NCBI GenBank assembly: GCA_031285165.1
Contig: JAITWR010000130.1
Coordinates: 1 to 45,582, forward strand
Source: Novosphingobium sp.
Lineage (GTDB): Bacteria; Pseudomonadota; Alphaproteobacteria; Sphingomonadales; Sphingomonadaceae
Direction of reading: 5' to 3'
DNA: 45,582 nucleotides
The position numbers and the translations under genes were made by a program. The first letter of the stretch is position 1; the number at the start of each line of letters is the position of its first letter. Shown in pieces: positions 1-45,582 of this stretch. The notes under the pieces are model-generated. The model saw only the letters and a program-made list of their open reading frames with translations. It was not told the DNA's origin and searched no databases.

Positions 1-1484
1 ACGGCGATGGCGATCGTCACCCAGCCGATCCGGCTGTAGATCGCCAGCGTCAGCTCTTTCGACATCTCGCCGTTTTCGCCGCCGGTCGCCTCGCCGATCT
101 TGCCGGCGACGAACTGGCCCACCGCGGTCATGTAGAACCAGGCGCCCATGATGAAGCTGCCGAGATGCACCGGCGACAGCCGCGTCATCGCCGAAAGGCC
201 CACGGGCGACAGGCAAAGCTCGCCCGTGGTCTGGAGCAGGTAGATCAGGAAGACGAAGATCACCGGCGTCATCGCCGCCATGCCCACCGTTCCGGCGCCC
301 CAGACGAAGACCAGGAACGACAGGCCCACCTGCACCAGCGCGAGGCCGAACTTGGCCGGGGCCGATGGTTCGATGCCGCGCCTGCCCAGCCAGGCCCAGA
401 GCGCGGCGAAAAGCGGACCCAGCAGCACGATATAGATCGGGTTGATCGACTGGAACAGGCTGGCCGGCACGCCCTGACGATCGACATAGCGGTCGGTGTA
501 GAGGTTGAGCGAGCCGCCCGCCTGCTCGAACAGCCCCCAGAATACCGGGTTCAGTGCGATCAGGAACAGGATTGCGAAGATCCGCTCGCGCGGCTCTTTC
601 GGCAGCTTGAATGCCTCGTAGAGCGTGTAGCCGAGCATCGCGACGCCCGCGACGATGAGAAGGTGGCCCATCAGGCCCTGGAACTGGATCAGCAGCCAGA
701 TCACCGCCACCGAGCCGACACCTGCGGCATAGAGCAGCAGCTCGCGCGGGCGCAGCAGCGGTTCGGGCGGCTCGCCCCTGCCTTGGAGCGCGGGCCTGCC
801 GAACATGAAAATGACGAGTCCGGCGACCATGCCCACGCCGGCGATGCCGAAGCCATAGGCCCAGCCGATCGTCTCGCCGAGGTAGCCGACGAGAATCGTG
901 CCCAGCGCCGCGCCGACGTTCACGCCCATGTAGAAGATCGTGTAGGCGGCATCGCGGCGCGTGTCGGTGAGGCTGTAGAGCTGGCCGACGATCACCGAGA
1001 TGTTGGCCTTGAGGAAACCCGAGCCGACGATGATGAACGACAGCGCCAGCCAGAACACGTTGATCGTCGGATCGGCCGGGCCGCCCCGGCCTTCGACCGC
1101 CATCAGCAGGTGGCCCAGCGCCAGCAGCACGCCGCCGAACATCACCGCCTTGCGCTGGCCGAGCCAGCGATCGGCGATCAGGCCGCCGAGTACCGGGGTG
1201 ATGTAAACCAGACTGTTGTAGGCGCCGTAGGCGAGGTTGGCCTTGCCGTCGGAGAACAGCCAGTGCTTGGTCAGGTAGAGCACCAGCAGCGCGCGCATGC
1301 CGTAATAGGAGAAACGCTCCCACATTTCGGCATAGAACAGCACGAACAGGCCGCGCGGGTGGCCGGCCACTTCCTCGTTCCTGCGTATGGCGATAAGGCC
1401 GCCGATGGCGAGGCAGGCAAACAGCAGTACCGCGGTGATGGCCGCGATCCAGTCGGTTTCGGTCCAGAGGGCAACGGGTTTCAT
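1..1484 (-). CDS. POT/PTR2-family peptide:proton symporter (MFS), C-terminus cut by window edge
   Basis: My reverse-strand translation from ATG at 1484: MKPVALWTETDWIAAITAVLLFACLAIGG...FVLFYAEMWERFSYYGMRALLVLYLTKHW...; the FYAEMWERFSYYGMRALL signature is typical of the POT family. Absent from the ORF track because it runs off the edge. Confidence 0.93.
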   Translation of the reverse strand, partial: MKPVALWTETDWIAAITAVLLFACLAIGGLIAIRRNEEVAGHPRGLFVLFYAEMWERFSYYGMRALLVLYLTKHWLFSDGKANLAYGAYNSLVYITPVLGGLIADRWLGQRKAVMFGGVLLALGHLLMAVEGRGGPADPTINVFWLALSFIIVGSGFLKANISVIVGQLYSLTDTRRDAAYTIFYMGVNVGAALGTILVGYLGETIGWAYGFGIAGVGMVAGLVIFMFGRPALQGRGEPPEPLLRPRELLLYAAGVGSVAVIWLLIQFQGLMGHLLIVAGVAMLGYTLYEAFKLPKEPRERIFAILFLIALNPVFWGLFEQAGGSLNLYTDRYVDRQGVPASLFQSINPIYIVLLGPLFAALWAWLGRRGIEPSAPAKFGLALVQVGLSFLVFVWGAGTVGMAAMTPVIFVFLIYLLQTTGELCLSPVGLSAMTRLSPVHLGSFIMGAWFYMTAVGQFVAGKIGEATGGENGEMSKELTLAIYSRIGWVTIAIA

Positions 1485-1626
1485 GGGTACGTCGTAGCAG
1501 CCATCGCCGCTTTGTTCGACTGCGAAAGGAAACGGCCGGGCGGTCTGTGTCTTGCCGCCCGGCCCGGAATAGCTCTAGGTCTTGAGCCTGCCGGCAACCG
1601 GGCGCCGGAGAACACGGAAGAAACCC

Positions 1627-2274
1627 ATGCAGCACTACCTGTCCGTCTTTATCGGGACGCTGACCCCGTTGCTGGTCATCATCAATCCGATCGAGGTGCT
1701 GCCCGTCTATGTCGCCCTCACCAAAGGCAAGGATCGGGCGAGGCAATGCGCGATCGCCCGCAACGCGTGCCTCTATGCCCTGGGGCTTTGCATTTTCTTC
1801 CTGATTTTCGGGACATTGATCCTGCGGCTTTTCGGAGTGCCGCTGGCCATGGTCCGTGTCGCCGGCGGGATCATCCTGACGCGGATCGGGTTTTCCCTGT
1901 TCATGCCCGACAGGTCGGGCGCCGATCTTGTCCATCCCGGCGCGCAGGAAGGCAATATCGCTTTCGTGCCGCTGGCCATGCCGCTCATGTTCGGTCCGGG
2001 CGCGATCGCCATGATCGTGGGGATGGCCTCGACCGTCCACGACTGGCCCGAAGACCTTGTTCCGACAGCCGTGATCGCGGCGGCGATCTGCGCGACGATG
2101 TTCATCACCTACCTGTGCCTCCACCATGCCCACAGGCTGACGCGTTTCCTCGGCCCGCTCGGCATCGATGCCGTCACGCGCATCGTCGGCTTCTTCGTCG
2201 CCGCGATCGGCGTCGGCCTGGTGTTCGACGGCGCGCTCGCGGCGCTGGCGGTCCACGGCCTGCCCCGGCGATGA
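1627..2274 (+). CDS. MarC family integral membrane protein
   Basis: MQHYLSVFIGTLTPLLVIINPIEVLPVYVALTKG...; MarC/UPF0056-like hydrophobic pattern. Start moved to internal ATG at 1627. Confidence 0.85.
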   Translation: MQHYLSVFIGTLTPLLVIINPIEVLPVYVALTKGKDRARQCAIARNACLYALGLCIFFLIFGTLILRLFGVPLAMVRVAGGIILTRIGFSLFMPDRSGADLVHPGAQEGNIAFVPLAMPLMFGPGAIAMIVGMASTVHDWPEDLVPTAVIAAAICATMFITYLCLHHAHRLTRFLGPLGIDAVTRIVGFFVAAIGVGLVFDGALAALAVHGLPRR

Positions 2275-2407
2275 ACAGGTGTTTCGCAGCAGGGCAATCG
2301 CGGACTTGAAAAATTCCGGCAGGTTCGCCAGTGCACATTCCGCATCGGACTTCCGAGTCCGGCGACAGGGCGACTACATTGTCAAGCAATGCCCGGAGTG
2401 AGATTGA

Positions 2408-3754
<1,347 letters not shown>

Positions 3755-3838
3755 GCGGGATCGCCTTCGCGTTTCCGCCGGAGGGATGCCTGCCCGGCCC
3801 GCCGCCAGCGGTGTTCGCGGCGCTGCTTCGTTACCCTT

Positions 3839-3873
3839 CCTCGTCACCCTGAAACAAGTTCAGGGTGACGAGG
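3839..3873. repeat. REP-like palindrome: 15-bp perfect inverted repeat, 5-nt loop
   Basis: cctcgtcaccctgaa-acaag-ttcagggtgacgagg; lies between convergent gdhA and modC. Confidence 0.8.
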
Positions 3874-3920
3874 AGGAAACGGGGTGCGGGGGAGTTCAGC
3901 GCCGCGTCTGCCTGCTCGAA

Positions 3921-3952
3921 TCCGTCCTGTCGAATGGCTCGACACGAACGGA
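3921..3952. repeat. Second REP-like imperfect hairpin adjacent to the 3839 palindrome
   Basis: tccgt-cc-tgtcga-atggc-tcgaca-cga-acgga; nested inverted arms. Confidence 0.6.
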
Positions 3953-3963
3953 GAAAAGCTGTT

Positions 3964-4590
3964 TCATCCGCCGATCGCGATCACCGTGCCGGCCAGACGC
4001 TCCACTTCCGCGCGGTCGTGGCTGACATAGAGAATCGGCAAGCGCAATTCGTCCCGAATGCGTTCGATGACGACCATGATCTCGTCCCGCCGCGCGGTAT
4101 CGAGCGAAGATAGCGGTTCGTCCATCAGCAGGAAGCGCGGTGCCCGCAGCAAGGCGCGCCCGATCGCCACGCGCTGCGCCTCGCCGCCCGAGAGCGTGCG
4201 CGGCATGCGCGCGAGGAGCGGGCCGATGCCGAGGAAATCCACCGCTTCCGAAAGAGTCATCCAGCGCCGGCCTGCGGGCGCGAGCCGCCAGCCGTAGAGC
4301 AGGTTGTCACGCACGCTGCGATGCGGGAACAGGCGCCCGTCCTGAAAAACATAGCCGCAGGCGCGCCGCTCGGGCGGCAGGTTTATGTGCCGCTCGCTGT
4401 CGAACAGCACCGTATCGCCGACTGCGATCCGTCCGCTTCCGGGCCGGAGCAGGCCGGCCACGGCATCAAGCACGCTCGTCTTGCCCGCGCCCGAAGGGCC
4501 GAACAGCGCGACAAGACGCTCAGGCGCGCTGAAAGCCGCGGCGATGCGCGTGGAGCCGCGTTCGATCGTGATATCGACTTCAAAGGACAT
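3964..4590 (-). CDS. modC: Molybdate ABC transporter ATP-binding protein, short form
   Basis: Walker A GPSGAGKTS, signature LSGGEAQRVAIGRAL, Walker B FLLMDEPLSSLD; adjacent to modB and modA; only 208 aa. Confidence 0.88.
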   Translation of the reverse strand: MSFEVDITIERGSTRIAAAFSAPERLVALFGPSGAGKTSVLDAVAGLLRPGSGRIAVGDTVLFDSERHINLPPERRACGYVFQDGRLFPHRSVRDNLLYGWRLAPAGRRWMTLSEAVDFLGIGPLLARMPRTLSGGEAQRVAIGRALLRAPRFLLMDEPLSSLDTARRDEIMVVIERIRDELRLPILYVSHDRAEVERLAGTVIAIGG

Positions 4591-5290
4591 GGCCGTCCCC
4601 GCCCTGTCCGCCCATGCCCTGTCCGCTGCGGCGGGCCAGCATTTCCGAAGCGACCAGCGCGGCCAGCGACAGCAGCACCGAGATCACCGCAAGCCGCACC
4701 ACGCCGGATTCGCTATCCGGCACCTGCAATGCCGCATGGATCGCCAGCGGCAGCGTCCGCGTCTCGCCGGGGATGCTGGAAACGAAAGTGATCGTCGCGC
4801 CGAACTCGCCGATCGAACGGGCGAAGCCGAGCACGAGGCCGGCAAGCACGCCCGGCATCGCCAGCGGCAGCGTTACCGAGAAGAAAGTGCGCCACGGCCC
4901 CGCCCCCAGCGTGCGCGCCGCACTTTCGAGCCGCCGGTCGACTGCCTCGATCGACAGCCGCATTGCGCGCACCATCAGCGGCAGCGCCATCACCGCGGCG
5001 GCGAGCGCGGCGCCGGTCCAGCGGAACATGAACGTGAGGCCCAGCGTTTCGGCAAGGAAGCGCCCCGCCGGGCCGTTCGTACCGAAAGCCAGCAGCAGCA
5101 GCCATCCGGTCACTACCGGCGGCAGCACCAGCGGCAGATGGACCAGCGCGTCGAGCAGGACTTTGCCGGGAAAGCGGCCCCGCGCGAGCGCCCAGGCCAG
5201 GGCAAAGGCGTTCGGCAGCGCCACGAGGATCGCAACGCAACTGACGCGCAGCGAAAGCGCGACGATTTCCCATTCCCCGGCGGTAAGCAG
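4580..5290 (-). CDS. modB: Molybdate ABC transporter permease; start codon uncertain (track GTG at 5224, candidate CTG at 5290)
   Basis: ...VHLPLVLPPVVTGWLLLLAFGTNGPAG...RSIGEFGATITFVSSIPGETRTLPLAIH permease motifs. The frame is open and ModB-like up to the modA stop (LLTAGEWEIVALSLRVSCVAILVALPNAFALAW). Confidence 0.88.
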   Translation of the reverse strand: MLTAGEWEIVALSLRVSCVAILVALPNAFALAWALARGRFPGKVLLDALVHLPLVLPPVVTGWLLLLAFGTNGPAGRFLAETLGLTFMFRWTGAALAAAVMALPLMVRAMRLSIEAVDRRLESAARTLGAGPWRTFFSVTLPLAMPGVLAGLVLGFARSIGEFGATITFVSSIPGETRTLPLAIHAALQVPDSESGVVRLAVISVLLSLAALVASEMLARRSGQGMGGQGGDGHVL

Positions 5291-5299
5291 CGGCGTGTC

Positions 5300-6070
5300 C
5301 TATCGCATGGCGAAGCCGAAGCGGCGGAACACCGCCTGGCCTTCGGCCGAGATCAGGTAGCGGCGGAAGCCTTCGGCATCGCGGTGGCGCGAAGCGGCAA
5401 GCACGGCCACGGGATAAACGATCGGCGCATGGCTGCCGGCCGGGAACGTCCCCACCACCCGCACGCTGCGATCGGCCCCGGCGTCCGTCGCATAGACGAT
5501 GCCGAGCGGCGCCTCGTTCCTGCCGACCAGCGCCAGCGCGGCGCGGACGTTTTCGGCCCGCGCGATCCTGCCCCGGACCGAAGGCCAGACGCCGAGGCTC
5601 GTCAGCGCTTCCTGGCCGTACCTGCCGGCCGGCACCGCATCCGGGTCGGCCATGGCCAGCCTGCCGTTGCCGAGCGCACGGGCCAGCGCGAAGCGCGGGC
5701 CGATCGCCAGCCGGATGCCGCTCGCGGCCGGGGCGATCAGCACGAGGCTGTTGCCCAGGAAGGAACTGTACGTGCCGGCACGCAGCAGCCGCCTGTTCGC
5801 GACATGGTCCATCCATGCCTTGTCGGCCGATATGAACAGGTCGGCGGGAGCACCCGCCTCGATCTGCCGGGCCAGAGCCGGGGAAGCTGCGAAAGAGATC
5901 ACCGGCCGCGGATGCCCCTTGCGCGCCCAGCCGTCGGCGGCGGCGTTCAGCGATTCCTGCAAGCTCGCCGCAGCCAGCACCAGCGGCCCGCGCGGCTGCG
6001 CCGCTGCGGGGGGCACGGCGGCGAGCAGCAGCGCGATCGCGGCCGACAGGCAGGCAAGGAAGCGGTCCAT
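5300..6070 (-). CDS. modA: Molybdate ABC transporter substrate-binding protein
   Basis: Signal peptide MDRFLACLSAAIALLLAAVPPAAAQ, then VLAAASLQESLNAAADGW...ADLFISADKAWMD. Start placed at the signal-peptide Met (6070). Confidence 0.9.
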   Translation of the reverse strand: MDRFLACLSAAIALLLAAVPPAAAQPRGPLVLAAASLQESLNAAADGWARKGHPRPVISFAASPALARQIEAGAPADLFISADKAWMDHVANRRLLRAGTYSSFLGNSLVLIAPAASGIRLAIGPRFALARALGNGRLAMADPDAVPAGRYGQEALTSLGVWPSVRGRIARAENVRAALALVGRNEAPLGIVYATDAGADRSVRVVGTFPAGSHAPIVYPVAVLAASRHRDAEGFRRYLISAEGQAVFRRFGFAMR

Positions 6071-6235
6071 CCGCACTCCGAACAGGGTTGTACCCGGCGG
6101 TATATAGATTTGCGGCGGCGGGAAAAGCCGCAAACCGGCCGCTCACGGGGAGCCGCAACCAGGCGCTTGTCGGCCTGCCGGCCATCCCATATGCCCCATT
6201 GACCGGGCTACAGATCGCCGGACGGGAGAGATGCC

Positions 6236-7123
6236 ATGGGATTGCTCGAAGCGCACAAGGCAATGGCGGCGAAGATCGCCGTGGTGGTGGGCGGTGCGGC
6301 CGGTCATCTGGGCCGCGGCGTGACGCTCGGCCTGATCGGCGAGGGCGTGACGGTCATCTGCTGCGACAACGACCGCGAAGGGCTTGCCGCGATCGTGCCC
6401 GAGGTCGAGGCGATGGGCGGCAGGATCACCGCGCATTATGCCGATGTCACCGATCCGGCCTCGCTCGATGCCTTCTGGGACACGGTGGCAGCGAGTACCG
6501 ATCATATCGATATCCTGGTCAATGTCCCCGGAGGCGTCGCCCGCTCGCTGTTCGACCGGACATCGCGTGAGAGCCACGCGCGCGACATCCGCCTGAACTA
6601 CGGCTATGTCGTCGACAGTTGCCAGCGCGCGCTTCCGCTGCTGCGCAAAAGCGGAAAAGGCGGCAGCATTATCAATTTCACCACGATCGAAGCGCATCGC
6701 GGCGCCGCGACTTTCGCGGTCTATGCCGGCGCAAAGGCGGCGACGACCAATTTCAGCCGCGCGCTGGCGGTCGAGCTGGGCAAGGACATGATCCGGGTCA
6801 ACTGTCTGGCCAGCGACACCAGCCTTGCCCGCGCGTCCAATGCGGCGCTGGCCAGGGAGGATTTCGAGCGGCTCGCCGCGCTTGGCGAGGATGCGCTGGC
6901 GCAATCGATCGAGTTCTACGTGCCGCAGAAGCGCCCGCCGACGGTCGGGGAAGTGGTCGACGGCGTGATCTTCCTCGCCTGCGACCTGTCGCGCACGATC
7001 ACCGGCACCACGCTCCATGTCGACGGCGGCACTTATGCGGCTTTCGGCTTCCTCGACTGGCCGGAAGGCGACAGCTTCATGCCCGCGCCGCTCGGCGGGA
7101 CGCTGAAGCTGCTGCAACGCTGA
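6236..7123 (+). CDS. SDR-family oxidoreductase (divergent motifs)
   Basis: Rossmann start VVVGGAAGHLGRG, YAGAK (YxxxK), C-terminal ITGTTLHVDGG. Confidence 0.88.
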   Translation: MGLLEAHKAMAAKIAVVVGGAAGHLGRGVTLGLIGEGVTVICCDNDREGLAAIVPEVEAMGGRITAHYADVTDPASLDAFWDTVAASTDHIDILVNVPGGVARSLFDRTSRESHARDIRLNYGYVVDSCQRALPLLRKSGKGGSIINFTTIEAHRGAATFAVYAGAKAATTNFSRALAVELGKDMIRVNCLASDTSLARASNAALAREDFERLAALGEDALAQSIEFYVPQKRPPTVGEVVDGVIFLACDLSRTITGTTLHVDGGTYAAFGFLDWPEGDSFMPAPLGGTLKLLQR

Positions 7124-7130
7124 TCGGGCC

Positions 7131-7592
7131 TCACCCGCGCCCGCGATAGGGCGCCACGCCCTGCCCGGGAACCCACAGCCCTTCCGGCACCGGGCCGGAT
7201 TGCCAGAAAACGTCGATCGGGATGCCGCCGCGGGGATACCAGTAGCCGCCGATACGCAGCCATTTCGGCGCCATCCCGGCAAACAGCCGCTGGCCGATGC
7301 CCACCGTGACATCCTCGTGAAAACCGCAATGGTTGCGGAAAGCACCGAGGAACAGCTTGAGGCTCTTGGATTCGACGATCGTTGCTTCCGGTGCGTAATC
7401 GATCACCAGATGCGCGAAATCCGGCTGGCCGGTGACCGGGCACAGGGAAGTGAATTCGGGTGCGGCGAAGCGCACCAGATAGAGTGCCCCCCGGCGCGGA
7501 TTGGGCACGTAATCGAGTTCCGCCGCTTCGGGCGAGGCGGGCAAGCCGCTCTGACGGCCGAGATGCAGCGGAGTGCGGGGTGTGTCGCTCAT
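7131..7592 (-). CDS. queF: NADPH-dependent 7-cyano-7-deazaguanine (preQ0) reductase
   Basis: [43 protein letters not shown]: QueF signatures. Start at [12 protein letters not shown] (7592). Confidence 0.94.
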
Positions 7593-7697
7593 GCCGGGCC
7601 TATTGCTCCTATCGCCGGCTTCGCACAAGGCGGCGGTGTGACGCAGCGGGTTCATGCACCGTTCACCAGCAGCAGCGATGAGGGATGGTTCCGGCAT

Positions 7698-8849
7698 ATG
7701 GGCAGCGAACGTCATAAAGCTACAGGGCTACTGGCCTGCGCGGCACTGCTGCCGGCGCTGACCTTTGCCGCGACCGCGCCGGCGCAGACGCCCGGCCCGG
7801 TGCAGGACTATCATCTGCCGCCTGCCGGGCCATCGCCGGCACCGGCCGCTGCGGGGCCTGTCGATGCCGATCATCCGGTTGCCGCACCGATGCGCCCGGC
7901 GGCGGCGGCAAGCGCGCTTCCTTCGCCTGCGGCAACCTCGCCGGCGCTGTCCCCGGCTCCGGCCCCGGCTATTGCCCCGCCGCCGCGCGCCGAGCCGCGA
8001 CGGTCCCCTGCTCCCGCGCCCGCGGCGGCGGCATCACCGCCGGCCGCCGAACCGACAGCCGCGCCGGCAAGCGAACCACCGGCAAGCGAACCGCCGGCAA
8101 ACGAACCCGCGCCTGTGTCCGCCGTGCCCGTGCCCGAAGCCGCACCGACGCCCCCGGCCGACAGTTTTCCCTGGCCCTGGGCAGCCGGTGGCGCGGCGGC
8201 CGTGCTCCTGCTCGGCGGATTCCTGCTGCGGCGCCGCCGAAGCGCCCGCGCGGCTTCCGATGATGCGTCCCCGGCACAGTCCGGCCCGAGCGCACCGGCA
8301 ACGCTGCCGCCTCCGCCCGCTCCTCGCCCGCAGCCGGCAGAGCCGCCGCCGCAAGCTGCCGGGCCGCGGCCTCTGGAGATGCAGTTCGAGGCACGCCATC
8401 TCAGCCGGGCAATGGTCAATGCGACGCTGGCCTATCGTCTCAGGCTGACGAACCACGGCGGCACCGCGCTCGGCCCCCTGCATGTCGCGGGCGATATCGT
8501 CTCGGCCCACGCCTCGCTGCCCGCGGCGGAATTGCTGGCGCCTGACGGCGATGCGCTGGCGACCATCCACGAAGTGCCGCAACTCGCCCCGGGCGAGACG
8601 GCGGTGCTCAACGGAGAATTGCGCCTGCCGCTCGCCGGCGTCCTGCCGATCGCCAGCGGCAGCGCGCACGTCTTCGTGCCGCTGGCACGCTTTTGCATCG
8701 ATACCGGGAACGGGGGAACCGTCACGCGCATCTTCGTCGTCGGCCTGGCCGGAGAGCAGCCCGGCGGCCCGCTACGCCCCTTCCCGCTCAACCGCGGCCC
8801 CGGCGTCGACCGGGCGCTGGGCCAGCGCGAACTGGAACTGCCGGGGTGA
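7698..8849 (+). CDS. Hypothetical membrane protein: signal peptide, Pro/Ala-rich linker, one TM helix, C-terminal domain
   Basis: [30 protein letters not shown]...; [23 protein letters not shown] followed by RRRRSARA; C-terminal ~160 aa of non-repetitive sequence. Start at ATG 7698. Confidence 0.75.
8064..8108 (+). repeat. 3 x 15-bp in-frame tandem repeat in the Pro-rich linker
   Basis: ccggcaagcgaacca / ccggcaagcgaaccg / ccggcaaacgaaccc. Confidence 0.8.
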
Positions 8850-8872
8850 TCGCCCCTCGCTTTCCGGCATGT

Positions 8873-8979
8873 CCTGGAGCAAGATGCGTGATTTGTGAAT
8901 CACGCATCTTGCTCCAGGTTTTTGCTGTCGCATCGTTTTTTGCGCAAAACCGGTTCCCACTTTTGCGCACGATGCTCTA
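8873..8979 (-). repeat. Bipartite stem-loop intergenic repeat, copy A
   Basis: Two adjacent stem-loops: 21-bp perfect arms 8873-8893/8898-8918, and gcatcg..tgcgcaaaa/ttttgcgca..cgatgc at 8930-8975. Inverted near-identical copy at 35831-35936. Confidence 0.92.
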
Positions 8980-10359
8980 GCCGTATCGGGTCTTGAGCAT
9001 CTGCCAGCTTGCCCTGAGGCCAAGCGCGTCGCCGCCTTTGGGGCGGCCGGGTTTGGCGGCGGGGCGCCAGGCGAAAGTGTCGAAGTGCGCCCAGTCGATG
9101 CCTGCGGGCACGAAGCGGTCGAGGAACAGCGCGGCCACGCTGGCGCCGGCGAAGCCGTTGCTGTGCGAATTGCCGATGTCGGCGATGTCGGATTTCAGGT
9201 ATTCGCGATAGCCGTGCCACAGCGGCAGCCGCCAGCAGGGATCGTCGCTCGCCGCGCCGGCCTTGAGCAGCGCCTCGGCGGTTTCGTCCCTGCGGGTGAA
9301 CAGCGCGGGAAGGTCCGGCCCGACCGCGGCGCGGGCGGCGCCGGTCAGCGTTGCGAAATCGATGATCAGATCGGGCTTCTCCTCGCCCGCGCGGGTGAGG
9401 GCATCGCCGAGGATCAGGCGCCCTTCGGCATCGGTATTGCCGATTTCGACCGAGAGGCCGGCGCGCGAATTCAGCACGTCGCCGGGGCGGAAGGCATTGC
9501 CTGCGACGGCGTTCTCGACCGCCGGCACCAGCATGTGCAGCCGCACCCTGAGGCCGCCGGCCATGATCAGCCGGGCCAGGGCGAGCGCATGGGCGGCGCC
9601 GCCCATGTCCTTCTTCATCAGCAGCATGCCCGAGGATGGCTTGATATCGAGCCCGCCCGAATCGAAGCAGACGCCCTTGCCGACCACGGCCAGGCGCGGG
9701 TGGGCGGGATCGCCCCATTCCAGTTCGATCATGCGCGGGGCGCGGGTGCGCTCGGCGGCGCGGCCGACCGTGTGGACCATGGGAAACGCGCGCACCAGCG
9801 CGTCGCCTCTGGTCACGCGCAGATCGGCCTTGTGCGCCCCGGCCAGGGCTTCGGCCGCGGCTTCGATATCGGCCGGTCCCATATCCTCGGCCGGCGTGTT
9901 GACCATGTCGCGCACCAGCGCGACGGCTTCGGCCTCGGCCAGTGCGGTGTCGATCGCCCTGACTTCCCCGGTCAGCAGCACGCGCGGGCCTTCCCTGGCC
10001 GGCTCGGCGCGGTAGCGGTCGAAGCGGTACTGGCCAGTCAGCCAGCCCAGCAGCGCCGGCCCCGGTTCACCCCCGGCGCGGCGATAGGTGCCTGCGGGCA
10101 GCACTTCGGCCAGCCGGGCCATGCACCAGCTCGACAATCCGCCGGTATCGGCGACACCCGCGACGACGCGCCAGGCGTCGCCATCGGGCAGGATCGCGTG
10201 GCTGAATGCGTCGGCCGCGAACTTCTGCGCGGCCAGGGCGGCGCGTTGCGGCGCGGACAGCGATTTCACGAAAGCTTCCAGCCCCGGCTTGTCGACGAGA
10301 TGGATGGGGACGGCCTGCTGGCCGCGATCGGGCTGGATCAATGCGTGTTTGTCGGTCAT
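8977..10359 (-). CDS. Leucyl aminopeptidase family protein (M17)
   Basis: VGKGVCFDSGGLDIKPSSGMLLMKKDMGGAA and EIGNTDAEGRLILGDAL; the stop codon TAG (8977-8979) lies at the edge of repeat copy A. Confidence 0.93.
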   Translation of the reverse strand: MTDKHALIQPDRGQQAVPIHLVDKPGLEAFVKSLSAPQRAALAAQKFAADAFSHAILPDGDAWRVVAGVADTGGLSSWCMARLAEVLPAGTYRRAGGEPGPALLGWLTGQYRFDRYRAEPAREGPRVLLTGEVRAIDTALAEAEAVALVRDMVNTPAEDMGPADIEAAAEALAGAHKADLRVTRGDALVRAFPMVHTVGRAAERTRAPRMIELEWGDPAHPRLAVVGKGVCFDSGGLDIKPSSGMLLMKKDMGGAAHALALARLIMAGGLRVRLHMLVPAVENAVAGNAFRPGDVLNSRAGLSVEIGNTDAEGRLILGDALTRAGEEKPDLIIDFATLTGAARAAVGPDLPALFTRRDETAEALLKAGAASDDPCWRLPLWHGYREYLKSDIADIGNSHSNGFAGASVAALFLDRFVPAGIDWAHFDTFAWRPAAKPGRPKGGDALGLRASWQMLKTRYG

Positions 10360-10412
10360 GCTGGCACCGGGCTTTGCCGGAGCGGACCGGCGAGCGCGAG
10401 AGGAAAAACGTC

Positions 10413-11255
10413 ATGCGAACCACGATACCTGTCGGTGCGGCCTTGCTCACGCTCGGTTTTCTGGCCGCATCCTGCTCCAGACAGGCCGAGCAGTCGCCGG
10501 CCGCTGCCGCCAGCAGCCCGGCCGCCGGGCCGAGCGCCGCCGCCGCTGCACCGTCGCCGGCGGACACGGCCGCCCCGGACGCTCCGCGCGGCGTGAAGGA
10601 AAGCAACGAACTCATCGATTTCGAATATTCCTATCCCGATGCCGCCGGTGCGATCCCGTCGCTGAAGGCGGTGCTCGACGCGGAGATGGACAAGCGGAAG
10701 GCCGAACTCGTCGCCAATGCCAAAGAGATACAGGCGGAGAGCAAGCAGGAGGATTTCCCCTATCACCGGCTGGCTAGCGAGACGCTGTGGCAGGTCGTGA
10801 CCGACCTGCCGGGCTGGCTCAGTCTTTCGGCAACGATCGGTGAGGACCAGGGCGGCGCCCATCCCAACCACGGCTACGACGCCCTGCTGTGGGACAAGCA
10901 GGCCAACCAGCGCCGCAAGGTGACGGACCTGTTCACTTCGAAAGCCGCCTTCACCCGGGCGATCGGCAAGGGCTTCTGCGCCGCGCTCGACAGGCAGCGC
11001 AAGGAAAAGCGGCAGGGCGAGGATGGCGGCGGCGGCATCATCGACGATTTCGGCAAATGCATCGATCCGGCCGGCACCACGGTCATCCTCGGCTCGTCGA
11101 ACCACCAGACTTTCGACCGGATCGGCTGGCTGATCGGCCCTTACGAAGCAGGTTCCTATGCCGAGGGCGACTATGAGATCACGCTGCCCGTGACCGCCGC
11201 CGTGATCGCCGCGGTGAAGCCCGAATACCGCGCGGTCTTTTCGGTCAGGCGCTGA
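10413..11255 (+). CDS. Putative lipoprotein, DUF4163/DUF3298-like
   Basis: Lipobox-like LAASC near the N-terminus; GGAHPNHGYDALLWD motif typical of DUF3298-type proteins. Start at ATG 10413. Confidence 0.75.
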   Translation: MRTTIPVGAALLTLGFLAASCSRQAEQSPAAAASSPAAGPSAAAAAPSPADTAAPDAPRGVKESNELIDFEYSYPDAAGAIPSLKAVLDAEMDKRKAELVANAKEIQAESKQEDFPYHRLASETLWQVVTDLPGWLSLSATIGEDQGGAHPNHGYDALLWDKQANQRRKVTDLFTSKAAFTRAIGKGFCAALDRQRKEKRQGEDGGGGIIDDFGKCIDPAGTTVILGSSNHQTFDRIGWLIGPYEAGSYAEGDYEITLPVTAAVIAAVKPEYRAVFSVRR

Positions 11256-11295
11256 CCGCTCGCAATTTGCGGCGGCGTTCGCTACATCGGCGCGC

Positions 11296-12123
11296 ATGAC
11301 ACAATACCAGACGGTTGCCCACGATGAGACGGGCCTGCGCGACGGTACGATCAAGCTGCATGGCCCCGAGGCTTTCGCAGGGATGCGCCGCGCCGGGCGG
11401 CTGGCTGCGGAGATCCTCGATGCGCTGGTGCCGCTGGTGCGGCCGGGCGCGCGCACCGATGATCTCGACGACGTTGTGCGCCGGATGACGCTCGATGGCG
11501 GGGCGGTGCCGGCGACGCTCGGCTATCGCGGCTATGCGCACAGCTCGTGCATTTCGATCAACCACGTCGTCTGCCACGGCATCCCGTCGGACAAGACGCT
11601 GAAGGACGGCGATATCGTCAATATCGACGTGACCCCGCTGCTCGATGGCTGGCACGGTGATTCGAGCCGCATGTACCTCGTCGGCGATGTTCCGCTGAAA
11701 GCGCGGCGGCTGGTCGAGGTGACGCACGAATGCCTGATGCTCGGCATTGCGCAAGCGAAGCCCGGCGCGCGGCTGGGCGATATCGGCGCGGCGATCCAGC
11801 GCCATGCCGAGGGCAACCGCTATGGCGTGGTGCGCGAGTTCTGCGGGCATGGCCTGGGCCGCCTGTTCCACGACGCGCCCGAGGTGATCCACGCCGCGCG
11901 CGCCGGGACGGGGCCGGAACTGAAGCCGGGCATGTTCTTCACCATCGAGCCGATGATCAACCTCGGCAAGCCGCCGGTGAAGCTGCTCGAGGACGGCTGG
12001 ACGGCGGTGACTCGCGACCGTTCGCTTTCGGCCCAGTTCGAGCATTCGATCGGCATCACCGGGGACGGCTGCGAGATTTTCACACTGAGCCCGCAGGGCC
12101 TGGACAAACCGCCTTACGCCTGA
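11296..12123 (+). CDS. map: Type I methionyl aminopeptidase
   Basis: HSSCISINHVVCHGIPSDKTLKDGDIVNIDVT...GHGLGRLFHDAPEV...MFFTIEPMIN. Confidence 0.95.
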   Translation: MTQYQTVAHDETGLRDGTIKLHGPEAFAGMRRAGRLAAEILDALVPLVRPGARTDDLDDVVRRMTLDGGAVPATLGYRGYAHSSCISINHVVCHGIPSDKTLKDGDIVNIDVTPLLDGWHGDSSRMYLVGDVPLKARRLVEVTHECLMLGIAQAKPGARLGDIGAAIQRHAEGNRYGVVREFCGHGLGRLFHDAPEVIHAARAGTGPELKPGMFFTIEPMINLGKPPVKLLEDGWTAVTRDRSLSAQFEHSIGITGDGCEIFTLSPQGLDKPPYA

Positions 12124-12143
12124 TCCCCGGATGGGGAAGCGCT

Positions 12144-12800
12144 TTACTGACGCGCTCCCCTGATCGCTGCGCCGGCGGCGAAAGGCGCGATTGCCAGCAG
12201 GACGAGGCTCACCGCGCCGGTCAGCGCCAGGCCGCTGGTGCCGCCGATCGCGAGGCTTCCCGCGCCGAAGATCAGCAGCGGCACCGCCAGCGGGATCACC
12301 AGCAGCCCGGCCAGCGCCGCGCCGCCACGCAAGCCCGCGGTCAATGCCGCCACGGTCACGCCCAGCGCGGCGAGGCCGGGCGTTCCCGCCAGCAGCCCGA
12401 TCTCCACCGTCCGCAGCGTTGCCGCGTCCAGCCCCAGCAGCGCCGCGGCGATCAGGGCCGCCAGCATCAGCGGCGGGCCGAAGCTCAACCAGTGGGCCAG
12501 CACGCGCACCGCGACGATCCATTCCTCGGATATGCCGCGCAAGGCCCATTGATCGAAAAAGCCGAGTTCGATGTCGGGTTCGATCAGGCGGTCCAGCGGC
12601 AGGATCGCGGCGAGCAGCGCCGCCACCCAGATCACGCCGCCGCCGGTACGCGCCAGCAGTTGCGCGTCCGGCCCCACCGCGAAGGGAAACAGCATGGCCA
12701 CGGCCAGGAAGAACAGCACCGGCAGCACCGTCCCGCCGCGCCTGCCGAACAGCAGCAGCGCCAGATCGCGCCGCAGCAATGCTCCCAGCCGCGCGCTCAT
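12144..12800 (-). CDS. ccmB: Heme exporter permease
   Basis: MSARLGALLRRDLALLLFGRRGGTVLPVLFFLAVAMLFPFAVGPD...; adjacent to ccmA. Confidence 0.9.
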   Translation of the reverse strand: MSARLGALLRRDLALLLFGRRGGTVLPVLFFLAVAMLFPFAVGPDAQLLARTGGGVIWVAALLAAILPLDRLIEPDIELGFFDQWALRGISEEWIVAVRVLAHWLSFGPPLMLAALIAAALLGLDAATLRTVEIGLLAGTPGLAALGVTVAALTAGLRGGAALAGLLVIPLAVPLLIFGAGSLAIGGTSGLALTGAVSLVLLAIAPFAAGAAIRGARQ

Positions 12801-13387
12801 GCGGCAAATTCCGCCAGCGCGAGCTGCCGCATTCCCGGCAGTGTGAAGCTCTGGTGCGAGGCGATCACGCAGATGCCGCCCGCGGCGCAATGCTCGGCCG
12901 CCAGCGCTTCGGTGAGCCGTGCGGCCTGGCTGTCGAGCCCGTTGAGCGGCTCGTCGAGCAGCCAGACCGGCGCGGCCTGGCCGATCAGCCGGGCGAGGGC
13001 GGCGCGTTTCTTCTGGCCGGTGGAAAGATAGCGCACCGGCACGTCGAGCAGGTCCGCCAGGCCCAGCCGCACGAGCTTGCCGTCCGCCGCGCCGTCGGTC
13101 CGCTGCCAGAAGGCGAGCGCCTTGCCGAGAGGCAGATGCGGGTCGAGCGCCGGGCGGTCGTCGACCAGCCCGACCGCGCCGGTGCGCTCGACGGCGCCGG
13201 CGAACGGGCGCATGAGTCCTGCCAGAATGCGGATCAGGCTCGACTTGCCGATGCCGTTGGCGCCTGCCACCTGTAGCGACTCACCCGGCGCCAGCGCCAG
13301 CGACAGGCCGGCGAACAGCACCCGGTCGCCGCGCCGGCAGGCCAGATCGTTTGCGGTCAGATGCGCGGCGGAGCGATGCTCTTGCAT
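12797..13387 (-). CDS. ccmA: Heme ABC exporter ATP-binding protein
   Basis: GESLQVAGANGIGKSSLIRILAGL, LSTGQKKRAALARL, WLLDEPLNGLD; 4-nt overlap with ccmB. Confidence 0.92.
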   Translation of the reverse strand: MQEHRSAAHLTANDLACRRGDRVLFAGLSLALAPGESLQVAGANGIGKSSLIRILAGLMRPFAGAVERTGAVGLVDDRPALDPHLPLGKALAFWQRTDGAADGKLVRLGLADLLDVPVRYLSTGQKKRAALARLIGQAAPVWLLDEPLNGLDSQAARLTEALAAEHCAAGGICVIASHQSFTLPGMRQLALAEFAA

Positions 13388-13438
13388 GGCGGGTTGCGAT
13401 AGGGGAAAGCCCGGGAACTGCCAAGGAGCCGGAAAACC

Positions 13439-13729
13439 ATGCCGATTGCCCGCCTCACCGACGATGAATGCAGGGCCGCGCTTGCCGAACTGACCGGCTG
13501 GACCCTGCGCGGCGACGGCCTGGCGATCGTGCGCGATTTCACATTCGCCGATTTCTCCCGGGCATTTGCCTTCATAACCCGTGTCGCGCTGCTGGCCGAA
13601 CGGGCCGATCACCATCCCGAATGGTCGAATGTCTGCAACCGTGTCCATGTGACCTTGACCACGCACGATGCCGGCGGCCTCAGCCGGCGCGACGTGGCGA
13701 TGGCGCGGGCGATCGGGAAGCTGCTGTAG
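13439..13729 (+). CDS. phhB: 4a-hydroxytetrahydrobiopterin dehydratase (pterin carbinolamine dehydratase)
   Basis: 96 aa; [40 protein letters not shown]. Confidence 0.93.
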
Positions 13730-13750
13730 CCTTGCCGGCGATGCACCGCG

Positions 13751-13771
13751 CCGGCCGCCCCTCACGGCCGG
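13751..13771. terminator. Hairpin between convergent phhB and alkA
   Basis: ccggccg-cccctca-cggccgg, 7-bp perfect stem; no U-tract. Confidence 0.45.
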
Positions 13772-13776
13772 AATGA

Positions 13777-14460
13777 TCAGAGCGCCGGATTGTTGTAGCA
13801 ATGCCAGGTGAAGATCGCTGCCGCGCTGCGGTGCGGGCGCCAGGTTTCGGCCAGTGCGCGCGTCAGCTTCTCGCCCGGCCGCGATTCGAGGCCGAGCAGC
13901 TTGTGGAGGCCCGCCTGCACCGCCAGATCGCCCGCGGGCCAGATATCGGGGCGCCTTTCGGCAAACAGCAGGTAGATCTCGGCCGACCACCGGCCGATGC
14001 CATTGATCCGCACGAGTTCGGCAATCGCCGCTTCGTCGTCGCGGGGCAGGGCGTCCAGATCGAGCGCGCCGCCGGCTACCAGTTCGCACAGCGAGCGGGC
14101 ATAGCCCTGCTTCTGGCGCGACAGGCCGCAGGCGCGCAGCGCGGCGAAATCGGCGGCAAGCAGCGCTTCGGCGGGGATGCCCTTGCCGAGCAGGGTTTCC
14201 AGCTTTGCCCAGACGGAAGCGGCCGCGGCCACGCTGACCTGCTGGCCGACGATCGTGCGCAGCAGTGTCGCATGGCCCGTGGGGCGGATGCGCGGTTCGG
14301 GATAGCCGGCCACTGCCAGCGCCCGGGCGATAGCCGGTTCGCGTGAGGCGATGGCGTCCAGACTTTCGCGCAAGGCGTCCGTTGCCGATCCTCCTGCCGC
14401 CGATCCCATTGCAACCCCGTTGCTGCCGGCACAAAGCCACCTTGCCAAAGCCGGTGGCAA
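13777..14460 (-). CDS. alkA: DNA-3-methyladenine glycosylase II family (HhH-GPD)
   Basis: LLRTIVGQQVSVAAAASVWAKL and ELVRINGIGRWSAEIYLLFAERRPDIWPAGDLAVQ. Confidence 0.9.
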   Translation of the reverse strand: MPPALARWLCAGSNGVAMGSAAGGSATDALRESLDAIASREPAIARALAVAGYPEPRIRPTGHATLLRTIVGQQVSVAAAASVWAKLETLLGKGIPAEALLAADFAALRACGLSRQKQGYARSLCELVAGGALDLDALPRDDEAAIAELVRINGIGRWSAEIYLLFAERRPDIWPAGDLAVQAGLHKLLGLESRPGEKLTRALAETWRPHRSAAAIFTWHCYNNPAL

Positions 14461-14517
14461 CCATTAGCAGCCCCCGGCAGGCACCGATATAGCGTGGATC
14501 GAAGGGGATAAAGGGAT

Positions 14518-14835
14518 ATGCCGCAGATTACTGTCGTCAACCAGGCCGGTGAGGAACGCGGCATCGAGGCTCCGCTCGGCCGGACGCTGATGGAGGTTAT
14601 CCGCGACAACGGCTTCGACGAACTGCTGGCGCTGTGCGGCGGCTGCTGTAGCTGCGCCACCTGCCATGTTCACATCGACGCTGCGTTCATGGACAAGGTT
14701 CCGACGATGAGCGAGGACGAGAACGACCTGCTCGACAGCTCGGATCACCGCAACGGGTTTTCGCGCCTGTCCTGCCAGATTCCGATGACCGATGCCCTCG
14801 ATGGCCTGAAAGTCACGATCGCGCAGGAAGACTGA
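14518..14835 (+). CDS. Putidaredoxin-type 2Fe-2S ferredoxin
   Basis: [15 protein letters not shown] and a distal LSCQIPM cysteine. Confidence 0.94.
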
Positions 14836-14973
14836 TCGGTCTTTCCGGCCGGGGGCCGGAGCGTTCGTGTCGATGGGGAAAGGCGCGGTCCGGGGACGAA
14901 CCCGGCCGGACGGTGAAGGCCGGGTTTCCGCCAGCCATTGATCACGGCGCTCCGGCGTTCTACCGCGTCATCC

Positions 14974-15981
14974 ATGATCGCACCCGTTCCGCAGCGCAGC
15001 ACGCTCGACCTTATCGGCAAGACCCCGCTGGTTCTTCTCAAGGGGCCGAGCGAGGCCGCGGGCTGCGAGATCTGGGGCAAGTGTGAATTCGCCAATCCCG
15101 GCGCCTCGGTGAAGGACCGGGCGGCGCTGTGGATCGTGCGCGATGCCGAGGCCGGGGGCGCCTTGCAGCCCGGCGGCACGATCGTCGAGGGCACTGCGGG
15201 AAATACCGGGATCGGCCTTGCGCTGGTTGCCAATGCACTGGGCTACAGGACGGTCATCGTCATGCCCGAGACGCAGTCGCGCGAGAAGATGGACACGCTG
15301 CGCGCGCTGGGGGCCGAGCTTGTGCTGGTGCCGGCCGCGCCGTTTTCCAACCCCGGCCATTTCGTCCATACCTCGCGCCGTCTGGCCGAGGAGACCGAAG
15401 GCGCGGTCTGGGCGAACCAGTTTGACAATATCGCCAACCGCAAGGCGCATATCGAAAGCACCGCGCCCGAGCTGTGGGAACAGCTCGAAGGGCGGATCGA
15501 TGGCTTCACTTGCGCCGCGGGCACGGGCGGGACGATTGCCGGAGTCGGCCTGGGGCTCAAGGCATTCGATGAACGGATCACGATTGCCCTGACCGATCCG
15601 CACGGCGCGGCCCTTTACAACTACTATGCCTGTGGCGAACTCAGGGCCGAGGGAAGCTCGGTTGCCGAGGGCATCGGCCAGGGCCGGATCACCGCCAATC
15701 TCGAAGGCGCTCCGATCGACACGCAGTTCCGCATTTCCGACGCGGAGGGGCTGGAATGGGTGGCGCGGCTGCTGGCCGGGGAAGGGTTGTGCCTGGGCCT
15801 GTCTTCGGGGATCAACGTCGCCGGCGCGGTGGCGCTCGGCAGGCAGCTTGCGGCACAGGGCAGGCAGGCGCCGCGTATCGCCACGATCCTGGCGGATACC
15901 GGCTTCCGCTATCTTTCCTCGCTCTACAATCGCGAGTGGCTCCGGGCGAAAGGGCTTCCGGTCTTCCCCTGGCTCGATTGA
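14974..15981 (+). CDS. cysK: Cysteine synthase A / PLP-dependent beta-family enzyme
   Basis: ANPGASVKDRAALWIV, EGTAGNTGIGLALVANALGY, AAGTGGTIAGVGLGLKAF. Confidence 0.9.
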   Translation: MIAPVPQRSTLDLIGKTPLVLLKGPSEAAGCEIWGKCEFANPGASVKDRAALWIVRDAEAGGALQPGGTIVEGTAGNTGIGLALVANALGYRTVIVMPETQSREKMDTLRALGAELVLVPAAPFSNPGHFVHTSRRLAEETEGAVWANQFDNIANRKAHIESTAPELWEQLEGRIDGFTCAAGTGGTIAGVGLGLKAFDERITIALTDPHGAALYNYYACGELRAEGSSVAEGIGQGRITANLEGAPIDTQFRISDAEGLEWVARLLAGEGLCLGLSSGINVAGAVALGRQLAAQGRQAPRIATILADTGFRYLSSLYNREWLRAKGLPVFPWLD

Positions 15982-16003
15982 TCGGCTAAACAGTGGGTCA
16001 ACT

Positions 16004-16318
16004 ATGCAAGAAACCCAGCCCAGTCTGGTGCCATCGGTCGCTACACCCCAGCATTACGTGCCCGCAACGGCGCGTGAGCTGCGAGTACAGGCCGTGCATC
16101 GCTTGCAGATCGGCTTGTTCGGTCTGGCTGCGATGCTGTTGCTGGTCGGTCTTGCCAACATTATCATGGATCGCGCGCGGCTTGCGGACAAGGCGGATGC
16201 CGCCGTCCAGGTGCCGACGATAGAGACTGTCAGGAAGAACAGCGATCCGCTTGCGGACATCGGCGTGGTTCCCGCTGCCGAGCCCACCAGTTCCGCCATG
16301 GCAGCGCCCGCGCAGTAG
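16004..16318 (+). CDS. Small single-TM hypothetical protein
   Basis: MQETQPSLVPSVATPQHYVPATARELRVQAVHRLQIGLFGLAAMLLLVGLANIIMDRARLAD...; clear TM helix, 104 aa. Confidence 0.65.
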   Translation: MQETQPSLVPSVATPQHYVPATARELRVQAVHRLQIGLFGLAAMLLLVGLANIIMDRARLADKADAAVQVPTIETVRKNSDPLADIGVVPAAEPTSSAMAAPAQ

Positions 16319-16329
16319 AAAGGTTCCGG

Positions 16330-16350
16330 GCCGGATGGAAATCATCCGGC
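16330..16350 (+). terminator. Hairpin downstream of the 16004 ORF, terminator-like without U-tract
   Basis: gccggatg-gaaat-catccggc, 8-bp perfect stem. Confidence 0.35.
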
Positions 16351-16740
16351 GACTCGAAGCTCACGGCAGGCAAAAAGTCCTGGCGCTGTTCCGCTTCGAT
16401 TTGAAACGGATCGCGTGCCTGCTGTCTGTGCGGCGCATCGGCTTCCCCCGTCTCCGCCCGCCTCCGATAGAATCGCGCGTGCCGCGAATCGCATGCCGGT
16501 TCGTGGCGCGCTGCGTCGTGGATCGGATGGCGTATTTCCGCACAGGCTTTGAACCGTTGCCTGGCAGCGATGAATTTCCGGCCGGATCGACTGTTTCCGT
16601 TGAATCGGGCCGATTTCGGGAATTCACGGGATATTCTTTCCTGTTTTGCCCGAATCCACGTAAAACTGCCAATTTTGGTCTGGAACAAAAGTAGAATATA
16701 GATCGCCTGGACCTGCTATAACTGGCTATTAAATCATAAA

Positions 16741-16776
16741 TTTCCGTTTTTTCCCGTAAAATCCCCACTTTACCCT
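16741..16776 (-). promoter_or_regulatory. Candidate MraZ operator: four G-tract blocks with exact 10-bp phasing
   Basis: Plus-strand blocks TTTCCGTTTT / TTCCCGTAAA / ATCCCCACTT / TACCCTTTCA starting at 16741, 16751, 16761, 16771. The minus strand reads ...AAAGGGTAAAGTGGGGATTTTACGGGAAAAAACGGAAA. Confidence 0.55.
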
Positions 16777-16931
16777 TTCAAGAATCTCCGGGTCGCGGTA
16801 ATAGGGAGGCCCATCGGAACGGATGATCCCATCGCGCTCGTGAGTGCGGGCGGTTCGGTCGAGCTCTGCGCGACCGGCAGAGGGGGGAGTTTGTTCCTGT
16901 TTCGGGCAGACCCTTTGGGAATTGGGACACC

Positions 16932-17441
16932 ATGGCGTCACAGCCATACAGTTACAGCGGCCAGGGCTTTTCGCTGCTACGCGACAAGGGCCGCTTCGTG
17001 CTGCCTCCGCAATTCCGCAAGACGGTCAGGGAATCGAGCGGGAACAAGGCGATACTCTGCCTTGCCAAGCATGATCGGTGGACCTGCCTCACCGGTTTCG
17101 GCCTGTCGCGCCGCGATGGATTCGAGGCGCAGCTCGATCGCGAGGAGATGCTGGCGGCGCAGCGCGGCCAGGATTTCGACCGCGAGTTGCGCTCGGTGCA
17201 GCTCAACGGCTTTTCCGAAATCCCCTACGACGAGAGCGGCCGCTTTGTTTTGCCTGACCATCTGGCCGAACTCGCCAGGCTCGAAGATCAGCTTTATTTC
17301 CAGGGCGCCGGCCAGTTCTTCGTGATCTTCAGCCCTGCCGAGCTGGGCGGGATGGGGCAGGGCTGGGAAGGTGCGCAGGCCGCTTGCCGCCAGTTCGCCG
17401 CCGAAGCCGCGGACAAGGCGGCGAAGGGAGGCCGTGCATGA
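16932..17441 (+). CDS. mraZ: Division/cell wall cluster transcriptional regulator MraZ
   Basis: [18 protein letters not shown]...[15 protein letters not shown] (two SpoVT/AbrB-like halves); first gene of the dcw cluster. Confidence 0.94.
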
Positions 17442-18391
17442 TCGCGTCCGCCCCGCATATTCCCGTATTGCTCGACGAGGTGGTCGCGGCGCTCGCACCG
17501 GCGCCGGGGGCCGTGATCGTCGATGCGACTTTCGGCGCGGGCGGTTATACCCGCCGCCTGCTGGCAGCCGGTGTCACCGTTCATGCCTTCGATCGCGATC
17601 CGGACGCCATCGCCGCGGGCGGCCTCTGGCCCGAGACGCGCGAGATGCCGCCCCGGCTCGTGCTGCATCCCCGCCGCTTTTCGGAAATGGTTTCCGCGCT
17701 CGATGAGGCGGGGATATCGCGGGTCGACGGCATCGCCATGGATATCGGCGTGTCTTCCATGCAACTGGATCAGCCGGCGCGCGGCTTCGCTTTCGCGGCC
17801 GACGGGCCGCTCGATATGCGCATGGACAAGCAGGGCCTGAGCGCTGCCGAGTTCCTGAATGCGGCCTCTGAAGGCGAGCTTGCCGATGTCCTGTTCCAAT
17901 ATGGCGAGGAGCGGCAGTCGCGCCGTGTCGCGCGTGCGATCGTCGCTGCGCGGCCGCTGTCGACCACCGGCGAACTGGCGCAAGCCGTCCGCAAGGCGCT
18001 CGGCTATCGGCCCGGCGCGCCCAGGGATCCGGCGACGCGCAGCTTCCAGGCCATTCGCATCCATGTGAATGCCGAACTCGATGAGCTTCGGGCAGGGCTC
18101 TGCGCTGCCGAGACGCTGCTGAAAAGCGGTGGCCGGCTGGCAGTGGTCAGCTTCCACAGCCTCGAGGATCGTATCGTCAAGCAATTCCTGCGCGAAGCGA
18201 GCGGCGCGGTCGCCTCGGCGTCCCGTCACTTGCCGGCATCGGCGCCCGGGGCCGCGCCGACTTTCGCGCGGGTCGCCAAGGCGGTGCGGGCGTCGGAAGC
18301 CGAAGTGGCGCGCAACCCCCGCGCGCGCTCGGCGACGCTGCGCACCGCCGCCCGCACGGATGCGCCCGCGCGCAAAAGGAGGGCGGCATGA
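17438..18391 (+). CDS. rsmH: 16S rRNA (cytosine1402-N4)-methyltransferase
   Basis: [43 protein letters not shown]; 4-nt overlap with mraZ. Confidence 0.96.
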
Positions 18392-18948
18392 ATCTGACCC
18401 GTGATCGCGCTCACTCGATCGGCTGGGCCATCATCCTGGCGGTCTGCGCCGCCCTGACGCTGGTGCTGACTTTCCGGGTCAACGCGATCAAGAGCCAGGT
18501 GCGGCTGGCCGAGCGCCAGATCGTCGCGGTCAAGCAGGAAAAAATCGCGCTCGAAACCGAGTTCGAGACTCGCGGCAGCCAGCAGCAGTTGCGCGCGCTG
18601 AACGATGTCGAGTTCGGTTATGAGGCGCCCAGGGCCGATCAGTACATCGAGGGTGAGCGCCAGCTTGCCGTGCTTGGCAAGCCGCGCGGCCCGGATGCGC
18701 CGGCGCCGATCCGCGTTGCCGTCAACGATGTCGCCGATGACCGCGGCGCGGGCGCATCCTCGTCCTTCCCGGCAATCGTCTCGCCTCTTGCCGGCAAGGC
18801 GATGACTGTCGAAATGTCGTCGCACGGCACGCGCAGGCTGATGGATGCTGCGGATCTCAAGGAACGGCTCGTCCATATCGAACCGCGCGCCGCCGGTCCC
18901 GGGATCGGGAAGGCCGGGGCCGGGAAGGCCAGGGCCGGGAAGGAATGA
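18388..18948 (+). CDS. ftsL: Cell division protein FtsL with C-terminal extension
   Basis: Position in dcw; N-terminal TM followed by coiled coil; tail [16 protein letters not shown]. Confidence 0.88.
18907..18945 (+). repeat. 15-bp tandem repeat at 3' end of ftsL
   Basis: gggaaggccggggcc / gggaaggccagggcc / gggaagga... Confidence 0.75.
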
Positions 18949-20666
18949 CCGCGGCTGCCATCGCCACCACGATCACTCCCGGCCGGCGCCAACTGGCCAA
19001 TGTCAGGCAGCGCACCCTGCTCGTCGCCAAATGGCGTGTGCTCTGGGTACTCGGGCTGTTCGCCCTGATCGCCGCTTGCGCGATGGCGCGCATCGGCTGG
19101 CTCGGCCTGTTCGATTCGACGTTGCGCAGCGACAGCCTGGCCGATGCGCTTCTGCCCCGGCGCGGCGAGATCGTCGATCGCAACGGCGTGCCGCTGGCGC
19201 GCGCTTTCAACGCCTATGCGCTATGGTACAATCCGAAGGCGCTGGGCGATGGTCCGCCGCTGGTCAAGTCGCCGGCGGAGGTCGCCGCCGCGCTGGCCCG
19301 CATCTTCCCCGATATGGACGCTGCCGATCTGACCCGCAGGCTGGCATCGGGCAGGCCCGGCTACTTGCGCCGCCGCATCATGCCCGAGGACGCCAATCGC
19401 GTGCATGCGCTTGGCGAGCCCGCGCTCGAGTTCCCGCGTGAGAACCAGCGCTTCTATCCGCAGGGGTCGATGGCTGCGCATATTCTCGGTTTCGTCAGCG
19501 CCGACGGGCATGGGCGCATCGGTATGGAGGAAGTGTTCGACCAGCGGCTGAACGACCCCGCGACGCGCGGCACGCCCGCGGTGCTGTCGATCGACCTGCG
19601 TGTCCAGGGCGCGCTGGAGGATGAGCTTGATCGCGGCATGCGCGCGACGAATGCCAAGGGCGCTGCGGGCGTCGTCCTCGATGTCGACACGGGCGAGATC
19701 ATGGCGCTGGCGTCGCTGCCCTCGTTCAACCCGAATCTGATCGATGATGCGTCGACGCCCAACATTTTCAACCGCGTGACCAACCAGGTCTATGAGCTGG
19801 GTTCGACTTTCAAGCCGTTGACCGTAGCCGCGGCGATCGACGCGGGCACCGTCACCGACATGGCGCGGCGCTATCCGGCTGCGCCGTTCCACGTCGGCCG
19901 CTTCGAAATCCACGACAGTCACAACATGGGCGCCTCGCTCAACGTACCCGAGGCGCTGATCCATTCATCGAACGTCGTCACCGCCCAGGTGGCCGACGAA
20001 CTCGGCGGCCCGCGGCTGCGGGCGACGATGATGGCGCTGGGCATGAACGAGCGCCCCTATATCGAGCTGCCGGCGCGCGGCTTCCCGCTCTGGCCGAGGG
20101 GCGACTGGGCGCGGATCACGACGATGACGGTCTCTTACGGCCACGGTATCGCGGTAACGCCGCTGCATCTCGCCTGCGGCTATGCGGCACTGGTCAACGG
20201 CGGTGTCTGGCGCCCGGCGACGCTGGAAAAGCTGACGCCCGGCCAGGTGCCGCAGGGGCGCCGCGTGTTCAAGGCTTCGACCAGCGCGCGGATGCGCCAA
20301 CTCCTGCGCATGATCGTGGCCGATGGCACCGGCCGCAAGGCGAATGCGCCGGGCTTTCGCGTCGGCGGCAAGACCGGCTCGGCCGAGAAGCCGGGGGTCG
20401 GCGGCTATCGCAAGACCTCGCTGGTCGCGACTTTCGCATCGGCCTTCCCGATGGATCACCCGCGCTATGTCGTGATTGCCATGCTCGATGAGCCGCAGGG
20501 CACGGCGGCCAGCTCGTATCAGCGCACCGCGGCCTGGAATGCCGCGCCGATTGTCGGCCGCGTCGTTCCGCGCATCGGTCCGCTGCTGGGTGTCATGCCC
20601 GACAACACGCGCGATATCGACATCACCGACCTCACCCCGCTGATTCCCGGAGGAGCCGAGGAATGA
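18945..20666 (+). CDS. ftsI: Peptidoglycan D,D-transpeptidase (PBP3)
   Basis: YELGSTFKPLTVAAAID (SxxK), HSSNVVTAQ (SxN), GGKTGSAEKP (KTG). Confidence 0.96.
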   Translation: MTAAAIATTITPGRRQLANVRQRTLLVAKWRVLWVLGLFALIAACAMARIGWLGLFDSTLRSDSLADALLPRRGEIVDRNGVPLARAFNAYALWYNPKALGDGPPLVKSPAEVAAALARIFPDMDAADLTRRLASGRPGYLRRRIMPEDANRVHALGEPALEFPRENQRFYPQGSMAAHILGFVSADGHGRIGMEEVFDQRLNDPATRGTPAVLSIDLRVQGALEDELDRGMRATNAKGAAGVVLDVDTGEIMALASLPSFNPNLIDDASTPNIFNRVTNQVYELGSTFKPLTVAAAIDAGTVTDMARRYPAAPFHVGRFEIHDSHNMGASLNVPEALIHSSNVVTAQVADELGGPRLRATMMALGMNERPYIELPARGFPLWPRGDWARITTMTVSYGHGIAVTPLHLACGYAALVNGGVWRPATLEKLTPGQVPQGRRVFKASTSARMRQLLRMIVADGTGRKANAPGFRVGGKTGSAEKPGVGGYRKTSLVATFASAFPMDHPRYVVIAMLDEPQGTAASSYQRTAAWNAAPIVGRVVPRIGPLLGVMPDNTRDIDITDLTPLIPGGAEE

Positions 20667-22132
20667 GGCTCGTGGCGCTTGCCGAGGCTGCCGGGATGCC
20701 GCTGTCCGCGGCTGGCGACGCGGCGGTGACCGGCTTCGCCATCGATCATCGCAAGGTCGCGCCGGGCACGGTCTTCGGGGCTTTCCAGGGCACGCGGGTC
20801 AACGGCGAGGACTTCATCCCGGCCGCGGTGGCCGCCGGCGCGGCTGCGGTGGTTGCGCGGCCCGAGGCCGGGGTGGATGGCGCGATCCATTTCGCCGACC
20901 CGGAGCCGCGCCGCCTGTTCGCGCGGCTGGCGGCGCGGTTTTTCGTGCCTGTGCCCGAACGGGTGGTCGCGGTGACCGGCACCAACGGCAAGACCTCGAC
21001 CGTGGAAATGACGCGCCAGCTCTGGCGCATGGCGGGGCACCGCGCGGCATCGATCGGCACGCTCGGCGTGACGACGCCCGACGAGACGGTTCCGACCGGG
21101 CTCACCACGCCCGACATCGTCACCTTCCTCGCCAACATGACCGGGCTCGCGCGTGAAGGCGTCACGCATGTCGCCTACGAGGCTTCCAGCCATGGCCTCG
21201 CGCAGTTTCGCAACGAGGGGCTGGCGGTTGCGGCGGGCGCCTTCACCAATCTCAGCCGCGACCACCTCGACTACCATGCCGGCATGGACGACTATTTCGC
21301 CGCCAAGATGCGGCTGTTCGACGAAGTGGTGGCGGACGGCGGTGCGGCCGTGGTCTGGGCGGACGATGCCTGGTCGGCGCGCGCGGTCGAACATGCCCGC
21401 AGGCGCGGCCTTGTGCCGATCACCGTGGGAATGGGGGGGGAGACGATCCGGCTGGTTTCGTGCCGGCCGGGTCATCTCGGCCAGCTTCTCGAAATCGCGC
21501 ACGCCGGCACGACCTGCAAGGTCGACCTGCCGCTGATCGGCGCCTATCAGGTTACCAATGCGCTGGTTGCGGCCGGACTGGTGCTGGCCGCCGGCGGCGA
21601 TGCGCGGCAGACTTTCGCTGCGCTGTCGCGGTTGCAGCCCGTCCGCGGCCGGCTGGAGCGCGCGGCGATCAGCCGGGCCGGCGCGGCCGTTTATGTCGAC
21701 TATGCCCATACGCCCGATGCGCTGGCGGCAGCCATTGCGGCGCTGCGGCCGCATGTGACAGGGCGCCTCATCGTCGTTTTCGGAGCGGGCGGCGATCGCG
21801 ATCGGGGCAAGCGGCCCGAGATGGGCCGGGTCGCCGCGCTCCATGCCGATCTTGCCATTGTCACCGACGACAATCCGCGCGGCGAGAACCCCGCCGCGAT
21901 CCGGGCCATGGTGCTTGCCGGTGCGCCCGGAATACGCGAGATCGGCGACCGGCGCGAGGCGATCGCTGCGGCCATTGCCGGGGCGGCGCGCGGCGATATC
22001 GTGCTGATTGCCGGCAAGGGGCACGAGCAGGGCCAGATCGTCGGCTGCGGCGAGGCGATGCGCGTCCTGCCTTTCGATGATGTCACGGTTGCTAGGGAGT
22101 GCGCGGGCGCTCCGGAAGGGGAGGTTCAATGA
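20663..22132 (+). CDS. murE: UDP-MurNAc-Ala-Glu ligase (probably meso-DAP-adding)
   Basis: VAVTGTNGKTSTVEMTRQL, EASSHGLAQFR, DYAHTPDAL; dcw position. Confidence 0.95.
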   Translation: MRLVALAEAAGMPLSAAGDAAVTGFAIDHRKVAPGTVFGAFQGTRVNGEDFIPAAVAAGAAAVVARPEAGVDGAIHFADPEPRRLFARLAARFFVPVPERVVAVTGTNGKTSTVEMTRQLWRMAGHRAASIGTLGVTTPDETVPTGLTTPDIVTFLANMTGLAREGVTHVAYEASSHGLAQFRNEGLAVAAGAFTNLSRDHLDYHAGMDDYFAAKMRLFDEVVADGGAAVVWADDAWSARAVEHARRRGLVPITVGMGGETIRLVSCRPGHLGQLLEIAHAGTTCKVDLPLIGAYQVTNALVAAGLVLAAGGDARQTFAALSRLQPVRGRLERAAISRAGAAVYVDYAHTPDALAAAIAALRPHVTGRLIVVFGAGGDRDRGKRPEMGRVAALHADLAIVTDDNPRGENPAAIRAMVLAGAPGIREIGDRREAIAAAIAGAARGDIVLIAGKGHEQGQIVGCGEAMRVLPFDDVTVARECAGAPEGEVQ

Positions 22133-23601
22133 CTGCGGTTGCACGGATAATCGACTGGCCGGCCGATCCTGCCGATGACTGTCCCCTGGCTTTGTGGAGC
22201 GCGGTTTCCATCGCCCGCGCCACCAATGGGGCGGCCAATGCCGATTTCCAGGTTTCGGGTGTCGAAATCGATTCGCGCGATGTGCTGCCGGGCGATCTGT
22301 TCTTCGCGCTGAAGGGCGAGGCGACCGATGGCCATCGCTTCCTTGAAAGCGCTTTCGCCAGGGGGGCTGCGGCGGCGGTGGTCGACCGGCCGGTCGCTTT
22401 CCCGCATGTGCTCGTTTCGGACACCGCCGCCGCGCTGGAAGCGCTGGCGGCGGCGGCGCGCGCGCGCAGCGGGGCGCGGATCGTCGGTGTTACCGGCTCG
22501 GTCGGCAAAACCGGCGTCAAGGAGGCGATCTTCGCCGCGCTCGACCGTTCGGGCGGAGGGCCGGGCGGTTATGGCGCGCATCGTTCGGTCAAGAGCTACA
22601 ACAACCATGTCGGCGTGCCGTTGAGCCTGGCGCGGATGCCGTCGCGCAGCAGCTTCGGCGTGTTCGAGATCGGCATGAACCACGCGGGCGAGATCGCCGC
22701 GCTGACCCGTCAGGTGCGCCCGCATGTCGCCGTCGTCACGACGATTGCCCCCGCGCATATCGAGATGCTCGGCAGCGAGGAGGCGATTGCCGACGCCAAG
22801 GCCGAGATCTTCGAGGGGCTGGAGCCCGGCGGTGTTGCCGTGATCCCGGCCGACAGCCCGCATTTTGCCCGGCTCAAGGCCAGGGCGGAGCGCCATGCCG
22901 GCACGGTGGTCGGCTTCGGCCGCGCTGCCCATGCCGACGTTCGCCTGCTCGATGCGATCTCGGCGGCGAACGGGGGTTCGCTCGTCACTGTCGACATGGG
23001 CGACCGGCGGCTGTGCTACACGGTCGCGGCGCCGGGCGATCATTGGGTGATGAACTCGCTTGCGGTCATGGCGGCGGTGCGTGCGGCGGGTGGTGATCCG
23101 GGTGCCGCGGGCGTCGCGCTTGCCGAGATGGAAGGCATGGCCGGCCGCGGCGCGCGGATCGAGATCACTGCCGCCGACGGCGGCCGCGCGCTGGTCATCG
23201 ACGAAAGCTACAACGCCAATCCCGCCTCGATGCGCGCGACGCTGGCGCAGCTCGGCAGGACCGCTGCCCGCCGCCGGATTGCCGTGCTGGGGGCGATGAA
23301 GGAGCTTGGCGGCCACGCTCCGGGCTTCCATGCCGCGCTGGCCGGGCCGCTTGCCGAGGCGCATGTCGATTTCGCTATCCTGGTGGGCGACGAAATGCAG
23401 GCGCTGGCGGACGAATTGGGGAAATCGGGCGCTGGTGTGCTTGGCAAGCCCTTCCGCTTCGCCCATTGCCGGAACCCGGCCGAAGCGCAACAGGTGCTTG
23501 CGGATTTCGGCGTGGGGAGCGGCGATGCCATTCTCGTCAAGGGCTCGAATTCGGTCGGGCTCGGTGTGCTGGTCGCGGCGCTGACCGCCAAGGAAGGTTG
23601 A
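22129..23601 (+). CDS. murF: UDP-MurNAc-tripeptide--D-Ala-D-Ala ligase
   Basis: [43 protein letters not shown]-type end. Confidence 0.95.
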
Positions 23602-24668
23602 TGCTTTACCTCATCGCCGAATATTTTCATTTCGAAGGGCTGGCGAACCTTATCCGCTATCAGAGCTTTCGCGCGGGTGCCGCCCTGATGACGGCGCTGG
23701 TGATCGGCCTGATCATCGGCCCGCGGTTCATCACCATGCTGCGCGTGCGCCAGGGCAAGGGTCAGCCGATCCGTGAGGACGGACCCCGGACTCACCTCGC
23801 CAAGCGCGGCACGCCGACCATGGGCGGGCTGATGATCCTGATCTCGCTGGTCATCTCGATGCTGGTGTGGATGGATCTCAGGAACCCGTTCGTCTGGGCC
23901 TGCCTTGCGGTCACCATCGGCTTCGGTGTGATCGGTTTCCTCGACGATTACGATAAAGTGACCAAGCGCAGCCACAAGGGCGTGTCGGGGCGTGTGCGGC
24001 TGCTGCTCGAATTCGCTGTCGCCGGCATCGCCTCGTGGATCATCGTCAGCGGGTTGAGCCACAATCTCGATATTCCGTTCACGGGTCGGTATATCCCTCT
24101 GGGGCCTTTCCATTACGTTTTCGCCGCGGTCGTGATGGTCGGTGCGGGCAATGCGGTGAATCTGACGGACGGGCTCGACGGGCTGGCGACGATGCCGGTG
24201 ATCATCGCGGCCGGCACTTTCGCGGTGATCGCCTATCTCGCCGGCCGGGTCGACTATGCGACCTATCTGGGCATACCGCATGTGCCGGGCGCGGGCGAAC
24301 TGGCCATCCTCTGCGCCGGGATCATGGGGGCCGGGCTTGCCTTCCTCTGGTTCAACGCGCCGCCGGCGGCGGTGTTCATGGGCGATACCGGCAGCCTGGC
24401 GCTGGGCGGGGCGCTCGGCGCGATCGCGGTCGCCGCGCATCACGAGATCGTGCTCGCCATCGTCGGCGGGCTTTTCGTGTTCGAGGCGGTTTCGGTCATC
24501 ATCCAGGTTTTCTGGTTCAAGCGAACCGGCCGGCGCGTGTTCCGCATGGCGCCGGTCCACCATCATTTCGAGCAATTGGGCTGGGCTGAATCGACCGTGG
24601 TGATCCGCTTCTGGATCGTCGCGATCGTGCTTGCCCTGATCGGCCTGTCCACTCTCAAGCTGAGGTGA
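23601..24668 (+). CDS. mraY: Phospho-MurNAc-pentapeptide transferase
   Basis: [36 protein letters not shown]; start ATG 23601. Confidence 0.97.
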
Positions 24669-24678
24669 GCGTCACGCG

Positions 24679-26034
24679 ATGATCGTCTCGGAAGCCTTTG
24701 CCGGAAAGCACTTCGCGGTCCTCGGCCTTGCCCGCTCGGGTCTGGCCGCGGTCGAGGCGTTGCTGGCGAGCGGGGCTTTCGTGACGGCCTGGGACAGCCG
24801 CGAGGAGCCGCGCCATACCCTGACGGGTAGGGTGGACCTGGCGGACCCGCTGAACATCGACCTGACGGGCTATGCCGGCGTCGTCGTCTCTCCCGGCGTG
24901 CCGCTCAACCGGCATCCGATCGCCGAGGCGGCGGCGCACGCGGGCGTGCCGGTGATCGGCGATATCGAACTGTTCGCCCAGGCGCGGCCGAGCCTGCCCG
25001 CGCATCGCGTGGTCGGCATCACCGGCACCAACGGCAAGTCGACCACTACCGCGCTGGTCCACCACCTGTTGCGGAGTGCCGGGATGCCGGCGCGCATGGG
25101 CGGCAATATCGGCCTGCCGATCCTTGGCCAGCAGCCGCTGCCGCCCGGCGGGGTTTATGTGCTCGAACTGTCGAGCTATCAGATCGACCTGACTCACAGC
25201 CTCGATTGCGAGGCCGCCGCGCTGCTGAACATCACGCCCGACCATCTTGACCGCTATGCCGATTTTGCGGCCTATGCCGCGGCGAAAGCCCGGCTTTTCG
25301 CCATGCAGCGGGTCGATCACGACGCGGTGTTCGGGGTTGGCGACGCGGAGACTGCGGCGGTCGCAAACTGGGAAGCGAGCCGTCGCGCAGCCGATCGCAT
25401 CCATCGCGTCACGGGCGAAGACCTGCTCGGCCTCCAGCCCGGCTGGCCCTCGCTGCAAGGGCCGCACAATCTCCAGAACGCGGCGGTCGCGGTGGCGATC
25501 GTCGAGGCGCTGGGCATCACCCGCGCGCAGTGGCAGGCGGCGCTGCCCACGTTCCGGGGCCTGCCGCACCGCATGGAGCGCGTGGCCGAGGCTGATGGCG
25601 TGCTGTTCATCAACGACAGCAAGGCCACCAATCCGGCTTCCGCCGCGCCCGCGCTTGCCGCTTTTCCGCCCCGTTCCGGCGGTGCCGGTGCCGGACGCCG
25701 CATTCACTGGATCGTCGGCGGCTTGCCCAAGGGCGACGATCTGGACGAATGCGCGCCCTATTTCGGCAATGTCGCCGCGGCCTACACGATCGGCGATGCA
25801 GGCCCGCGCTTTGCCGAGCTGCTCGCGCCCTACATGCCGGTGCGCCGCAGCGAGATGATGTGCGAGGCGATCCGCGAGGCGATCGAGGCGGCGCATCCGG
25901 GCGATATCGTCATGCTGTCGCCCGCCTGCGCCAGCTTCGACCAGTTCCGCGACTATGAAGCGCGCGGCGACGCTTTCCGCCAGATCGTCGAGGCTCTGAC
26001 GGAGCCGGGCGGAAGCGAAGGGGCGCCCTGCTGA
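24679..26034 (+). CDS. murD: UDP-MurNAc-L-alanine--D-glutamate ligase
   Basis: VVGITGTNGKSTTTALVHHLL, FINDSKATNPASAAPAL, SPACASFDQFRDYEARGDAF. Confidence 0.96.
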   Translation: MIVSEAFAGKHFAVLGLARSGLAAVEALLASGAFVTAWDSREEPRHTLTGRVDLADPLNIDLTGYAGVVVSPGVPLNRHPIAEAAAHAGVPVIGDIELFAQARPSLPAHRVVGITGTNGKSTTTALVHHLLRSAGMPARMGGNIGLPILGQQPLPPGGVYVLELSSYQIDLTHSLDCEAAALLNITPDHLDRYADFAAYAAAKARLFAMQRVDHDAVFGVGDAETAAVANWEASRRAADRIHRVTGEDLLGLQPGWPSLQGPHNLQNAAVAVAIVEALGITRAQWQAALPTFRGLPHRMERVAEADGVLFINDSKATNPASAAPALAAFPPRSGGAGAGRRIHWIVGGLPKGDDLDECAPYFGNVAAAYTIGDAGPRFAELLAPYMPVRRSEMMCEAIREAIEAAHPGDIVMLSPACASFDQFRDYEARGDAFRQIVEALTEPGGSEGAPC

Positions 26035-27263
26035 TGGTCGCGCATCCGCCGCTCGTTCCCGGTGTCGGCCGAACCCCCGAGAGCCGGCCGCGGAGCCGCA
26101 GCCGCCGCAGCGAGTTCGTTATCTGGTGGCGCGAGATCGACCGTGTGCTGCTGCTGCTGGTCCTGGCGGTCATGGCGATCGGCGCTGCCGCCGTCGCGGC
26201 CGGCTCTCCGGCGAGCGCCCGCCGCCTGTCGACCGGGGCGGTCCATCTCGACGACCTTCATTTCTTCATGTTGCACTTGCGCTGGCTGGTGATCGGCCTC
26301 GCGGTGATGTTCGGTGCTTCCTGCCTGTCCAGGGACGCGGCGCGGCGTGCGGGCATTGTCCTCGGCTTCGCCATGCTGGTCGGGCTGATACTGGTGCCGG
26401 TGATCGGCAGCGAGGTGAACGGCGCCAGACGCTGGCTCAATCTCGGTATCTCGTTGCAGCCTTCGGAATTCCTCAAGCCGGCTTTCGCGATCGGCCTTGC
26501 CTGGATCCTCTCGTGGCGGGTGCGCGACCCCAACCTGCCGGTGATCGGCATCACTTTCGGCATCATGGCGCTGGTGGGGGGGCTGCTGATGCTTCAGCCG
26601 GATTTCGGCTCGACCATCCTGTTCGTCGGTGTCTGGTTCGTGCTCGTGGTGCTGTCGGGCATCTCGATGCGCCGCATCGCGCTTGCCGGAGCGGGCGGTG
26701 TCGCCGCGCTGATCGCGGCCTATGTGTTCTACGGGAACGCGCGGCACCGCATCGATGCCTTCCTTGGCGGCGGCACCGCTTTCGATCAGGTGGACCTGGC
26801 CCAGCGCACGCTGCTTTCGGGCGGCTGGACCGGCACCGGCCTGTGGCTCGGCACGCGCAAGCTGGCGCTGCCCGAGGCGCATACCGACTATATCTTTTCC
26901 GTGATCGGCGAGGAGTTCGGCCTGTGGGTCTGCGCGGTCATCGTGCTGCTCTATCTTGCCATCATCGCGCGCGTGCTGCTGCGGCTGGTGCAGGAGGAGG
27001 ATCTGTTCACCGTGCTTGCCGCGACCGGGCTCACCGCGCAACTCGGCGGCCAGGCCTTCATCAATATTCTGGTGAACCTGCAACTCTTCCCCTCCAAGGG
27101 CATGACCCTGCCGCTGATTTCCTACGGCGGTTCGTCCACGGTGGCGCTGTGCCTCGGTGTCGGCTTCCTGCTGGCGATCACACGGCGCAATCCTTTCATC
27201 ACGCGCGAGGGCCTGCACCTTCGGGACAACCTGCCTGCGCGCGGCCACGGAGCGAAGAAATGA
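26034..27263 (+). CDS. ftsW: Peptidoglycan glycosyltransferase FtsW (SEDS)
   Basis: [50 protein letters not shown]. Confidence 0.96.
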
Positions 27264-28441
27264 GTGCGGTCAACCGCCATTACGTGCTTGCCGCAGGCGG
27301 CACCGGGGGGCACCTTATTCCCGCTTTCGCCCTGGCGAGCGAGCTGGAGCGGCGCGGGCATCATGTCGCGCTGATCACCGATGCGCGCGGAAGCGCCATT
27401 CCGGGCAAGCCGGCGGGGCTGACTGCGCATGTCCTTCCGGCCGGGCGGCTTGCGGGCAGGAACCCTTTGAGCTGGATCAAGGGCGCCCGTGCGATCCTCG
27501 AAGGCCGCAGCATGGCGCTGCGCCTGTTCGAGAGCTTCCGGCCTTCCGCCGTGATCGGTTTCGGCGGCTATCCGGCGCTTCCCGCGCTGTTGGCCGCGAC
27601 GGGCGCGAAGATCCCGTCTATCATTCACGAGCAGAACGCCGTGCTCGGCCGGGTCAACCGTTTCCTTGCCGGGCGGGTGAACGCGATCGCCACCGCCTAT
27701 CGCGCAGTCGACCGGCTTTCGCCCAGGCATGCCGGGAAAGTCCATCTCGTCGGCAATCCGGTGCGCGGCGAAGTGCTGAAGCTGCGCGAGCGGCCCTTCC
27801 CCGCGTTCACCGCCGACGGCATATTGCGGGTGCTGGTGACGGGTGGCAGCCAGGGCGCACGGGTGCTGTCCGAAGTCGTGCCCGATGGCCTGGCGATGCT
27901 CCAGCCGGCGCTGCGTGCGCGCCTGCGGGTGGTCCAGCAGTGCCGGCCCGAGGATATCGAGGCGGTGCGGTCGTGCTATGGCGGGCATGCCATTGCGGCC
28001 GAACTGGGGACGTATTTCGAGGATATGGCCGATCGTCTGGCCGATGCGCACCTGTTTATCGGCCGCGCCGGCGCTTCGACCATCGCCGAGCTGACCGCGG
28101 TGGGCCGTCCGGCGATTCTCGTGCCGCTGCCCATCGCTACCGACGATCACCAGGCCGCCAACGCGCGCGAGATGGCCGCTTCGGGCGGTGCGCGCGCGAT
28201 CCGGCAGGACAGGTTCACGGCGCCCGAACTCGCCAGGCAGATCGAGGCGATGGCGCAGCATCCCGAGGCGCTGGCCCATGCCGCGCATGCCGCATGGAAC
28301 TGCGGCTATCCCGATGCGGCATCCGATCTTGCCGATCTGGTCGAAAGCTTCGGCGGTGCGCCGCTGATGGACGTGATCCGCGTCGCCGGGCAGACTTCTG
28401 CCACGGGGCAGGAAGCGCTGGCGCTGGAGACGGCGGAATGA
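27260..28441 (+). CDS. murG: UDP-GlcNAc:lipid I GlcNAc transferase
   Basis: [71 protein letters not shown]. Confidence 0.96.
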
Positions 28442-29847
28442 AAGGTGTCGGCACGGACATCGGCACGATCCATTTCGTCGGCATCGGCGGCATCGGCATG
28501 TCGGGCATCGCCGAGGTGATGCACAACCTCGGCTACAGCGTGCAAGGCTCGGACATCGCCGGGAGCTATGTCGTCGAAGGCTTGCGCAAGCGCGGCATCA
28601 AGGTGCTGATCGGCCACGCGGCGGAGAACATCGGCGATGCTGCCGTGGTGGTCACTTCCACCGCGGTAAAACGCGGCAATCCCGAAGTCGCCGCTGCGCT
28701 GGAACAGCGCATTCCCGTTGTCCGCCGTGCCGAGATGCTGGCGGAACTGATGCGGCTCAAGAACACGGTCGCCGTGGCCGGCACGCACGGCAAGACCACG
28801 ACGACATCGATGGTCGCCTGCCTGCTCGATGCGGGCGGGGTCGATCCGACCGTGATCAACGGCGGCATCATCAACAGCTACGGTTCCAACGCCCGGCTAG
28901 GCACCAGCGACTGGATGGTGGTCGAAGCCGACGAGAGCGACGGCAGCTTCCTGCGGCTCGACGGCACGATCGCCGTCGTGACGAATATCGATCCCGAGCA
29001 TCTCGATCACTACGGCAGCTTCGAGCGGGTCAAGGAAGCCTTCGTCGAGTTCATCGAGAATGTGCCTTTCTATGGCGCGGCGGTGCTCTGCATCGATCAT
29101 CCCGAAGTGCAGGCGGTGATTCCCAAAGTGCGCGACCGGCGGGTGATCACTTACGGCTTCTCCGCCCAGGCCGATGTGCGCGGCGAGCATGTGATGCCGA
29201 TTCCGGGCGGCAACCGCTTCGATGCGGCGTTGCGCCAGCGCGACGGCAGCTTTCGCCGGATCGAAGGCGTCGAGCTGCCGATGCCCGGCCGCCATAATGT
29301 CCAGAATGCGCTTGCCGCCATCGCGGTAGCAGCGGAGATGGGGTGTGCCGACGATATCATCCGCTCGGGCTTCGGCAAGTTCGGTGGGGTCAAGCGGCGC
29401 TTTACCAAAGTGGGCGAGGTGGACGGTGCCGTCATCATCGATGATTACGGCCACCACCCGGTCGAGATTCGCGCTGCCCTTGCCGCCGCGCGCGAGGGAG
29501 CGGCGGGCCGGGTCGTCGCCGTGGTCCAGCCGCACCGTTTCACCCGCCTGCGTGACCACATGGAGGATTTCCAGACGGCCTTCAACGATGCGGACATGGT
29601 CTATGCCGCTCCGGTCTATGCGGCGGGCGAGCAGCCGATAGAAGGCGTCACGTCCGATGACATGGTGGCGGGGATGAAGGAGCGGGGCCACCGCTCGGCA
29701 CAGGTCGTCGCCGGGCCGGAAGCGCTGGCCCGGGTGCTCGCCGGGGAGATGCAGGAGGGCGACGTGGTCGTCTGCCTCGGTGCGGGCGATATCACCAGAT
29801 GGGCCGCGGGTCTTGCCGATGCCGTCAGGGCGCGGAGGGGGCAATGA
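28438..29847 (+). CDS. murC: UDP-MurNAc--L-alanine ligase
   Basis: [47 protein letters not shown]. Confidence 0.97.
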
Positions 29848-30881
29848 ACAAGTCCACGTCCGCTCGCGCCGAACCTTTCGCCGCAGGGCTCGATGCGAAC
29901 GGGGTCAGGGGCAAGCTCACCCCCGAGGCCCCGCTCGCCCCGCTCGTGTGGTTCAAGAGCGGCGGTGCGGCCGAATGGCTGTTCGAGCCGAAGGATCTGG
30001 CCGACTTGCAGGATTTCCTGCGCGATCTCGACCCGGCCATGCCGGTGATGGCGCTGGGGCTGGGCTCCAACCTGATCGTGCGCGACGGCGGTGTGCCGGG
30101 TGTGGTGGTGCGGCTTGGCAAGGCTTTCGCCCGAGTGAAAGCGATCGATCCGGTCACGCTGGATTGCGGCGGCGGGGCCAGCGGCATTCTGGTTTCCTCG
30201 ACCGCGCGCGACAGGGGGATTGCAGGCGTCGAGTTCCTGCGCTCGATTCCCGGCACAGTGGGCGGCTTCGTGCGGATGAACGGCGGCGCCTATGGCAGCG
30301 AGGTCGGGGACATCCTGGTCGATTGCGATGTCGTGCTGCGATCGGGTGAATTGCGGACGCTGCCCGTCGCCGACCTGCACTATACCTACCGGCATTCGGA
30401 CCTGCCCGAAGGCGCCATCGTCGCCGCCGCGCGCTTTCGCGGCAGGCGGGGCGATCCGCAGGCGATCCAGGCCGAAATGGACCGCATCTCCGCCTCGCGC
30501 GAGGCTTCGCAGCCGCTGCGCAGCAAGACGGGCGGATCGACTTTCAAGAACCCGCCCGGACAAAAGGCCTGGGAACTGGTCGACGCCGCCGGCTGTCGCG
30601 GCCTTGTCATGGGCGGCGCGCAAGTGAGCGAGAAGCACACCAATTTCCTGATCAACACCGGCACTGCCACCAGCGCCGACATCGAAGGGCTGGGCGACGA
30701 GGTGCGCCGGCGGGTGAAAGCGCGATCGGGTGTGGATCTGGAATGGGAAATTCAGCGCACAGGCATGTTTGCCGAAGCGCCGGCCAAGAATCGCACAGGC
30801 ATGTTTGCCGAAGCGGCAGGCAAGGATCGCGCAGGCATGTTTGCCGAAGCGACAGGCAAGAAGGACTCAGGCAAGCCGTGA
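29844..30881 (+). CDS. murB: UDP-N-acetylenolpyruvoylglucosamine reductase with repeat-bearing C-terminal extension
   Basis: [66 protein letters not shown]; tail after EWEIQ is repetitive. Confidence 0.95.
30756..30863 (+). repeat. 3 x 36-bp tandem repeat in frame at murB 3' end
   Basis: cgcacaggcatgtttgccgaagcgccggccaagaat / cgcacaggcatgtttgccgaagcggcaggcaaggat / cgcgcaggcatgtttgccgaagcgacaggcaagaag, encoding [36 protein letters not shown]. Confidence 0.95.
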
Positions 30882-31840
30882 CACTTCCGAAGCTTCACGT
30901 CGCCGTCCTCATGGGCGGCTGGTCCAGTGAGCGCTCCGTCTCGCTGATGAGCGGCGAGGGAGTGGCCGAGGCGCTCGAATCCAGGGGCCACCGGGTCACG
31001 CGCATCGACATGGGCCGCGATGTCGCGCTGAAACTCGCCGAAGCCGGGGCCGATGTCGTGTTCAACGCGCTTCACGGCACGCCGGGCGAGGACGGCACGG
31101 TGCAGGGCATGATGGATCTGATGGGCCTGGCCTACACCCATTCGGGCCTAGCCACCTCGGTCATCGCCATCGACAAGGAACTGACCAAGCAGGCGCTGGT
31201 GCCGCACGGCATCCCGATGCCCGGCGGCCGCATCGTCGAGACTGCCGACCTCTATCGGAGCGACCCGCTGCCGCGGCCCTATGTGCTGAAGCCGGTCAAT
31301 GAGGGTTCTTCGGTCGGGGTTGCCATCGTTACTGCGGAAAGCGGCTATGGCGATCCGATCGACAAGAACGCCGAAGGCCCCTGGCAGCAATTCGACCGCC
31401 TGCTCGCCGAGCCCTATATCCGCGGCCGTGAGCTTACCACTGCGGTTCTTGCGGACAGGGCGCTGATGGTCACCGAACTCAAGCCCAGGTCGGGCTTCTA
31501 CGATTTCGATGCCAAATACACCGACGGCATGACCGACCACATCTGCCCCGCCGGGGTTCCCGCCGAAATCACCGGGGCGTGCCGGGCGCTGGCGTTGCAG
31601 GCGCACCGCCTGCTCGGCTGCCGCGGCACCAGCCGCTCGGACTTCCGCTGGGACGATACGCAGGGTGTCGAGGGGCTGTTCCTGCTCGAAGTCAACACCC
31701 AGCCGGGCATGACGCCGCTCAGTCTCGTGCCCGAGCAGGCGCGGCATATGGGCATGGACTATGCGGACCTCGTCGAAGCGATCATCGCCGAGGCGCTGGA
31801 GGACTTCGCCGCCGGCGCGCGGACAAGGGGGGCTGTGTGA
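30878..31840 (+). CDS. ddl: D-alanine--D-alanine ligase
   Basis: VAVLMGGWSSERSVSLMSGEGV, NALHGTPGEDGTVQGMMDLMGLAYTHSG, LEVNTQPGMTPLSLVPEQA; probable GTG start overlapping murB stop (GTGA). Confidence 0.95.
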   Translation: MTLPKLHVAVLMGGWSSERSVSLMSGEGVAEALESRGHRVTRIDMGRDVALKLAEAGADVVFNALHGTPGEDGTVQGMMDLMGLAYTHSGLATSVIAIDKELTKQALVPHGIPMPGGRIVETADLYRSDPLPRPYVLKPVNEGSSVGVAIVTAESGYGDPIDKNAEGPWQQFDRLLAEPYIRGRELTTAVLADRALMVTELKPRSGFYDFDAKYTDGMTDHICPAGVPAEITGACRALALQAHRLLGCRGTSRSDFRWDDTQGVEGLFLLEVNTQPGMTPLSLVPEQARHMGMDYADLVEAIIAEALEDFAAGARTRGAV

Positions 31841-32865
31841 GCGGTCAGACGCTCCGGCGCAAGGCGACGACGGCGCGCCGCACGGCAGCCCAGCAGGGCG
31901 CAGCGCGCAAAGTGCGCGCCGCCAGGGCGACGACCGGCTCGGCGTTCGACCGGATCATGTCCTGGGTTCCGTTCAGCGAGGAGCAGTTGCACCGCATTTT
32001 CCTGGCGGCGATCCTTGGCGGCGCGGTGGTGCTGGCCGGTGTGGCGGCGGGCTATGCCGGCGTGCCGCTCATGGCGGAAGAACAGTTTGCCCGGATTGCC
32101 GGCCAGTCGGGCTTCGAAGTCCGCCGCGTCAACGTGCGCGGGGTCAGGCATCTGAACGAACTCAAGATCTATGAGCGGGTGCTGACCGAACACAACCGGG
32201 CGATGCCGCTGGTCGATATCGATGCCTTGCGCGACGAACTGATCCGGCTGTCCTGGGTGAAGGACGCGCGCGTCTCGCGCCAGTTGCCCGATACGCTGGT
32301 GATCGACATTGTCGAGCGCACGCCCCATGCCGTGCTCAGGAAACCTGGCCGGCTGGTGCTGATCGACGCCGACGGGTATGAACTGGAGCCGGTCAGCCCG
32401 GCACGCACCAGGGGCATGCTTATCGTCGGCGGGCCGGGGGCGGGGCGGCAGGTCGTCGCGCTGTCCGCCCTGCTGGGAGCGGCGCCGGCATTGAAACCGC
32501 AAGTGCGTGAGGCCGAGTGGATCGGCAACCGCCGATGGAACCTGACTTTCAAAAGCGGGCAAGTGCTGGCCCTGCCGGAAGGCGACCGGGCGGCGAGCCG
32601 GGCGCTGATGTCTTTCGCCCGGATGGACGGCACCAACCGGCTGCTTGGCGGCAAGGTCGTTGCCTTCGACATGCGCGCGCCGGACCGCATCTACATGCGC
32701 ATCCCCGATCGCGGGAAGGAGAATCAAGCCGCCGTGACGAAGCCCGCTGCCGCCAGGAGCACCGATACCGCTCCGGCCCCCTCGGCCATGCCATCGGCTG
32801 CCGTGCCGGCCGGCAGGCCGGGCTCCGCTTCGGGCCCTGGGCCGAACAGGAAGGAAAAGGACTGA
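31837..32865 (+). CDS. ftsQ: Cell division protein FtsQ
   Basis: POTRA-like FEVRRVNVRGVRHLNELKIYERVL...LSWVKDARVSRQLPDTLVIDIVERTP; GTG start overlapping ddl stop. Confidence 0.94.
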   Translation: MSGQTLRRKATTARRTAAQQGAARKVRAARATTGSAFDRIMSWVPFSEEQLHRIFLAAILGGAVVLAGVAAGYAGVPLMAEEQFARIAGQSGFEVRRVNVRGVRHLNELKIYERVLTEHNRAMPLVDIDALRDELIRLSWVKDARVSRQLPDTLVIDIVERTPHAVLRKPGRLVLIDADGYELEPVSPARTRGMLIVGGPGAGRQVVALSALLGAAPALKPQVREAEWIGNRRWNLTFKSGQVLALPEGDRAASRALMSFARMDGTNRLLGGKVVAFDMRAPDRIYMRIPDRGKENQAAVTKPAAARSTDTAPAPSAMPSAAVPAGRPGSASGPGPNRKEKD

Positions 32866-34145
32866 TGGCTTCGCCTCGCATCTCGCGCGTTTTCGGCGCA
32901 GTCAACATGGGGTCGTTCTGCATTTCGGCGATGGTTGTGGGGATTTCCGAAACCGGCGAGATGATCGTGCTCGGATCGAGCCACCGCGCCTCGCAGGGGA
33001 TCAAGCGCGGCTATGTCACCGATATGACGGCCGCCACTTATGCGGTTCGCAATGCGATCGAGCGGGCCGAGCGCATGGCCGACACCAGCGTTTCGAGCGT
33101 CTGGGTCGGCTGTTCCGGCGCGGGGCTTGCCAGCCAGGTGGCGCAAGCCGAGATCGATATCGGCGGGCGCCGCATCGAACAGGACGACATCGACGATCTG
33201 CTCGTCGCCGGACGCGACGTGATCCAGCCCGACGGCCGTATGGTGCTGCATGCCCAGCCCGCGCATTACACGCTTGACGGCGCGCACGGCGTTGCCAATC
33301 CCAGGGGCCTGCATGCCGAGCGGCTGGGTGTCGATATCCATGTCATGCTGGCCGACGGTGCGCCGATCCGCAACGTCATCGAGGCGGTGCAGAACGCGCA
33401 TCTCAATGTCGAGGCAGTGGTCGGCTCGCCGATCGCCGCCGGCCATGCCTGCCTCTCGCGCGAGGAGCGCGATCTTGGCGTCGCGCTGGTCGAGGTGGGC
33501 TCCGAAGTCACCAGTGTTTCGGTCTATCTCTCGGGCATGCTCGTGGGCATGACTTCGATCCCGATCGGTTCGGGCGATATTACCGACGCCATCGCATCCT
33601 GCTTCGGCATCCGCCGTTTCCAGGCCGAGCGGCTGAAATGTGTGAACGGTTCGGCGATCGCCAGCCCGGCCGATCACCACGAGATGATCCCGGTCAATGC
33701 GCCGGGCGAGGAAATCTCAGGCCCCGTCGCCCGCTATGCCGACGACAGGAACCGCATCCCCCGCGCCGAGCTTGTCTCGGTGATCACGATTCAGCTCGGT
33801 CGGCTGATGGAAGAAGTGGGAAAGGCGCTGAAGGCTCTGGGCTTCGCCAGCCAGGCCGGTCAGCAGGTGGTCCTGACCGGCGGCGGTGCGGAGCTTGTCG
33901 GCCTTGCCGATTACGCCCAGTCGGCGCTTGGCAAGCCGGTGCGGATCGGCCGGGCGCCGGCGCTCACGGGCCTTGCCGACACGCATCAGAAGCCCGGCTT
34001 CGCGACGCTGGCGGGGCTCGTTCTTTATGCCGCGGCCGACCCGGACGACATCCGCGCGGTCGGTCCAAGCTACCAGCCGACCGTCCGGTACGGCGGGCTG
34101 GGGCTCGTGGGGCGTGTCTATCGCGCGGTCAGGGATTACTTCTAG
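32865..34145 (+). CDS. ftsA: Cell division protein FtsA
   Basis: SHRASQGIKRGYVTDMTAATYAVRNAIERAE, VVLTGGGAELVGLADYAQ. Confidence 0.95.
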   Translation: MASPRISRVFGAVNMGSFCISAMVVGISETGEMIVLGSSHRASQGIKRGYVTDMTAATYAVRNAIERAERMADTSVSSVWVGCSGAGLASQVAQAEIDIGGRRIEQDDIDDLLVAGRDVIQPDGRMVLHAQPAHYTLDGAHGVANPRGLHAERLGVDIHVMLADGAPIRNVIEAVQNAHLNVEAVVGSPIAAGHACLSREERDLGVALVEVGSEVTSVSVYLSGMLVGMTSIPIGSGDITDAIASCFGIRRFQAERLKCVNGSAIASPADHHEMIPVNAPGEEISGPVARYADDRNRIPRAELVSVITIQLGRLMEEVGKALKALGFASQAGQQVVLTGGGAELVGLADYAQSALGKPVRIGRAPALTGLADTHQKPGFATLAGLVLYAAADPDDIRAVGPSYQPTVRYGGLGLVGRVYRAVRDYF

Positions 34146-34265
34146 GCGGAACCCGTCGGCCTTCCGGCTGTGGACAACGGGTGGAACCGGCTTTGATTTG
34201 CTGAATCGAAGCTGCAATTTGCAGGATCAGGGATTTTCCCAAGCGCGCCTGCCGGGAGTATCGTA
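34146..34265 (+). promoter_or_regulatory. ftsA-ftsZ intergenic region with DnaA-box-like 9-mer and one GANTC site
   Basis: tgtggacaa at 34170-34178 (reverse TTGTCCACA, one mismatch to TTATCCACA); GAATC at 34203-34207. Confidence 0.35.
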
Positions 34266-35819
34266 ATGAGCATCAATATCGGACCGCCGGATATCGAAGA
34301 ACTTCGGCCTCGCATCACCGTGATCGGTGTGGGCGGTGCCGGCGGCAACGCCATCGCCAACATGATCGCCGCCGAGATCGAAGGCGTCGATTTCGTCGTG
34401 GCGAATACCGACGCGCAGGCGCTGAACAGCTCGATCGCCGAGCACCGCATCCAGTTGGGCACCGAGATCACAAGGGGCCTGGGTGCGGGCGCTCGCCCCG
34501 AAGTGGGCAAGGCCGCCGCCGAGGAAAGCCTCGACGAGATCGACCGCGCGCTCGAAGGCGTGCATATGTGCTTCATCGCCGCGGGCATGGGCGGCGGCAC
34601 CGGCACCGGCGCCGCGCCGGTGATCGCCAGGGCCGCTCGCGAGAAAGGCGTGCTCACCGTCGGTGTCGTCACCAAGCCTTTTCTTTTCGAGGGCACGCGC
34701 CGCATGCGTTCGGCGGAAGCCGGCATCGAGGAATTGCAGCGGCACGTCGATACGCTGATCGTCATTCCCAACCAGAACCTGTTTCTCGTCGCCAAGGCCG
34801 AAACCACTTTCAAGGAGGCTTTCGCGCTTGCCGACGAGGTGCTGCAACAGGGTGTGCGCTCGATTACCGACCTGATGGTCATGCCGGGCCTGATCAACCT
34901 CGATTTTGCCGATGTCCGTTCGGTAATGGGCGAGATGGGCAAGGCGATGATGGGCACCGGCGAGGGCGGCGGCGAGAACCGCGCGCTCGAAGCGGCGGAG
35001 CGGGCCATCGCCAATCCGCTGCTCGACGGCGTTTCCATGCAGGGCGCCAAGGGCGTGATCATCTCGATCATCGGCGGTGACGACATGAAGCTGCTCGAGG
35101 TCGACGAGGCAGCGAACCATATTCGCGAACTGGTCGATCCCAATGCGAACATCATCTGGGGTTCGGCTTTCAACCCCGATCTTCAGGGCAAGATCCGCGT
35201 CTCGGTGGTTGCCACGGGTATCGAGCAGAGCGCCGAGCAGGCCGAGATCGCGGCCCGGCCGTTGAGCCTTGCCGCCTCGCGCGGCCCCGTCCGCCCGACG
35301 GCGGTTGCCCCGGCCGAGCCGGTGCCCGCGCCGCAGCCTGCGGCGGCCGCGGTGTTCCAGCCGAAGCCCGAAGCGGCGAAAGCCGATGAGGCGCCGGTCT
35401 TTTCGCCGGTGGCCTCGCAGGGCGACGAGCCGGCACCCGCCGACAAGGATGGCCGGGGCGAGGATGACCGGCACGGGGGCGGCTATGCCGGCCTTGCCGG
35501 TGTCCGCGCCGCGGGCAGTGCGCCTCTCGACCTCGGGCTCGAACAGATCGATGAAAAGGCCGGCAGCGGCGGCGGGCAGGACGAACTGCTGCTTGATGCC
35601 AGCCGGCTCGTGCAGGAGGACGGCCTGGTCGCGCCGCTGGTGCCGCCTCGCGGAAGTGCTGCGGCCCGGCCGCCGGCGGCCGGCAACACGCTGTTCGAAC
35701 GCATGGCCAATCTCTCACGAGGCGGCAAGCCTGCTGCGGCCGACGAGGACGGCGACGAGGATGACGACGGTTCTGCCATCAGCATCCCGCGCTTCCTGGG
35801 ACGCCAGAACAACCAGTAA
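34266..35819 (+). CDS. ftsZ: Cell division protein FtsZ
   Basis: [30 protein letters not shown]-terminal peptide [10 protein letters not shown]. Confidence 0.98.
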
Positions 35820-35830
35820 GAGGTTGGCTT

Positions 35831-35936
35831 TAGAGCATCGTGCGCAAAAGTGGGAACCGGTTTTGCGCAAAAAACGATGCGACAACAAAAACCTGGAGCA
35901 AACTGCGTGATTCATAAATCATGCAGTTTGCTCTAA
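35831..35936 (+). repeat. Bipartite stem-loop intergenic repeat, copy B
   Basis: tagagcatcgtgcgcaaaagtgggaaccggttttgcgcaaaaaacgatgcgacaacaaaaacctggagcaaactgcgtgattcataaatcatgcagtttgctctaa; same element as 8873-8979, inverted. Confidence 0.92.
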
Positions 35937-36099
35937 GCCGGCTCGACAGGCGTTCGTCCGAGGTTCATCGGGGATCGCGCATCCAACGGCGTTTGACCGC
36001 GTGATGGATTCGCGCGGCGGATGGTGACGATTGATCGGACGAATGCTGGCTTTGGCTGAGGTGAAGCGCCTCGTAACCATGACAGGAGCAGGCTGCGTG

Positions 36100-37716
36100 A
36101 TGCGCGAATCACACGGCTTTATGCCGCGCTTCTGGCAGGCAGCGGTGCTGGCCCTTGCGTGCGGCGGCGGCATCGCCGCGCCGGCGGCGGCACAGGGCGT
36201 GACGCAGCGCGCCGCTTCGCCGGCCGCATCCCGGCCTGTCGTGCAGTCGGTTCCAGGCCGGGAAAGAAGGGCGATCGATGCGGCGCTTGCCCGGCTGGCG
36301 CGTGATCCGCGAGACATCGATGCGCTGATCGATGCAGGCAATGCCGCGCTCGCCATGGGCGATGTCGATGCCGCCACCGGCTTCTATCGCCGCGCCGATC
36401 AGGTTTCGCCGGGCAATCCGCGGGTAAAGGCGGGGCTTGCCGGCGCGATGGTGCGCAACGGCGATCCTTTCGGCGCGATCCCGCTGTTTCAGGAAGCCGA
36501 GCGGGCGGGGGCGCTCAATACGACGCTGGCCGCCGATCGCGGCCTTGCTTACGATCTCGTCGGCGACAATGCCGCGGCGCAGCGCTATTACCGTCAGGCC
36601 CTTGCGGGCGGGCCGAGCGACGCGGTGACGCACCGGCTGGCACTCAGCTTCGCGATCGCCGGTGACAAGCGCAACGCCGACCTGACTCTCTCGCCACTGC
36701 TCGGGCAGCGCGACCCTGCTGCCGGGCGGACTCGTGCTTTCGTACAGGCCATTCTCGGCCAGACCGATGAGGCGGTCACTACCGCCTATACCATATTGCC
36801 GCCCGATCTTGCTTCCGGGGTTGCGCCCTATCTGCGCTATATGCCGCGGTTGACGCCGGCCCAACAGGCGGCGGCGGCCAATCTGGGGATTTTCCCGCGC
36901 GCTTCGGAAATCGGCCGCGACGATCCGCGTATCGCGCAATATGCGCCGGCCAAACGCCCGAACGTCGCCGTGGCGGATGCCGCTCTGACGCCGCAGGGGG
37001 AGCCGCTCGGCGGCAGATCCCGCGCGCGCGACAGGGATCGCGCCGCACGCGATCGCGAAGCGGTGCGCACGGCCGCCGCGACGGTCGCGCTGCCCCCCGC
37101 CGTCGCGAAGCAGGCGCCCACGCCGCTGCAATCGCGGCCCCAGCCGGCGGTTCAGCCGGAGCCGGGGCCGTTGCCGCCGGTCACGTCCACGCCGCTGCCG
37201 CCTCCTGCCGTTGCGGCGCCGCCTCCGCCATCTCCGCCTCCGGCAGCGCCGCCGCTGCCGCGCAGCCTGGCCGAAGCCTTCGCTGAGTTCGAGAAGCCGA
37301 GCATCGATGCGACTCCGGCATCCGGTGCGGTCGACATCCGCCGCCTGTCCCCGAACAAGCCGAAGCTCCAGACAGCCAATCCGCCGCCGCCGAGCCATCC
37401 GAGCCGCATCTGGGTGCAGATCGCGACCGGGCGTGACAAGGCGGCGCTGGGCTTCGACTGGCGGCGCATGTCGCGCGAGGCAGCCGAGGCGCTTCGCGGC
37501 AGGCAGGCCTACGTTGCCGCCTGGGGACAGACGAACCGCCTGCTGATCGGGCCGTTCCAGAGCGAAGCGGTCGCGGGTTCCTTCATTGCGCAGTTGCGCC
37601 GCGCCGATATAGGCGGCGCCTTTGTCTGGACCAGTCCTGCGGGGCAGGTGGTCGATGCACTGGGGGCGGGTAATCCGAAGGGCGCGGGTAATCCGAAGCC
37701 CGGCCCGAAGCGTTGA
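36100..37716 (+). CDS. TPR-repeat and SPOR-domain secreted protein
   Basis: Signal peptide MRESHGFMPRFWQAAVLALACGGGIAAPAAAQ; TPR-like ALAMGDVDAATGFYRRADQVSPGNPRVKAGLAG; C-terminal SPOR-like RIWVQIATGRDKAALGFDWRRM...YVAAWGQTNRLLIGPFQSEAVAGSF. Confidence 0.85.
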   Translation: MRESHGFMPRFWQAAVLALACGGGIAAPAAAQGVTQRAASPAASRPVVQSVPGRERRAIDAALARLARDPRDIDALIDAGNAALAMGDVDAATGFYRRADQVSPGNPRVKAGLAGAMVRNGDPFGAIPLFQEAERAGALNTTLAADRGLAYDLVGDNAAAQRYYRQALAGGPSDAVTHRLALSFAIAGDKRNADLTLSPLLGQRDPAAGRTRAFVQAILGQTDEAVTTAYTILPPDLASGVAPYLRYMPRLTPAQQAAAANLGIFPRASEIGRDDPRIAQYAPAKRPNVAVADAALTPQGEPLGGRSRARDRDRAARDREAVRTAAATVALPPAVAKQAPTPLQSRPQPAVQPEPGPLPPVTSTPLPPPAVAAPPPPSPPPAAPPLPRSLAEAFAEFEKPSIDATPASGAVDIRRLSPNKPKLQTANPPPPSHPSRIWVQIATGRDKAALGFDWRRMSREAAEALRGRQAYVAAWGQTNRLLIGPFQSEAVAGSFIAQLRRADIGGAFVWTSPAGQVVDALGAGNPKGAGNPKPGPKR

Positions 37717-37845
37717 GCCGGGGCTTTTCCACACTTTGTGAACAGGGTTATAGAGTTTTGCGCAGGCCAAATCGGAGGTTCCATTGTCTGCCGGGCAGGG
37801 ATCGAAGCATCCACCCGGCAGGACGAGGGGGATGAGACGCATTCC

Positions 37846-38352
37846 ATGCGAACAGATCAGGATATGATGAACCGGGACGAGGATGCGGCGCCTGTCGACA
37901 TGCTCGCTTCCCTGTTCGAAGCGCGCGGCTGGCTTTACGAATTCGTCAGCGAGGACGAAATCACCGGCGAGGTGCAGGGAAGCTGGGCCAAGTACCAGAT
38001 CCAGGCCATCTGGCGGCCCGAGGACCATGTGCTCCAGTTGCTCTGCCTGCCCGACATCCGCATGACCGACGAAAAGCGCGGTGCGATGTTCGAAGTGCTG
38101 GCGCTGATCAACGAACAACTATGGCTGGGCCATTTCGATGTCTGGTCGAACGGCGGCGTGCTGCTTTACCGCCATGGCCTGATGCTGGGCGATGAAGGAC
38201 TGCTCGGCCCCGGCCAGGCGCAGGCTGCGGTGGAATCGGCGATCGAGGAATGCGACCGCTTCTATCCGGTGTTCCAGTTCATCCTGTGGGGCGACAAATC
38301 GCCCGCCGAGGCTCTGGCCGCCGCGCTGGTGGATGCGGCGGGGGAAGCCTGA
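37846..38352 (+). CDS. YbjN domain-containing protein
   Basis: ASLFEARGWLYEFVSEDEITGEVQGSWAKYQIQAIWRPEDHVLQLLCLPDIRM...NEQLWLGHFDVWSNGGVLLYRHGL. Confidence 0.85.
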   Translation: MRTDQDMMNRDEDAAPVDMLASLFEARGWLYEFVSEDEITGEVQGSWAKYQIQAIWRPEDHVLQLLCLPDIRMTDEKRGAMFEVLALINEQLWLGHFDVWSNGGVLLYRHGLMLGDEGLLGPGQAQAAVESAIEECDRFYPVFQFILWGDKSPAEALAAALVDAAGEA

Positions 38353-39150
38353 ATGGATTCCCTGCTTCTCATCGGTTGCGGCAACATGGGCGGGGCGATG
38401 CTGGCCGGCTGGCTCCGGGCCGGCCTTGCGCCTGCGCGCTTCACCGTGGTCGATCCGGTGCTGGCCGAAGCGCCGGACGGCGTTGCATTGCTGCGCGATC
38501 TGCCTGCGGACGGGAGTTTCGATGCCATCCTGCTGGGTGTGAAGCCGCAGCTTCTGGGGGAAGTGGCGCCCGTGGCGGCAGCGCTGGCAGGGCCGGGGAC
38601 GGTGGTGCTGTCGATCCTTGCCGGGGTCGAGCTGGCGACGCTGGCGAGGCGCTTTCCCGATGCGGGCGGCGTGGTGCGGATCATGCCGAACCTTGCCGCG
38701 GCGATCGGGAAATCGCCGATCGCGCTGGCCGCGCTCGCTCTCGATGAAAGGCGCAAGGCGGATGTCGTTGCGCTGATGGAGCCGCTGGGCACGCCCGAAT
38801 GGCTGGCGGCGGAGGCGCAGTTTGATCTCGTGACCGCGCTTGCGGGGTCGGGGCCGGCTTTCGTCTATCGCTTCATCGACGCGCTCGCTGCCGGCGCCGC
38901 CGTGCTCGGCCTCGATGCCGCGCAGGCGCAGCGGCTGGCGCTGGCGATGGTGGAGGGCGCGTCGCTGCTTGCTGCCGCTTCCCCGCATTCGCCGGGCGAA
39001 CTCGCGGACCGCGTTGCCAGCCCCGGCGGCACTACCCGCGCGGGGCTCGACGTTCTGGATGATGGCGCGGCGCTGGCCCGGCTTGTCGAGGCGACGTTGC
39101 GCGCCGCGCGCGATCGTGGCGCAGAGATGGCGCGCGAGGCGCGGAATTAA
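38353..39150 (+). CDS. proC: Pyrroline-5-carboxylate reductase
   Basis: LLIGCGNMGGAMLAGWL, VVRIMPNLAAAIGKSPIAL, ALAGSGPAFVYRFIDALA, VASPGGTTRAGLDVL. Confidence 0.95.
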   Translation: MDSLLLIGCGNMGGAMLAGWLRAGLAPARFTVVDPVLAEAPDGVALLRDLPADGSFDAILLGVKPQLLGEVAPVAAALAGPGTVVLSILAGVELATLARRFPDAGGVVRIMPNLAAAIGKSPIALAALALDERRKADVVALMEPLGTPEWLAAEAQFDLVTALAGSGPAFVYRFIDALAAGAAVLGLDAAQAQRLALAMVEGASLLAAASPHSPGELADRVASPGGTTRAGLDVLDDGAALARLVEATLRAARDRGAEMAREARN

Positions 39151-39292
39151 AGGCGTTCCGGTTCAATCCGCATCGGAACGGTTCCAGCCGCGACAATTTG
39201 CCACGCGGTTTTGCTTGAATGTCAGGGCATTCGGATCGATATTGCCGCATGCCGGATTACCGCGTTGGGCGGGCCGGGAAAAGGAGTTTGAA

Positions 39293-40036
39293 ATGGCGAA
39301 CTGGAACGACCCCCAGCCCAATCATTCGGGCTTCGGAGCGTCTCCGAGCCTGAACGGCAAGGCGATCGGCGGGGTGACCTACGATCAGGGCCTGCGCCGT
39401 CATATGCTTTCGATCTACAATTACATGGCGTCGGGCATCCTGCTTTCGGGCGTGGTGGCGCTGCTTTTCGCCGTATCGGGCATGGCCGTGCAGGTGATGT
39501 TCACACCGCTACGCTGGGTCATCGTGCTTGCGCCGCTCGGCTTCGTCATGGCGATGAGCTTCGGCGTCAACCGCATGCAGACTTCGACGCTGCAATTGCT
39601 GTTCTGGCTGTTCAGCGTGGTCCAGGGCCTGTCGCTGTCGGCGATCTTCCTTATCTATACCGGCCCTTCGATCGCCACGACTTTCTTCGCCACGGCGGCA
39701 TCGTTCGCCGGCCTCAGTCTGGTGGGCTACACCACCCGGCGGGATCTGTCGGCGATGGGTAGCTTCATGGTGATGGGCCTGATCGGCATCCTGGTTGCCA
39801 TGCTGATCAATATGTTCCTGCGCTCGTCCGGTCTTGCGCTGGCGATCTCGATCCTGGGTGTGCTGATTTTCGCGGGCCTCACCGCCTGGGATACCCAGCG
39901 GCTGAAGAACGAGTATTACGCCGTTGCCGGCACCGACCATGCCGGCAAGGCCGTCATCATGGGCGCTCTCCAGCTCTACCTGGACTTCATCAACCTGTTC
40001 CTGTTCCTGCTGAGGTTCATGGGCGACCGCCGCTGA
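39293..40036 (+). CDS. Bax inhibitor-1/YccA family membrane protein
   Basis: YNYMASGILLSGVVALLF...GLTAWDTQRLKNEYYAVAG...GALQLYLDFINLFLFLLRFMGDRR. Confidence 0.94.
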   Translation: MANWNDPQPNHSGFGASPSLNGKAIGGVTYDQGLRRHMLSIYNYMASGILLSGVVALLFAVSGMAVQVMFTPLRWVIVLAPLGFVMAMSFGVNRMQTSTLQLLFWLFSVVQGLSLSAIFLIYTGPSIATTFFATAASFAGLSLVGYTTRRDLSAMGSFMVMGLIGILVAMLINMFLRSSGLALAISILGVLIFAGLTAWDTQRLKNEYYAVAGTDHAGKAVIMGALQLYLDFINLFLFLLRFMGDRR

Positions 40037-40055
40037 TTTCAACAGGCAATGATCG

Positions 40056-40091
40056 TGCCCGGCGGGCCTTTGGCCGCGCCGGGCATTTTCT
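40056..40091 (+). terminator. Rho-independent terminator downstream of the BI-1 gene
   Basis: tgcccggc...gccgggca 8-bp stem with nested gggcc/ggcc(g), followed by ttttcttt. Confidence 0.75.
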
Positions 40092-40119
40092 TTGCCGGTG
40101 ACGGGAGGTAGAAGGGGGC

Positions 40120-40872
40120 ATGGGTTTTATGAGGCGTGTGATTTTGAAGACAGGATATTCCCTATCGGCAGGCGTTGCCCTGGTCGGCGCCATATCGCTG
40201 GCCGGCTGTACCCAGGCTCCTCCGCCGGCCGCGCCTCCGCCGCCTCCGCCGGTCGTGGTCGTCCCGCCGCAGCCGCAGCCCCCGCGGGGCGCCCAGACCA
40301 ATCTTCCCGTGCCGCAGGCCGATGCGTCCGGTGTGCGGCAGACGGTCAATGCCGGTATCTCCCGGGATCAGGCCACATGGAATCTGCGCTCGGCGTTCAA
40401 TGTCGCCGCGCTCAACTGCATGCAGGCGCAGCATTCGCAGATTCTGGAAAACTATCGCGCTTTCCTGACCGACAACGTGAAGAGGCTGGCGGCGGTGAAC
40501 AAGGCGCTCGATCAGGAATTCAAGACCCGCTACGGCAAAGGCTCCGTCGCCCGGCGCGAAACGTACATGACGCAGGTTTACAACTATTTCGCGCTGCCGC
40601 CGACGCTGCCGGCCTTCTGCGATGCCGCGCTGGCAGTGGGCAACCAGGCGCGGACCGTGCCTGCCGCCGGCCTCGATGCTTTCGCCGCGCGCAGCCTGCC
40701 GGAGATCGAGCGGGTGTTTCTGGAATTTTTCCGCAGCTACGAACAGTATCGCGTCGATCTGGCCGGGTGGCAGATGAGATATACGCCGTCGTCGCTGCCG
40801 GCGCCGATGGCGGCCCGGTCGCCGGTGGATACCCTGCCGGTGCAGGCCGCGGCGCAGCCGTTGGCAAAGTAA
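40120..40872 (+). CDS. Hypothetical Pro-rich lipoprotein
   Basis: Lipobox-like [28 protein letters not shown] segment; C-terminal helical region. Confidence 0.75.
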
Positions 40873-40976
40873 CCGCGCGCGGCTGCAATTTTGTCTTTCC
40901 TGGACGGTGCCTCTTCGCTAAGGGGGCCGTCCGCGGGCGGCCGAAGCCGATTTGGCCCTCGCACTCGCACTGGAAC

Positions 40977-41052
<76 letters not shown>

Positions 41053-41133
41053 GTGCGCGAGGTTCCGCAATCGCCCCGGACCGGCCTGAGCCCGGCGAAG
41101 GCCAGGCGCGACATCTGCCCTGCAATCCGTTAG

Positions 41134-42195
<1,062 letters not shown>

Positions 42196-42285
42196 TCGCC
42201 GCTGCCGTGTCCGTGCGATGGCCGCAATCGCTGCAATCGATCCGACGATAGTTGCATCCTGCGTTCATTCCCCTAATTCCCCTTC

Positions 42286-43419
42286 ATGCAGATATCCCGC
42301 CTCGCCGATCTTGCCGACAGGGCCGCTTGCCCCCGTCTGGTGGTGAAAGTTGGCTCGTCGCTGCTGGTCGGTGAGGACGGGCTGCGGCGATGCTGGCTCG
42401 AAGGGCTGGTCGCCGAAATCGCCGCGGCCAGGGCGAGGGGTCAGGACGTGATCGTCGTTTCCTCCGGCTCGATTGCGCTCGGGGCGGCGACGCTGGGCCT
42501 GGACAAGCGCGGGCGCGGCAATCTTGCCGATGCGCAGGCGGCGGCAGCGGTGGGCCAGATCGCGCTTTCCGGGCTCTGGGCCGAACTGCTTGGCCGCCAC
42601 GGCCTGACCGCGGCGCAATTGCTGCTGACGCTGGAAGACCTTGAGGACCGCCGCCGTTACCTCAACGCTACCGCCACGCTGACCCGCCTGCTCGATGCCG
42701 GCGCCGTTCCGGTGATCAATGAGAACGATTCGGTTGCGACGCAGGAAATCCGCTTCGGCGACAACGATCGCCTTGCCGCGCGCGTGGCGCAGGCGGCAGG
42801 GGCCAGCGCGGTGCTGCTGCTGTCCGATGTCGACGGGCTTTACGACCGCAATCCGAAAGACCCGCAAGCGCGCCTGCTGCCCGAAGTGCGCGGCGTGACT
42901 GCCGAGATTCACGCGATGGCGACGGGCGATTCCACCTCGGGCCTAGGTTCGGGCGGCATGACATCGAAGTTGCAGGCGGCCGAGATCGCCGAGCTTGCCG
43001 GCATTTCGCTCGCCATTGCCAACGGCACCTGTGAGGCGCCGATCGCCCGCGTCGTGGGACAGGGCATCGGCACGCTGTTCCTGCCGAGGGGCCGCAAGGC
43101 CGGCGCGCGCAAGGCCTGGCTGGGCGGGCGGCTGCGGCTGCGCGGCGCGCTGGTGGTCGATGCGGGTGCGGCGAGCGCGCTTGCCCGCGGGTCGAGCCTG
43201 CTGGCCAGGGGCGTGACGTGCGTGGAGGGTGTTTTCGAGCGGGGCGATGCTATTGCCATCCGCGACGGTGACGGGCGCACACTGGCGCACGGTCTGTCCG
43301 AATACGATGCGGTGGAATGCGCCCGGCTCATCGGCAGGCATTCGAGCGAGCAGGCCGAGATTCTCGGCTATGCGCCGCGTTCGGCCGTCGTCCATCGCGA
43401 TCAGATGATCCTGCTGTGA
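42286..43419 (+). CDS. proB: Glutamate 5-kinase with C-terminal PUA domain
   Basis: RLVVKVGSSLLV, VINENDSVATQEIRFGDNDRLAARVAQ, GSGGMTSKLQAAEIA. Confidence 0.95.
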   Translation: MQISRLADLADRAACPRLVVKVGSSLLVGEDGLRRCWLEGLVAEIAAARARGQDVIVVSSGSIALGAATLGLDKRGRGNLADAQAAAAVGQIALSGLWAELLGRHGLTAAQLLLTLEDLEDRRRYLNATATLTRLLDAGAVPVINENDSVATQEIRFGDNDRLAARVAQAAGASAVLLLSDVDGLYDRNPKDPQARLLPEVRGVTAEIHAMATGDSTSGLGSGGMTSKLQAAEIAELAGISLAIANGTCEAPIARVVGQGIGTLFLPRGRKAGARKAWLGGRLRLRGALVVDAGAASALARGSSLLARGVTCVEGVFERGDAIAIRDGDGRTLAHGLSEYDAVECARLIGRHSSEQAEILGYAPRSAVVHRDQMILL

Positions 43420-44324
43420 CGATCGCGATCACCGGGGGAACCGGCTTTGTCGGCCAGGCATTGATCGATCGGGCGCTGGATCAGGGTGTGCCGGTCCGGG
43501 CGCTTGCCCGCAAGGAGCAGGAACCGCGCGACGGAGTCGAATGGATCGCCGGCGATCTTGCCGACGGCAAGGCGCTCATGCGGCTGGTCGCCGGCGTCGC
43601 AGCGGTCGTGCATGTCGCCGGAGTCATGACGGCGCACGACTCCGCCGGATTCGAGGCGGGCAATGTCGCCGGAACGCTGGCGATGATCGAAGCTGCGCTG
43701 GCGGCGGGCGTGCGGCGCTTCGTTTGCGTTTCCTCGCTTGCGGCGCGCGAACCGGAGCTGTCGGCTTATGGCGCTTCCAAGGCGCGGGCCGAGCGGCTGG
43801 TGGAAGCATCGGCGCTCGACTGGACGATCGTGCGCCCGCCGGCGGTCTATGGCCCGCGCGACAGGGATATGTTCGAGCTGTTCCGCGCCGCCAGGTGGGG
43901 GCTGGTGCCGGTCCCGCGGGAGGGGCGTGCCTCCCTGATCCACGTCGAGGATCTGGCACGCCTGCTGCTGGCCGTGGTTCCCGGCGGCGAAGGCGTCTCG
44001 CACCGCATTTTCGAGCCGGACGACGGGCGCAGCGGCGGCTGGGCGCATGATGAACTGGCGCGGGCGATCGGCCGCGCGGTCGGCCGGCGCCCCCGGGTGG
44101 TCGGCCTGTCGAAGCGGATGATGGAATGGGCGGCCAGAGCCGACGGCATGATGCGCGGCCCGCGCGCCAGGCTGACGCTCGACCGTGTCGGTTACATGAC
44201 TCATCCCGACTGGGTCGCCGGCAGCCATTCCCGCGTTCCGGCCGTGCTCTGGCGCCCCCGCGTCGAGACGCTGGCAGGGCTCGAGGCGACGGCGCGCTGG
44301 TATCGGCAAGCCGGCTGGCTCTGA
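43416..44324 (+). CDS. NAD-dependent epimerase/dehydratase family protein
   Basis: TIAITGGTGFVGQALIDRAL, YGASKARAERLV, IVRPPAVYGPRDRDM; GTG start overlapping proB stop. Confidence 0.88.
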   Translation: MTIAITGGTGFVGQALIDRALDQGVPVRALARKEQEPRDGVEWIAGDLADGKALMRLVAGVAAVVHVAGVMTAHDSAGFEAGNVAGTLAMIEAALAAGVRRFVCVSSLAAREPELSAYGASKARAERLVEASALDWTIVRPPAVYGPRDRDMFELFRAARWGLVPVPREGRASLIHVEDLARLLLAVVPGGEGVSHRIFEPDDGRSGGWAHDELARAIGRAVGRRPRVVGLSKRMMEWAARADGMMRGPRARLTLDRVGYMTHPDWVAGSHSRVPAVLWRPRVETLAGLEATARWYRQAGWL

Positions 44325-44343
44325 GTATAACTCCTGCCGGGCG

Positions 44344-45000
44344 TCAGCCCTTCCGTTCCTGCACGCCGTAGCCGGCAAAGCCTTTCGCCGTTTCGGCCAG
44401 ATCGGCATCGTTCAATATGTGCCCGCCGCCGATCTGAAGGACGTGGAAATACTGGTGCGCCAGCGCTTCCAGCTCGTGCGCCAGCCAGCATGTGCGGGTG
44501 AGGTTCGGCCCGCCGACGACCGCGCCGTGATTGCTCATGAGGCAACCTGCCATGCCGTCGATGGCGCGCAGCACCGCGTCGGACAGTTCGGCCGTGCCGT
44601 AGCAGGCATAGTCCGAGCAGCGGATCTCCGCTCCGCCGAAGGCCGCCATCATGTAATGTACGGCCGGAATGGGCCGCCGGGCGATCGACAGGATCGTGGC
44701 GAAAGGCGAATGCGTATGGACAACGGCGTTGAAGTCCGGCCGCGCACGCATCAGGTCGAGGTGAAAGCGCCATTCGCTCGAAGGTTTGAGCGGGCCTTCC
44801 CAGGCGCCGCAGGCGTCGTCGAGCGGCATGCGGGCCAGCATCCGGGGTTCGAGCGCGCGGGCGGGAACCCCGGACGGCGTGATCAGCAGAACATTGCCGC
44901 AGCGTGCCGAGATATTGCCCGAGGAACCGCGGTTGAGGCCCGAGGCATCGAGTTCCTGCGTGCAGGCGACGATTTCGTCGCGAAGGGCGCGTTCGGACAT
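44344..45000 (-). CDS. Class II aldolase/adducin family protein (candidate methylthioribulose-phosphate aldolase)
   Basis: GLNRGSSGNISAR, LLITPSGVP, KPSSEWRFHLDL, AVVHTHSPFATILS, NHGAVV; 2 nt downstream of mtnA. Confidence 0.88.
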   Translation of the reverse strand: MSERALRDEIVACTQELDASGLNRGSSGNISARCGNVLLITPSGVPARALEPRMLARMPLDDACGAWEGPLKPSSEWRFHLDLMRARPDFNAVVHTHSPFATILSIARRPIPAVHYMMAAFGGAEIRCSDYACYGTAELSDAVLRAIDGMAGCLMSNHGAVVGGPNLTRTCWLAHELEALAHQYFHVLQIGGGHILNDADLAETAKGFAGYGVQERKG

Positions 45001-45002
45001 TC

Positions 45003-45582
45003 TCAGCCGGTCCGTTCCGGAAACAGTGCGGCCAGGCCGGCGGCGCTGGCCGGAGCGATGCCGCGTTCGGTGATGAGCCCTGTGACCAGCCGCGCCGGGG
45101 TCACGTCGAAAGCGGGGTTGGCCGCCGGCGTCGTCTCGGGGCTTATGCGCAGCTTTGCCAGCGATCCGTCCGCCAGCTTGCCCTGGACCAGCGAAACCTC
45201 GTCCCCCGGCCGTTGCTCGATGGGAATCTCGGCCAGGCCGTCGCGCAGCCGCCAGTCGATCGTCGGGGAAGGAAGCGCGACATAGAACGGCACGCCGTTG
45301 TCGTGCGCGGCCAGTGCTTTCAGGTAGGTGCCGATCTTGTTGCAGACATCGCCCCGGGCCGTGGTCCGGTCGGTGCCGACGATGACCATGTCGACATCGC
45401 CATGCTGCATCAGATGCCCGCCGGCATTGTCGACGATCAGCGTGTGCGGGATGCCGTGGCTGGCCATTTCCCACGCGGTAAGGTGTGCGCCCTGGTTGCG
45501 CGGGCGAGTCTCATCGACCCATACGTGCAGGGGAATGCCGGCCTGATGGGCCTTGTAGATCGGCGCTGTCGCCGTGCCCCAG
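45003..45582 (-). CDS. mtnA: S-methyl-5-thioribose-1-phosphate isomerase, N-terminus cut by window edge
   Basis: [45 protein letters not shown]...[47 protein letters not shown]. Confidence 0.93.

Follow-up and report, generated by a model that had tools for sequence, protein, structure and literature searches.

The Rhizobium-specific intergenic mosaic elements (RIME) reportedly go back to Osteras in 1995. They are intergenic repeats of Sinorhizobium meliloti, and repeats of this sort have been known for decades as intergenic sequences whose function and mobility are unexplained (PMC2573895). The CcrM-associated intergenic repeats of Caulobacter (CIR; Chen & Shapiro 2003) are about 110 bp in size; two arms, each made by a long inverted repeat, are connected by a linker, with a GANTC at a terminal loop. 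The passages of the review that treat them report such repeats in large numbers from the intergenic DNA of Alphaproteobacteria, Caulobacter and Brucella among them (PMC2229807). The same passages leave the mechanism of CIR mobility open and call for more information on how these repeats move (PMC2229807), whereas the element described below duplicates a TA at its insertion site. For RUP, another repeat covered there, IS630-Spn1 is named as the presumed mobiliser (PMC2229807). GTAG/CGTC REP elements, in the sections of PMC3733652 that deal with them, are palindromic, 20-40 bp long and linked to RAYT, with a TAG that often ends the flanking ORF; these sections describe no TA duplication of the present kind.

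The two copies and their neighbouring genes

In the 45,582 nt of Novosphingobium DNA analysed here (the window) there are two 106-nt two-hairpin repeats, at 8873-8979 on the minus strand (copy A) and 35831-35936 on the plus strand (copy B). They are 93% identical over 103 nt, and their coordinates agree with an earlier note on this DNA, in which the pair had been described. The family model places copy A at 8874-8979 (minus) and copy B at 35831-35936 (plus), and a scan of the window with it finds no third copy. The hairpin pair folds far better than shuffled sequences in each case (z -12.4 and -9.3). The features are as follows.

8873-8979, minus strand: copy A, whole element, starting on the pepA stop TAG (8979-8977) and running through hairpin 2
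8977-8979, minus strand: TAG, the pepA stop codon, read as the left target duplication TA plus the element's first G
8930-8975, minus strand: hairpin 1 of copy A, outer stem GCATCG.., core AAAAGTGGGAACCGGTTTT (fold, covariation)
8919-8929, minus strand: A-rich linker of copy A, GACAGCAAAAA; read on the plus strand, a T-tract directly after hairpin 2
8873-8918, minus strand: hairpin 2 of copy A, 21 bp; on the plus strand, hairpin and TTTTTG score as intrinsic-terminator-like (fold, terminator scan)
8897-8901, minus strand: GATTC at the loop end of copy A's hairpin 2, a GANTC site of the kind methylated by CcrM (sequence, family statistics)
8977-10359, minus strand: pepA (M17 aminopeptidase) ORF, its C-terminus the same as in relatives without the element
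34266-35819, plus strand: ftsZ, ending in TAA 11 nt ahead of copy B
35831-35936, plus strand: copy B, whole element
35831-35832, plus strand: left TA of the putative TA duplication, ggctt-TA-[GAGC (analogy with empty sites elsewhere)
35835-35880, plus strand: hairpin 1 of copy B (fold)
35881-35893, plus strand: A-rich linker of copy B
35894-35935, plus strand: hairpin 2 of copy B, left arm ...AAACTGCG, right arm ..AGTTT, with pairs swapped relative to copy A (fold, covariation)
35909-35913, plus strand: GATTC, again a GANTC, at the loop end of copy B's hairpin 2 (sequence, family statistics)
35934-35935, plus strand: right TA of the putative duplication, GCTC]-TA-agcc
36121-37716, plus strand: TPR/SPOR-domain gene downstream of copy B

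Copy A does start on the pepA stop, as the earlier note had read it, the TAG ending the aminopeptidase ORF. At least 12 relatives that lack the element have a pepA ending at the same codon as here, and because it ends at the same residue in them the gene was not truncated by copy A. The right end of copy A is CA instead of TA, presumably a mutated TA. Copy B lies 3' of ftsZ as had been claimed, at a spacing of 11 nt and not 12. The element is absent after ftsZ in more than 20 relatives, several of which have a GC-rich hairpin there; for both copies, this comparison with empty sites rests on diverged relatives. Copy A lies between the convergent genes pepA and a putative plus-strand ORF (8379-8849), so that any orientation of it would be "sense" to one neighbour. 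Copy B is found between ftsZ and the TPR/SPOR-domain gene, both on its own strand. No promoter-like site was found near either copy.

Elsewhere in the window, three tandem 36-nt repeats (30756-30873) lie near the end of an ORF of the dcw cluster (29844-30881), and a tRNA gene at 40977-41049 is the sole Rfam match in the window at the gathering threshold.

A dispersed family with covarying stems

The own genome of the window (incomplete, 2.6 Mb) holds the repeat at 40 primary places by BLAST and in about 46 copies by covariance model at E < 1e-6. This genome-wide count had been proposed beforehand, together with the caution that with two copies a chance arrangement was conceivable; chance is excluded by the roughly 46 good copies and by compensatory changes in the stems. 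The complete two-hairpin element is present in 34 of 289 sampled Alphaproteobacteria genomes, the own genome included, and only 3 of 206 copies lie inside called genes. Its distribution among relatives is patchy: two genomes (G010 and G030) carry dozens of copies and two others (G012 and G016) many, most other congeners have few or none, and close copies sit on Sphingobium plasmids and in MAGs. No match was found in the search for carriage by phages, and a literature search with the core sequence of the element returned no relevant paper.

Element lengths are mostly 103-107 nt. In an independent MAFFT alignment (A1), made without the model, 15 of 38 pairs show compensatory change and covariation exceeds that of all shuffles; in a wider set, aligned by fitting to the model, the figure is 36 of 38, with a covariation of 0.609 against 0.162 for shuffled and at most 0.107 for slid controls. 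Across the family the stem sequences have been largely replaced by compensatory changes. What stays fixed are the ends TAGAGC...GCTCTA, the hairpin 1 core AAGTGG..CCGGTT, the A-rich linker and the outer end of hairpin 2.

Variant copies consist of hairpin 1 alone, have a collapsed hairpin 1, or abut or partly share one another. The inner part of hairpin 1 is missing at L034:4993-5075 and L038:1642-1726, which looks like a deletion between the short direct repeats GTGCGCAAAA and TTGCGCAAAA. In G010, inverted element pairs abut with an overlap of about 4 nt and larger mosaics are formed (L146:1938-2142, L147:1969-2172), and the single genome G262 has several copies of a 130-nt variant, which exceeds the usual element by about 25 nt (L191, L192, L193). 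Three congeneric genomes in which the repeat is otherwise almost absent have kept a hairpin 1-like stem around position 1500 of L051, L052 and L053, its flanks being nearly identical in all three; it is possibly a fixed, domesticated copy.

By published description, rather than by sequence, the element is close to CIR. It shares the two-arm build of about 110 bp with a linker, as seen in its folds, covariation and length, and the dispersed, intergenic occurrence across Alphaproteobacteria. It also has a GANTC at the terminal loop of one arm, in the loop region of hairpin 2 in 29 of 34 own copies, and more weakly in some other genomes. S. meliloti pSymB holds relatives that measure 105 nt, form two hairpins, have a similar linker and share the ends of the element. 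These we take to be the annotated RIMEs; the window genome is related to Sphingobium and is not a Rhizobium. The expectation that the family was not new is thus borne out, by its CIR architecture and its RIME-type relatives on pSymB, whereas the insertion mechanism and its consequence for stop codons appear to be new.

Empty sites, target and stop codons

Allelic comparison of empty and filled sites gives the clearest view of how the element arrives. In Sphingobium, the empty site of TomMM15 reads CGCTAGGCC and the filled site of TomTYG46 reads CGC-TA-[GAGC..GCTC]-TA-GGCC; the stop codon on which the insertion falls is an annotated one. TAG is the stop in the empty allele (GGTCGCTAGGCC), and TomTYG46 (GGTCGC-TA-[GAGC...GCTC]-TA-GGCC) stops at the same codon, a position at which other strains have TGA. 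In Sinorhizobium, K101 has the empty site CCGATTAAAG and S. meliloti 1021 pSymB has CCGAT-TA-[element]-TA-AAGG. A second pSymB site, compared between 1021 and Rm41/C101, is less clean, with CTAG in Rm41 and a diverged left flank. Two further pSymB elements (L134 and L131) are carried by most S. meliloti strains, with a few partial matches besides. TA is duplicated at all three sites, one of them with the diverged flank, and the clean empty sites belong to Sphingobium plasmids and Sinorhizobium, not to the window's own species.

The consensus of the ends is Y-TA ... TA-R, the outside bases being mostly C or T before and G or A after the TA, which gives ends of the form YTAGAGC...GCTCTAR; judged from these ends, the target appears to be the symmetric YTAR. 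Symmetric targets of this kind are a preference of IS630-type enzymes. A palindromic target extending beyond YTAR was considered and rejected, the flanks having no excess complementarity, though the joined flanks of copy B (ggctTTAAgcc) form a small, weak hairpin with the TA near its centre (z -1.7). The element has the properties of a MITE of the IS630/Tc1 kind: it is short and non-coding, with terminal inverted repeats and a TA target duplication. Nine IS630-type (DDE_3) loci in carrier genomes were inspected as possible partners, and none has TAGAGC inverted-repeat termini matching the element. Compared by description, Correia/NEMIS, RUP and other TA-inserting MITEs are similar in length (about 105 bp), terminal inverted repeats and TA target; the present element differs from them in having two separate arms and a linker instead of one end-to-end stem.

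Very probably, then, the copies are MITE-like mobile repeats of the CIR/RIME kind, which insert into TA, duplicate it and rebuild TAG with a transposase supplied in trans. In this mechanism a non-autonomous element of two covarying hairpins and an A-rich linker, with ends GAGC...GCTC, would be inserted by a transposase acting in trans into the TA of YTAR, best CTAG or TTAA, with duplication of the TA; an enzyme of the IS630/Tc1-mariner type would be the likeliest mobiliser. The inserted DNA starts with G on either strand, and on landing in a TAG or TAA stop the TA and this G would again make TAG. Because the gene would keep its stop at the same codon, gene ends would be harmless landing sites, and the apparent "stop-codon reuse" would arise at both ends of the element and in both orientations. 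Once settled, the hairpins would join 3'UTRs or 5' regions, and effects on RNA ends or CcrM methylation would be secondary.

The stop-codon reuse that the earlier note had picked out as worth testing has in fact proved general and strongly non-random. On the hairpin 1 side, 95 copies have a sense gene whose end lies no more than 150 nt upstream, and in 50 of these the first TAG of the element is that gene's stop. At the other end, a convergent gene stops on the mirrored TAG in 36 of 95, and outside these two peaks the distances to gene ends scatter. Genes overlapping the 5' end of the element enter it in the TAG frame in 50 of 58 cases, where random entry would give about one third. Sphingobium TomTYG46 is an independently annotated case. 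The reuse comes about because insertion into TA duplicates the TA and the inserted DNA starts with G; stop sharing is thus the trace of such an insertion and not a one-way signal of 3' ends. The harmlessness of landing there would be the reason for the stop bias, as we infer it.

Competing readings and the meaning of the insertion rule

Besides the loop GANTC, the own-genome elements have a GANTC density of 7.5 per kb, against 1.7 per kb around them, and the own genome encodes a CcrM-like RAMA-domain protein. The GANTC motif also defines the CIR repeats in the parts of PMC2229807 that describe them. These observations could fit an element of cell-cycle methylation, in which an exposed GANTC, the target of CcrM, is selected and presented by the hairpins, and which may control nearby genes or transposition. 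We nevertheless consider this unlikely, for many copies elsewhere are without GANTC (it is present in 3 of 22 in G030 and in 3 of 14 in G326), and the TA duplication and stop sharing would be left unexplained.

The earlier note had pointed towards a sense element of the 3'UTR, a terminator, RNA stabiliser or processing site, with selection fixing one orientation after stop codons. REP elements in E. coli work in this way (PMC5082802), the hairpins are strong, about half of the copies with an upstream sense gene adjoin its stop, and the GC-rich hairpin of several relatives after ftsZ takes the place of copy B. Yet the shared orientation of the two window copies, once tabulated, does not extend to a genome-wide rule. 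Over 30 genomes and records, the full-length copies lying between tandem genes divide into 45 in sense and 42 in antisense orientation (p = 0.83), and into 24 and 30 when genomes with consistent gene calls are taken alone; this is the orientation part of the outcome that the earlier note had named as counting against its idea. In the own genome, 5 full-length copies are sense and 7 antisense, while 2 lie between convergent and 15 between divergent genes, against 55 convergent and 13 divergent in other genomes (Fisher p 2e-7). Simple targeting of stop codons does not predict this divergent preference, and G010 and a Sphingobium MAG have the opposite of it. Own-genome copies between divergent genes (loci L002-L036) include those at mutL/mreB and glyQ/TraB, and the majority of own copies lie 5' of genes. 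The window's pair is atypical of its own genome. Gene calls came from a retrained caller, with strands checked by third-position GC and by Pfam on the flanking ORFs; after retraining, third-position GC of the flanking calls is as high as expected in the main genomes and Pfam backs most of those tested, the calls being less certain in some lower-GC genomes.

The hairpins themselves also speak against a sense terminator. No U-run follows either stem in the sense orientation; the terminator-like side of copy A, hairpin 2 followed by TTTTTG, is antisense, and the same scan finds no such site in copy B. On the antisense strand, a T-tract of at least 5 T lies beside hairpin 2 in 29 of 32 scorable own copies. 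Moreover, the native downstream hairpin is still present beside the insertion in Sphingobium TomTYG46. Altogether, a sense 3'UTR element is decidedly improbable.

A family of small-RNA genes might be suggested by Rfam RF02600 (BASRCI27), a Brucella sRNA whose transcript is listed as PCR-confirmed (PMC9751625). Its model aligns with the whole length of copy A, both hairpins and the linker, in the same strand sense (47.0 bits, E 2e-9) and matches both window copies and 34 own-genome places, the best at 52.5 bits; among 14 control genomes, Caulobacter vibrioides is the only match. No own-genome match reaches the curated gathering score of 59.8 bits, and in place of a single sRNA gene there is here a dispersed repeat, its copies variable, in opposite orientations and in differing contexts, and without promoter-like sites near the two in the window. 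We therefore judge sRNA genes very improbable as an explanation; it is more likely that the BASRCI27 candidate contains a copy of the repeat.

Least probable of all is that a tyrosine transposase moves the repeat in single-stranded form, as with elements of the REP/RAYT type. The present repeat is likewise palindromic and intergenic and often supplies a TAG stop, as GTAG REPs do. It has two hairpins and a length of about 105 nt, however, where a REP has a single hairpin of 20-40 nt and a GTAG/CGTC tag, and its empty sites show a TA duplication, of which IS200/IS605-type insertion makes none.

Returning to the mobile repeat, our view of the element is that of a TA-targeting MITE with no demonstrated benefit. 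From the allelic empty sites comes a concrete rule of insertion for repeats of this kind, duplication of the TA at YTAR, and with it a simple reason for so many copies abutting stop codons. Perhaps, and we put this forward tentatively, CIR and RIME repeats in general are TA-targeting MITEs whose terminal Gs, present at both ends, rebuild TAG and which can thereby colonise gene ends while leaving the proteins unaltered, some of them having replaced or supplemented native 3' hairpins or acting as one-sided terminators; the ftsZ site of copy B is possibly an example of a native 3' hairpin replaced or supplemented in this way. The finding is also a warning, in that copies of a mobile repeat may have been catalogued as an Rfam sRNA family and as some of the "conserved 3'UTR hairpins" of Alphaproteobacteria.
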